A stretch of DNA of 41,358 nt from a virus. Below are positions 1 to 41,358 of this stretch, one piece after another; position 1 is the stretch's first letter, and each line of letters starts with the position of its first letter. The stretch spans positions 1 to 41,358 of IMG/VR virus record IMGVR_UViG_3300007960_000051. The stretch is one strand, 5' to 3'. A model generated the notes under the pieces. That model saw nothing but the letters and a program-made list of their open reading frames with translations, ran no database searches and had not been told where the DNA came from. Made by a program: the position numbers and the translations under genes.

Positions 1-1
1 G

Positions 2-334
2 GATAAGGAAGGGGATGGTATTGAGCATATTACTAAGCAGCTCCATGAGTATAGTAAAAACAACAAAACTATTAAAGGCGAATTGGATGTAGTTAAAGCG
101 ACAATGATAGTTAATTTTGGACAAGATCAAGATAGAAATCCTAAGTTAATAGAAAGCCATTATACAGCTTGTGATATGTTTCTTAAGATACTATCTCATT
201 ATTTCACCCCAAAGGAACACAAGCAAGCCTCAGAAAATGAGATGTTTTTAAATATGCAATATTACATGGAATATTGTCAAATGAAAGGGTATATTACTCC
301 ACAGGATTGGCTAAAAAATCACAAACATTTTTAA
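2..334 (+). CDS. Hypothetical protein, 5'-truncated by the window edge
   Basis: The frame is open from base 2 to a TAA at 332-334, so the gene starts left of the window. At least 110 residues are visible. They look soluble and partly helical, with no membrane segment and no motif I recognise. A KEHKQA segment (DNA 211-228) recurs in the next gene, encoded by nearly the same bases. The gene is the first of the accessory set left of the terminase. Function unknown. A TTG at 83 could be mistaken for the start, but the reading frame clearly continues upstream. Confidence 0.7.
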   Translation, partial: DKEGDGIEHITKQLHEYSKNNKTIKGELDVVKATMIVNFGQDQDRNPKLIESHYTACDMFLKILSHYFTPKEHKQASENEMFLNMQYYMEYCQMKGYITPQDWLKNHKHF

Positions 335-375
335 CTAACACAAGCAATAAACGTTAACGATTAAAAACAAATATT

Positions 376-720
376 ATGAAATCATTTGACATTATTTTAA
401 AAGCGGTAACAGACAACACAGCTTCTCAAGTAGACCATTACACAGTGGCAGAAAGAATACATCAAGCATTAAAAGAACACAAGCAAGCGAATGATGTAAC
501 TACGGGAGAAAAGCAATGCAATTTACCTGTTGTTAGCAAGTTTAATTTTAAGGACTTCAAAAACTATGTAGATACCTACGACCCAAAAAGACATGGGCTA
601 AATAAACCAGACACCATCGTTAAAGATTTGCTTTATGGTATAGGAATAAACATAGATAAGAAGTTCGAACACTTTGACGGCTTTAAAAAGTTTATGAATT
701 GGTTAAAAGCAAATTTTTAA
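376..720 (+). CDS. Hypothetical accessory protein
   Basis: A 114-residue soluble protein starting at ATG 376, with no Shine-Dalgarno sequence (normal for Bacteroidota). It shares only the short KEHKQA segment with the preceding gene. The charged C-terminal half contains several Lys, Asp and aromatic residues, but no named domain is recognisable. Its leader carries TAAACGTTAAC (348-358), which recurs at 1146-1156 before another accessory gene. Its stop codon is the first part of a TAATGC box that opens the repeat-containing intergenic region 718-862. Probable cargo gene of unknown function. Confidence 0.65.
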   Translation: MKSFDIILKAVTDNTASQVDHYTVAERIHQALKEHKQANDVTTGEKQCNLPVVSKFNFKDFKNYVDTYDPKRHGLNKPDTIVKDLLYGIGINIDKKFEHFDGFKKFMNWLKANF

Positions 721-862
721 TGCTTGCTAATGGCTATTGTATGAGTAGTAGCCGATTAGAAAGCACAGAATTATCGAATTGAAATTAATAGAGAGTAATA
801 GCCTTAAAAACAAGAACTGCAACGGCTATTACTTATACAAATTGTTGTAGTGCGTTATTATT
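718..862 (+). repeat. attC-like intergenic hairpin region
   Basis: This 145-nt stretch has no credible ORF. It begins with TAATGC (718-723, including the upstream stop codon) and ends with GCGTTA (852-857) before the next start, a complementary pair apart from one wobble. Between them, 739-754 pairs with 823-838 in a 16-bp stem (14 Watson-Crick, 2 G-T pairs). A third copy of the arm motif, GAGTAATAGCC, lies at 793-803. Outer short complementary boxes around an imperfect inner stem are how integron attC sites are built. The match is structural only and is an inference. Confidence 0.5.
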
Positions 863-1129
863 ATGGAAGAAAAATATTATATCAGAAACCAAGGTTATTT
901 AGGAAATGCTCTTATGTGGTGGAAAGAAGGCAATAATGGTTACACTTGTGATATTAGACAAGCTGGGAAGTACACCAAAGAACAAGCAGAAAACATCTGT
1001 AAAAGACCACAAGACACGGCTTACAAGTGTGACTATATTGACGGATTGCTTCACGCTCAAAAATTAATCGTTGACTGCCAATATGTAGATGATGCTGAAA
1101 GGTTGTGGAAGCCTTAATGCACTACAACA
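843..1129 (+). repeat. Inverted repeat flanking one gene (cassette boundary)
   Basis: TGTTGTAGTGCGTTA (843-857) lies just before the start codon of the gene at 863. Its inverted complement TAATGCACTACAACA (1115-1129) begins inside that gene's stop codon. The arms match at 14 of 15 positions and are 257 nt apart, with only the one ORF between them. The same layout with different arm sequence occurs around the genes at 28742 and 29407. Confidence 0.75.
863..1117 (+). CDS. Conserved small phage protein (YYIRNQGYLGNA...WW family)
   Basis: An 84-residue protein that I recognise as a conserved small family in phages and Bacteroidota. The N-terminal block is YYIRNQGYLGNALMWW, followed by GYTCDI, AGKYTKEQA and a CDYIDGLL...LIVDCQYV block. 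It has no membrane segment. The conserved aromatic and Gly residues suggest a small folded protein, but I know of no established function. The gene fills the space between two 15-nt inverted repeats, and its upstream GTGCGTTATTATTATG (850-865) is identical to the sequence before the unrelated gene at 28742. It looks like the cargo of a cassette. Confidence 0.8.
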   Translation: MEEKYYIRNQGYLGNALMWWKEGNNGYTCDIRQAGKYTKEQAENICKRPQDTAYKCDYIDGLLHAQKLIVDCQYVDDAERLWKP

Positions 1130-1145
1130 TCCGTATAAACAACAG
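1128..1145 (+). repeat. 18-nt dispersed repeat, copy 1 (CATCYRYATAAACRACA)
   Basis: CATCCGTATAAACAACAG follows directly after the downstream inverted-repeat arm of the gene at 863. Near-identical copies are at 1564-1581, 29732-29749 and 35447-35464. Three of the four follow an inverted-repeat arm. Confidence 0.7.
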
Positions 1146-1173
1146 TAAACGTTAACTAAACAAACATTAAGCT

Positions 1174-1584
1174 ATGGAAAAGCAAGGCAAACAATTGTAC
1201 AAAGATTACAATAAAGTATTATCAAATTTATTTATGGATAATAGTATTGACCAACATGCGCTTGATTGCTTAGAAGGATTCGGTTTGATATTATTACAAT
1301 ATCTCGAAAGCAAACAAACAAGCGAGGAGCAGAAGCAAATAACGGATGAGGAAGAAAAATTAACAGTAAAACAGGCATTACGTATAGGTGGTGTTAGCAC
1401 CCGTTTATTAACTCGAATTGCAATAGACCTTGAAAAAGAAATGAAGCGTTCTGATAATGATAGGGTAATAGCAGACCTCGAAATGCAGATTGATGGGTTA
1501 AAAGCACTTAAAAAAGAACTTGACGACTTTAGAACGATAAAGGCTATTTTAAATGGGTGCTACCATCTGTATAAACAACAGTAA
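1174..1584 (+). CDS. Hypothetical coiled-coil protein
   Basis: A 136-residue charged, largely helical protein starting at ATG 1174. Heptad-like stretches (residues ~35-60 and 75-125) suggest a coiled coil. It has no membrane segment and no domain I can name. The leader carries TAAACGTTAAC (1146-1156) and the 18-nt repeat. Oddly, its last residues (HLYKQQ) are encoded by a second copy of that 18-nt repeat, and its stop codon falls just after the copy. The gene may have lost its own stop and read into the downstream repeat. Function unknown. Confidence 0.65.
   Translation: MEKQGKQLYKDYNKVLSNLFMDNSIDQHALDCLEGFGLILLQYLESKQTSEEQKQITDEEEKLTVKQALRIGGVSTRLLTRIAIDLEKEMKRSDNDRVIADLEMQIDGLKALKKELDDFRTIKAILNGCYHLYKQQ
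1564..1581 (+). repeat. 18-nt dispersed repeat, copy 2, inside the 3' end of a gene
   Basis: CATCTGTATAAACAACAG differs from copy 1 by one base. It lies within the last codons of the gene at 1174, and the TAA at 1582-1584 follows immediately. Confidence 0.7.
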
Positions 1585-1601
1585 CTAAATTAAACAGTAC
1601 T

Positions 1602-1940
1602 ATGAAAACAATTTTATATTTAATTGCATTTACCCCAATCACAATATTTTCACAAGAAAGTCTGTTGTTTGAAAATGCCAATCATGCAAACAAAATACTG
1701 GCTATAAAAGGCAAAGGCAAGGCAGATGCTACGCCATCATACAAAATAAATTGGGGGAGCAAAGTAGATACTTCAAAATGTATGGTTATTAAATACATTA
1801 AAATGTATGAATCACAATTAGATTCTGTAAGAGTAGGGGTGACATGTAGTTGTGACCCTTGCGCTATGTATTGTTTTAAATGGGTGAAGGAAAAGCCCAC
1901 ATATGAAGATTTTAAAAAATGGATTTCAACCAAACAATAA
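1602..1940 (+). CDS. Small secreted protein with a Cys-rich C-terminus
   Basis: A 112-residue protein with a typical Sec signal peptide: Lys at residue 3, a hydrophobic core to about residue 15, then FSQ with likely cleavage before or at Q18-E19. The mature part is hydrophilic and ends with a cluster of four cysteines spaced CSCDPCAMYC, plus one earlier Cys. Export to the periplasm with disulfides is plausible, as is metal binding. No family recognised. Its leader (ACAGTACTATG) resembles that of the gene at 29779. In a phage accessory arm, a secreted cargo protein could act on the host envelope, but that is inference. Confidence 0.65.
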   Translation: MKTILYLIAFTPITIFSQESLLFENANHANKILAIKGKGKADATPSYKINWGSKVDTSKCMVIKYIKMYESQLDSVRVGVTCSCDPCAMYCFKWVKEKPTYEDFKKWISTKQ

Positions 1941-1965
1941 CCAATAAACTTAATTAAATAATATT

Positions 1966-2094
1966 ATGAAAATAGCCACAATACTCTTAATTTTCCTCAC
2001 ATCCTGCGCCGCACTCGACAGGCACTATAGCCCTGAGACGGAGGTAAAGAAGATCGAGACAAAGGAGTTCGACCAGATAATTGAAAAGTTTTAA
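1966..2094 (+). CDS. Small lipoprotein (42 aa)
   Basis: ATG 1966 opens a 42-residue ORF with a complete lipoprotein signal: MK, a hydrophobic stretch, then the lipobox LTSC at residues 11-14. The mature peptide of about 29 residues is charged (ETEVKKIETKEFDQ). In size and type it resembles small phage outer-membrane lipoproteins such as Rz1-like spanins or entry-exclusion lipoproteins, but it lies far from the lysis genes. Its codons are visibly richer in C and G in third positions than those of its neighbours, suggesting a different origin. It ends 3 nt before the start of the next gene. Confidence 0.6.
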   Translation: MKIATILLIFLTSCAALDRHYSPETEVKKIETKEFDQIIEKF

Positions 2095-2097
2095 ACT

Positions 2098-2367
2098 ATG
2101 GAAAGAACGTGTGAGACTTGCGGATTACGAAAAGGAAGATTAATTGCAGGAGAGATTGTCTGCGATGAATGTTTAACCGAAATGGCAAACTGGTTACGTG
2201 AAAATACAAAAGAAGAAGAAGTTGAGAATGTTGAAAACATGACAGACTTTGATCTAGTTGAGGAGTTTCTTAATGATATAAACGAAGTCTGTGATATTGT
2301 CGCGTTAAAAGTGCAAAACCATTTAGCGAAAAGAGAATTAACTGATAAACCAATAAATAACAATTAA
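2098..2367 (+). CDS. Zinc-ribbon protein
   Basis: An 89-residue protein. The N-terminus holds CETC (residues 4-7) and CDEC (residues 22-25), a four-cysteine zinc ribbon of about 25 residues. An acidic, helical tail follows (EEEVENVENMTDFDLVEEF). The start at ATG 2098 is 3 nt after the preceding lipoprotein gene, so the two are probably co-transcribed. Zinc ribbons of this size bind nucleic acid or proteins; partner unknown. Confidence 0.7.
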   Translation: MERTCETCGLRKGRLIAGEIVCDECLTEMANWLRENTKEEEVENVENMTDFDLVEEFLNDINEVCDIVALKVQNHLAKRELTDKPINNN

Positions 2368-2380
2368 AAACTAAAAGATT

Positions 2381-2647
2381 ATGTTAATTCAAGCAAGAAA
2401 CAAAACATGGCACAACAAATTATTAAAGTGCAAAAACGAGGACGAAAGAAATAAACTCATGTTAAGAAGTGGCGAAGAATCATGCAGACAAATGATGAAC
2501 ACTAAAACCTTTGAGGAATTTTGGGTTCCTGCAATAGGACAATTCTCCGTAAGAGGAATAAAAGAAGCTGATGAGTTTGAGTACAAAACAATGAAAGAAG
2601 CATCCGAAAAGGGTTTGGAGTTGAGAAAGGAAGTTGAACAGGCTTAA
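2381..2647 (+). CDS. Hypothetical accessory protein
   Basis: An 88-residue hydrophilic protein starting at ATG 2381, 13 nt after the zinc-ribbon gene. It is rich in Lys, Glu and Arg with predicted helices, and has no membrane segment and no recognised domain. Its stop codon is again the beginning of a TAATGCTTGC box (2645-2654), the same ten bases that follow the gene at 376, and a hairpin lies downstream. The shared 3' flank marks both as members of the same array. Confidence 0.65.
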   Translation: MLIQARNKTWHNKLLKCKNEDERNKLMLRSGEESCRQMMNTKTFEEFWVPAIGQFSVRGIKEADEFEYKTMKEASEKGLELRKEVEQA

Positions 2648-2823
2648 TGCTTGCCGACGTAGATGCTGTATGAATAGTTTTGCTATTTAATTACAGCACT
2701 TAATTAAATAAATGAGATAAATCTTAAATAACCCAACACGCTAATTAAATGAACAGCAAAATTATTTATAACTAATGCGCAAGGCTAACGAGCGTTATTT
2801 TTAATGATTAAATACAGATAAAT
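2645..2823 (+). repeat. Intergenic hairpin and TAATGC...GCGTTA box pair
   Basis: About 180 nt without a gene. TAATGCTTGC (2645-2654) repeats the 3' flank at 718-727. Positions 2665-2697 form a hairpin: GCTGTA pairs with TACAGC and AATAG with CTATT around a TTTTG loop. Further on, TAATGC (2773-2778) and GCGTTA (2792-2797) form a compact complementary pair only 13 nt apart. This is the same box grammar as 718-857. No promoter is visible. Confidence 0.5.
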
Positions 2824-2839
2824 ATGAAACCAATAATAG

Positions 2840-3280
2840 ATGAGGAGTGGTTCTACATATTCAATTAAAGAAAAAATATTAAAACCAGGCTTGTCTGGAG
2901 TAGGTTATTTAACAGTTGCCTTATGTAAAGACATGCTAACGAGAACTCATAAAGTACACGTATTAGTTGCGATGTGTTTTCATAATCATAAACCAGACAA
3001 GTTCAATTTAGTGGTAAATCACATTGATTTTAATAAAACAAATAATAATTATGATAATTTGGAAATAGTGACGCAACGAGAAAATTCTAGTAAGATTAGA
3101 ACCAAGTATTTAAAAACTAGCAAGTATACTGGAGTAACTAAATGTAAGTGGGGAAAAAAGTGGATAGCAACTATTTGCATAAATAATAAATACCTGTATT
3201 TGGGTAGATATGATGATGAATATCAAGCGCATCTAGCTTATAAAAAAAGACTTAATGAATACTTAATCACTAAAAAATAA
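2840..3280 (+). CDS. HNH homing endonuclease with C-terminal AP2 domain, N-terminus eroded
   Basis: A free-standing homing endonuclease of the NUMOD4-HNH-AP2 type. The HNH core is seen in VHVLVAMCFHNH (H40), VNHIDFNKTNN (N60, H61) and NLEIVTQREN (N73). Residues ~94-142 form an AP2 DNA-binding domain (SKYTGVTKCKWGKKWIA ... YLGRYDDEYQAHLAY). The NUMOD4 region is broken: ATG 2824 opens MKPIIDEEWFYIFN and hits TAA, while the rest continues in another frame from ATG 2840, with the usual linking NUMOD4 segment missing. The protein from 2840 keeps the nuclease and AP2 parts and may or may not be active. It marks the accessory arm as open to insertion. Confidence 0.75.
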   Translation: MRSGSTYSIKEKILKPGLSGVGYLTVALCKDMLTRTHKVHVLVAMCFHNHKPDKFNLVVNHIDFNKTNNNYDNLEIVTQRENSSKIRTKYLKTSKYTGVTKCKWGKKWIATICINNKYLYLGRYDDEYQAHLAYKKRLNEYLITKK

Positions 3281-3292
3281 TTTTATATACAA

Positions 3293-3595
3293 ATGGATTT
3301 ACTATATTTGCCATACTATGAAAAGATTTTTATTACCACGGACAGCGCATTGCTGTGGTGGATCGTAAAGATTCTATCTTCAGCCGGGATGACATTCATT
3401 GTCACCAAGTCCTGGTTGTTCCGGTTCCGCAAAAAGATTAAACAGGAGTTCTTCCGGGAGCTTCTTTCATGCCCGATGTGTTTCGGGTGGTGGTCAGGCC
3501 TTATTGTCTTTTTGATTCCACTTAATATATTTGATTTCGCATTTATTTCTAGTTTGGCATCGTATTTGATAATTGCCAACATCAAATTTGACTGA
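3293..3595 (+). CDS. Small membrane protein with CPMC motif (DUF1360-like)
   Basis: A 100-residue protein with hydrophobic segments at about residues 18-37, 62-77 and 80-96. The motif LLSCPMCFGWWSG (residues ~57-69) at the edge of a membrane segment resembles DUF1360-type phage and bacterial membrane proteins, which carry a CPxC motif next to a Trp/Gly-rich helix. Function is not established. The middle of the gene is more GC-rich than its surroundings. A TATATTTG box (3303-3310) lies inside the 5' end but has no -33 partner. The ATG at 3318 is out of frame, so 3293 is the start. Confidence 0.65.
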   Translation: MDLLYLPYYEKIFITTDSALLWWIVKILSSAGMTFIVTKSWLFRFRKKIKQEFFRELLSCPMCFGWWSGLIVFLIPLNIFDFAFISSLASYLIIANIKFD

Positions 3596-3638
3596 ACATA
3601 TTGTATATCATTAGATTATAAATTTTATCAACACACTT

Positions 3639-3887
3639 ATGAACGATAAAAAGAAGGGGACACCACGATTCAACAAAGAAGTACGCCTAAGAAAAGAGGC
3701 CGAAGAAAGAAACTTGAGATTAAAACAACTTTACGACACAGAGCGACATTTCAACAGAGGATTGCAAAAGGAGAATACCAGGTTGTTGCTGAGACTCAAT
3801 GCGAAGAGTTTCATAATGGGTTTTATTGCCGCTGCAATACTTTGTGGAACTGCATTTGCGATTTATTGGTTTAAATTAGTTGCATAA
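3639..3887 (+). CDS. Tail-anchored coiled-coil membrane protein
   Basis: An 82-residue protein. Residues 1-55 are highly charged and helical (RKEAEERNLRLKQLYDTER), likely a coiled coil. One membrane segment at about residues 58-78 (FIMGFIAAAILCGTAFAIYW) ends close to the C-terminus. The topology is that of a tail-anchored inner-membrane protein. It is the last gene before the strong terminator at 3954-3986. Not recognised. It could be a lysis or superinfection accessory factor, but nothing in the sequence settles this. Confidence 0.65.
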   Translation: MNDKKKGTPRFNKEVRLRKEAEERNLRLKQLYDTERHFNRGLQKENTRLLLRLNAKSFIMGFIAAAILCGTAFAIYWFKLVA

Positions 3888-3910
3888 ACAGCCAATAATT
3901 TGTATATTTA
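3880..3910 (+). promoter_or_regulatory. Bacteroidota-type promoter, one base off consensus
   Basis: TTG (3880-3882) and TATATTTA (3903-3910) are 20 nt apart, the spacing of the other promoters here; only the last base of the -7 box differs from TATATTTG. A transcript would start near 3917 and meet the terminator at 3954-3986. Confidence 0.45.
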
Positions 3911-3916
3911 CAATTG

Positions 3917-3986
3917 AGAATTGTTTCATAGATTGGTTTTGAAGTTAATGCATCCGGCGATTGATGAAAGTTGATCGCCGGTTTTT
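3917..3986 (+). ncRNA. Candidate ~70-nt small RNA ending at an intrinsic terminator
   Basis: The interval lies between a correctly spaced promoter and a strong terminator and encodes only an 8-codon frame (ATG 3949 to TGA). It starts just after a small palindrome, CAATTGAGAATTG (3911-3923). A short untranslated RNA is the simplest product. Alternatively the promoter may be chance and the terminator may just end the upstream operon. Confidence 0.35.
3954..3986 (+). terminator. Rho-independent terminator before the terminase operon
   Basis: CCGGCGAT (3954-3961) and ATCGCCGG (3974-3981) form a perfect 8-bp GC-rich stem with a 12-nt loop, followed by TTTTT (3982-3986). It separates the accessory arm from the packaging genes. 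Confidence 0.85.
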
Positions 3987-4037
3987 AGAAGTTCTTAAAA
4001 AATACCTGACTAAAACATCGACAGGGATTTTAATCTT

Positions 4038-4145
4038 ATGATCGTACAATATAACCAAATAGAGTGGTTAAAACACCACAACTCAGCCTTTCACTACGGC
4101 TATTCAGAAATATTGATGAGAACAATAGAAACCGGAAAAAACTAA
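4038..4145 (+). CDS. Possible 35-aa protein
   Basis: ATG 4038 to TAA 4145 encodes 35 residues (MIVQYNQIEWLKHHNSAFHY at the start) with protein-like composition. It lies in the otherwise gene-free stretch 3888-4322, after the terminator and before the terminase promoter. No promoter of its own is visible. It is too short for a family call and may be chance; the remainder of the stretch up to 4274 shows nothing else. Confidence 0.3.
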   Translation: MIVQYNQIEWLKHHNSAFHYGYSEILMRTIETGKN

Positions 4146-4274
4146 AACTATGGCAGCAGAACTTCATCAATACACCTAAATTTGTTTGGAAATAGAAAAT
4201 TCGTGACACGATCATTCCAATATATGCGCAAAAACACCAAAATAATGCATTTGCAATAAAAATTAGTAACACGA

Positions 4275-4307
4275 TTTGCTAAATAAACAACTCAGTTCGT
4301 ATATTTG
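4275..4307 (+). promoter_or_regulatory. Promoter for the terminase operon
   Basis: TTTG (4275-4278), a 21-nt spacer and TATATTTG (4300-4307) match the Bacteroidota -33/-7 promoter. Transcription would begin near 4313, about 10 nt before the chosen terminase start. The box overlaps an upstream TTG codon at 4305, which argues against that codon as the start. Confidence 0.75.
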
Positions 4308-4322
4308 AATAAAAATGAAGCC

Positions 4323-4715
4323 ATGGCAGAAGAAAAAAATAACAAATTTGCGTTGGGCAATCCAGGTGGAAGACCTCCCCATTATGCTACGCCAGAAGAG
4401 TTGGAATCGAAATGCCTTGAATACTTCAAGTTCTGCGTCGAAGATAAAGAAAAGCCAACTATCACAGGGTTAACGCTTTATGTCGGTTTTTGCTCTCGGT
4501 CTTCATGGGATGATTATAGTGATAGAGAAGGGTTTTCGTACATAGTAAAAAGGGCGAAGCTCACAGTAGAGAATTCTTACGAGAAGTCCGGTACTACATT
4601 TGATATGTTCGCTCTGAAGAATATGGGATGGAAAGACAAGACAGAAGTAGATCAAAATGTCAACCATTCAGGAAGTATGCCATTTGAAAAATGGGTGAAT
4701 GATAAAGATTCCTAA
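4323..4715 (+). CDS. terS: Terminase small subunit
   Basis: A 130-residue DNA-packaging protein that recognises phage DNA and recruits the large subunit. GNPGGRPPHY near the N-terminus is the conserved Gly/Arg/Pro tract of this family. An HTH-like region follows (EKPTITGLTLYVGFCSRSSWDDYSDREGFSYIVKRAKL), and then ALKNMGWKDKTE, the family's C-terminal signature. The frame is open from a TTG at 4305, but that codon lies in the -7 promoter box, so ATG 4323 is the better start. It overlaps the large-subunit gene by 17 nt. Assignment rests on motif pattern and position. Confidence 0.85.
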   Translation: MAEEKNNKFALGNPGGRPPHYATPEELESKCLEYFKFCVEDKEKPTITGLTLYVGFCSRSSWDDYSDREGFSYIVKRAKLTVENSYEKSGTTFDMFALKNMGWKDKTEVDQNVNHSGSMPFEKWVNDKDS

Positions 4716-5949
4716 ACCATATGATCAGATATACACCACCAACAAACCTATAATACTTCTAACTGGTGGACGTGGTTCTGGTAAATCTCACGAATCTTCA
4801 TACGCTGTCAAAAGACTGACATATGAGCAAGGTCATAAAATACTTTATACAAGATTTACTTTAGATTCTGCTGAAATATCAATCATCCCAGAATTCACAG
4901 AAAAAATCGATCTTGATGGTGACGCAAAATATTTCAATGTAACAAGGAAGGATATTTTGAATATGTTCTCCGGATCTGAAATATTATTTCGTGGAATAAA
5001 AACCTCATCCGGGAATCAAACAGCAAAATTAAAATCAATTCATGGGCTTACGACATTTGTAGTTGATGAGGCTGAAGAGTGGGAAAGTGAAGATGATTTT
5101 GATAAACTCAAACTTTCAATAAGAACAAAGGGCGTAAAAAACAGGGTTATCATTATAATGAACCCTCCGTCAGATTCTCATTTCATTTATCAAAAGTATA
5201 TAAAGGATTCACACAAGCTCGTCAAGTTTGATGGAGTTCCTGTTCAGATAAGCACACACAAAGACGTATGTCATATCCATACTACATATCTTGACACAAA
5301 GGATCATTTGAGTGACGAATTTTTGAATGATGTTTCAGAAATGCGAAAAAAGCACATGAAACTTTCAAAAGAAAATCAATTAACTTCTAAATATGCACTA
5401 AAGATAATCGGCAGATGGGCAGATAAAAAAGAAGGTGCTATATTGACAAATTGGAAAGAAGGTGAATTTGATGAATCGTTGCCTTATTGCTACGGACAGG
5501 ATTACGGTTTTAGCGTTGACCCAACAACATTGGTAAAGGTTGCAGTAGATAAGAGAGAAAAGAAAATCTATCTTGATGAAAAGTATTACAGCAAAAAACC
5601 AATGAGTACAGACGATATATTCAATGCCAATATAACAAGCGTAGATAAGGCTAGTGATTTAATTATTGGCGATAGTGCTGAAGATAGGCTAATAAATGAG
5701 CTAAGAACTCGTGGCATGAATATCGTTGGCGCAAAGAAAGGCCCTGGTTCGGTTAGTGGAGGATTGATAAAAATTCAGGATTATGAGATAATTGTTACTT
5801 CAAATAGTGTTAATACAAAGTATGAATTGAACAATTATATATGGAATGACAAAAAGGCAGGAATTCCCGTTGATAGCAATAATCATATAATTGATCCTGT
5901 TAGATATGCGTTCGACTTCCTAACAAGCTCAATTTCGTTATGGGGATAG
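4699..5949 (+). CDS. terL: Terminase large subunit (ATPase/nuclease)
   Basis: A 416-residue packaging motor of the Terminase_3/6 type. Walker A is GGRGSGKS (residues 23-30). Walker B is TTFVVDE (118-124), with catalytic Glu in DEAEE. A coupling-motif region follows (IIIMNPPSDSHF). The C-terminal half is an RNase H-like nuclease with acidic positions in YGQDYGFSVDP, LIIGDSAED and HIIDPVRYAFDF. Length and order are normal for the family. The start overlaps the small-subunit gene by 17 nt, implying translational coupling. Confidence 0.95.
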   Translation: MIKIPKPYDQIYTTNKPIILLTGGRGSGKSHESSYAVKRLTYEQGHKILYTRFTLDSAEISIIPEFTEKIDLDGDAKYFNVTRKDILNMFSGSEILFRGIKTSSGNQTAKLKSIHGLTTFVVDEAEEWESEDDFDKLKLSIRTKGVKNRVIIIMNPPSDSHFIYQKYIKDSHKLVKFDGVPVQISTHKDVCHIHTTYLDTKDHLSDEFLNDVSEMRKKHMKLSKENQLTSKYALKIIGRWADKKEGAILTNWKEGEFDESLPYCYGQDYGFSVDPTTLVKVAVDKREKKIYLDEKYYSKKPMSTDDIFNANITSVDKASDLIIGDSAEDRLINELRTRGMNIVGAKKGPGSVSGGLIKIQDYEIIVTSNSVNTKYELNNYIWNDKKAGIPVDSNNHIIDPVRYAFDFLTSSISLWG

Positions 5950-5955
5950 ATCATA

Positions 5956-5987
5956 TTTTCATTCGGTGATTTTTTTTAATATATTTG
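5956..5987 (+). promoter_or_regulatory. Possible promoter abutting the portal start codon
   Basis: TATATTTG (5980-5987) ends 4 nt before the portal ATG (5992). The -33 position has TTTTC (5956-5960) rather than TTTG, so this half is weak. If used, the mRNA would be leaderless or nearly so. Confidence 0.45.
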
Positions 5988-5991
5988 TCTC

Positions 5992-7266
5992 ATGGGAGTA
6001 CTCGATTACATCAGATCGGTTTGGTTCGATGCCAAAGGTAATGGCACTTACACAAGACCAATAGGACTGGAAAAGTTAGAAGCAGACCAGCACGACTTAA
6101 AATACCCTTTCGATGAGGCCTACGCCAAAACATCAGACGTTTATTCAATCGTAAATAACAAGATTGTAAAGAATGCTTTGTCTATCCCATGGGTGCCAAT
6201 GATCCGGAAAGGAGATGAAGAGGAGCCTGTCACTAAAGGAAGATTCTACGATTTTGTGATGAATCCCAATCCAGAGCAGAGTATTCAAGATTTCAGAGAG
6301 CAGGGATTGCAACAATTAATGCTTGGTGGTACTGTGTTTTTTTACGGATCTGTTCCTTTTGGTTTTACAGTTGTTGAAAATGGCTATCAATTGCACCCAC
6401 AAATGACAAGGATCATTACAAAGTGGGAGGGAATGTTTAACCATGTCAAAGGTTATGAATATAGGGTAGGAGGAAAAGATTTCAAAATACTACCTGAACT
6501 GATCAGTCTGTTAAAATTCGCAAACCCTTCTGATTTCGGAATAAACTCACAACGAGGACTTGCTCCTGTGACGGCAGGATATTTAACAATCGAAGGCTTA
6601 AGAGGCAGTCAAGCAACACACGCAGGGTTATTAAAAAACCAAGTTGCAGCAGGTATCATGTCAAATGAGTCAGAGTATGTAATGACTCCAAAAGACCAAG
6701 AAAGGCAACAGAAATTACTTGACGCACGATTAGGTGTAGGTGAACCGGGTTGGGCCGGCAAGATTATCCAATCAATGGCCAAAGTGAAATACACAAAACT
6801 TGGACTGGACCCTACTCAGTTAAAAATAATCGAAGGAAAAACACTAAAGCTGCGTGATCTGTGCAATATATTCGACATTAAGTCTGAGTTGATGAACGAT
6901 CCTGGTACCAGATCAATATCAAACGGGTACATCAACAAGTCTGAGCGAGACATGTGGAAAAACGCAGTATTGCCAAACGATGAGAAATATCTGAAAGGTT
7001 TTGAAAAGGCTTATGTAAAAGCGTGGAGTAAGAGGGATTTTCCTGCTGGTAATGCTGAATATTTCATCAAGCAAGACACTTCAAATATACTGGCACTTAA
7101 GCAAGACGAAAAGACAAAAGCAGAAAAAGGCAAGTCTACTGCTGAAATAATTACGACTATTCTAACTGCTGAAATAAGCAACGAGGCGAAGATTCAAACC
7201 TTGATGCGATCACTAGAAATTCCACGCGATGAAGCGGAGGTATTTGTTTCAACTGATCAGAATTAG
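5992..7266 (+). CDS. Phage portal protein (HK97 type)
   Basis: A 424-residue portal that forms the dodecameric ring at the packaging vertex. Evidence: length; position right after the large terminase; the N-terminal MGVLDYIRSVWF; a region IKLYSIVNNK-like (DVYSIVNNKIVKNALSIPW); the NPNPEQSIQDFREQGLQQLMLGGTVFFYG block typical of HK97-family portals; and the later helix SKSERDMWKNAVLPNDEKYLKGFEK-like segment. The C-terminal ~60 residues are charged and flexible. The only gap upstream is 42 nt and contains the TATATTTG box. Confidence 0.88.
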   Translation: MGVLDYIRSVWFDAKGNGTYTRPIGLEKLEADQHDLKYPFDEAYAKTSDVYSIVNNKIVKNALSIPWVPMIRKGDEEEPVTKGRFYDFVMNPNPEQSIQDFREQGLQQLMLGGTVFFYGSVPFGFTVVENGYQLHPQMTRIITKWEGMFNHVKGYEYRVGGKDFKILPELISLLKFANPSDFGINSQRGLAPVTAGYLTIEGLRGSQATHAGLLKNQVAAGIMSNESEYVMTPKDQERQQKLLDARLGVGEPGWAGKIIQSMAKVKYTKLGLDPTQLKIIEGKTLKLRDLCNIFDIKSELMNDPGTRSISNGYINKSERDMWKNAVLPNDEKYLKGFEKAYVKAWSKRDFPAGNAEYFIKQDTSNILALKQDEKTKAEKGKSTAEIITTILTAEISNEAKIQTLMRSLEIPRDEAEVFVSTDQN

Positions 7267-7274
7267 TATATTTG
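7243..7274 (+). promoter_or_regulatory. Promoter before the small gene and protease
   Basis: TTTG (7243-7246), a 20-nt spacer and TATATTTG (7267-7274) are a full match to the promoter pattern. The -33 element lies inside the portal gene. ATG 7278 is only 3 nt after the -7 box, so the predicted start of transcription is at or beyond the A of the start codon. Confidence 0.6.
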
Positions 7275-7277
7275 GGT

Positions 7278-7388
7278 ATGAAAACGCAAAAGGACATACA
7301 AAAAGAACTTGATAAAAAGAGTGAAAGCCCTTTAAAAAAGCAACTTCAAAAGGAAGTAAAACAAAAGAAAAAAGTGATCACAAAATGA
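7278..7388 (+). CDS. Small highly charged protein (36 aa)
   Basis: ATG 7278 to TGA 7388 encodes 36 residues, about half Lys, Gln or Glu (QKDIQKELDKKSESPLKKQL). It overlaps the next start by ATGA (7385-7388), and a promoter box sits 3 nt upstream, which supports translation. It lies between portal and protease. A basic peptide there might act in head assembly or as a scaffold fragment; this is a guess. Confidence 0.55.
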   Translation: MKTQKDIQKELDKKSESPLKKQLQKEVKQKKKVITK

Positions 7389-8194
7389 TAATTAAAGCGA
7401 TAGAGTTTCCAGGCAGGGAGTTTAGTTCAAAGGATGAGCTATTCAAAGCGTTAAAAGAAAACAAAGAACGTATTATTGGACTTAAAAAGGCTCAGATATA
7501 CAAGGCTGTAGACAAAGGGCAATACTCATTCTTGAACGCTGAGAAGCTTACTGCATCAGAAAAGGGAATTCTTGGAGCAAAGGATGGGTTTATTTATCCT
7601 GTAATTTCAACAACGAGATATTTTGATTCTCATAAAGACGTTCATTTTGATGGTTCAATGACCAAGACAGCAACTGAACAGCAAGGAAAGGTTCATTATG
7701 CGCTTGACCATGAGTTAAAATTCAATTCAATCGTTGCGTGGCCTAATGATGTAAGGATGTTTGTGCAAAAGATTGATTGGTCAGTTGTTGGCAAAAACTA
7801 TCCTGGGCAAACAGAAGCTTTGATCTTTGAAATAGCAAAAGAGAATATTGCCAAGCCGGAAGTGTTAAAGGCAATTGAAAATAGGTCGGCTGATTTTGAG
7901 AACTCAATCCGCATGGCTTACATCAAAATCAACTTAGGGGTTGATTCTAATGATGAGGATTACAAAGAAGAAAAAGCATATTTTGATAGTCGTATAAATC
8001 TGATTGCAAATAAGGAAGATGTCGATACTCACTTTTGGGGAGTCGAGGAACTTGCAATTCATAAAGAGGGCAGCTTAGTCGTTGCTGGAGGATCAAACGA
8101 CGCAACAACAATATTTCAAAAAGACATGAGTCGCGCAAGCACTCCTGATACCGAGCCGGAAAAGTCCACTCAATCTAAACTAAAATTTTTATAA
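7385..8194 (+). CDS. Probable prohead maturation protease
   Basis: A 269-residue protein between portal and major capsid genes, where HK97-like phages carry the capsid protease. Segments compatible with a U35/S78-type fold are RYFDSHKDVHFDGSMTK (residues ~78-94), with the family's D..D..GS pattern, HYALDHELKF (~103-112; candidate His), and SADFENSIRMAYIKINLGV (~168-186; candidate Ser). The C-terminal ~35 residues are hydrophilic and low-complexity. Similarity is not obvious enough to name the active site with certainty, so position carries much of the call. Overlap with the preceding small gene is ATGA. Confidence 0.6.
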   Translation: MIIKAIEFPGREFSSKDELFKALKENKERIIGLKKAQIYKAVDKGQYSFLNAEKLTASEKGILGAKDGFIYPVISTTRYFDSHKDVHFDGSMTKTATEQQGKVHYALDHELKFNSIVAWPNDVRMFVQKIDWSVVGKNYPGQTEALIFEIAKENIAKPEVLKAIENRSADFENSIRMAYIKINLGVDSNDEDYKEEKAYFDSRINLIANKEDVDTHFWGVEELAIHKEGSLVVAGGSNDATTIFQKDMSRASTPDTEPEKSTQSKLKFL

Positions 8195-8210
8195 ACAAAA
8201 AAACAAAACA

Positions 8211-9692
8211 ATGAAAAATTTAAAGTATTTCGCATGGACACTTTTGGCAATTATCGCGGTTGCCATTGTTGCGTGTATTGATTTTAGCGCGATTAATTTT
8301 GCTACACTTATTAGTGGTGGTGGAATCTACCTGTCTGCAGGAGTCGTAGTTGCATGGATTAAAAACGAAAAGTTTCATGAACTGACGGCAGAGGAAGTTG
8401 ATAAGCTTGATGAGTCTCAGGCAAAAGAATATCACAACGCCCTGTTGAAGAATCGCCAGGAGCGTGAAGAAGCTATTGCAAGAAAGATTAATGAGCTTGA
8501 AGCAAAAGCTGAACAGTCAGCCGAGGTTAAAGAGCAGATTGATAAACTTGAAAGAGAATTAAGCGGTATAACTTTGAGTGACATTAAAGAAATGATGACT
8601 GCCATCAAAGCCCACGGCGAAGAGTTCAACAGAATGAAAGAAGAAGGCATCATGTCTGATTCAACATTCAAGTCAGCTCTAAAATCCGCATGGGACGAAG
8701 GCGTAACTGACAGCATTGCAAAATCACTTGAAGACAACGGAAACAAAAAAGTAAAATTTGAATTCAAAGCCTCTCAATCCTATGGTGACATCACCAACGG
8801 TTCTGACTTTGCTCAAATGAAACCTGGGATTACAGACATTCCTGTTAGAATGCCTAGGATCAGAAACTTATTTGGTGTTATTCCTGTATCTACTGAGTAT
8901 TTCAAATACACAGAACAAGAAACAGTCGTTCGTGATGCGTTTAACGTTGCTAAGTGTGCTACAAAAGCGTCCAACACTAAAGAGACTTTGAAAGTGTCTA
9001 CTATTCAGACTGAGGTTGTAAAAGACGTAGTTGAATTCTGTCGTGCGTTTGTTTCTGACTATCCATTTATGGAGTCTAGAATCAGAAGATTGTTAGATCA
9101 ATCAATCGCGTTAAAAATTGACCAGCAATTATTGTTAGGTACAGGTGTTGCTCCGCAATTGAACTCAATTAACCTGAAATCTTCTGAGTTTAGTGCTACC
9201 AATCCTGCTGCTGACATTTCCGGTTCTATTCAAGATGCATCTTATGTTGATCTTGTGTTAGGAATGGAAACACAGATCATCGAATTAGGTGAGCAAAACG
9301 CATTTGTTCCTGATACTGTACTTGTGAATAAAGTTGACTGGTTCAAGTTTGTACAATGTCGCAAGGATGCAAACAACAACTACCTTGATGCAAGGGTTAC
9401 TGTTTCTGGTGGTGATGTTTATGTAGGAGGTATGAGAGTTGTTTGGACTACTTTAGTTCCTCAGAACACTCTTTATGTATTTGATTCAACTAAAGGAGAG
9501 ATTGTAGACCGTCAGACTGTTGAAATTGAGATCGCATTCCAAAACAAAGACAACTGGGAAAAAGAGATTGCTGACCTGAAGGGTTATGAGAGATTGAATT
9601 TCTTGGTAGAGAACAACAACGCAAACGCTTTCATGAGGTGTTCAGATGTTGCTACTGCGATCGGTGCAATCACAGAAGTTGTAGCACCCTAA
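8211..9692 (+). CDS. Major capsid protein (HK97 fold) with hydrophobic N-terminus
   Basis: A 493-residue protein. Residues 1-50 contain two strongly hydrophobic segments (about 7-22 and 28-48), the first ending IVAC, which resembles a lipobox. Residues 55-175 are a charged coiled coil, the likely delta/scaffold region removed by the protease. From about residue 180 the HK97-type shell domain begins (KPGITDIPVRMPRIRNLFGVIPV ... FVSDYPFMESRIRRLLDQSIALKIDQQLLLG ... NTLYVFDSTKGEIVDR), typical of Bacteroidota phage capsids. It has its own strong terminator downstream at 9718-9751, consistent with high expression. The membrane-like N-terminus is unusual for a capsid protein. Confidence 0.9.
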   Translation: MKNLKYFAWTLLAIIAVAIVACIDFSAINFATLISGGGIYLSAGVVVAWIKNEKFHELTAEEVDKLDESQAKEYHNALLKNRQEREEAIARKINELEAKAEQSAEVKEQIDKLERELSGITLSDIKEMMTAIKAHGEEFNRMKEEGIMSDSTFKSALKSAWDEGVTDSIAKSLEDNGNKKVKFEFKASQSYGDITNGSDFAQMKPGITDIPVRMPRIRNLFGVIPVSTEYFKYTEQETVVRDAFNVAKCATKASNTKETLKVSTIQTEVVKDVVEFCRAFVSDYPFMESRIRRLLDQSIALKIDQQLLLGTGVAPQLNSINLKSSEFSATNPAADISGSIQDASYVDLVLGMETQIIELGEQNAFVPDTVLVNKVDWFKFVQCRKDANNNYLDARVTVSGGDVYVGGMRVVWTTLVPQNTLYVFDSTKGEIVDRQTVEIEIAFQNKDNWEKEIADLKGYERLNFLVENNNANAFMRCSDVATAIGAITEVVAP

Positions 9693-9717
9693 TAGTTAAC
9701 AGAAAAATAAATCAAGA

Positions 9718-9751
9718 AAGCCCACTCATTATTACTTGGGTGGGCTTTTTT
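9718..9751 (+). terminator. Terminator after the major capsid gene
   Basis: AAGCCCAC (9718-9726 region) pairs with GTGGGCTT (9740-9747) in an 8-bp stem, extendable by a wobble and another pair, followed by a T run to 9751. It likely lets the capsid transcript end or partly read through into the connector genes. Confidence 0.85.
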
Positions 9752-9765
9752 AAAAACATAACGAT

Positions 9766-10215
9766 ATGTACGTAGAATTTATTAAAGATCATCCAGTCGG
9801 AATGAAAAAGGGTCACATGCTAAATGCTAGTGATTCACACGGTCAAAGACTGATCGACGATAAGTATTGCAAGGAATCAACGAAAGAAGCTTTTCAAAAG
9901 TGGGTTGATACAGCTGACCAAAGAGCAAAGGCCGAGGCAAAAGCAAAAGCTGACGCGGTTAAGAAAGCGCAAGCAGAAAAGCAAAAAGAGCTTGACGCAA
10001 TACGTGAGGAGGCTCGTAAAGAGCTAGAAGCAGAAGCGGCAGCTAAAAAGAAAGCTGATAAGGAAGCAAAGGCAGCAGAGGCAAAAGCGCGCAAAGAGGC
10101 AGAGGCCGAAGCAAAAAAGAAAGCTGATGAAGAGGCAGCCGAAACAGCTAAACGTAAAAAAGAACAATTGAAAGCTCAAATTCTTCAAGAAGAAAGAGCT
10201 AAATTAGGTCTGTAA
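9766..10215 (+). CDS. Ala/Lys/Glu-rich coiled-coil protein
   Basis: A 149-residue protein. Residues 1-50 form a small globular part (MYVEFIKDHPVGMKKGHML...), similar to small proteins often found after Bacteroidota phage capsid genes. Residues ~50-145 are a long uninterrupted helical stretch of A, K, E and Q with repeated KA(E/D)AK-type units. It may be a head-associated or connector-associated protein. Low complexity makes family assignment unreliable. It begins 15 nt after the terminator T run and ends one base before the next start. Confidence 0.6.
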   Translation: MYVEFIKDHPVGMKKGHMLNASDSHGQRLIDDKYCKESTKEAFQKWVDTADQRAKAEAKAKADAVKKAQAEKQKELDAIREEARKELEAEAAAKKKADKEAKAAEAKARKEAEAEAKKKADEEAAETAKRKKEQLKAQILQEERAKLGL

Positions 10216-10216
10216 T

Positions 10217-10726
10217 ATGTTTGTAAAACCAGAGGATTTCTCGAAAGGGATTTTAAGATTACCATCAACGCAGGCAAATGATATTGATCTGCAAACGGTC
10301 ATTGATAGAGTAGAGCCTGACATCTTGCAGAAGATGTTGGGTTGTGCTTTATATGAGTTATTCATCGAAGATTACAATACTGATCCTGAAAATGAATTCT
10401 CAGAGGAACGATTCAAAAAGATTTATGATAAGTTCTGTCAGGATGATGATTGTGGTATTGTCCAGTCAGAAGGAATAAAGGAAATGCTCAAATACTTCAT
10501 TTACGTTGATTACGTGAATAATTTTCCAGTACAAGTTGTTGACAAAGGGATTGTAAGAGTAAACGCTGAAAACTCAGAAAACGCCACTCAACAACAAATG
10601 GGATTGCCACTTACGTATAATAAAGGAGTGGACACATATGCAGCAATACAATGGTTTATGTGCGAGAATGAAGCAGATTACCCGGAAAACAATATGCAAC
10701 CTTTAAGACCTATCAGTTGGCTTTAA
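10217..10726 (+). CDS. Head-tail connector protein (gp6-like, DUF6712 type)
   Basis: A 169-residue protein in the position of the head-tail adaptor. The N-terminal half is helical with ANDIDLQTVIDRVEPDILQKMLGCALYELF, the pattern of the DUF6712/gp6-like connectors of Bacteroidota phages (ring protein under the portal). The later part, LKYFIYVDYVNNFPVQVVDKGIVRVNAENSE, is also typical. No catalytic residues are expected. It starts one nucleotide after the coiled-coil gene. Confidence 0.7.
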   Translation: MFVKPEDFSKGILRLPSTQANDIDLQTVIDRVEPDILQKMLGCALYELFIEDYNTDPENEFSEERFKKIYDKFCQDDDCGIVQSEGIKEMLKYFIYVDYVNNFPVQVVDKGIVRVNAENSENATQQQMGLPLTYNKGVDTYAAIQWFMCENEADYPENNMQPLRPISWL

Positions 10727-11265
10727 TCACTCAAATAATAAAAGAGGGGAACAATGTTCTATTGAAGGATGCCGTGGGCAAAATAGTTTCAAACTTCCCC
10801 TCTAATGGTACACACGCCTTTAGATTTGAGCATGACGACTATACAATAGTAATCAGAGGAAAGCATGACGACACTACGCCTGTACGCCCTAATTCATCTA
10901 TTGACTCCAGGGCTATAACAGAACCGGCAGGGCCGTGGACGCGAGAGACACTACTACAAGAACTATCAGACAACTATCTGAATCAAAAACTTGATGTTAA
11001 TGCTGTTGTAAGTCCTCCGGAAGGAGTTAAAAGGAATATTGATATAGTTGAAAGTCTTGTCAATGGCAGTACTACTGACGATGTTCAGAGTATGTCTATT
11101 TGGTTTGATGGTAAAAATGGAACATTAAAAGGTGTGATTGTTCCTGATGGCTACGTTGCCACGTTTTCACCAAATGGTGATCAGGACACAATCGGTTCTA
11201 TTCCATACACGGTGCCAGACACGAAAGGATTGAGGGTAGTAATAACTTATGTTTACAAGACGTAA
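10717..11265 (+). CDS. Structural protein of the connector region, TTG start
   Basis: A 182-residue protein with beta-rich composition and no membrane segment. No in-frame ATG lies near the 5' end; the frame opens with TTG at 10717, overlapping the connector gene by 10 nt, so translational coupling with a TTG start is likely. The segment SVWF-like 'QSMSIWFDGKNGTLKGVIV' and the Gly/Pro-rich C-terminus look like a virion beta-sandwich. Not recognised. The next gene overlaps its stop codon by one base (TAATG). Confidence 0.55.
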   Translation: MALITQIIKEGNNVLLKDAVGKIVSNFPSNGTHAFRFEHDDYTIVIRGKHDDTTPVRPNSSIDSRAITEPAGPWTRETLLQELSDNYLNQKLDVNAVVSPPEGVKRNIDIVESLVNGSTTDDVQSMSIWFDGKNGTLKGVIVPDGYVATFSPNGDQDTIGSIPYTVPDTKGLRVVITYVYKT

Positions 11266-11741
11266 TGGGAACTGATCAAAGAATACCGGTCACATCAGGC
11301 AATCCTACATTTGACGGTGATGTTACATTTGAAGGGAATGTGACTTTTAAGGGAGGTGTTTTATTTGGAAATACGTATAAAACAGGTATATTGACAGGAG
11401 ATCAGACAGATTTATTAATACCGGAGGTTGAAAAATATACTATTTTAAGATTCACATCAGACAGAAATATAGACATTGACAGCATTGTAGCACCTCCTGT
11501 ACCTGATGATATAGAAGTGACAGAGCGTGTTTTTGTGTTTGTAAATGGAAATAATGCAGACACAGATAATTATTGGATTAGATTAACGGATACATCGCCA
11601 TCTCCAACACCTGAAAATCACTTTGATATGCCGGCTGATTTACAGATTAGACCTGGTGATATGTGGTGGATTAAATACAGTTATGAATTGGTTGGAGGGA
11701 TATTGGTTCCACGAAGGTGGGGGGCTCAAGCTAAATTGTAA
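11265..11741 (+). CDS. Hypothetical beta-rich structural protein
   Basis: A 158-residue protein. The N-terminus has three short repeats of the type FDGDVTFEGNVTFKGGVLFG (residues 17-36), which resemble the alternating turns of a beta-helix or fibre shaft, followed by a beta-sandwich-like C-terminal part. It overlaps both neighbours by single bases (TAATG at each junction), so it is part of a coupled operon. Possibly a head decoration or head-fibre protein. Family not recognised. Confidence 0.55.
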   Translation: MGTDQRIPVTSGNPTFDGDVTFEGNVTFKGGVLFGNTYKTGILTGDQTDLLIPEVEKYTILRFTSDRNIDIDSIVAPPVPDDIEVTERVFVFVNGNNADTDNYWIRLTDTSPSPTPENHFDMPADLQIRPGDMWWIKYSYELVGGILVPRRWGAQAKL

Positions 11742-12130
11742 TGCGTAAATATTGGCACATACCAGACTCTTCGCCATTGGCGGTAGCCTTTGAAGAAACC
11801 TGCCCGGATGGGTTTGTGGAAGTAACGGATACGGATACTATTAAAACTCTTCATGAGCAAAGATATGTTCGTATTACTCAGGATGGGTGGACTTATTATA
11901 ATTCATTTAGGACAGACATTTATATAAAGATTATCACAGGGCAAATAACACAACAGCAGGGATTTGATTTTGAGCTGCATACGCACGACATACAACAAGC
12001 GTTGATGAGTGGCAATTGGATAACTGCCCTGAATGTAAACGCTACATTGCCATTATCTGGAATTTACGATCAAGCCACAAAGGATAAATTAAACCTTGAT
12101 TTCTCAACGTATGTCAGCGAAAACTATTAA
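11741..12130 (+). CDS. Hypothetical head/neck protein
   Basis: A 129-residue protein translated from an ATG overlapping the previous stop. It contains several aromatic residues and a mixed alpha/beta composition (EETCPDGFVEVTD; QQALMSGNWITALNVN). No membrane segment or catalytic motif is visible. It lies among the connector genes and ends within the 5' end of the hydrolase-like gene. Function unknown; a structural or assembly role follows only from context. Confidence 0.5.
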   Translation: MRKYWHIPDSSPLAVAFEETCPDGFVEVTDTDTIKTLHEQRYVRITQDGWTYYNSFRTDIYIKIITGQITQQQGFDFELHTHDIQQALMSGNWITALNVNATLPLSGIYDQATKDKLNLDFSTYVSENY

Positions 12131-12701
12131 AATATCAGAACTTGAGGACGGCTATCTATTGTTCAAAGTCGGCAAGACCACCCTTGCAAAAGGGATCAGA
12201 TGGTTCCAAAGATTAAAATATCCAGATGCTCCAAAATATATTACTGATCAGAACCACACCGGAAACTTTGACGATATAGAAGGGCAGATGATTGTTTTTG
12301 AACAAGACAATCCAGGTAAATTCCAAGGGAGCGACTTTTTAACCGAGTATGCCGATAAAAAAGAAGAGGTTTGGGTTGGAGTACCTAAAGATACTTTGCA
12401 CCCTCACGGATTAAAGGAAATGCTACGACACGAGCGTAGATATGCCGGAGAGGACGTATGGAGTAATTATTCCTACAGGTCTTATTTCGGATTTATGGTA
12501 AATGCGGTTGTTTACCGACTATCAAAAGGAAAATGGGATATTTGGGTAACAGGTAAGCCTAAAGGAACTACTTGCTCGCAGATTATGGCTTTTATGTACA
12601 ATAAGTACTTTTCATGGTATTATAAAAAACCCTATTTTATGTATTTCCCATGCGAAATAGCAATGAGCGACAAAATAGAACTTCGAAAATTAGTATATTA
12701 G
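12111..12701 (+). CDS. YiiX-like (permuted NlpC/P60) cysteine hydrolase candidate
   Basis: A 196-residue protein whose order of likely catalytic residues fits circularly permuted NlpC/P60 (YiiX/YaeF-like) enzymes: LEDGYLLFKVG near the N-terminus, then NHTGNF with His49, then GQMIVFEQD with Glu64, and late in the chain KGTTCSQIMAFMY with Cys155. Such enzymes cleave peptide or amide bonds, often in cell-wall peptides or lipids. The frame opens at TTG 12096, but ATG 12111 is preferred. It overlaps the previous gene by 20 nt. In a connector operon it could be virion-borne and help entry; this is inference. Confidence 0.6.
   Translation: MSAKTIKISELEDGYLLFKVGKTTLAKGIRWFQRLKYPDAPKYITDQNHTGNFDDIEGQMIVFEQDNPGKFQGSDFLTEYADKKEEVWVGVPKDTLHPHGLKEMLRHERRYAGEDVWSNYSYRSYFGFMVNAVVYRLSKGKWDIWVTGKPKGTTCSQIMAFMYNKYFSWYYKKPYFMYFPCEIAMSDKIELRKLVY
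12694..12701 (+). promoter_or_regulatory. TATATTAG box 4 nt before a start codon
   Basis: A one-base variant of the TATATTTG -7 box lies 4 nt before ATG 12706, like the boxes before 5992, 7278 and 26998. No TTG is seen at the -33 position, so promoter activity is uncertain. Confidence 0.3.
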
Positions 12702-12705
12702 TATC

Positions 12706-13380
12706 ATGCTTAGACGATTCGAAAATATACTGCAAAACTACATAAACGACATTGATTTTTCTCAGGATGTTGTTTCGTTTTCCGAATTGGATGGAGTAAC
12801 AACCATTCAAATTAGTAAATTACTTCATGCCAGAGATGGACAGTATGTTGATATAGATGGTCAGCAATATACGATTGCAGCATTGGTAGGATCGGACTCA
12901 TTTACGGTTGAATCAGTAATTGTTGATCCAAAGATTGTGACCTTAAAAACCCCTACTTTTCTATATGGAACACCAATGGCCATACAGAAGAAGTTGAAAA
13001 CAATGGAATGGCGCGAAAAAAGCCCATTCATATGGCTTTATCATATCGTTTGGGAGGATATCTACAGAAAAGGCCCGATCGAGCGTAAGGTGCAACCTAT
13101 TTTATTTTTCTTGGATGCTGCCGATAAATTGGAAGATACGGAAGATCATTTCGACATTGTTATTGACAGAATGAGGAATTTAGCTGAATTTATTTATGAA
13201 TATGTTGAAAAAGACTGGAAATATTTTGAAGATTGGAACAAATATCGCCAAATATCACACGCTGATTTCGGTAAATTCGTCGCAGATCAGGGCCATAAAT
13301 CAGACTTATTGGGTGAGAAATTAAGCGGAGTAGAGACACGTCCGGAGATAGATGTGTTGCCTCCGTTTGCTTGTGAGTGA
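12706..13380 (+). CDS. Probable tail completion/neck protein
   Basis: A 224-residue protein between the hydrolase candidate and the tail tube gene. The N-terminal ~80 residues are beta-rich (DGVTTIQISKLLHARDGQYV; QQYTIAALVGSDSF); the rest is helical with many aromatic residues (SPFIWLYHIVWEDIYRKG; HFDIVIDRMRNLAEFIYEYV). The segment ERKVQPILFFLD is typical of Bacteroidota phage neck proteins of this position and size. Role inferred from synteny. Confidence 0.55.
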   Translation: MLRRFENILQNYINDIDFSQDVVSFSELDGVTTIQISKLLHARDGQYVDIDGQQYTIAALVGSDSFTVESVIVDPKIVTLKTPTFLYGTPMAIQKKLKTMEWREKSPFIWLYHIVWEDIYRKGPIERKVQPILFFLDAADKLEDTEDHFDIVIDRMRNLAEFIYEYVEKDWKYFEDWNKYRQISHADFGKFVADQGHKSDLLGEKLSGVETRPEIDVLPPFACE

Positions 13381-13397
13381 AAATTTTAATATATTTG
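13366..13397 (+). promoter_or_regulatory. Promoter for the major tail protein
   Basis: TTTG (13366-13369), a 20-nt spacer and TATATTTG (13390-13397) match the consensus exactly. Predicted transcription starts near 13404, leaving a leader of about 25 nt before ATG 13429. The -33 part lies in the end of the upstream gene. Confidence 0.8.
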
Positions 13398-13428
13398 AGA
13401 TTCTAATTCTAACTTAAAAAAAAGACAA

Positions 13429-14352
13429 ATGTTAAATTATTGTAGTTGTGATTCAGCAGGATTAAACGTTGCATTGAGCAACTGCCCTGCAATCTTAGGA
13501 AATGCAAAGGGCGGTGCTTTGATCGCCATGATTGCAAATGATGGCTCTCGTAATGAGTGGCCTGTTGCTTCAACCACGTTTAATAAAGCTTGGTTTGACG
13601 CTATTATTAATAACATTGATGACTCGAAGAAACTCCGCGTATTGCCTCGTTTTGAAAACGTTGCTACAGAGAGAGCGGCCGGATCTACTACTGCATTGGC
13701 AAGTGGAAACAACATCGAGACAGAGCAGGGTTTAAGAACTTTCGGAATTGAATTCCCAAAGGCAGACCCTACTTTCGCTGGTTGTTTGGAAGCGTTCAAA
13801 TGTGTTGAGCATGGTTTTGTGATATTCTTATCCAACAATAAAATGTTGATGATGAAAGATATTGACGATTCTGGAGCAGAAGTTGTTCGTCAAATCGAAA
13901 TGAACGAACAGAACTTGCAAATCATTACCGGCCTAAACATCGAGGGAAATTATCAGAAAGTTATTGCAAACATGGAAGTGATGCAATCAGAAAAAGATTC
14001 AAACCTGGTTGTTGTTGATGTTGCCGCTGATGTTAATCTTGTTAGAGTAAGGGGCTTGCTTGATGCTAATATTGATATAATTTCAGCAGGAACTACTCAA
14101 ATGGTCGTTAAGGTGACTGAAAAGTATGGTGCAATCAATAACAAAAACGTTATCAAGAATCTTGTTATCGCTGACTTCTCACTTGATAATGTTACTGACA
14201 CAGCCTCTGTTGCTATCACAGGAGTTACTTACAATGCTACAACTGGAGAACATACGCTTGATTACGCTGCACAAGATATTGCAGATGTATTAGAAGTGAA
14301 TGTTGTAAAAACTGGCCTTGATGGTGTGCCGGCTCAAAAGGCTGTTGCATAA
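13429..14352 (+). CDS. Probable major tail (tube) protein
   Basis: A 307-residue protein with its own strong promoter, at the junction between connector genes and the tape-measure gene, where the abundant tube protein is expected. The composition is beta-rich and poor in Lys/Arg clusters. Blocks such as FGIEFPKADPTFAGCLEAFKCVEHGFVIFLSNNKMLMMKD are typical of Bacteroidota phage tube proteins. The C-terminal ~90 residues look like an extra Ig-like domain (NVTDTASVAITGVTYNATTGEHTLDY). The N-terminus is Cys-rich (YCSCDSAGLNVALSNC). The call is by context and composition, with no catalytic motif. Confidence 0.7.
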   Translation: MLNYCSCDSAGLNVALSNCPAILGNAKGGALIAMIANDGSRNEWPVASTTFNKAWFDAIINNIDDSKKLRVLPRFENVATERAAGSTTALASGNNIETEQGLRTFGIEFPKADPTFAGCLEAFKCVEHGFVIFLSNNKMLMMKDIDDSGAEVVRQIEMNEQNLQIITGLNIEGNYQKVIANMEVMQSEKDSNLVVVDVAADVNLVRVRGLLDANIDIISAGTTQMVVKVTEKYGAINNKNVIKNLVIADFSLDNVTDTASVAITGVTYNATTGEHTLDYAAQDIADVLEVNVVKTGLDGVPAQKAVA

Positions 14353-14365
14353 AATACTTTAAGCT

Positions 14366-14545
14366 ATGAATATAACTAAAGGAAATACCAACTTCAATCT
14401 TGACGCTGTTGCTAATATGACATTTGATGAATTTTCAGATCGTTATAAAGGAAAACTGAAAGGTTATGACTTAAAACAAGCATACAAAGAGATGAATGGT
14501 GGTAAATCTATCAAGCCTGTGAAAAAGGCTAATAAAAAGAAGTAA
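14366..14545 (+). CDS. Small tail-region protein (59 aa)
   Basis: ATG 14366 to TAA 14545 encodes 59 residues. The first 45 are soluble and helical (DAVANMTFDEFSDRYKGKLK ... DLKQAYKEMNG); the tail is Lys-rich (KKANKKK). It starts 13 nt after the tube gene and ends just before a terminator, so it is the last gene of the tube transcript. Its size and position would suit a small tail assembly or DNA-binding protein. Not recognised. Confidence 0.6.
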   Translation: MNITKGNTNFNLDAVANMTFDEFSDRYKGKLKGYDLKQAYKEMNGGKSIKPVKKANKKK

Positions 14546-14567
14546 TTATTAACTCATAGGAAGGATG

Positions 14568-14602
14568 AAGGAGGTGTGGCGGTTTGCTTTGCCTCCTTTT
14601 TT
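14568..14602 (+). terminator. Terminator after the tail-tube transcript
   Basis: AAGGAGG (14568-14574) pairs with CCTCCTT (14592-14598), followed by a T run to 14602. It ends 3 nt before ATG 14606. A GTG at 14576 opens the same frame as the next gene but lies within this hairpin, so ATG 14606 is the better start. Confidence 0.7.
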
Positions 14603-14605
14603 ATT

Positions 14606-15064
14606 ATGGAAGAGTTGCGAAAAATAGCGAATAATGTGATAAATCTAACAGAAAGCAAAGTTCTTGATATTGTTTATTTGTACGCTAAGACACAGAACTT
14701 CGCAACTGACCTGAATACAGAAGATCAATTATTAAAAAGAGGGGTAGGAGTAGATGGCTCAGAATTAACACCTGGTTATACATTTTTAACAGAATATATT
14801 AAAAGCCAATTATCAGGGCCCGGAGGAATAATCGATCATGTTACGCTTTATGATACAGGATCATTCCATTTAGGTTGGACTTTTAGAAGAGAAGGTGAAT
14901 CAATTATATTAGAAGCTCCGCCAAAATTTGAAGACGGTGAAGATGTAAGAGAGGAATTGAGAATAAAATACGGAGAGTTTGAAGGCTTAACAGATGAGAA
15001 CATTACAAAACTAGCTGAATTTATATTGCCGTTATTTATTGAAGAAACATTGAAATTGATATGA
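14606..15064 (+). CDS. Tail completion-type protein (HK97 gp10-like position)
   Basis: A 152-residue protein starting just after the terminator. The middle part, HVTLYDTGSFHLGWTFRREGESIILEA, and the C-terminal EFEGLTDENITKLAEFILPLFIEETL are a pattern I associate with phage tail-completion or tail-associated proteins of Bacteroidota phages. No catalytic motif. The next gene overlaps by ATGA (15061-15064), so the two are coupled. Specific role not certain. Confidence 0.5.
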   Translation: MEELRKIANNVINLTESKVLDIVYLYAKTQNFATDLNTEDQLLKRGVGVDGSELTPGYTFLTEYIKSQLSGPGGIIDHVTLYDTGSFHLGWTFRREGESIILEAPPKFEDGEDVREELRIKYGEFEGLTDENITKLAEFILPLFIEETLKLI

Positions 15065-15498
15065 TATACAAGGATTTGGAAACTTTACCAATTGGAGTAT
15101 TTGACAAGGTCACAAGAACAGGTGATTTGACTTTGTTAGTGGTAGATGAAAAAGCTCCTGATAATTTAGAAAATATTTGGGAGGGAATAAATGAGCAGTA
15201 TTTTGAAGAGTATGGAATCCCTAAACATATTGAAAATTACATTGAATACATGAAGGAGTGGCTTGATTACATGGTCGAAATTTATGTTGACGGTAGAAAA
15301 GATTTACAGGTATTTGCAGATAGGGCAAAAAAAGAAGCTGAAGATTCAGTTAATGGAGGCGGTGATTTTGATTTGTATGATTTAGCAAGTGAATTATCAA
15401 GATCATTTGGAAGTGTAGATCCTGCAACTACCTCTGTTAAATTATTTATGTCACACATTAACAACGTAAAGAAGCATGGCAAAGAGAATAACAGATGA
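15061..15498 (+). CDS. Probable tail assembly chaperone
   Basis: A 145-residue acidic helical protein directly upstream of the tape-measure gene and overlapping it by 23 nt. Tail chaperones occupy this site in most siphoviruses, often with a frameshifted extension; no clear slippery sequence is seen here. The first ~40 residues are beta-like (LPIGVFDKVTRTGDLTLLVV), the rest helical. Assignment rests on position and size only. Confidence 0.45.
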   Translation: MIYKDLETLPIGVFDKVTRTGDLTLLVVDEKAPDNLENIWEGINEQYFEEYGIPKHIENYIEYMKEWLDYMVEIYVDGRKDLQVFADRAKKEAEDSVNGGGDFDLYDLASELSRSFGSVDPATTSVKLFMSHINNVKKHGKENNR

Positions 15499-18400
15499 AC
15501 AGGTAATTCAAAAGGGGATTTTTAATGATGCCATTGAAAGCGCAAAGAAGCTAACAGAGGTATTAAATGTTGTTGAAGGTGATCTAAAGGATATTTTAAA
15601 AACATCAAGTGAGCTTGCAAACAAGAATCCATTAAAAGGATATAAAGATGTTAACAAAGTTTTATCATCATTAGATAAGGCAGAGAAAACAGTCAAAGAA
15701 TTAAACGTAGTAGAGAAAGAAAGAGAAAGACTATTAAAAGAGCAGGCGAAATTGAATGCTAAATTAGCTCAATCCACGTCTGCTGTTGCTCAAAAGAATG
15801 CTGAATTAAGACTTGAAGTCCAGCAACAAACTAAGATTAATAAAGAACTTGCCCGGGAGAAACTAGGACTTGTATCTTTATATGAGAAAGAGAGCCGTAA
15901 ATTAAACGATTTAAGGAAGAAATACAAAGATGTTGCCCTGTCGCAAGGAGAGACCTCAAAAGAAGCAAGGAGGCTTTTAAAATCAGTTACAGCATTAGAT
16001 AATAAACTCAAGAGAGTTGATGCCAACGTAGGACAATTTCAACGCAATGTTGGCAATTATGCATCTGCATTTAGAAGTCTAACGAATATTATTAGTGCGG
16101 CAGGGGTTACGCTAGGAGCAGCCGGCGCATTCAGAGTTTTAAGAAATGGTATTACAATTGTAAGAGATTTCCAAAAAGAGAATGCTGTTCTTGCAGGAGT
16201 ATTAAACAAGACAAGACAAGAAATAAACGTATTAACAGAAGATGCTATTCGTCTTGGTTCCACTACTGCAAAGACAGCGCAAGAAGTCACTCAATTACAA
16301 ATAGCTTATGCACGCTTAGGATTTACTCAATCTGAAATAATTGATCTAACTGGCGATACTATTGATGGGTCAATTGCTTTAAATGCTCAATTGGATGAAA
16401 CGGCAGAGTTGACGGGTGCTGTAATTAAAACATTTGATGATCTAAATACAACAGATGCGGGCTCTACTTTAGACAAATTGACTTTAAGTACGCAGAAATC
16501 AGCACTTAATTTTAGTAAATTACAAACAGCGTTACCGATTGTTGGTGGAGCTGCAAATGCTGCTGGTGTATCATTCGAAAGAACGCTTGCGATATTAGGA
16601 AAATTATCCGATAGCGGTATCGATGCAAGTAGCTCGGCAACCGCATTAAGAAATATATTTATCGAGAGTGCGAAGCAAGGATTAAACTACGAGGAAATAC
16701 TTGAGCAGATCGCAAATAGTCAAGATAAACTAACTGCCGCAAATGACGAATTCGGTAAACGTGCTGCCGTGTCAAGCGTTGTTTTATCAAAAAATCTTGA
16801 AGCGACTAAAGAGCTTTCGGACGTGTTGGAAAATGACTTTGCAGGGGTAGCTTCAAAAGTTGCAGCAGAACAATTAAACACTTTAGATGGCGCAGTTAAA
16901 CTGCTAACCTCTGCATGGGAGGGATATTTAATTTCATTAAATGAAGGTGATCAGGTCACCTCTAAATTATCAGCAGGATTGAGATTCCTTGCAAAGAATT
17001 TAGGAACTATTATTAGGATATTGGCAGCATTAACAGCAGGATTTATTGCATATAAAACAGCAATAGTTGCATCTAATTTAGCACTAAGAGCATATACATT
17101 AGGGCAACGAGCAGCAGCCGCAGCACAATCATTATTTTCAAAGGGAACTAAGGTTGCAACAATATCAATGAAAGCCTTTAATACTGCCGTTAAATCCAAT
17201 CCTGTTGGACTTCTTGCATCAGCATTGGCAGCCGCAGTAACATTGATTATTGCATTTTGGAAAGAAACCGACAACGCTACTGATTCTCAATCTGACTTTA
17301 ATGACCAATTAGAAAGGACTCAAGATATATTATCAGAAACAAGATCAACGCAAGATTTGATTAATGCATTAGGTGAACTAAATAGAACTCAAACAGAAAG
17401 TTTAAAGTCAAGAATTGAGGCTAATTTGGCATTATTGGATATTCAAGAATCTCAGCAAAAATCTATTAAAATAAACTCGGACGAAGGGAAAAGTTTAAAA
17501 GGGATTACTGAATTAATAGAGTTAAGAACAAAAGCCAGGAATGAGGCAACGGGAGTAGAAAAAGATGCTATTGACGTTGAGCTTCAATCGTTAAATCAAC
17601 TCAAGGAAAGAATTGAGGGTGATCTTGATTCGAGATTGAGACGTGAAATAGGATTGAATTCTGAGCAATTAGAGACTCAAATTGAAATAAATAAAAGAAA
17701 TCTTGCTTTGATTGAGGCAAGGATAAAGTTATTTAAAGAACAGGGTGAAGGAGACTCGAAGCAAGAAGGATTAATCGCTAATGTTAACGAAAAAATTAAA
17801 GAGCAAAACAAATTATTATTAGAGGCTCAATCTATACCTGAGATAAGAAGGATTCAAGGGAGAATAAAAGCATTAGAGGAAGAGAAAGAGGCGCTTCTTG
17901 GAGTTGTTGATGCCGAGAAAGATGTTAAGTCTATGCGTCAAGTAGGCTTTGATATACTGCAAAAACAAGAGGATGAGGCAGAGGAAAGGCGAATTAAAAG
18001 GAAAGAGTTAGCATTGTCAATTATTGAAAGACAAGAAAGAGAGGCAGCGCAAAGAAGAGCAGAAATAATAAGGAATGGTGCTGAGGTAATAGGTACTATT
18101 TTAGATAAGCAAAACAAAGAACGGCAACAGGCACTTGATAAAGAAATACAAGCGAATGAAAATCAAGTTTCAAGACTTCAAATGTTAGCCGACAAGCGTG
18201 TATTAAATGTAGAGGAAAGTCTAGCATTTGAAGCAGCTCAAGCTGATAAATTAGCACGTGAGAAAGAAAAAGCACAGCAGAGAGAAGCTCAAACAGAATT
18301 GATTAAAACAGGATTAACATTATATGCATCAAAGATTGAAGCAGGTGAAAAGAATGCTGTTGGCTCTACTCTTGCCGATATTACATTATTAACCTCTGCA

Positions 18401-18772
18401 ATTAAGGCACTTCCTGCATTCTATGAGGGAATTGAAGATACTGGAAGCGGTGGGAATGTAGATAATAAAGGAGGATTCTTATCCATACTTCATAAAAGAG
18501 AAAGAGTCATGCCGGAAAAAGACAACATCAAAACAACAGGAATATCAAATGAAGTTTTAGGTAATTTAGGCTATCTTTACAAGAAAGGAATGATTGAAGT
18601 CAAAGGTAGTACAATGATAACAAAAGTAGACGGAATAGATACCATGATTTCGATTCTAAGAGAGCTGCCACAAGACAACAATGCAAACGTAGATATGATA
18701 ACAGGTTTAATAAAATTATCAACAAAAAGACAGGGAGTTATTAATAATATTTACAAAAAAATCTCATTATAA
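15476..18772 (+). CDS. Tail tape measure protein
   Basis: At 1098 residues this is the longest gene in the window, between the chaperone candidate and the tail-tip genes. The N-terminal ~190 residues are coiled coil (KELNVVEKERERLLKEQAKL). VGQFQRNVGNYASAF (~185-200) is a motif common in Bacteroidota tape measures, followed by a PhageMin_Tail-like domain (~230-480). Hydrophobic segments near residues 505-600 could insert into the host membrane during ejection. A second coiled coil follows (residues ~610-950). The last ~80 residues contain FLSILHKRERVMP, a frequent C-terminal motif of these proteins. Length would set tail length. Confidence 0.9.
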   Translation: MAKRITDEQVIQKGIFNDAIESAKKLTEVLNVVEGDLKDILKTSSELANKNPLKGYKDVNKVLSSLDKAEKTVKELNVVEKERERLLKEQAKLNAKLAQSTSAVAQKNAELRLEVQQQTKINKELAREKLGLVSLYEKESRKLNDLRKKYKDVALSQGETSKEARRLLKSVTALDNKLKRVDANVGQFQRNVGNYASAFRSLTNIISAAGVTLGAAGAFRVLRNGITIVRDFQKENAVLAGVLNKTRQEINVLTEDAIRLGSTTAKTAQEVTQLQIAYARLGFTQSEIIDLTGDTIDGSIALNAQLDETAELTGAVIKTFDDLNTTDAGSTLDKLTLSTQKSALNFSKLQTALPIVGGAANAAGVSFERTLAILGKLSDSGIDASSSATALRNIFIESAKQGLNYEEILEQIANSQDKLTAANDEFGKRAAVSSVVLSKNLEATKELSDVLENDFAGVASKVAAEQLNTLDGAVKLLTSAWEGYLISLNEGDQVTSKLSAGLRFLAKNLGTIIRILAALTAGFIAYKTAIVASNLALRAYTLGQRAAAAAQSLFSKGTKVATISMKAFNTAVKSNPVGLLASALAAAVTLIIAFWKETDNATDSQSDFNDQLERTQDILSETRSTQDLINALGELNRTQTESLKSRIEANLALLDIQESQQKSIKINSDEGKSLKGITELIELRTKARNEATGVEKDAIDVELQSLNQLKERIEGDLDSRLRREIGLNSEQLETQIEINKRNLALIEARIKLFKEQGEGDSKQEGLIANVNEKIKEQNKLLLEAQSIPEIRRIQGRIKALEEEKEALLGVVDAEKDVKSMRQVGFDILQKQEDEAEERRIKRKELALSIIERQEREAAQRRAEIIRNGAEVIGTILDKQNKERQQALDKEIQANENQVSRLQMLADKRVLNVEESLAFEAAQADKLAREKEKAQQREAQTELIKTGLTLYASKIEAGEKNAVGSTLADITLLTSAIKALPAFYEGIEDTGSGGNVDNKGGFLSILHKRERVMPEKDNIKTTGISNEVLGNLGYLYKKGMIEVKGSTMITKVDGIDTMISILRELPQDNNANVDMITGLIKLSTKRQGVINNIYKKISL

Positions 18773-20535
18773 TGGCTGAAATATCAATAACCGGCAGACC
18801 ATTTTTTAAGATAAACGGGCAGAGTAGGCCAGCGCCGGTTGAGTGGGAAGACATACAGATTCTAGCAACATTTAACGACGAAGCTGTACAGGCTTCTGTA
18901 AATAGCGATTCGTTTACATTCGTAAACAATAACGCTCAATTAATAAAAGACTGGATTGATAACGGATTAAATGGTGGGCTTGGTATATTCGAGGGGCCTG
19001 ATTTTATGTATGGAGTAAGAAACAGAAATGGAGAAAGTGTTTTATTTGATGGCTTTCTTAATCTGGCAGAAAATTATCTGCAAGACCTTGTTAATTCAAG
19101 AGTCTTTGCAAACATAAAAGAGAACGACATAGGTGACCTGACAGAAAAGATAGAGTCGTTAACTTATGGGTATCTTGAATATATAGGTGTTTTTTCAAAT
19201 TCAGATTATATCGAGATCGATTATGTTGTAGAAAAAAAATTCAACGCGCTGGAGGTGTTAATGACTTCGGTTATTCTTTATTTAATGATCAAAGAGTTTG
19301 CGGAGGCCGTGAAAGAAACACAAAGGGCTATTTCAAGTGCAGTAGCTTATCTTTCTGCCGGAATTACCGGATCGGTAGCGGCTGCCATATTCGCAGTAGC
19401 AGAAGCCTTGATTATTACAGCATATACTGCTATAATGTTGTTGCAGATTATTGACCTTGGAAATAGTTTGATAAATACATTTATCCCTCCAAAGAGAAAA
19501 GCGAAGGTTATCAGCTATTATAATTTATTGAAAAACGTTATAAATCACCTGGGCTACGAATTTTCATCGACAATAGCAGATTTGCACAGAGGCCACTATC
19601 TCCCATCAAATAACAGGCTAGATAGTGTTGATAAAAAAGGCTTTATAGATTTTCCGAAAGGGCCGGACAAAGCAATTCCTCGCGCTGATGATCTTGGCTA
19701 TAATTGTCTTGAAATGTTCAAGATACTACAGAGTAAGTTTAGGGCTAAGATGGCAATAGAAGGTAATGTTGTTCACTTTGAAAACATAGATTCTGATTTC
19801 TGGATAAAAAGGTCTGATTATGTAATGCCAAACATCCTTCCTCCTAGATTCAAGTACAACACACAAGATTTAAAGGCAAATAAATTATTCAGATTTTCAA
19901 CAGACATTAAAGATGATTGGACGATTGACGATTCAACCGGAACGTACCTTGAGGTCACAACAGACGCAATCTCGGTGGGCAATGAAAGAAAAAAACAAAT
20001 CAAAGGCTATCAGGAGACTTCGTGGAATCTCGCGCTGGGAGCAAGGAAGAGTAAGCTCAACGCACTTGAAGTATTAATATCAGAAGTCGCAGGGGTTATT
20101 GACGAGGTGGCTGACTTATTCGGGAAGAACCCGGGATTAAAGAAGCGAGTCAAAAGTAAAGTTGGAATGTTGAAAGTATCTGACAATAATTATACAAAAC
20201 CGAAGACATTATATCTTGATTCATCAGGGAAAATTCCAATAAATCATAGAAGCATATGGGGTGCTTTGTATTTTTATACAACTTACCATTATGGAGACTC
20301 TTTTGTGCTGAGGGATTACGTGGGACAAAAGGTCTATTATGAAGAAGAAGAGATACCTTTAGGCTATGAGGATTATAAAAAGTTGATTAAAAACTCATAT
20401 TTCCGTACATTTGATGGTAGAGAAGGGAAATTTGTTGATTTAAAGTGGAGTCCTTCTAAGCAAAAAGCGATTGCATCATGGTGGATCAGAGAGCCATACA
20501 CTAGAAACCTGAAAGAAACAACGAGGGAATTATGA
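18772..20535 (+). CDS. Tail-tip/distal tail protein with hydrophobic segments
   Basis: A 587-residue protein immediately after the tape measure (one-base overlap, TAATGG). The N-terminal ~130 residues are beta-rich. Residues ~155-245 carry long hydrophobic stretches (VLMTSVILYLMIKEF; SAGITGSVAAAIFAVAEALIITAYTAIMLLQ), unusual for a tail-tip protein and compatible with membrane insertion or a buried helical bundle. The C-terminal half returns to mixed alpha/beta. Position suggests a distal tail or baseplate hub. No enzyme motif is visible. Confidence 0.6.
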   Translation: MAEISITGRPFFKINGQSRPAPVEWEDIQILATFNDEAVQASVNSDSFTFVNNNAQLIKDWIDNGLNGGLGIFEGPDFMYGVRNRNGESVLFDGFLNLAENYLQDLVNSRVFANIKENDIGDLTEKIESLTYGYLEYIGVFSNSDYIEIDYVVEKKFNALEVLMTSVILYLMIKEFAEAVKETQRAISSAVAYLSAGITGSVAAAIFAVAEALIITAYTAIMLLQIIDLGNSLINTFIPPKRKAKVISYYNLLKNVINHLGYEFSSTIADLHRGHYLPSNNRLDSVDKKGFIDFPKGPDKAIPRADDLGYNCLEMFKILQSKFRAKMAIEGNVVHFENIDSDFWIKRSDYVMPNILPPRFKYNTQDLKANKLFRFSTDIKDDWTIDDSTGTYLEVTTDAISVGNERKKQIKGYQETSWNLALGARKSKLNALEVLISEVAGVIDEVADLFGKNPGLKKRVKSKVGMLKVSDNNYTKPKTLYLDSSGKIPINHRSIWGALYFYTTYHYGDSFVLRDYVGQKVYYEEEEIPLGYEDYKKLIKNSYFRTFDGREGKFVDLKWSPSKQKAIASWWIREPYTRNLKETTREL

Positions 20536-20753
20536 ACGATTTAATGAATCAACTGAAAAAAAGTATTTCTGCAAACAAGAAATTGTTTGAGATAGCTGCA
20601 GAAAACTCGGAGCAGATGATAATGAAATTACCGGAAGAGAAGCGCGAGTATTTTCTTTCCATCTTAAAAGACATCAGAAGCAACAATATAACACAGAATG
20701 ATCTCATGAAGTTAATTAATGATTTAAAACATGCCAGTACAGATAATAGTTAA
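20532..20753 (+). CDS. Small helical tail-region protein
   Basis: A 73-residue helical, charged protein (NDLMNQLKKSISANKKLFEI ... EKREYFLSILKDIRSNN). It overlaps the upstream gene by ATGA (20532-20535) and the downstream gene by 23 nt, so it is embedded in a coupled tail operon. No recognised domain. A small assembly factor would fit; not proven. Confidence 0.6.
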   Translation: MNDLMNQLKKSISANKKLFEIAAENSEQMIMKLPEEKREYFLSILKDIRSNNITQNDLMKLINDLKHASTDNS

Positions 20754-23112
20754 GGATTCTCGGTATTTTTACCAAACAAAGAACGGGAGCGACTTCTCAT
20801 TAAATACGGGTGATTACACGCCTAATTTAAGAGGCAATGTAGCTGGTCGTGTTAAAGCATTGCAAAAGGTCGACGTAGAGTGGTTTGCTTCAAATTCGGC
20901 ATCTGACGCATGGAGAGTAGATGGTAATACCATGAGAAAAACTACCGGCTCATTTATAAATGAAGGGTTTAAAGTTGGAGACACTTGCGATCATTTGATA
21001 AACTGGTCAACGTCAAAGACATTTCAAGCCTCATTTACGATAGATTCAATTAGTTCTGATGGTAAATATATGATCTATACTATCACGGCAGGATCTATTC
21101 CGGACGGAAATTATACAGACTCAGGGATTAAAGGAACAACTCCTTTAACTGCATTGATATATAGGTGGGGTTTGATTGAAAATAACGAGGAGTTTAATGT
21201 TATTTCTAAAGTGTCTGGAGGAGATCAAGAATATTATGCAGACGGACTAAGTACTTCTTTCAAAAACATGAGTTTCAAAGGTACTTTAAATGGGGCCATA
21301 AGTGGATCCGCGAGAGCAAGGAAGGTTGGAACGGTTGGTTATGTGCAATCCTTTGAAATAGAACATATTTTCGTTCTAAATCCGTGGTACCTTGAGGATA
21401 ATGATGTTAATATAGAGAATCAGTCTCCTCCCGATTTATTCGCCGGCGAAAATACTATAAAACACTCTTATCAACTTGAGTTTAGAACCGCACTAAGTAA
21501 TCCAAACACAGCAAAGACGGCATTGGTTGATAATAACTTGGGGTCTGTTGGCTATTTTGGCGAGGTAAACAATGGATTTGATTCTAATTACACGGTAGAT
21601 ACGATCGTTTATCAGGATTCTATTACAGGAGATTCGACAGATGGTTTACAAATATCAAGCAAGACAAGAGCAACAATAACGCTCAGTAAATTATCAGGTG
21701 CTTTTGCGGCCGGTGATCATGTAAGCGTATACACATCATACTTGGCGAGACAGACAGAGTATCAGGACACTGTTACTGATATGCTTGAAAATTTCATATA
21801 CGATACTGTCAGAACTAACATAGGAGCAACGACAGGTGGAACTGGCGTAATAAAATTAATCAGTCCTTCTATAGTTGCTGGAAAGTTGGTTGTTCTTGTT
21901 GACTTTGAATACACAACCGCGCAGCAATTAAGACTAACATCAGATAGCAGATACTTTATAAGCGTAGAGGTTCAAGATCAGACAACAACTAACTCGGATA
22001 GCGATGCGGTGAATCTTATAGCCGACGTTAATAATTATGATTTATCAGCAGAGATACCAGGGCTTGTGACATTAGCTGACTGGCAGATATTTCAGCATAA
22101 TCAAGATCCGGACATTGATACTGGCTACACCTCATTAAGAACGTGGCCGGCTGATGGTCATGTGATAAAACATGATTTTGCTCTTGATTTAGCAAAGAAT
22201 GCTTTCGTTAATTCACTTGAATTTCTTCTTATTGCGTATAATTCTGTTAAAAATTCATATTTCATTCTTGATAACTATACGTTTCCTGTAAGTGGATCGA
22301 TTGTTTCTGGTGGTGTTCAGCAGCTTGAGGTTGATACAGAAAGAGGCTACATGTTGAAATCAGGTGATAGTTTCAATTCAATTAAACTTACTACAGGAGC
22401 AAGGGTTGTTGATATTCAGAATTATTCTTTACAGATAGCGCAGAAGATAAAGTGGCAAGATTGGATATTGAATAGAGCCGTTGATTCTGATTTTTACGAC
22501 AAAACAAAGCCGAATGATAACTTAAATTACCTAAGTTCAAATTATTCTAACCTTGATGGCTATCAGATAAAGCTTGCAACAAGATTAAATATTTCTGGAG
22601 TTGATGATCTTGGACGTAGCGGAACAACTGTCTACTTGTTGAGTTCACCAGACATAGATGTAAAGGCATTTGATGAGCCGGCAGACTGGACGGCAGAGAT
22701 AAAGACATTGCATCCAGATACGGGCGCGGATTTGGGTGGAGCTATAAGAAGTGATGGTAATACGTTTATGCAGGTTATTTATACCGACACATCTGGGCCA
22801 TTTACCGACATATTAGGTTATTGGGCGGTTAATAAAATACAGCCGTCAAATAGCAGTTCAGATGACATCTACGAAGGCAGTTCTTTGCGCGATGAAATGG
22901 CGTTAAATCCGATTGGCGATACTACTCTAAGGATAGATGGTGGAAAGGTATATGCAGAATGCACTATATTTGTAGATAGAATTGATAGTTCTATTGATTA
23001 TGATTTATACGGGCGTTTGGATGATGGGAAGTCTGCCGTAGGTGTATATAAATTAACATCTGACGGAACTATAAAACAAACATCTGGCGGAATAAATAAA
23101 CAATTGTCATGA
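20731..23112 (+). CDS. Large tail-tip structural protein
   Basis: A 793-residue beta-rich protein with many Asp, Ser, Thr and Gly residues and no membrane segment. It is likely a baseplate or tail-tip component made of several beta domains; WP-type loops and repeats such as SGGDQEYYADG and SGSIVSGGVQQLEVD fit a virion protein. It lies between the distal-tail candidate and fibre genes. I do not recognise a named family. The start at ATG 20731 overlaps the small helical gene, and the end overlaps the next start (ATGA). Confidence 0.6.
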   Translation: MPVQIIVKDSRYFYQTKNGSDFSLNTGDYTPNLRGNVAGRVKALQKVDVEWFASNSASDAWRVDGNTMRKTTGSFINEGFKVGDTCDHLINWSTSKTFQASFTIDSISSDGKYMIYTITAGSIPDGNYTDSGIKGTTPLTALIYRWGLIENNEEFNVISKVSGGDQEYYADGLSTSFKNMSFKGTLNGAISGSARARKVGTVGYVQSFEIEHIFVLNPWYLEDNDVNIENQSPPDLFAGENTIKHSYQLEFRTALSNPNTAKTALVDNNLGSVGYFGEVNNGFDSNYTVDTIVYQDSITGDSTDGLQISSKTRATITLSKLSGAFAAGDHVSVYTSYLARQTEYQDTVTDMLENFIYDTVRTNIGATTGGTGVIKLISPSIVAGKLVVLVDFEYTTAQQLRLTSDSRYFISVEVQDQTTTNSDSDAVNLIADVNNYDLSAEIPGLVTLADWQIFQHNQDPDIDTGYTSLRTWPADGHVIKHDFALDLAKNAFVNSLEFLLIAYNSVKNSYFILDNYTFPVSGSIVSGGVQQLEVDTERGYMLKSGDSFNSIKLTTGARVVDIQNYSLQIAQKIKWQDWILNRAVDSDFYDKTKPNDNLNYLSSNYSNLDGYQIKLATRLNISGVDDLGRSGTTVYLLSSPDIDVKAFDEPADWTAEIKTLHPDTGADLGGAIRSDGNTFMQVIYTDTSGPFTDILGYWAVNKIQPSNSSSDDIYEGSSLRDEMALNPIGDTTLRIDGGKVYAECTIFVDRIDSSIDYDLYGRLDDGKSAVGVYKLTSDGTIKQTSGGINKQLS

Positions 23113-24041
23113 TAATACTAGATGCTGTTAATACAAATCCAATGATTCCAGGAAAGGGACTGGCGACAAGACTTAAAGGGAAAACATTGCCGACAATTCC
23201 TTCAATAGAAGAGGGTGATTTCAATCTATGCTGCCTGTCGTGTGAATACATAGAAAAGAAATTTGCATCTACAACAGCAACAGAAAGCTACAAGAACGAC
23301 AAATCTAGTTTTCTGGCCCAGAAACTTATAGCTGCCGACACTATCAATTACCAGCTTTGGAGGAATGGAGTTAAGTTAGCTGATATAGTTGATGATACCT
23401 ATGGTGATTACTACCCTTCATTTGTTGATGCTCCTTTATATGTTGGATTTATCGTATACTGGAAAAAAGTTCTAATTGCACATGGGGCCGCCACTTATCA
23501 AATCAAGACTGTTAAAAATATACTCGGCCAGCAAATTACACTATCAAGTGTTAAGTTTCGACTGATGCCATATACTGCAAGAAACGCAAATCACACGGTT
23601 CGAATAGACAGTTATCAAACCGGCAACATAATTTCAAGCGAGTTTGATTATTCATTGGTTCTTAGTGATTTGCCTGATGGGTGGATGAGGTCTGTAAGGA
23701 TAGGTGGAAAATTCGGAGACTGGGAGCCAGATATTGAGATCGATGAATATATGACCGGAACGTATAAAAAGGAGCAAATACAAACAAAAATAACAACAAC
23801 ATACAGTCTTTATACAGACCTTTTGCCTTTCAATATTTCGGAAGTGATTATCTACGATAAAATACTCGCAAATAAAATAATAGTGAACGATTACAATGCA
23901 CACAATCAGAAGGTTTACAGAGATTTGAGTGTATCAATCAAAGAGATTTCTGAGGTTGAGCATTTCAAAAACAACATAAATTCGAAATTTTTAATTAAAT
24001 TCACAGATAAGATCGATAATACGATCAAAACAAATTTCTGA
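23109..24041 (+). CDS. Tail-tip protein, family unknown
   Basis: A 310-residue protein coupled to the preceding gene by ATGA (23109-23112). The N-terminal part includes two nearby cysteines (FNLCCLSCEYIEKKF), which may bind metal; the middle is beta-rich with aromatic residues (YGDYYPSFVDAPLYVGFIVYW). Context indicates a tail or baseplate protein. No motif allows a specific name. Confidence 0.55.
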   Translation: MIILDAVNTNPMIPGKGLATRLKGKTLPTIPSIEEGDFNLCCLSCEYIEKKFASTTATESYKNDKSSFLAQKLIAADTINYQLWRNGVKLADIVDDTYGDYYPSFVDAPLYVGFIVYWKKVLIAHGAATYQIKTVKNILGQQITLSSVKFRLMPYTARNANHTVRIDSYQTGNIISSEFDYSLVLSDLPDGWMRSVRIGGKFGDWEPDIEIDEYMTGTYKKEQIQTKITTTYSLYTDLLPFNISEVIIYDKILANKIIVNDYNAHNQKVYRDLSVSIKEISEVEHFKNNINSKFLIKFTDKIDNTIKTNF

Positions 24042-24042
24042 T

Positions 24043-24483
24043 ATGAGCGGAAAAATAGAAAACTATCCGAATAGTGTAACTCAAATAGAGGCAGGCGACT
24101 ACATTGATGTAGCAAAACACCTGGGAGGTGGTGTTTATGAATCGCAGAAACTGCCTGGAGATGTTTTTCTTGGAATGTTTAAACAAGAAAATATTAATTC
24201 TGATGTCGCAATTGGATTCTTAATACCGGCAGGACATAGAATAACGAGTATCGTTATTGAGGAAGAAACAGGAAATCCGGCCGGGAACATATCAATCGGC
24301 TTAAGTGGAGGTGCTGATGAAATTGTACATTCTCAACCAGTAGGAGCAAATGGTTTTGTAGACTGTCCAATTATACAAAGGTTATTCTCAAAGACTGTCG
24401 ATCAGCAAATTTTCATAAGCTCAGATGGATGGGGATCGGGACAGGTAACTATTTATGTCAAATTAGAAAAAGTTATCATATAA
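24043..24483 (+). CDS. Small tail-fibre-associated protein
   Basis: A 146-residue, Gly-rich beta-protein starting one base after the previous stop. The C-terminal ~80 residues (GFLIPAGHRITSIVIEEETG ... IFISSDGWGSGQVTIYVKLEKV) look like a beta-sandwich or jelly-roll domain such as those in receptor-binding proteins. Its stop (TAA, 24481-24483) overlaps the fibre start at 24483. A tail-tip adaptor or short fibre is the likely role. Confidence 0.55.
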   Translation: MSGKIENYPNSVTQIEAGDYIDVAKHLGGGVYESQKLPGDVFLGMFKQENINSDVAIGFLIPAGHRITSIVIEEETGNPAGNISIGLSGGADEIVHSQPVGANGFVDCPIIQRLFSKTVDQQIFISSDGWGSGQVTIYVKLEKVII

Positions 24484-26558
24484 TGAAAAAAATAATATTA
24501 TTCGCGCTTATTCTTGCTACTATTGGAGTTTTCGCACAGCCTGATATTGTTAAGAATTCTGTCACAACAAATCAGATAAACAAAAAAGACACAGTCCGCG
24601 TAACAATCAATGGTGTTATTTATGGAGTGTCAGCGATGGGGCTAAATCAGCAATCACCAATGTATAATTTACATGTTCATGGAAGCACTTCTGTTGGCAT
24701 TGGGCTGACTGTTGGCGGTGATTCGTCTGCTATAGACGGTTTGAGAATGATTAACACTACTACAGAGTCAATGATTGATTGCAACGACCCTATCCCGTTT
24801 TATCTAAAAAGTCAAGGGACAGAAGCTTTAGAAATAACAACCGGGTCAAAGGTGAAAATAAGCCAACCGTTAAGTAATGATAATGCTTTAAATGAGGTTA
24901 TGGTAAGAGCAGCAGACGGGGAGGTTAAATATAGGGATGTGTCTACTATTGGTGGAGGCGTTTCAGAAACATACGTAAGCCAGTCGGTTGATAGTGTACG
25001 GACAGAAACTGAGGATAGTTTACAGAAGGTTCGTCAGTTTGTATTGGATAAAGGTTACATAACCAACAGTCTATACACAGGTTCAGGCAGTCTAAGTGGG
25101 ACGACAACGGTAACGACTGGAGCTAACAATCTTTTTTTTAACGGCACAGGAGGAATTGGTTTAAGAACAGGTTCACTAACGGCAGGGTTTGACATAGACG
25201 CGCTAGGGAGAATGTATTTGAAGACAACGACTGGAGACCCTTTAACTGTTCAGTTTTCGGACGGGGCAGGGTTTAGTAAAGCGGTGTTCAGAAACAACGT
25301 TAGCACACCTGTTTTTCAAATACTAAGTAATGGCGGATTATCTGGCTCATATATTAATATGGACGGAAATAAAATCTTGATGGGGACGAGTGCCGGAGCA
25401 AGTATAATAGGCGCTGGAGGTAATAATTATTTATTCGGTTACCAGTCAGGAGTCGGAGTTACAACAGGGATAGAAGGTATTGGGATTGGTGTTTGGAGTT
25501 TGAAATCAGCAACAGATTGTGATTACTGCATAGCTATAGGGAGAGAAGCTTTAGGGGGTTCAAATATAACGGGAGATTACAACATTGGAATCGGGTATCT
25601 TAGTGGCTCAAGCCTGACAACGGGACATGATAATACGCTAATTGGAAGAAACGCAGGACCAGACATTGAAACAGGGGCGTTTAATACATTTATCGGAACG
25701 AACGCCGGCTTTGATGCTCAAGGGTCAAGCAATACGGCGATCGGCTATGGCTCATTACAGGGTGCAATTGGGGCGTTTGTTGGTTCGTCTAATGTAGGCA
25801 TCGGAACAAATTCAGGCGCTGCACTGACAACAGGAACTGGAAATGTGTTAATAGGCTCAAACGCCGGAGCAACATTAACTACAGAATCGAACAGATTAAT
25901 GATAGATAACTCTGCTACTTCAACTCCGCTTTTGGATGGTGATTTTGCAAATGATTCATTGACCATTCATGGGCTACTTAGTATAGGAAATCCAACTACT
26001 ACAGGTTACTCGTTTCCGGCAGCAGAGGGCTTGGAAGGACAAATACTAAGAATGGACGGAAGCGGAGGTGTAACATGGGCGCAACCATACTCGCATGAAG
26101 ATGCCGTTATATCTACTTTGACAGACACAAGCGATCAATTTTGCGCAGCAACGTTGCCTCAAGCTGTGACATTTAACACAAATGATTTGCTAGGTGATTC
26201 CATAACGCACACTGTTGGGGATTCTATTTTAACAATAAACACGAGCCAGAAATGTACATTTACATTCCAACCGCAATGCAAGAGGACAAGTTCTGGAACT
26301 GTACAATCATTGAAATTCTGGATTGAAAAAGATACAGGGGCTGGATTCTCGCCAATACCGCGCGCTCAAATAATTGTAGAACTTTCATCAACAGAGACCT
26401 CAGTGCAAAGTATAGAGTGGACGGAAGATATTAACGCTGGCGATAAAATAAAATTTATGATGCTATCTTCTATCGGTGGTAGTGTATTAGGAATTGATTT
26501 TACGGCAGCTGGCACATACGGAACAGTTACACCTTCAACAATTTTAACAATCAGATAA
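24483..26558 (+). CDS. YadA-like tail fibre with N-terminal signal peptide
   Basis: A 691-residue protein. Residues 1-19 (MKKIILFALILATIGVFAQ) form a textbook Sec signal peptide. After a variable shaft, residues ~280-470 contain head repeats of the YadA/trimeric autotransporter type (NTFIGTNAG, NTAIGYGS, NVGIGTNSG, NVLIGSNAG). The C-terminal ~140 residues resemble a jelly roll (C1q/TNF-like), a likely receptor-binding knob. An in-frame ATG at 24429 lies inside the upstream gene; ATG 24483 fits the signal peptide and the 1-nt overlap. A signal peptide on a virion fibre is unexpected. Confidence 0.75.
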   Translation: MKKIILFALILATIGVFAQPDIVKNSVTTNQINKKDTVRVTINGVIYGVSAMGLNQQSPMYNLHVHGSTSVGIGLTVGGDSSAIDGLRMINTTTESMIDCNDPIPFYLKSQGTEALEITTGSKVKISQPLSNDNALNEVMVRAADGEVKYRDVSTIGGGVSETYVSQSVDSVRTETEDSLQKVRQFVLDKGYITNSLYTGSGSLSGTTTVTTGANNLFFNGTGGIGLRTGSLTAGFDIDALGRMYLKTTTGDPLTVQFSDGAGFSKAVFRNNVSTPVFQILSNGGLSGSYINMDGNKILMGTSAGASIIGAGGNNYLFGYQSGVGVTTGIEGIGIGVWSLKSATDCDYCIAIGREALGGSNITGDYNIGIGYLSGSSLTTGHDNTLIGRNAGPDIETGAFNTFIGTNAGFDAQGSSNTAIGYGSLQGAIGAFVGSSNVGIGTNSGAALTTGTGNVLIGSNAGATLTTESNRLMIDNSATSTPLLDGDFANDSLTIHGLLSIGNPTTTGYSFPAAEGLEGQILRMDGSGGVTWAQPYSHEDAVISTLTDTSDQFCAATLPQAVTFNTNDLLGDSITHTVGDSILTINTSQKCTFTFQPQCKRTSSGTVQSLKFWIEKDTGAGFSPIPRAQIIVELSSTETSVQSIEWTEDINAGDKIKFMMLSSIGGSVLGIDFTAAGTYGTVTPSTILTIR

Positions 26559-26568
26559 ATAAGAACAT

Positions 26569-26964
26569 ATGAAAAAAACACTTTTAATTTTCGCAATCGT
26601 ATTTAACATTACGATAAATCTACTGCCAAATCAGGTAGATGCTCAGAACTATGTAATAGTAAACAAGTTTGACGTGTTTGGAAATTACCATGACACCGTA
26701 TTTGTTTCAAATGAAATAATTAATTCTAGCAATTTCGATTTCACAGGCAATGTTGAAATGTTGTTAAAGTATTGGACTGATTACACGATTAGGGTAAACC
26801 CTAGTAAGTATCAGCCGCTATTGTTAACAGGCGACACATCGACGGCAAATATGTACACATTACATTTCTCCTCACAACAATCTTTTGTTGATTCATCAGC
26901 GATCAAAACAAAGGCATATTTGGAGACTATATGGGGAGAAGGAAATGTGTTTGATGTTGAATAA
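26569..26964 (+). CDS. Small secreted protein downstream of the fibre gene
   Basis: A 131-residue protein with a signal peptide (MKKTLLIFAIVFNITINLLP, then VDAQ with likely cleavage around residue 26). The mature part is hydrophilic and beta-rich, without cysteines. It begins 10 nt after the fibre gene, so co-expression is likely. It could be a fibre-associated or periplasmic lysis factor. No family recognised. Confidence 0.6.
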   Translation: MKKTLLIFAIVFNITINLLPNQVDAQNYVIVNKFDVFGNYHDTVFVSNEIINSSNFDFTGNVEMLLKYWTDYTIRVNPSKYQPLLLTGDTSTANMYTLHFSSQQSFVDSSAIKTKAYLETIWGEGNVFDVE

Positions 26965-26985
26965 AATGTGATTCAGTAGTACCAT

Positions 26986-26993
26986 TATATTAG
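26986..26993 (+). promoter_or_regulatory. TATATTAG box 4 nt before a lysis-region gene
   Basis: TATATTAG (26986-26993) lies 4 nt before ATG 26998, the same layout as at 12694-12701. The nearest TTG upstream is 26 nt away, too far for a normal -33 element. Possible weak promoter or start-context motif. Confidence 0.3.
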
Positions 26994-26997
26994 CAAC

Positions 26998-27291
26998 ATG
27001 GCAGCAACAAAGAAGATATCTATCGGAACATGGATTGCGATCGGCGGATTGTTTTTGGCTATTTCGTCAAATGTTTTCACCTCTATTCGTATGGATGAGA
27101 GAATTAGAGTAACTCAACAAATGAACGAGAGGCGAATAACAAGACTTGAGGAACAGGTTAAGAACGCTCAGATAGATGTTTTAAACAATGAACTTACACA
27201 CTTGAAAAACGATGTTCAAAAACTTGTTGAAAATGACAAAGAAAAAACTAAGCTGCTTAATGACATGCTGCTTCTTTTGTCTGGGAATTAG
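26998..27291 (+). CDS. Inner-membrane coiled-coil protein, i-spanin-like candidate
   Basis: A 97-residue protein with one N-terminal membrane segment (residues ~10-27, TWIAIGGLFLAISSNVF) followed by a continuous coiled coil to the end (ERRITRLEEQVKNAQIDVLN ... NDVQKLVENDKEKTKLL). This is the topology of an Rz-type inner-membrane spanin. Its 3' end overlaps, in another frame, a secreted protein gene (from 27233), as Rz and Rz1 do in lambda. Alternatively it is a haemolysin XhlA-like membrane protein. The location just before the endolysin supports a lysis role. Confidence 0.5.
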   Translation: MAATKKISIGTWIAIGGLFLAISSNVFTSIRMDERIRVTQQMNERRITRLEEQVKNAQIDVLNNELTHLKNDVQKLVENDKEKTKLLNDMLLLLSGN

Positions 27292-27490
27292 TTTTGCGCA
27301 GGCAGACATAGAGCCTGAAAGGACCGATAGCCTACACATGATTGAATTTGAAGAACAAACAGATACTTTGTCGATTATGCTACAGCAGACAAGTAACGAA
27401 CATGATGAGCAGATACGTTTAATGAGAAAGTTGATGGATCATATTGAGCAGATCAGACCTGGTGTGATAGTAGGTAAAAAAGAAGATTAA
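27233..27490 (+). CDS. Secreted Cys-rich protein overlapping the upstream lysis gene
   Basis: An 85-residue protein whose 5' 59 nt overlap the preceding gene in a different frame. Residues 1-23 (MTKKKLSCLMTCCFFCLGISFAQ) are a signal sequence; the cleavage pattern SFAQ-A is SPI-like. FFC at 14-16 does not make a good lipobox, so lipidation is doubtful. The mature part is acidic and helical. It could be the outer partner of a spanin pair or a u-spanin-like factor. A start at ATG 27212 is also possible but would lengthen the n-region. Confidence 0.5.
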   Translation: MTKKKLSCLMTCCFFCLGISFAQADIEPERTDSLHMIEFEEQTDTLSIMLQQTSNEHDEQIRLMRKLMDHIEQIRPGVIVGKKED

Positions 27491-27507
27491 CACTAAAACT
27501 ATATATT

Positions 27508-27705
27508 ATGGAAACCACTTTAAATTTCATTTCAAATAATTGGATTTGGCTGGGGCCGTTAGCTTATGAATTAGCAATAAGATTATTTCCGAGCGAAAAA
27601 TCACGGTCAATCATTAACCTATTGAAGAAAAGCGCGGATCGTGCTGTTCCAAACATCAAAAAAGGTGGCGGCAGACATCATGAGTTGAAAAAAAAAGAGA
27701 ACTAG
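27508..27705 (+). CDS. Small membrane protein, holin candidate
   Basis: A 65-residue protein with one hydrophobic segment (residues ~8-26, SNNWIWLGPLAYELAIRLF) and a strongly basic C-terminus (KKGGGRHHELKKKEN). Small proteins of this shape directly before the endolysin are common holin candidates. One membrane segment plus a charged tail would make it class III-like. No sequence signature confirms it. Confidence 0.45.
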   Translation: METTLNFISNNWIWLGPLAYELAIRLFPSEKSRSIINLLKKSADRAVPNIKKGGGRHHELKKKEN

Positions 27706-27740
27706 AACCGGCCGCATGGGATGGCTTTAAATCTGAAAGT

Positions 27741-28232
27741 ATGAATAAATTGACTACATCTGTACTTGGTATCAGATTGATACAGAAATATGAAGGATTA
27801 AAACTTAGTGCTTATCTATGCCCGGCCGGCGTGTGGACTATTGGATATGGCCACATAAAAGGAGTGAAAGAAGGTGATATGTGTAGCGAAGCGCAAGCTC
27901 TTCAGTATCTCAAAGATGATCTACAAGAAACGGAGTCGTTTTTAAATAATTTCAATTTAGGTTTATCGCAAAGAGAGTTTGACGCTTTGGTTAGTTGGAT
28001 ATTTAATCTTGGAATCGGAAATTTCAAAAGCTCTACTTTACTCCAGTTAGTTATTTCGCAAAGCTATCATAAAATAGTTGACATTAAAGAGGAGGAAATT
28101 GTTGATTACATCGGAGAAAAGCAGACAAATGTGCTTCATTATAATTTTCTAAGGTGGTCAAAAGCTAATGGAAAAACTCTATTAGGATTGATTAAGAGAA
28201 GAGATGAAGAGTATAAGTTGTTTATTTCTTAG
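27741..28232 (+). CDS. Endolysin, GH24 lysozyme (muramidase)
   Basis: A 163-residue T4/P22-type lysozyme that cleaves the peptidoglycan glycan strand. KYEGLKL holds catalytic Glu18, and AYLCPAGVWTIGYGH follows. T4 residues E11, D20 and T26 align with Glu18, Cys27 and Thr33; Cys at the Asp position is a recurrent natural variant in phage GH24 enzymes. The C-terminal FNLGIGNF and GLIKRRDEEYKLF blocks are standard. No signal or SAR segment is evident, so export needs a holin. A tiny lipoprotein gene overlaps its 3' end. Confidence 0.93.
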   Translation: MNKLTTSVLGIRLIQKYEGLKLSAYLCPAGVWTIGYGHIKGVKEGDMCSEAQALQYLKDDLQETESFLNNFNLGLSQREFDALVSWIFNLGIGNFKSSTLLQLVISQSYHKIVDIKEEEIVDYIGEKQTNVLHYNFLRWSKANGKTLLGLIKRRDEEYKLFIS

Positions 28233-28332
28233 TATTATGCTTTGTCTGCTCGTTTCATGCAAGTCTATTGAGCTTGCATCCAAAAAGAGAGAAAAAGCCG
28301 TTAAATCGCAAATAATGAGATCAAAATGGTAA
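28204..28332 (+). CDS. Small lipoprotein overlapping the endolysin gene (o-spanin candidate)
   Basis: ATG 28204 opens a 42-residue ORF overlapping the endolysin end by 29 nt in another frame, and the next start (28326) by 7 nt. It has a clear lipoprotein signal with lipobox LVSC at residues 16-19. The mature peptide is about 24 residues and strongly basic. Overlap, size and lipidation resemble Rz1-type outer-membrane spanins. Which protein would be its inner-membrane partner (28326 or 26998) cannot be told from sequence. Confidence 0.6.
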   Translation: MKSISCLFLSIMLCLLVSCKSIELASKKREKAVKSQIMRSKW

Positions 28333-28550
28333 GAATAAAAGATTTTCTGTTAATGTTGTTTGGTGGTTTAATGGTGCTGATCGGTGTGGCCGTTGCGAAT
28401 AAGACAGCGAGTCCGACTACCATAAATAAGATCGGCAAACAAAAAATTAAGGGTGATGACGGAAGCATTGACACCACCTTCGAAAAGCCTGAAAAACCTA
28501 AGAAAAAGCGCAAGTTTCGGATATCCCTCCGCAGGAAAAAGCGAAAATAA
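28326..28550 (+). CDS. Membrane protein with basic tail, lysis region
   Basis: A 74-residue protein. Residues ~5-24 form one membrane segment (DFLLMLFGGLMVLIGVAVAN); the tail is hydrophilic and ends very basic (KPKKKRKFRISLRRKKRK). It overlaps the lipoprotein gene upstream and is the last gene before a weak terminator. It could be an inner-membrane spanin partner or a second holin/antiholin. No family signature. Confidence 0.5.
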   Translation: MVRIKDFLLMLFGGLMVLIGVAVANKTASPTTINKIGKQKIKGDDGSIDTTFEKPEKPKKKRKFRISLRRKKRK

Positions 28551-28561
28551 ATTCCTTTTTT
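28533..28561 (+). terminator. Weak terminator at the end of the lysis genes
   Basis: AGGAA (28533-28537) can pair with TTCCT (28552-28556), followed by a T run (to 28561). The stem is only 5 bp. Its position at the end of the late genes, just before a promoter, favours it. Confidence 0.35.
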
Positions 28562-28562
28562 A

Positions 28563-28595
28563 TTTGACTTTCTGTTATAAATAGTTATATATTTG
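28563..28595 (+). promoter_or_regulatory. Promoter of the second accessory array
   Basis: TTTGAC (28563-28568) and TATATTTG (28588-28595) have a 21-nt gap between TTTG and the -7 box. It faces the small genes 28742-30072. Transcription would start near 28602, leaving a long untranslated leader of about 140 nt. Confidence 0.75.
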
Positions 28596-28599
28596 ATGT

Positions 28600-28741
28600 A
28601 GCGACGACGTTGAGAATATGAAACGGTGGGATTTTACGCACCGACTTTGATGAATTGAATTGATGTAACTTAAACAGATTGGGCTAATTAGACACCCTGA
28701 CACCCACTGTTTTATATTTATTGTTAGGGTGCGTTATTATT
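28600..28741 (+). repeat. Repeat-containing leader of the second accessory array
   Basis: No ORF is credible here. ACGACGTTGA (28605-28614) recurs at 28995-29004 after the next gene, and ACGACGACGG at 29281. CGGTGGGATTTT (28624-28635) recurs at 35342-35353 and can form a hairpin with CACCG (28639-28643). GACACCCT (28691-28698) is complementary to AGGGTGTC (29009-29016) on the far side of the gene. GCGTTA (28731-28736) closes the region before the ATG. Confidence 0.5.
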
Positions 28742-28996
28742 ATGAAATACAAAATATACAGCTTAGAATACCCAGAGCATTTACAAAAAACTGAGCCTGA
28801 TGGATACCATATGAAAACAATAAGCAGAGCAGTATTGGAAGACGTAAACGAGGGGTGGGAAAGTGAATTTGAAACACCAGATGAGGCTTACAAACACATA
28901 GAAGCTCATTCAGAAAAATTAAAAGGTTGTGAACTGTGTGTATTGCCTATTATAAAAATAGACTACAATGGCGAAGTGAGCTAATGCACACTAACG
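28722..28996 (+). repeat. Inverted repeat flanking the gene at 28742
   Basis: TGTTAGGGTGCGTTA (28722-28736) and TAATGCACACTAACG (28982-28996) match at 12 of 15 positions when one is inverted. The left arm ends just before the start codon; the right arm begins in the stop codon. This is the layout of 843-1129 with different arm bases. Confidence 0.65.
28742..28984 (+). CDS. Hypothetical cassette-borne protein (80 aa)
   Basis: An 80-residue acidic soluble protein (MKYKIYSLEYPEHLQKTEPD at the start; FETPDEAYKHIEAHSEKLKG; two Cys in GCELCVLPI). The pattern EFETPDEAYKHIE is reminiscent of small proteins that read a time or parameter string, but no family is certain. The frame is open from TTG 28721 inside the inverted repeat; ATG 28742 is chosen because the identical GTGCGTTATTATTATG context starts the gene at 863. 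It is first in the second array, behind the promoter at 28563. Confidence 0.65.
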   Translation: MKYKIYSLEYPEHLQKTEPDGYHMKTISRAVLEDVNEGWESEFETPDEAYKHIEAHSEKLKGCELCVLPIIKIDYNGEVS

Positions 28997-29068
28997 ACGT
29001 TGAATGTAAGGGTGTCGTGGCTACCTTGAATAAAGCCACATAGTTTCAAAACTTAATAAAACTTAGAT
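28985..29068 (+). repeat. Intergenic region with hairpin, second array
   Basis: After the right arm of the previous cassette, GTGGCT (29017-29022) and AGCCAC (29034-29039) form a 6-bp hairpin. ACGACGTTGA is a direct copy of 28605-28614. No promoter or terminator is evident. Confidence 0.4.
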
Positions 29069-29281
29069 ATGAGTAAAAAAGATTCAAATACCACACAGCC
29101 ATGCACTTTACATAGTATTGTAGAGCGTTTAAAAAACCTGCAAAAATGGGATTGCTCGACTGGTGACTCTGGACCATTTGCAAGCCAAATAGATTGGGAG
29201 AAAGACAATGAATGGGGTAACTGGATAGATAAAGAAGATATAGAAAAGCTTATAGATGACATTGAATCAAATGATCTATAA
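29069..29281 (+). CDS. Hypothetical small acidic protein
   Basis: A 70-residue protein, acidic, with SIVERLKNLQKWDCSTGDSG and the C-terminal IDKEDIEKLIDDIESNDL. Soluble, no membrane segment. Its 3' flank (TATAACGACGACGG) repeats the ACGACG element of the array. Not recognised; probable cargo gene. Confidence 0.6.
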   Translation: MSKKDSNTTQPCTLHSIVERLKNLQKWDCSTGDSGPFASQIDWEKDNEWGNWIDKEDIEKLIDDIESNDL

Positions 29282-29406
29282 CGACGACGGCTGGCGGTAT
29301 GGTTAGTAAAGCCACCCACTACCGCAACATACAACGAACAAAACTTAATTGGCTTTATTAACTATGACCGCTTGTTATGGGCAGTTAAAAAAAAGGAGAA
29401 TTAAAT
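29282..29406 (+). repeat. attC-like intergenic region with 20-bp stem
   Basis: Positions 29294-29313 pair with 29351-29371 in a 20-bp stem (18 Watson-Crick, 2 G-T) with one bulged base on the right arm and a 37-nt loop. TAACGA (29279-29284) opens the region and CAGTTA (29382-29387) closes it. Outer boxes, long inner stem and an extra-helical base are the design of integron attC sites. Downstream, GGAG (29395-29398) is an unusual Shine-Dalgarno sequence for the next gene. Confidence 0.5.
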
Positions 29407-29733
29407 ATGAGACTATATGATTTAGAAAAAGTTTGGGATACAGAAGTTGTAAAATGGCTTGAAAATAGCATACCTGAATTAACAGTGTATCAGAAAGAAA
29501 GGATTAGAAATGATGAAATAGTGCGTTTTGCTCCATTTTACTTTATGAAACGTAAGAAAAAAGTTAACAATATACTAACAAGATTTAGTATAATATTACT
29601 TGTTCCAGTGTTTATTTTATTGATATTAGGATTACCTATCCACTTTTTCATTACAGGTAAATGGGGGTATTCTGAGAGAATGAGGTGGTATGGTAGATGG
29701 GTTCATGCGTGTGGGCTTTAATTGCCCATAACA
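29373..29733 (+). repeat. Inverted repeat flanking the gene at 29407
   Basis: TGTTATGGGCAGTTA (29373-29387) and TAATTGCCCATAACA (29719-29733) match at 14 of 15 positions. The right arm starts in the stop codon and runs into the third copy of the 18-nt repeat. Confidence 0.75.
29407..29721 (+). CDS. Cassette-borne membrane protein
   Basis: A 104-residue protein: a helical charged N-terminal domain (residues 1-58), one strong membrane segment (~59-82, FSIILLVPVFILLILGLPIHFF), then a short aromatic and basic tail ending MRWYGRWVHACGL. It is the only gene between the two arms of the 29373-29733 inverted repeat and has a rare Shine-Dalgarno (GGAG, 8 nt before ATG). Unknown function; inner-membrane location is clear. 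Confidence 0.65.
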   Translation: MRLYDLEKVWDTEVVKWLENSIPELTVYQKERIRNDEIVRFAPFYFMKRKKKVNNILTRFSIILLVPVFILLILGLPIHFFITGKWGYSERMRWYGRWVHACGL

Positions 29734-29749
29734 TCTGTATAAACGACAC
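29732..29749 (+). repeat. 18-nt dispersed repeat, copy 3
   Basis: CATCTGTATAAACGACAC follows directly on the right arm of the inverted repeat, as copy 1 does at 1128-1145. Confidence 0.65.
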
Positions 29750-29778
29750 TACTTTATAACAAAATTAACAGAAGTACT

Positions 29779-30072
29779 ATGAATAAAGCAAAGTATGTTA
29801 TAATGTATGCAAAGTGGAAGATCAAAGGATTTTCTAACTACATAATTACATCTGGAGGGATAATATATAGGCTACCCTACGAGGGGAAAGGCAGATATAA
29901 CAATTGGCACGAAGTTAAAGGGCATGAGTGTAGAGGTACTATTTATTACAACCTAAGAAAAGACTCCGGTGATTTTACTCGCCTTTCAAGGGAAAATATT
30001 AATAGATTGTCTTATTTGCACGAAAAAAGTTACGACACTAATATTCTAATAAACAAGCTCTTGCCGTTCTAA
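29779..30072 (+). CDS. Hypothetical accessory protein
   Basis: A 97-residue basic protein with many Tyr residues (GFSNYIITSGGIIYRLPYEG; GTIYYNLRKDSGDFTRLSRENI). The order 'YIITSGGIIYRL ... R' loosely recalls NUMOD4-type DNA-reading motifs of homing nucleases, but no HNH follows. Leader AGAAGTACTATG resembles that of the gene at 1602. Last gene of the array; its stop overlaps the palindrome at 30072-30090. Confidence 0.55.
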   Translation: MNKAKYVIMYAKWKIKGFSNYIITSGGIIYRLPYEGKGRYNNWHEVKGHECRGTIYYNLRKDSGDFTRLSRENINRLSYLHEKSYDTNILINKLLPF

Positions 30073-30090
30073 TTTGCGAAAATCGCAAAT
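30072..30090 (+). promoter_or_regulatory. Candidate operator palindrome before the early genes
   Basis: ATTTGCGA (30072-30079) and TCGCAAAT (30083-30090) are a perfect 8-bp inverted repeat around AAA. No T run follows on either strand, so an intrinsic terminator is unlikely. It lies about 30 nt upstream of the -33 element of the early promoter. Confidence 0.5.
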
Positions 30091-30118
30091 AATAATCTTA
30101 AAAAAATACGGATTTAGC

Positions 30119-30149
30119 TTGACAATTGTATAATTATGTTGTACATTTG
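30119..30149 (+). promoter_or_regulatory. Early promoter
   Basis: TTGACA (30119-30124) and TACATTTG (30142-30149) have a 20-nt spacer after TTG. It drives the recombination genes from 30189. The predicted start near 30156 leaves a leader of about 33 nt. Confidence 0.75.
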
Positions 30150-30188
30150 TAAAACAAACACGTTAATTATTCATTTAAATTATAGGCC

Positions 30189-30446
30189 ATGACAAAACTA
30201 CAATTAACAGACATTCAAGGATTCATTGACTTTATTAAAGGTGAAATACACTACGCTATTGGAAAGTGTGAAGTGAGAACCGCCGCCGATGATGAGGGTG
30301 ATCGCTACATTATAATCCAATCTGATATATTGGCTTCTTTCGGGTTTGCATTTCATGAAATATTCGTTGCGTGTGGTGTTTACGATTTGAATTATTTCTT
30401 TGACATTAGAGATGGAAAACCATGTTTAATCATTCCAATAGACTAA
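30189..30446 (+). CDS. Hypothetical early protein
   Basis: An 85-residue soluble alpha/beta protein, first gene behind the early promoter (LTDIQGFIDFIKGEIHYAIG; DRYIIIQSDILASFGFAFHE). No domain recognised. Its start context GGCCATGACAAA (30185-30196) is identical to 40577-40588, and GGCCATGAC is complementary to GTCATGGCC at 40638-40646 in the candidate RNA near the right edge. Followed at 4 nt by the next gene. Confidence 0.65.
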   Translation: MTKLQLTDIQGFIDFIKGEIHYAIGKCEVRTAADDEGDRYIIIQSDILASFGFAFHEIFVACGVYDLNYFFDIRDGKPCLIIPID

Positions 30447-30449
30447 GCC

Positions 30450-30641
30450 ATGAACAATGTATCTATCCACGACAGACATCATCATCAATCGCCTAATTAC
30501 GATGATCCTTGTGAGAAGTGTAAAGGAGAAACTTTATCGAATTGCTGCGGATCTGAAATAGAGCCAGGCTACTTATGTTCATGCTGCAAAGAGCATTGTG
30601 AGAATCAATGTTCTGATTGTGAAATTATTAATCCGATATAA
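30450..30641 (+). CDS. Small His/Cys-rich zinc-binding protein
   Basis: A 63-residue protein with about ten cysteines in pairs: CEKC, NCC, LCSCC, HCENQCSDC, plus a His-rich N-terminus (HDRHHHQSPN). It probably binds two zinc ions. Placed between an unknown early gene and the recombination gene pair, spacing 2-3 nt, so co-translated. Function unknown; nucleic-acid or protein binding is plausible. Confidence 0.65.
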   Translation: MNNVSIHDRHHHQSPNYDDPCEKCKGETLSNCCGSEIEPGYLCSCCKEHCENQCSDCEIINPI

Positions 30642-30643
30642 CT

Positions 30644-31123
30644 ATGAAAACAAGTAAAACGCATTGGAAAAAACTAGAAAATCCGGATTATTTAGGCGCG
30701 TACTCGTTGCCTGATGGGAAGGATATGACCGTAACTATAACAGATGTTAAGCGTGAAATGATTACCGGTACTGGAGGAAAACAAGAAGAATGTACAGTTG
30801 CACACTTGAAAGGCAACAAGCCTATGATACTGAATAGAACTAATATGAAAACTATTCAGAAAATCTACAACACTCCATACATTGAAGATTGGGCCGGCAA
30901 ATCTATTACTCTTTACGTTGCCAAAATAAAAGCATTTGGTGAGGATAATGTAGAGTGCTTGCGTATTAGAAAAACAGTCGTTTTGCCGGATTTGAAAGAG
31001 AATAGCGAAGATTGGGAAAATGTCAAAACTGCATTGAGTATGGGTAGCTGCGATATTGACTATGTGAAGACTCGCTACAAAGTGTCAACTGAATTAGAAA
31101 CAAAATTAAAAAAACTGATATGA
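30644..31123 (+). CDS. Exonuclease-partner protein, probable recombination/ssDNA-binding role
   Basis: A 159-residue protein with blocks DYLGAYSLPDGKDMTVTI, GGKQEECTVAHLKGNKPMIL and PYIEDWAGKSITLYVAKIKA that I recognise as a conserved phage family always found next to YqaJ/RecB-like exonucleases. The fold looks OB-like (beta-rich with a central helix), suggesting single-strand DNA binding or annealing support; this is not proven. It overlaps the exonuclease start by ATGA (31120-31123), which shows coupled synthesis. Confidence 0.7.
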   Translation: MKTSKTHWKKLENPDYLGAYSLPDGKDMTVTITDVKREMITGTGGKQEECTVAHLKGNKPMILNRTNMKTIQKIYNTPYIEDWAGKSITLYVAKIKAFGEDNVECLRIRKTVVLPDLKENSEDWENVKTALSMGSCDIDYVKTRYKVSTELETKLKKLI

Positions 31124-31800
31124 TACCTGAATTCAAAATAAGATGTTCTGCGATTGGTCAGATCATGACAAATCCAAAAGCAAAGGCAGATAAAGATGCC
31201 GGAAACCTTTCAAAAACCGCAAAAACTTATTGCGAAACATGGCTGAAAGAGCAAATTTATAAGCGTAGAAAAACATTTGTATCAAAACACACCAATAAAG
31301 GGAACTTAGTTGAGCAAGATTCTATAGATTTCATTGCAAAACAGCTTGGTTATGGTATGTTGATGAAAAACGACAAGCGATATGATAACGACTTTATGAC
31401 CGGGGAGCCTGATGTAGTGCTTAAAGATGTTATTATCGACGCTAAATCGTCATGGGACCCGTTTTCTTTTCCATTGTTCGAAGATAGTGTAGATACTAAT
31501 TACTGGTGGCAGGGTCAAGGCTACATGGCCTTAACGGGCGTAAGGTCTTACAAGCTCATTTATTGCCTGATGGATACGCCAGACCATTTAATCGCGTCAG
31601 AGGCCCGGAAAATAGCTTTTTTTGATGGTTATGATGTTGATGAGGTGTACGAAGAACTTCAAACAAAGATGACGTATGGTGATATTGATCCTGAGAACAG
31701 AATCAAAATATTTGATTTTGAGTACGATGAGAATGCAATAAATCAGATTTTTTTAAAAGTATACAAATGTAGAGATTATATTAATTCACTCACTAAATAA
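31120..31800 (+). CDS. YqaJ-like recombination exonuclease (PD-(D/E)XK)
   Basis: A 226-residue nuclease of the lambda-exonuclease/YqaJ type, expected to resect DNA ends for single-strand annealing recombination. The catalytic set is visible: Glu65 in GNLVEQDSIDF, Asp98 in GEPDVVL, and Asp107/Lys109 in VIIDAKSSWD. The WWQGQGYMALTG segment (a Q helix) is typical. The start (ATGA overlap) couples it to the upstream partner. Confidence 0.85.
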   Translation: MIPEFKIRCSAIGQIMTNPKAKADKDAGNLSKTAKTYCETWLKEQIYKRRKTFVSKHTNKGNLVEQDSIDFIAKQLGYGMLMKNDKRYDNDFMTGEPDVVLKDVIIDAKSSWDPFSFPLFEDSVDTNYWWQGQGYMALTGVRSYKLIYCLMDTPDHLIASEARKIAFFDGYDVDEVYEELQTKMTYGDIDPENRIKIFDFEYDENAINQIFLKVYKCRDYINSLTK

Positions 31801-31887
31801 AACAACACTAACTTAAACTAAAGCATCTGAACAAAAACAAGCAAGTAAAAACAACTTAAATTATTATAAATTTAAATCGAAAAAACC

Positions 31888-32403
31888 ATGAACGAAACCA
31901 TGAAAATTACAGTTGAATACAATCCCGAATGGGAAGAATCGTCAATAAATGACAAAATTGAATCTAAAATAGTAGAGGTTGCTACTCGCAAATACCTTGA
32001 AAATCTAAACGAAACGTTTGGGAAAAAGATAGAAGAGCTTATCTATGTTCAGGCTCAGGCTATTGTTAAGGGAATTACAAAGATTGAATTAGATCAATGT
32101 AATAAGAATGGTCTTAAAGAGGTCATTTCAATTGAAGATTTTATTGTAAAAAAGGCCATTGAATCACTTACGGTAAAGGTTGACAGCCGAGGTAGGAATG
32201 ACTACAATTCTGGTTCTGAAAAAAGAACCCCTGTAGAGTGGCTAGTAAATGAGCATTTAAAAACCAAAAACAATTCATTTGCCAATGAACTAAAAAGTCA
32301 GATAAATAAAATAGAGCAGGAATTTCAAAATAAATTAAAGGAAATGGTTAACACAACATTAGCCCCAATATATCAAAAGCTAGTGAATAAATTAAATTCC
32401 TAA
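31888..32403 (+). CDS. Hypothetical coiled-coil protein
   Basis: A 171-residue charged, helical protein with coiled-coil potential over residues ~25-75 and ~130-170. It has no membrane segment, no Cys pairs apart from single residues, and no named domain. It follows an 87-nt gap after the exonuclease that shows no promoter consensus. Possibly a recombination or replication accessory factor. Confidence 0.6.
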   Translation: MNETMKITVEYNPEWEESSINDKIESKIVEVATRKYLENLNETFGKKIEELIYVQAQAIVKGITKIELDQCNKNGLKEVISIEDFIVKKAIESLTVKVDSRGRNDYNSGSEKRTPVEWLVNEHLKTKNNSFANELKSQINKIEQEFQNKLKEMVNTTLAPIYQKLVNKLNS

Positions 32404-32435
32404 CCAAACCCTTGCAATCGTTCTTTGAAAGTATT

Positions 32436-32585
32436 ATGATCGACTTAGAAGAAAAATGGCAGAAAGAAAAAGAAGAGGCACAAGAAGGATATTGATTATT
32501 CAAAGGATGGTCTATCAAAAAAAGACACGAGATTTTTAAAGAAATTCAGCAGGTAAAAGGCTTGCGACAAACATTAAACAAATAA
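32436..32585 (+). pseudogene. Small ORF interrupted by an in-frame UGA
   Basis: ATG 32436 opens MIDLEEKWQKEKEEAQEGY and meets TGA at 32493-32495. The same frame then continues for 29 codons (LFKGWSIKKRHEIFKEIQQV...) to TAA 32583-32585, five bases before the next start. Together it would be a 49-residue charged helical protein. A TGG-to-TGA change at codon 20 would explain the break, as would UGA readthrough. Nothing else suggests recoding in the window, so I prefer a broken small gene. Confidence 0.4.
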
Positions 32586-32589
32586 AACT

Positions 32590-32808
32590 ATGCACTTACA
32601 AACACTAACATTTCTAATCAACGTAATCAAAAGAAATGATGATTATGTAACTCAGCAGAACATTGCAGACTTGCTCGGTATTTCAAGACAGACATTAATA
32701 AACAGGTGCAACGATCCGCAGAAGTATTTCAGCGATGAAGATTTCGACCGGTTGCGCCAGGTATTTGGTGTTGAGTTTATTGATGGTAAATTTCAACTTT
32801 CTAATTAA
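32590..32808 (+). CDS. Small helix-turn-helix regulator
   Basis: A 72-residue protein. Residues ~19-45 (YVTQQNIADLLGISRQTLIN) form a clear HTH with the QQNIADLLGISRQT pattern of Cro/CI-like DNA-binding proteins. The length is that of a Cro-type regulator without dimerisation extension. It is surrounded by other small early genes. Candidate target sites are the palindromes at 30072-30090 and 33776-33816, but no link is shown by sequence. Confidence 0.75.
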   Translation: MHLQTLTFLINVIKRNDDYVTQQNIADLLGISRQTLINRCNDPQKYFSDEDFDRLRQVFGVEFIDGKFQLSN

Positions 32809-32828
32809 AAACAAAAGCGAGAGAAGCT

Positions 32829-32987
32829 TTGAAATTGATTGAAAAACCTGATAATCGAAGTATAGAAGCCTGTGACGTATCGGAGAGATATGCAAACGGA
32901 GAAGCTACGGATGAAGAACTGGCCGCTGCTAGTGACGCTGCTTGGGACGCTCAACTTGATTATCTTCTAAATACATATTTTTCGTAA
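32829..32987 (+). CDS. Short acidic protein, TTG start, possible gene fragment
   Basis: No ATG is available: the frame is bounded by a stop at 32802 and could start at TTG 32829 or TTG 32835. The 52 residues include SIEACDVSERYANGEATDEE and LAAASDAAWDAQLDYLL, a pattern I associate with the Ala/Trp-repeat part of a larger phage protein family ('RYANGEATDEEL...AAWDAA'). It may be a truncated relic or a short functional form. The next ORF overlaps its stop (TAATG), and that organisation favours translation. Confidence 0.45.
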   Translation: MKLIEKPDNRSIEACDVSERYANGEATDEELAAASDAAWDAQLDYLLNTYFS

Positions 32988-33082
32988 TGTCGATCGTAAT
33001 AACCTTGGTCAGTATATTTTTTGTAGCTGGATTATTTGTCTGGTTGCTATTTGATAACATTGATAAAAAGTTAGGATTATGA
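32987..33082 (+). CDS. 31-aa single-pass membrane peptide
   Basis: ATG 32987 overlaps the previous stop by one base; TGA 33080-33082 overlaps the next start (ATGA). The 31 residues are almost all one membrane helix (VITLVSIFFVAGLFVWLLF) with a short charged C-terminus (DNIDKKLGL). Both overlaps support real translation. A small inner-membrane effector is plausible; function unknown. Confidence 0.55.
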   Translation: MSIVITLVSIFFVAGLFVWLLFDNIDKKLGL

Positions 33083-33483
33083 AAGTAATTATTCACATAG
33101 AAGATGATTGTATCAGAATCTACAAGAAAAATCAGGAAATATTCTCCGTGACTACAAAAGAAAACGTAGAGGCAGAGATAGTAAACTCAACCCTAGAAAC
33201 GATCTACAATGTTGTTAGGCAACAGTATCCGATTGACTTTAGAAGTCGCAATAGGAAGCGCGAGAGGGTGTTACCGAGGCATTACTTTTTCTATTTAGCT
33301 GTTGAATATAGCCAATATTCCACTAATGAGATCGGCACATGGCTAAATCCTGAACACCCATTCGATCATGCTACTGTTCTGCATGGGAAAAATGCGATAA
33401 TCAATCTGAAGGATACTGATAAAGTTGCAAGGGATGTGTTAGCGAGTTTAGTTGAAAATTTAAAAAAAGAGTTGAATAAATGA
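33079..33483 (+). CDS. DnaA domain IV-like DNA-binding protein
   Basis: A 134-residue protein. Residues ~40-125 match the C-terminal DNA-binding domain (domain IV) of the replication initiator DnaA: SRNRKRERVLPRHYFFYLAV corresponds to the basic loop and first helix, YSTNEIGTWLN to the second helix, and FDHATVLHGKNAI (95-107) to the DnaA signature DHTTVLHA. No AAA+ domain is present. The first ~35 residues are a beta-rich extension. It could bind DnaA boxes in the phage or host origin. ATGA overlaps link it to both neighbours. Confidence 0.75.
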   Translation: MKVIIHIEDDCIRIYKKNQEIFSVTTKENVEAEIVNSTLETIYNVVRQQYPIDFRSRNRKRERVLPRHYFFYLAVEYSQYSTNEIGTWLNPEHPFDHATVLHGKNAIINLKDTDKVARDVLASLVENLKKELNK

Positions 33484-33707
33484 GCAAAATCAACGAAATA
33501 CACAACTACCTGAAAACGGGCCAATCGTTGACTAAGCTGCAATGTATAGAGATGTTCGGATACATTAATCTGGGCGACGTTGTACACGTCCTTAGAAAGC
33601 GATACGGCTACGACTACATACAAACTATCATGAAGAGAAGTCTGAAAACCGGTAAGCGATTCGCTTCTTTTTCGATAAATAACAAACCTGAACTTAGATT
33701 TGATTGA
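33480..33707 (+). CDS. Helix-turn-helix protein
   Basis: A 75-residue protein starting in an ATGA overlap. INEIHNYLKTGQSLTKLQCIEMFGYINLGDVVHVLRKR is the layout of a phage winged-helix/HTH domain (YL..G.SLT..QA...F....L...I..LR..G). It is probably a DNA-binding regulator. It ends just before the terminator at 33716-33737, closing the early operon. Confidence 0.65.
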   Translation: MSKINEIHNYLKTGQSLTKLQCIEMFGYINLGDVVHVLRKRYGYDYIQTIMKRSLKTGKRFASFSINNKPELRFD

Positions 33708-33715
33708 TTACCAGA

Positions 33716-33737
33716 AAAGCTACGAGCTTTGTTTTTT
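33716..33737 (+). terminator. Terminator at the end of the early operon
   Basis: AAAGCT (33716-33721) and AGCTTT (33725-33730) form a 6-bp stem with a 3-nt loop, followed by G and six T (to 33737). The stem is AT-rich, so efficiency is uncertain. Confidence 0.6.
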
Positions 33738-33753
33738 AGCGTTTGACATACAA

Positions 33754-33816
33754 TTTTGCAAAAAAATGCAAAAAAAGTTAAATAAAAACTTAATTTTACT
33801 TGCATTGTGTTAAGTT
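33754..33816 (+). promoter_or_regulatory. Cluster of palindromic half-sites overlapping a promoter
   Basis: TTTTGCA (33754-33760) and TGCAAAA (33767-33773) form an inverted repeat around six A. Then AAGTTAA (33776-33782), AACTTAA (33787-33793) and TTAAGTT (33810-33816) provide three half-sites of one palindrome; the last lies between the -33 and -7 boxes of the promoter at 33800-33830. This is the layout of a repressed promoter. Confidence 0.45.
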
Positions 33817-33830
33817 TATGCTTATATTTG
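33800..33830 (+). promoter_or_regulatory. Promoter of the small regulatory genes
   Basis: TTG (33800-33802), a 20-nt spacer and TATATTTG (33823-33830). It drives the genes from 33859, with a leader of about 22 nt. An AAGTT-type half-site lies in the spacer. Confidence 0.7.
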
Positions 33831-33858
33831 TAGAACAATAACATTAAAACAAAACGAC

Positions 33859-34128
33859 ATGACAACTCAAGACTTAAAAAACAACAGAAACGAAATCATC
33901 GAAAGAATTAAAGAAATCGGTAACGAATCAATGATTAAAGAAATAATGACAGGAATGGTAAGAGTAATTGAAGCAGAAATGAATGAGACTGATGATTGTA
34001 TTGAACTTGTTGACGAAGTAGTTGAAATGAATCCAACATGGAAAAAGAAAGAAGAAAATGTATTCCATAAAATAGAAGAAGCAAATAGAATAGGAGCAAT
34101 GAATCAACGCCCATCTTCAATGAGATAA
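33859..34128 (+). CDS. Hypothetical small acidic helical protein
   Basis: An 89-residue soluble protein, almost entirely helical with many Glu, Met and Ile residues (NRNEIIERIKEIGNESMIKE). First gene after the promoter with palindromic operators, so likely an early or immunity gene. No HTH is obvious and no family is recognised. Confidence 0.6.
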   Translation: MTTQDLKNNRNEIIERIKEIGNESMIKEIMTGMVRVIEAEMNETDDCIELVDEVVEMNPTWKKKEENVFHKIEEANRIGAMNQRPSSMR

Positions 34129-34150
34129 TAACCTTAAAAAACAAAACCAT

Positions 34151-34294
34151 ATGAAAACTTACAACTATTATTATTACGGACAAGCTATTTCTAAACAGCA
34201 ATTTATTTCAAATGTACCAGATAACTGGAAAGACGATTTGGATGAATACGGAGAATATAGCTATGGTGGTTACAGAGCGATAGAAAGGGGCTGA
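34151..34294 (+). CDS. Small Tyr-rich phage protein (47 aa)
   Basis: ATG 34151 to TGA 34294 encodes 47 residues beginning MKTYNYYYYGQAISKQQFIS and ending SYGGYRAIERG. The pattern (YGQ.ISK..F..NVP.NW ... YS.GGY.AIE) is one I recognise as a short conserved protein of Bacteroidota phages. Function unknown. The next start is 4 nt after the stop. Confidence 0.6.
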   Translation: MKTYNYYYYGQAISKQQFISNVPDNWKDDLDEYGEYSYGGYRAIERG

Positions 34295-34297
34295 TTT

Positions 34298-34465
34298 ATG
34301 ATAATAGAACAACTAAAAAAAGACCTTAACATTAAGGATAAAGACATAGCCGAACTATTCGGTCTTAAACCTATGACATACGCTAACAGCACGGCTAAAA
34401 AGCGCTATGAAACAGCGTTAATCAAATTCTACGAGTTACTGAAAGCGAGGCAAAAAATATTGTAG
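34298..34465 (+). CDS. Small HTH-like protein (55 aa)
   Basis: ATG 34298 to TAG 34465 encodes 55 residues. DLNIKDKDIAELFGLKPMTY is a compact HTH pattern followed by a basic helix (STAKKRYETALIKFYELLKA). Candidate DNA-binding regulator or antirepressor of the palindromic operators upstream. It sits in the same transcript as the genes at 33859 and 34151. Confidence 0.55.
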   Translation: MIIEQLKKDLNIKDKDIAELFGLKPMTYANSTAKKRYETALIKFYELLKARQKIL

Positions 34466-34572
34466 GTAACGAATTGGTATAAGAACCGTGCGAAAATTAA
34501 CCACCTCCGTTGATTCGAAGCACGACACTAAGTAAAAGAAAAATAGGGAGGGAATTTTAAAAATACATAACA

Positions 34573-35313
34573 ATGAGAACTAACTTAGAAAAATGGAATT
34601 ATTACCTTTCAATAATTGAGGAAAAAACGAATAAGTTTATTAATTCTCAAAAAGAAGGTAAAGCTATACCGAGTGTTTATTATGTCGTTTATCCAGTTGG
34701 GAAAGTAGCTGAAAGAACTATAACTGATACTGAATATTCGCATTACAAACACGGAGGAAGATTATATTTTAATGGGAAAAAACCAACTAAAAAAGAGGTT
34801 GAAGCATTGGCTATATACTCGGAGATGGATATTCCCTTTTCAGTAGATAATTTATGGTTTAAATACTCTGAAATATGGGATAAAGAAAATAACCGAACAT
34901 CTACTTCATCAGTAAGATTTACGGATGTTATGACAGAAAAAGGATTATTCTATTCTATCGAAGATGCTGAAAAACAAGCAGAAATTACAAGGAAATTTGT
35001 TGAGGAAGAAAAGGCGTTCAAAGAACTGCATAAAAAAGATGGTGGGTATAATTATGCTGCAAATGGTTACAAATTTTTAGGCTGGCAAAATGGATGGAAG
35101 CACGAGTATTATGATGAAGATGGTAATTTATGTTCAGAAAGCGGAAAGCCAAGTAAAACAATTGGGTATTCAAAGGAAAATTATCCAGAATACAGAAAAT
35201 GCGTAGACTCTAAACATAGAAGAATTGAAGTAAGCCATAATCAGAGAGGTTCTGAGAATACCGTTAGTTGCCCTATTTGTAAAATATACTGGAAATATGA
35301 TTGCAGTGATTAA
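34573..35313 (+). CDS. Hypothetical protein with C-terminal zinc-finger-like motif
   Basis: A 246-residue protein. The central part has charged helices (EDAEKQAEITRKFVEEEKAF), and the last ~40 residues contain HRRIEVSHNQRGSENTVSCP-ICKIYWKYDC, a possible zinc site (two His, CPIC and a late Cys). Not a family I can name. The leader of about 100 nt carries an imperfect hairpin (CGTGC 34487-34491 with GCACG near 34520) and a purine-rich stretch (GGGAGGG). Confidence 0.55.
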   Translation: MRTNLEKWNYYLSIIEEKTNKFINSQKEGKAIPSVYYVVYPVGKVAERTITDTEYSHYKHGGRLYFNGKKPTKKEVEALAIYSEMDIPFSVDNLWFKYSEIWDKENNRTSTSSVRFTDVMTEKGLFYSIEDAEKQAEITRKFVEEEKAFKELHKKDGGYNYAANGYKFLGWQNGWKHEYYDEDGNLCSESGKPSKTIGYSKENYPEYRKCVDSKHRRIEVSHNQRGSENTVSCPICKIYWKYDCSD

Positions 35314-35340
35314 CCCAAATAGTTTTGAAAAAACTAAAGT

Positions 35341-35464
35341 GCGGTGGGATTTTTCTTTTACGACTTAACCTACTGACCTTGATTAAACGAACGAATGCAA
35401 GCATGGTTTTTATACCGTGTTAGCATTTCGTTTTAATGAATGCTAGCATCTACATAAACAACAT
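35341..35464 (+). repeat. Intergenic repeats with an empty cassette-like site
   Basis: GCGGTGGGATTTTT (35341-35354) repeats 28623-28635. GTTAGCATT (35419-35427) and AATGCTAGC (35439-35447) are inverted arms (8 of 9 match) separated by only 11 nt, with TTTTAATG between. The fourth copy of the 18-nt repeat (35447-35464) follows the right arm. The stretch 35314-35498 holds no gene; an AT-rich hairpin at 35320-35336 has no T run. Confidence 0.5.
35447..35464 (+). repeat. 18-nt dispersed repeat, copy 4
   Basis: CATCTACATAAACAACAT differs from copy 1 by a few bases and overlaps the right arm of the empty site. Confidence 0.6.
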
Positions 35465-35498
35465 TAAACTATTTCGCAACAATTAATTCAATTAAGTA

Positions 35499-35529
35499 TT
35501 GACAATTCAAATCTGATTTAGTATATTTG
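35499..35529 (+). promoter_or_regulatory. Promoter of the replication genes
   Basis: TTGACA (35499-35504) and TATATTTG (35522-35529), with a 20-nt spacer after TTG. Transcription would begin near 35536, followed by a structured leader. Confidence 0.75.
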
Positions 35530-35557
35530 TTTCATCGAAGAACAAAACAAACGTATT

Positions 35558-35680
35558 ATGATTTCAAAATTAAAACATCCGGTCAATAAGAATGCCCTGC
35601 AAGAAATTACGGGCGCAGGTTCCTACGTTTGTACCTGTTCGATAATTCTAAGTTGCCGGATTCTTTTTTATCATGGCTAG
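35558..35680 (+). CDS. Possible 40-aa Cys-containing peptide overlapping the replication gene
   Basis: ATG 35558 to TAG 35680 encodes 40 residues: a basic start (MISKLKHPVNKNALQEITGA), then GSYVCTCSIILSCR. It is the first ORF behind the promoter at 35499 and overlaps the next start by 8 nt. The leader-like part followed by a Gly and a Cys-rich core is loosely like Bacteroidota double-Gly peptides (here GAG, not GG). The same bases can fold as a structured RNA, so the ORF may be fortuitous. Confidence 0.35.
   Translation: MISKLKHPVNKNALQEITGAGSYVCTCSIILSCRILFYHG
35577..35669 (+). ncRNA. Candidate structured leader/attenuator before the replication gene
   Basis: ATCCGG (35577-35582) pairs with CCGGAT (35656-35661), enclosing two possible hairpins: CCTGC/GCAGG (35596-35600 with 35615-35619) or GCCC/GGGC, and CAGGT/ACCTG (35616-35620 with 35633-35637), which overlap and may alternate. 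TTCTTTTTT follows the outer stem and ends 4 nt before ATG 35673. Closing helix, internal alternatives and a U run suggest an attenuator. Inferred from base pairing by eye. Confidence 0.4.
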
Positions 35681-36458
35681 ACCTTCACGAAATAACGTTG
35701 ATTACTTTCCACATCCGGTTGAACACGGGTCTGGAATGTTTTACATTGAAAATAAGTATGGAAATGATGGTTATGCTGTATGGTTCAAATTATTAGAGCG
35801 TTTAGGAAAGGCAGAATATCATTATTTAGACTTATCTAATGAGTCTGAGTTAATGTTTCTATCAGCAAAATGTAAAGTGTCTGAGGATGTGTTAAAATCT
35901 ATCATATTGGATTTATCAAAATTAGGTCATTTTCACATCGAATTATGGAAAGAATATAGCATACTTTGGAATCAAAAGTTTGTCGATAGTATTTCAGATG
36001 CTTACAATAAGCGAAATAATAAGTGTATAAGTTTTAATGGTTTACTTGACCTTTTATATAGTTTAGGGATACATAAACCTAGTAAAATCACCCTTGACTC
36101 ATACGGAAAACCACAAAGTAAAGTAAAGGATACTAAAGAAGATAAAATAGTATATACCTATGACTCTTTTTATGATTCAGAAATTAAACAAATTCAGGAT
36201 ATAGAATCTGAAGGATATGGAAAGTGGTATGTCAATCTTGTTAAATATATATTTGGAGAGTATGATAATGGTGTAAGGTTGGATAATTGCTTGAAATTCA
36301 AAGAACAGATAAGATATAACGATTTCATCAAGCTGATAAAAAAACATGATTCTAAAAAAATAAAAGAACAGCTTTTAAATATTGGCAACAGCGCAAAAGC
36401 ATACAAGAATAATACAAATCTTTATTTGACATTAAATAACTGGTGTAATAAATATTAG
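35673..36458 (+). CDS. Replication initiation-type protein (DUF4373, Lin1244/Lin1753 N-terminal domain)
   Basis: A 261-residue protein. The N-terminal block ARPSRNNVDYFPHPVEHGSG followed by YGNDGYAVWFKLLERLGKAEYHYLDL is the DUF4373/Lin1244-like winged-helix domain found in phage replication proteins, often before a DnaC- or helicase-type gene. The C-terminal half is charged, helical and less conserved. It probably binds the origin and loads the helicase encoded next. Start ATG 35673 lies 4 nt after the attenuator U run. Confidence 0.75.
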   Translation: MARPSRNNVDYFPHPVEHGSGMFYIENKYGNDGYAVWFKLLERLGKAEYHYLDLSNESELMFLSAKCKVSEDVLKSIILDLSKLGHFHIELWKEYSILWNQKFVDSISDAYNKRNNKCISFNGLLDLLYSLGIHKPSKITLDSYGKPQSKVKDTKEDKIVYTYDSFYDSEIKQIQDIESEGYGKWYVNLVKYIFGEYDNGVRLDNCLKFKEQIRYNDFIKLIKKHDSKKIKEQLLNIGNSAKAYKNNTNLYLTLNNWCNKY

Positions 36459-36459
36459 G

Positions 36460-36885
36460 ATGCAAGATAAACTAGATTCATTCGCCCAAATAATAAGCAA
36501 GTCTGGATTAACGATTAAGCAAAAGGAATATTGTGTTAATGTGTTAAACGCTTTATGTTTTGAATTGGCAAAGAAAGAAAAGATAATTGAAAGATTGAGA
36601 GCTACGGCATACGGCTTGAAAAATCCAGAAGCTGTTGATGATTACGTAAACAAGCACATTGCTATTGTGAATCTATCAGCAGATAAATATAGGATAGATG
36701 GACTTAATCCTGATAATTATGGTTTTATAATGGCCCATAAAGAGGAATTGAAAGATAGATCGATAGATGCTATTTTAAAGACAGCAGACGCATTTAATTT
36801 ATTCAAACAGCTACACGATAAAGAGCCGTCTAATATTAACGAATTAAGACAATTTTTAATAGATGTTACAAGTCAAACTGCCTGA
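36460..36885 (+). CDS. Hypothetical replication-region protein
   Basis: A 141-residue helical protein, one base after the DUF4373 gene and overlapping the ATPase gene by 23 nt. No motif is recognised. Its position between initiator and ATPase suggests a loader or adaptor, but the sequence does not show it. Confidence 0.55.
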   Translation: MQDKLDSFAQIISKSGLTIKQKEYCVNVLNALCFELAKKEKIIERLRATAYGLKNPEAVDDYVNKHIAIVNLSADKYRIDGLNPDNYGFIMAHKEELKDRSIDAILKTADAFNLFKQLHDKEPSNINELRQFLIDVTSQTA

Positions 36886-37627
36886 AAATCTAACTACATA
36901 CAATTACGATGAAATCGTAAGTAGAGATCATATTAACCCTGATGGTGAATATAAAACGCCTGTTCCTATTTTCAATATAGGCAATGTATTTATTTTGACA
37001 AAGGGTAATATATCTATGATACAGGGTAGGGCTAAATCAAGAAAAACATTCTTTTTGCTTTTGTTGAATTATCTGATTTTGAATAGCAAGCAAGACGTAA
37101 ATAAAATAGCTATTTATGACACCGAACAATTTAAATTTCATTCAGCAATGTTCATGCGTAGGCTTAGAAGTATGACCTCCAGATACAATCATGTTGATTT
37201 TTTCAATCTAAGGAGATATTCTAAAGATGTTAGATTTCAGTTCATTCAAGATCACTTACAAGAAACAAAACCAGATATAGTTTTTATTGACAATATTCGT
37301 GATATTATTAGAAATTACAACGATCTTGAGCAGTCCGATGACATAATAACGTCATTAACTCAAATAAGTGAAAATACAGGAACTCATATTTGTTGTTCCT
37401 TACACGTAAATCCTTCTGACGGGAAAGCGCGTGGGCATATTGGAACCGAATTACAACAAAAATGCGAAACCGTGTTTAATGTTTCAACTGAAAACGATAT
37501 AACAACCGTTGAAGGTGTATTTACCAGGAATAGACCATTCGAGCCTTTTGTTTTTAATATTGATGAAAATGGACTGCCCAGATTGATGACAATTCAAGAG
37601 GCTGATAATAACATAACACCATTTTAA
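36863..37627 (+). CDS. RepA-like replicative ATPase/helicase (AAA_25, RecA fold)
   Basis: A 254-residue ATPase. IQGRAKSRKTF (Walker A, residues ~54-63) has the RAKSRKT variant seen in RepA/AAA_25-type hexameric helicases, and DIVFIDNIRD (~138-147) is Walker B. HVNPSDGKARGHIGTELQQK near residue 190 matches the motif 3-4 region with its Arg/Gly/Gln residues. It is short for a full DnaB but normal for RepA-type proteins. Together with the DUF4373 protein it forms the likely replication core. Confidence 0.75.
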   Translation: MLQVKLPENLTTYNYDEIVSRDHINPDGEYKTPVPIFNIGNVFILTKGNISMIQGRAKSRKTFFLLLLNYLILNSKQDVNKIAIYDTEQFKFHSAMFMRRLRSMTSRYNHVDFFNLRRYSKDVRFQFIQDHLQETKPDIVFIDNIRDIIRNYNDLEQSDDIITSLTQISENTGTHICCSLHVNPSDGKARGHIGTELQQKCETVFNVSTENDITTVEGVFTRNRPFEPFVFNIDENGLPRLMTIQEADNNITPF

Positions 37628-37629
37628 TT

Positions 37630-37833
37630 ATGGAAATTAACACAGACAATCAAGACTTATTCAAAGTCCACAAAGACAAGCCTAAAGTAAAGCGAAAGCG
37701 AGTCACACAAGCGGCTATTTACGATACGGTAAGTAATAGATTTGTGACTAATTGGAATAGCATTAAACTAACTCAATACGAGTTTATGCAGAAATATAAG
37801 CATCTAAGAATCTACGAAGTGAGGTATAAATAA
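37630..37833 (+). CDS. Small basic protein
   Basis: A 67-residue basic protein (KVHKDKPKVKRKRVTQAAIY; YEFMQKYKHLRIYEVRY) starting 2 nt after the ATPase gene. Arg/Lys content suggests nucleic-acid binding. No family recognised. Confidence 0.55.
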   Translation: MEINTDNQDLFKVHKDKPKVKRKRVTQAAIYDTVSNRFVTNWNSIKLTQYEFMQKYKHLRIYEVRYK

Positions 37834-37847
37834 ATAAAATCGAAGAT

Positions 37848-38558
37848 ATGAAACCGCTAGGAAAAAAGAATTACGGATCAATGCCGCATTTGCTTGGTTC
37901 GAAACTTGGAAAAACGGATAGATACGTTCATGATGGTCAGAATAAAATACTTACAGAAAAGACGCGAGACGAACATGATTTCATTATTGTCACAGAAAAG
38001 TATGACGGATCAAATGTTGGAATTGCAAAAAAAGACGGTAAGATAATAGCATTGACAAGATCGGGATATTTGGCTGATACAAGCCCATACAAACAACATC
38101 ATTATTTTTCAAAGTGGGTAGATAAACAAAAGGACAGATTCGATTTTATTGCCGAGGGCGAAAGGATTGTCGGGGAGTGGATGTTGCAAGCGCATGGTAT
38201 TAAATACAATATTTTAGGTGATCCGTTTGTTGCCTTTGATTATTTCAATGCAAAAAACGAAAGATTGACTTATTTCGACATGTTGTGTGCAATTCGCTCA
38301 TCAAGAGTCATGATTCCAAACATTCTACATGCTGAATACAAGGCTATTAGCCTTGCTGATTCAATTAGTATTTTAGAGTCAGAGCCTTGCGAGGTTTTTG
38401 CTACCGAGAACCCAGAAGGCTTTGTTTATCGTGTAGAGAGAAAAGGAAAATTCGATTTTATGGCTAAGTACGTTATGCCTAACCATAATACAGGTCAATA
38501 TATTATTAATGTGGATGAAGATAACTTAGTATGGAATATTAATCCTGAAGATTTGTGA
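37848..38558 (+). CDS. RNA ligase (nucleotidyltransferase family)
   Basis: A 236-residue protein with the covalent nucleotidyltransferase motifs: motif I EKYDGSNVG with Lys51 as the likely adenylated residue, GEWM as motif III-like, FVAFDYF, EGFVYRVERKG as motif IV, and FMAKYV as motif V. It resembles Rnl2/RNA-ligase domain proteins of phages, which reseal RNA, often to counter host tRNA cleavage. No kinase/phosphatase partner (Pnkp) is visible nearby. It ends in a GTGA overlap with the next small ORF. Confidence 0.8.
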   Translation: MKPLGKKNYGSMPHLLGSKLGKTDRYVHDGQNKILTEKTRDEHDFIIVTEKYDGSNVGIAKKDGKIIALTRSGYLADTSPYKQHHYFSKWVDKQKDRFDFIAEGERIVGEWMLQAHGIKYNILGDPFVAFDYFNAKNERLTYFDMLCAIRSSRVMIPNILHAEYKAISLADSISILESEPCEVFATENPEGFVYRVERKGKFDFMAKYVMPNHNTGQYIINVDEDNLVWNINPEDL

Positions 38559-38674
38559 ATCAAGTCCTCTACATACTAACAACCCTCCAGAAACAGCGAG
38601 AGAGTCAAAATAAAGTGCCTGTCAGCGTTCTTTATCTAAATTTAGTAGCTGAGTGCCAAAATGAGTGGTATTGA
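38555..38674 (+). CDS. 39-aa protein, GTG start overlapping the ligase stop
   Basis: GTG 38555 overlaps the RNA ligase stop (GTGA) and the ORF runs to TGA 38674: MNQVLYILTTLQKQRESQNK then VPVSVLYLNLVAECQNEWY. The coupled start and the following overlap with the ORF at 38661 support translation. Helical, moderately hydrophobic, no membrane segment. Not recognised. Confidence 0.45.
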   Translation: MNQVLYILTTLQKQRESQNKVPVSVLYLNLVAECQNEWY

Positions 38675-38774
38675 TCGCTTAGAGGTTAATAAATCGCTTA
38701 ATGAGTTACAGAAGCAAAATAAAATAGAAGCCGGGAATACAATTAATGATCGGTGGATTAAACTTAAAATTTAA
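38661..38774 (+). CDS. 37-aa protein nested between early genes
   Basis: ATG 38661 to TAA 38774 encodes 37 residues (MSGIDRLEVNKSLNELQKQN, then KIEAGNTINDRWIKLKI). It overlaps the preceding small ORF by 14 nt in another frame and ends 4 nt before ATG 38779. Such chaining is typical of this genome's real small genes. Function unknown. Confidence 0.5.
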   Translation: MSGIDRLEVNKSLNELQKQNKIEAGNTINDRWIKLKI

Positions 38775-38778
38775 TATT

Positions 38779-39000
38779 ATGCCAATAGAATATGAGTGGT
38801 CGAAAAGGTTTAGTATGGATGAAATTGTAGACATGTGTACTAGCGCTGAGATTAAAGAGCTTAAAGAACTTTTGCAGGCGGACGACAATCCTTTTAAGGT
38901 AGATACTACTCAGGATCAATTAAAGGTCGATATTCTACAAGGCTTGTTCGACTTGCCTATTGAGAAATTAAACGAAATAGAAACTAAATACCTAAAATAA
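38779..39000 (+). CDS. Hypothetical acidic protein
   Basis: A 73-residue acidic helical protein (SMDEIVDMCTSAEIKELKEL; QDQLKVDILQGLFDLPIEKL). The frame is open from ATG 38746, inside the previous small ORF, but ATG 38779 (MPIEYEW) gives the usual spacing and is preferred. The next gene overlaps its stop (TAATG). Not recognised. Confidence 0.55.
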   Translation: MPIEYEWSKRFSMDEIVDMCTSAEIKELKELLQADDNPFKVDTTQDQLKVDILQGLFDLPIEKLNEIETKYLK

Positions 39001-39254
39001 TGGCAGAAAACACAATGAAAGGACTCACTTATTTGGGTGAAGTAAAAGGATATCAGGCATTTCGTAATGACGAAGGTTATATTGAGTTGTATAAGGCAAG
39101 GGGCCGTGTAACGTCAAGAAGTCAAAGCAGCTTAAACAAACAAAGAATTGATAGAATCATAACCAGGTTTACCGAATTGTCTGAGGTGAAATTTCATAAA
39201 GACAAGCCTGTGAAATACGATCCAAATCAAAAAAATCAACTGCGAATAGAATGA
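39000..39254 (+). CDS. Hypothetical early protein
   Basis: An 84-residue basic protein whose ATG overlaps the preceding stop. The first 35 residues look like a small beta domain (GLTYLGEVKGYQAFRNDEGY); the rest is a basic helix (SLNKQRIDRIITRFTELSEV). No domain name. It lies before the DUF1367-like gene. Confidence 0.55.
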   Translation: MAENTMKGLTYLGEVKGYQAFRNDEGYIELYKARGRVTSRSQSSLNKQRIDRIITRFTELSEVKFHKDKPVKYDPNQKNQLRIE

Positions 39255-39279
39255 TATTCAAAAGCCAATCAGAAGCTAC

Positions 39280-39699
39280 ATGGAATTATATTTAAGGAAA
39301 TTAGAAAACGGAACATTCGCGCCTTTGCATGATTCGGATTTTGAGATTGCGAAGAAATTCAAGCCAGGCCAAGACGTTAGGGCAGATTTAAAGAAGCCTA
39401 GGAATTATGAGTTTCATAAAAAGTTTTTTGCACTTCTTAATTTAGGATTTCAGAATACGAAATCTAACATAGATGTTTTTGAAATTTACAGGCAATATGC
39501 GCTAATTAAGATAGGATGGTGTGAGATAGTTAAAGACCCTAAAGGGGAATTACAGGCTATTGCTAAATCTATTTCATTTGCTGCATTGGATGATATGGAG
39601 TTTAGCGAAAAGGTATTTAAGCCTATGATACAATTCTGTATATTTGATACCGGTGCAACAGAGGAAGATATAATGGAAAACTACATTAATTATTTTTAA
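39280..39699 (+). CDS. DUF1367-like phage protein
   Basis: A 139-residue protein. FKPGQDVRADLKKPRNYEFH and KKFFALLNLGFQN match DUF1367, a phage family found among nin-region genes next to ninG. Function of the family is not established; a recombination-associated role is suggested by its constant neighbours. Start ATG 39280. A second ATG at 39251 leads only to a 14-codon frame. Confidence 0.7.
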   Translation: MELYLRKLENGTFAPLHDSDFEIAKKFKPGQDVRADLKKPRNYEFHKKFFALLNLGFQNTKSNIDVFEIYRQYALIKIGWCEIVKDPKGELQAIAKSISFAALDDMEFSEKVFKPMIQFCIFDTGATEEDIMENYINYF

Positions 39700-39700
39700 G

Positions 39701-40087
39701 ATGAATGTATCAGATTTTAAGCGTTACGAAAAGAAGTCTATCCCTCAGCTTATTAAGATAGCCACAAAACATTTTAACAAGTTTATTCGGGATAGGGACT
39801 CAGATAAGCCCTGTATTAGCTGTGGAGGTAGGCCAGAAGAGGCCGGACACTTTTATTCTGGCGGTCACTATTCTGCTTTGAGGTTCTTAGAAAACAACGT
39901 TCACGGACAATGTAAGCGTTGTAACAGGCATTTGCACGGTAATCTTATTGAGTACGAAAAGAGATTAAAGGTTCGTATAGGAGAAGATGAGGTGCAAAAA
40001 CTTCATGATATAGCAGACTATTACAAAAAGAATCCTTATAAATGGGATCGGTTTGCTTTGTATGACATAATTTTAAAATATAAGTAG
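39701..40087 (+). CDS. ninG: NinG/Rap-like Holliday junction endonuclease
   Basis: A 128-residue protein with the zinc and HNH-like residues of lambda NinG: CISCGGRPEEAGHFYSGGHY (Cys38, Cys41, His50, His56) and NNVHGQCKRCNRHLHGN (Cys71, Cys74, His77). NinG (Rap) processes branched recombination intermediates. Shorter than the lambda protein (204 aa) at the C-terminus. Starts 2 nt after the DUF1367 gene; both belong to the recombination group with the YqaJ-like exonuclease. Confidence 0.82.
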   Translation: MNVSDFKRYEKKSIPQLIKIATKHFNKFIRDRDSDKPCISCGGRPEEAGHFYSGGHYSALRFLENNVHGQCKRCNRHLHGNLIEYEKRLKVRIGEDEVQKLHDIADYYKKNPYKWDRFALYDIILKYK

Positions 40088-40089
40088 TT

Positions 40090-40536
40090 ATGAAAGAACG
40101 ATTTATTATTACAGGATATATTATTAATAACAACACAGAACAGATTACGCCTCCTATTGTCGCGAATAAAGATGAGGTTGAGGTCGTTCGCAAAGAATAC
40201 GAGTCAACAAAAAAAGGATTTCAAGGCTTGATTATTAAGGAGCAAATTCTAAAGGTTTACATTTCTGGTAAAATATCTGGACTGCCATTGCATGAGACAA
40301 AAAAGAAATTTTTAAAAGCAAAGGAGGAGGTCATATTTGACGGTAATATTCCAGTAAACCCGTTTGAAATTATAACAGATGACAATTTAAGCTGGAAAGA
40401 TTATATGATTGCTGATATCCGTGAATTATTCAATTGTGATGCTATCTATATGCTTAAGGATTGGAGATATTCAAAAGGTGCAAGAATAGAAAAATCAATC
40501 GCAAAAGAACTTGGATTAAAAATATTTTATCAATAA
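40090..40536 (+). CDS. DUF4406 protein (nucleoside 2-deoxyribosyltransferase-like) with N-terminal extension
   Basis: A 148-residue protein. Residues ~55-148 match DUF4406: VYISGKISGLPLHETKKKFL at the start of the fold, PVNPFEI, SWKDYMIADIRELFNCDAIY and MLKDWRYSKGARIEKSIAKE. The fold is related to nucleoside 2-deoxyribosyltransferases, and the family is thought to act on nucleotides, but no reaction is proven. An extra ~55-residue N-terminal domain is present. Gap to NinG: 2 nt. Confidence 0.75.
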   Translation: MKERFIITGYIINNNTEQITPPIVANKDEVEVVRKEYESTKKGFQGLIIKEQILKVYISGKISGLPLHETKKKFLKAKEEVIFDGNIPVNPFEIITDDNLSWKDYMIADIRELFNCDAIYMLKDWRYSKGARIEKSIAKELGLKIFYQ

Positions 40537-40538
40537 AC

Positions 40539-40570
40539 TTGACAAATGTAAAATCAAATTCGTATATTTG
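40539..40570 (+). promoter_or_regulatory. Early promoter for the structured RNA region
   Basis: TTGACA (40539-40544) and TATATTTG (40563-40570) with a 21-nt spacer after TTG. Predicted start near 40576-40578. Confidence 0.75.
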
Positions 40571-40576
40571 TACTCA

Positions 40577-40672
40577 GGCCATGACAAATACAAAGACACA
40601 TACTAACAAGAACTAGCCCGAAGTGGTGACACCCTGAGTCATGGCCGATTTAGCACCACCGAGGGCTTCTTT
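40577..40672 (+). ncRNA. Candidate pseudoknotted structured RNA
   Basis: AGCCC (40615-40619) pairs with GGGCT (40663-40667), and GTGGTG (40623-40628) with CACCAC (40654-40659); between them lies a 3x3 internal loop, GAA/CGA, that allows tandem G-A pairs. The loop contains GTCATGGCC (40638-40646), a perfect complement of GGCCATGAC (40577-40585) at the predicted 5' end, giving a 9-bp pseudoknot. A short U-rich tail follows. A Thr/Asn/Lys-rich 11-codon frame (ATG 40581 to TAG 40616) starts in the paired 5' segment. It could be a stand-alone RNA or the leader of the genes at 40686 and 40783. Confidence 0.5.
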
Positions 40673-40685
40673 ATACCTTGGATCT

Positions 40686-40772
40686 ATGAAAAAATACAAA
40701 GCCGAAAGAAACGAAACAGGATTAACAATTGTTGAATATTTAGGAGATGATAAAAATGTACGAATTGTTTAA
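40686..40772 (+). CDS. Possible 28-aa peptide
   Basis: ATG 40686 to TAA 40772 encodes 28 charged residues (MKKYKAERNETGLTIVEYLG, then DDKNVRIV). It is the first ORF after the structured RNA, and the next gene begins 10 nt downstream. It may be a short effector or a chance frame. Confidence 0.35.
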   Translation: MKKYKAERNETGLTIVEYLGDDKNVRIV

Positions 40773-40782
40773 ATAATAACTC

Positions 40783-41358
40783 ATGGAACAACTAATAACA
40801 GAATCAATCCAAGCGTTGCGAGATGCAGCCGATCAGATGCGTGATAAAGGTTATGAGATTCACGCGCTCGGATTTGAGTGGAAAGCGAATGAACTGGAAT
40901 CTAAGCTGACAGACCATATTCCCGATGACAGCAAAAAGGTAGGACAAGGAATCTGTCCACATGGTCAGGAGAAAGATTCTTGTGTCCATTGCTTCCATGA
41001 GGAAAACAACGAGTGCGAATGGTGTCAAGGAACTGGCAGAGACGGACACGACAGGTGCGACCCACCTAATTGGTATGATTGTGAAAAGTGTAATGGTACT
41101 GGATTCACCACACCCACAGACCATAATGTTGACGTTAACAAAATGGTTTGCAACCATCCTGAGTTTAATTTCAGTCATTGCCCATTAGGTAGAGATAATT
41201 GTGATGAATGTAGTCACTATGGTAAAGCCGAAAGCAAACCCGAAGTGAAGGAGGTTATAGGAGGCTTTGCAGAGGGGAATTATTCTTGTAAATGTATTAA
41301 CTGTGGAGATATATTTCAAGGAGATAAAAGGGCAGTTCAATGCAAGCCGTGTGCTTTA
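40783..41358 (+). CDS. Cysteine-rich DnaJ-type zinc protein, truncated by the window edge
   Basis: ATG 40783 opens a frame that stays open to the last base (192 codons shown). Residues 1-50 are helical. Then come ICPHGQEKDSCVHC and two CxxCxGxG units (CEWCQGTG, CEKCNGTG) like those in the DnaJ zinc domain, followed by HCPLGRDNCDECSHY and a further C-terminal zinc ribbon (YSCKCINCGDIF ... VQCKPC). No J-domain is seen. The family is common in Bacteroidota phage early regions as a protein of unknown function. The 3' end lies outside the window. Confidence 0.7.
   Translation, partial: MEQLITESIQALRDAADQMRDKGYEIHALGFEWKANELESKLTDHIPDDSKKVGQGICPHGQEKDSCVHCFHEENNECEWCQGTGRDGHDRCDPPNWYDCEKCNGTGFTTPTDHNVDVNKMVCNHPEFNFSHCPLGRDNCDECSHYGKAESKPEVKEVIGGFAEGNYSCKCINCGDIFQGDKRAVQCKPCAL

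Follow-up and report, generated by a model that had tools for sequence, protein, structure and literature searches.

Cassette-like arrays with attC-like hairpin sites at two loci of a Bacteroidota tailed phage

The window, by which we mean the whole stretch of DNA analysed (41,358 nucleotides), is an IMG/VR record of a Bacteroidota tailed phage, whose TerL is 59% identical to that of Riemerella phage RAP44. A terminal repeat was not found in the record, which may be incomplete. The sole near-identical contig (L018; viral, 6.7 kb, with an identical TerL) spans approximately window positions 3.3-10 kb, and includes neither of the two arrays described here.

Array 2 (window 28,582-29,750) lies between the last gene of the lysis region and position 29779, and contains three small genes, each held in a frame that resembles that of an integron cassette. 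The array opens with a hairpin and closes with an R'' arm followed by an 18-nt repeat, and there is no hairpin 3' of its last gene. Its features, with scores from the covariance model R1 described below, are:

27741-28232, endolysin gene of the lysis region
28326-28550, last gene of the lysis region, before array 2
28563-28595, + strand, candidate promoter-like element, TTTG-N21-TATATTTG
28595-28736, + strand, attC-like site 1 (72.3 bits, E 6e-14; training sequence), with an L''/L' stem that contains G.T wobbles
about 28692-28701, + strand, R''' loop copy of site 1, ACACCCTGAC
28723-28736, + strand, R' arm of cassette A, GTTAGGGTGCGTTA
28742-28984, + strand, cassette gene A, 80 aa, no Pfam or PHROG match
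28982-29130, + strand, attC-like site 2 (43.8 bits, E 1.6e-7; non-training)
28982-28995, + strand, R'' arm of cassette A, TAATGCACACTAAC, which complements R' 28723-28736 with one mismatch in N7
29069-29281, + strand, cassette gene B, 70 aa
29276-29387, + strand, attC-like site 3 (42.5 bits, E 3.3e-7; non-training)
29374-29387, + strand, R' arm of cassette C, GTTATGGGCAGTTA
29407-29721, + strand, cassette gene C, 104 aa, with a hydrophobic segment; PHROG 36118 (function-unassigned), E 1e-6
29719-29732, + strand, R'' arm of cassette C, TAATTGCCCATAAC, complement of R' 29374-29387
29733-29750, + strand, 18-nt repeat ATCTGTATAAACGACACT at the 3' end of array 2, candidate attI-like half-site

The initial annotation placed three to four small genes here, behind a promoter. 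Three of these are cassettes, and a fourth is not counted because 29779-30072 has no site. The promoter stands as a candidate, read from the sequence by its match to the Bacteroidota consensus, which is TTTG / TAnnTTTG. The cassette genes have almost no matches in Pfam and PHROGs, the protein encoded by 28742-28984 has no relative in the viral contigs searched, and the region from 28.0 to 30.3 kb shows no DNA similarity to phages. An Rfam search of the window returned no family within E 5.

The frame around each gene consists of a 5' arm of the form GTT-N7-GTTA and a 3' arm of the form TAAT-N7'-AAC, where N7' is complementary to N7. For genes A and C, the 5' arm precedes the start codon and the 3' arm is located at the stop codon; the frame of gene B is degenerate. 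Within the R' core, GTTR alone is constant (GTTAGGG, GTTGTAG and GTTATGG in the window). The exact frame has 10 matches, compared with 0 in the reversed-sequence control, in 2.39 Mb of fetched sequence that includes some loci fetched for their 5' arm. The arms around one gene in viral arrays agree at 4.43 of the 7 variable positions (permuted mean 2.32, max 3.17, n=5000), and the two arms within one intergenic site agree at just 2.10 of 7. The corresponding same-gene agreement in chromosomal arrays is 4.68 vs 2.46. Because same-gene arms match and same-site arms do not, we conclude that the gene-specific inverted arms reported earlier are real, and are part of each gene unit. The direct copies that had been seen after successive genes (TAGCGACGACGTTGA near 28600, TAACGACGTTGA near 28993 and TAACGACGACGG near 29280) are likewise real, and represent the R'' end plus spacer of the sites.

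The frame of array 2 recurs at 0.7-1.15 kb, within array 1 (0.7-2.8 kb), whose features are:

718-857, + strand, attC-like site of array 1 (112.3 bits, E 5e-23; training sequence)
815-824, + strand, loop copy R''' of this site, GAACTGCAAC
844-857, + strand, R' of this site, GTTGTAGTGCGTTA
863-1117, + strand, cassette gene, 84 aa, PHROG 2457
1115-1128, + strand, R'' arm TAATGCACTACAAC, complement of R' 844-857
1129-1146, + strand, 18-nt repeat, candidate attI-like half-site, with a further copy at 1565-1582
2645-2787, + strand, degenerate site after the ORF at 2381-2647, stem mostly lost (29.2 bits, E 3e-4)

The recurrent frame and the site at 718-857 bear out the proposal that the two loci share an architecture. 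The 18-nt repeat ATCYGTATAAACRACA is also found as first described, at 1129, 1565 and 29733, and is always immediately 3' of AAC or ACC; elsewhere among the fetched loci there is no copy except for a partial match in one contig (L344). The protein encoded by 863-1117 has no relatives in the viral contigs searched. A homologue in Riemerella phage GRNRAP2 (68% identical) is part of an ordinary operon, without a site or arms, and therefore one and the same gene can be found in a cassette or outside one. Array 1 adjoins a gene for an HNH-AP2 homing-type endonuclease (window 2840-3280), whose P12002L relatives are found at other positions.

A site of about 110-150 nt stands 5' of each array gene. 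Its elements are arranged in the order R''-AAC, a spacer of ~5 nt, L'', loop, L', ~3 nt, and R'. The spacers between R and L boxes are unpaired; the 5' one is usually 4-6 nt long and the 3' one 2-3 nt. In the window, covariance model R1, which is derived from a 28-site alignment (A1), detects one weak site and four clear ones (E 5e-23 to 3e-7). The hairpins that had been noticed in the gaps of array 2 correspond to model matches at 28595-28736, 28982-29130 and 29276-29387, of which the first, together with 718-857, is included in the training set and the other two are excluded from it.

Across the 28 sites, 98.7% of the cells of the 17-bp stem are paired (a figure that is biased upward, since pairing partly guided the choice of sites), and compensatory changes are seen in 13 of the 17 pairs. 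Stem covariation amounts to 0.589 vs 0.131 for shuffled data, and is reproduced on 139 model-found chromosomal sites (0.574 vs 0.141, with an alignment that was itself fitted to the model). Two stem positions are virtually invariant, with G.T in 27/28 and 28/28 sites, respectively, and the same two wobbles are present in 113/139 and 126/139 of the chromosomal sites. The ratio of G.T to A.C on the sense strand is 86:4 (39 sites, mostly viral, symmetric scoring), and this strand asymmetry is mostly that of the two fixed wobbles, not of extrahelical bases or bulges on the L'' arm. In the long-loop class, the third arm copy R''' in the loop complements the R' of the same site (mean 7.17 vs 6.21 permuted; 0/2000). 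Single-sequence folding of the window sites on the sense strand gives z values of -1.2 to -4.3. For 28595-28736, the fold of lowest energy pairs R''' with R', not L'' with L', and the DNA fold of 29276-29387 yields the L''/L' stem; R''' could form an alternative hairpin with R'.

Phages and chromosomes have opposite gene polarity relative to the site, as assigned from ORFs and not from annotation. In phages, the gene is on the folding strand and the site is 5' of the gene (46:4; 46/53 sites), whereas in chromosomes the gene is opposite the folding strand and is followed by the site, which is the integron order (66:7; 66/77 sites). Because the phage gene is inverted relative to the site, the folding strand in phages is the sense strand, and the site is effectively the gene's leader. 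The ends of array 2, with a hairpin first and an R'' arm last, are consistent with this polarity. Several phage-type ORFs start inside the loop and run through L' and R'. An example is gene B (29069-29281), whose coding region contains the L' and degenerate R' of site 2 (28982-29130), the same site that includes the R'' of cassette A. Since such ORFs read through L' and R', a crossover at R'' would fit and one at R' would be hard to reconcile with them. A reversed polarity of the whole system was considered and rejected, because the chromosomal arrays are in integron order and only the phage cassettes are inverted.

The leader TTGTT-N7-GTTATTATTATG precedes different genes in other phage contigs, and further site hairpins occur in more phage contigs, among them Cellulophaga phage phi19:3, which has a site 70% identical to 718-857. 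Between phages, DNA similarity is typically restricted to the site, with unrelated genes on both sides. Site 28595-28736, for example, is 87% identical over 143 nt to a phage contig (L004) whose flanking genes are unrelated. No sites were found in four 10-kb stretches of Riemerella phages (TerL 59%). R1 sites are present in Polaribacter phage P12002L, and may or may not be the attC sites assayed in PMC9892861.

One gene is common to two contigs, L103 and L140 (the latter labelled Methylophaga), where hairpin, gene and R'' form a block with sharp ends: conservation extends from the upstream R'' through the hairpin and the gene to a downstream AACGG, and then ends. The two copies bear different R'' arms, which suggests that the 3' arm has undergone recombination or gene conversion.

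Chromosomes of the same phylum carry R1 sites as well, with matches in at least 98 of the 297 Bacteroidota genomes sampled (many of them MAGs; best 10 scored candidates per genome). Long one-way chromosomal arrays account for 139 sites in 376 kb fetched, and apparently represent an undescribed integron-like system. Such arrays are seen in contigs L312-L331 and L348-L363, several of them ending at an XerA/IntI-like recombinase. In 13 tabulated arrays, a tyrosine recombinase lies 0.4-1.5 kb past the last site, at what is the 3' end when the array is read in site orientation; the arrays of three genomes (G239, G247 and G153) have no recombinase in the stretches fetched. When recombinases were picked without knowledge of sites, 6/7 had sites nearby, some of these near the E 0.01 limit, and in a second set a site was in range for 4/20. 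The pooled result is 10/27 recombinases with sites (largely site-blind choice), all on the expected side. Given 6/7 and then 4/20, the link between recombinase and array is strong where arrays exist, and is not universal for the class.

By profile scores, the array recombinases fall around or below the thresholds for known integrases. For NF040815 (XerA/integron integrase; cut-off 220), four of the eight that were scanned reach 221-233 bits and the remaining four 162-219 bits, and for TIGR02249 (integron integrase; cut-off 265) the scores are 136-224 bits, below the cut-off. Their best PDB matches are 4a8e (6e-43), 5hxy (8e-38) and 2a3v (3e-34), and they share the catalytic domain with these XerA/XerC-like proteins (4a8e, 5hxy) and IntI4 (2a3v), but differ from them in being linked to cassette arrays, and in having a long form with an additional N-terminal domain. 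This domain comprises about 80-100 aa with the motif W...K.W.LP, and in one long-form member there is a weak HARP match (E 0.003); perhaps it recognises folded or forked DNA. Examples of N-terminally extended recombinases are L355:3550-4677, L350:6691-7752 and L356:4575-6335; L331:760-1866 is another array-adjacent recombinase. The array recombinases have no insert between the catalytic halves, in contrast to true IntI of the same phylum, which have one.

Taken across genomes, the sites beside unrelated genes and the L103/L140 block strongly support the suggestion, made when the window was first annotated, of repeated insertion by a shared mechanism, as do the plain-operon homologue in GRNRAP2 and the fact that chromosomal arrays usually end at a tyrosine recombinase. 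We consider it probable that both loci are integrase-less clusters of mobile cassettes (CALIN-like) with attC-like sites, belonging to a Bacteroidota-wide integron-like system. The arms, the site family with its covariation and strand asymmetry, the inverted polarity and the recombinases at array ends are all direct observations. There are three sites at 28.6-29.4 kb, and one clear plus one degenerate site at 0.7-2.8 kb, which compares with the definition of a CALIN as at least two attC sites and no integrase. A PF00589 (tyrosine recombinase) search of the window record gave no match, and no integrase gene is present; the window arrays are for this reason CALIN-like.

Integrase-less clusters in phages (phage CALINs) are known (Qi et al. 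2023, PMC9892861), and an attC site of Polaribacter phage P12002L was recombined with IntI1 in E. coli (PMC9892861). The present sites share with integron cassettes and CALINs the R''-L''-loop-L'-R' layout, the pairing of same-gene arms and the single-strand asymmetry, and the arrays share with integrons the one-way arrangement of small uncharacterised genes with a tyrosine recombinase at one end. They differ in several respects. The R' is GTT-R-N6-GTTA, not a strict GTTRRRY, and the long-loop sites have the third arm copy R'''. Integron attC sites carry extrahelical bases, in place of which there are two near-invariant G.T wobbles here. Unlike integrons, the phages have genes inverted with respect to the site, and the array recombinases lack the IntI insert, with some N-terminally extended. 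Vibrio-type sedentary chromosomal integrons are large arrays in gene-site order with the folding strand opposite the gene; the Bacteroidota chromosomal arrays resemble these in size, order and folding strand, and differ in site family and recombinase class. Since the R' core, wobbles, polarity and recombinase differ, we describe the window loci as CALIN-like arrays of an integron-like system, and not as any described integron class.

In the mechanism that we infer, which extends to folding in vivo, the acting enzyme, the crossover, the role of attI and the functions of the genes, R'' (the 3' arm) would pair with R' (the 5' arm) in a cassette circle, with the L''/L' stem above, to give one long single-strand hairpin whose G.T wobbles would mark the folding strand. 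An XerA/IntI-like tyrosine recombinase, or possibly IntI, would then exchange the folded strand with a receiving site, for which the window offers a candidate in the array-end half-site ATCYGTATAAACRACA. The crossover point would be AA^C of R''. With no tyrosine recombinase in the phage record, the enzyme would be supplied from outside it, probably by the host chromosome, or else by another co-resident element.

Whether the system stands apart from integrons is a narrower matter. We hold at about even odds that it is a distinct Bacteroidota system, defined by wobble-marked sites and an insert-less XerA/IntI-like recombinase, often with an extra N-terminal domain, in which phages use a separate pool of inverted cassettes with the sense strand recombinogenic. 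The inverted polarity, the wobble-marked sites and the insert-less recombinases appear to be new, and the literature covered, from which subscription papers were mostly absent, had no description of the site family or of such Bacteroidota arrays. A simpler account, which we think unlikely while giving it some weight, is that these are canonical CALINs, made up of ordinary cassettes from an IntI-type integron, with nothing unusual in polarity or enzyme. The IntI1 result for P12002L, the R1 sites of that same phage, and the presence of true IntI genes (TIGR02249 over the cut-off) in 84/297 Bacteroidota genomes are in its favour, but the inverted phage polarity and the insert-less array-adjacent recombinases are not expected from it, and the roughly 57 kb of sequence that surround 16 true IntI genes contain no R1 sites (a weak control, given the short flanks).

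Position in the 5' leader, just 3' of the promoter-like motif at 28563-28595, would also be natural for an RNA element, and we regard it as improbable, though worth stating, that the hairpins are RNA leaders controlling translation or transcription, and that homologous recombination has spread a useful leader. The G.U pairs would form in mRNA, and the complementarity of R''' and R' would permit an alternative hairpin. This account nevertheless fails to explain the gene-specific complement at the other end of the gene, the chromosomal sites, which follow the gene and have their wobbles on the non-coding strand, and the recombinases at array ends. A TIR-type transposon for each gene, or homing by the HNH-AP2 endonuclease, is very improbable: there are paired terminal arms for each gene and an HNH gene beside array 1, but the arms match within one gene only and differ between neighbours, whereas a single transposase family has fixed TIRs. 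Moreover, a transposase was not seen, the intergenic hairpin is unexplained, and array 2 has no HNH gene nearby.

The CALIN-like reading suggests that phages swap genes via a recombination system common in host chromosomes. If it is true, phages of a major bacterial phylum build up some of their accessory genome one cassette at a time, with a recombination system that is widespread in host chromosomes and apparently largely unrecognised. It gives a testable route for the acquisition of small uncharacterised phage genes. That gene polarity is opposite in phages and in chromosomes poses a new problem, namely how the strand is chosen in single-strand recombination. With the covariance model and the recombinase class, sites and enzymes can both be searched for.

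Two phage-type arrays, on L156 and L140, have a recombinase immediately after the cassette, and these two recombinases pair in the tree. The genome behind L140 (PAJP01000008, labelled Methylophaga) has nine such sites, most of them on L140, and the contig is perhaps a Bacteroidota phage or element that was binned wrongly. L156:1-8000 is a contig of a Salinivirgaceae MAG, with phage-like genes and a phage-type cassette that the recombinase directly follows.
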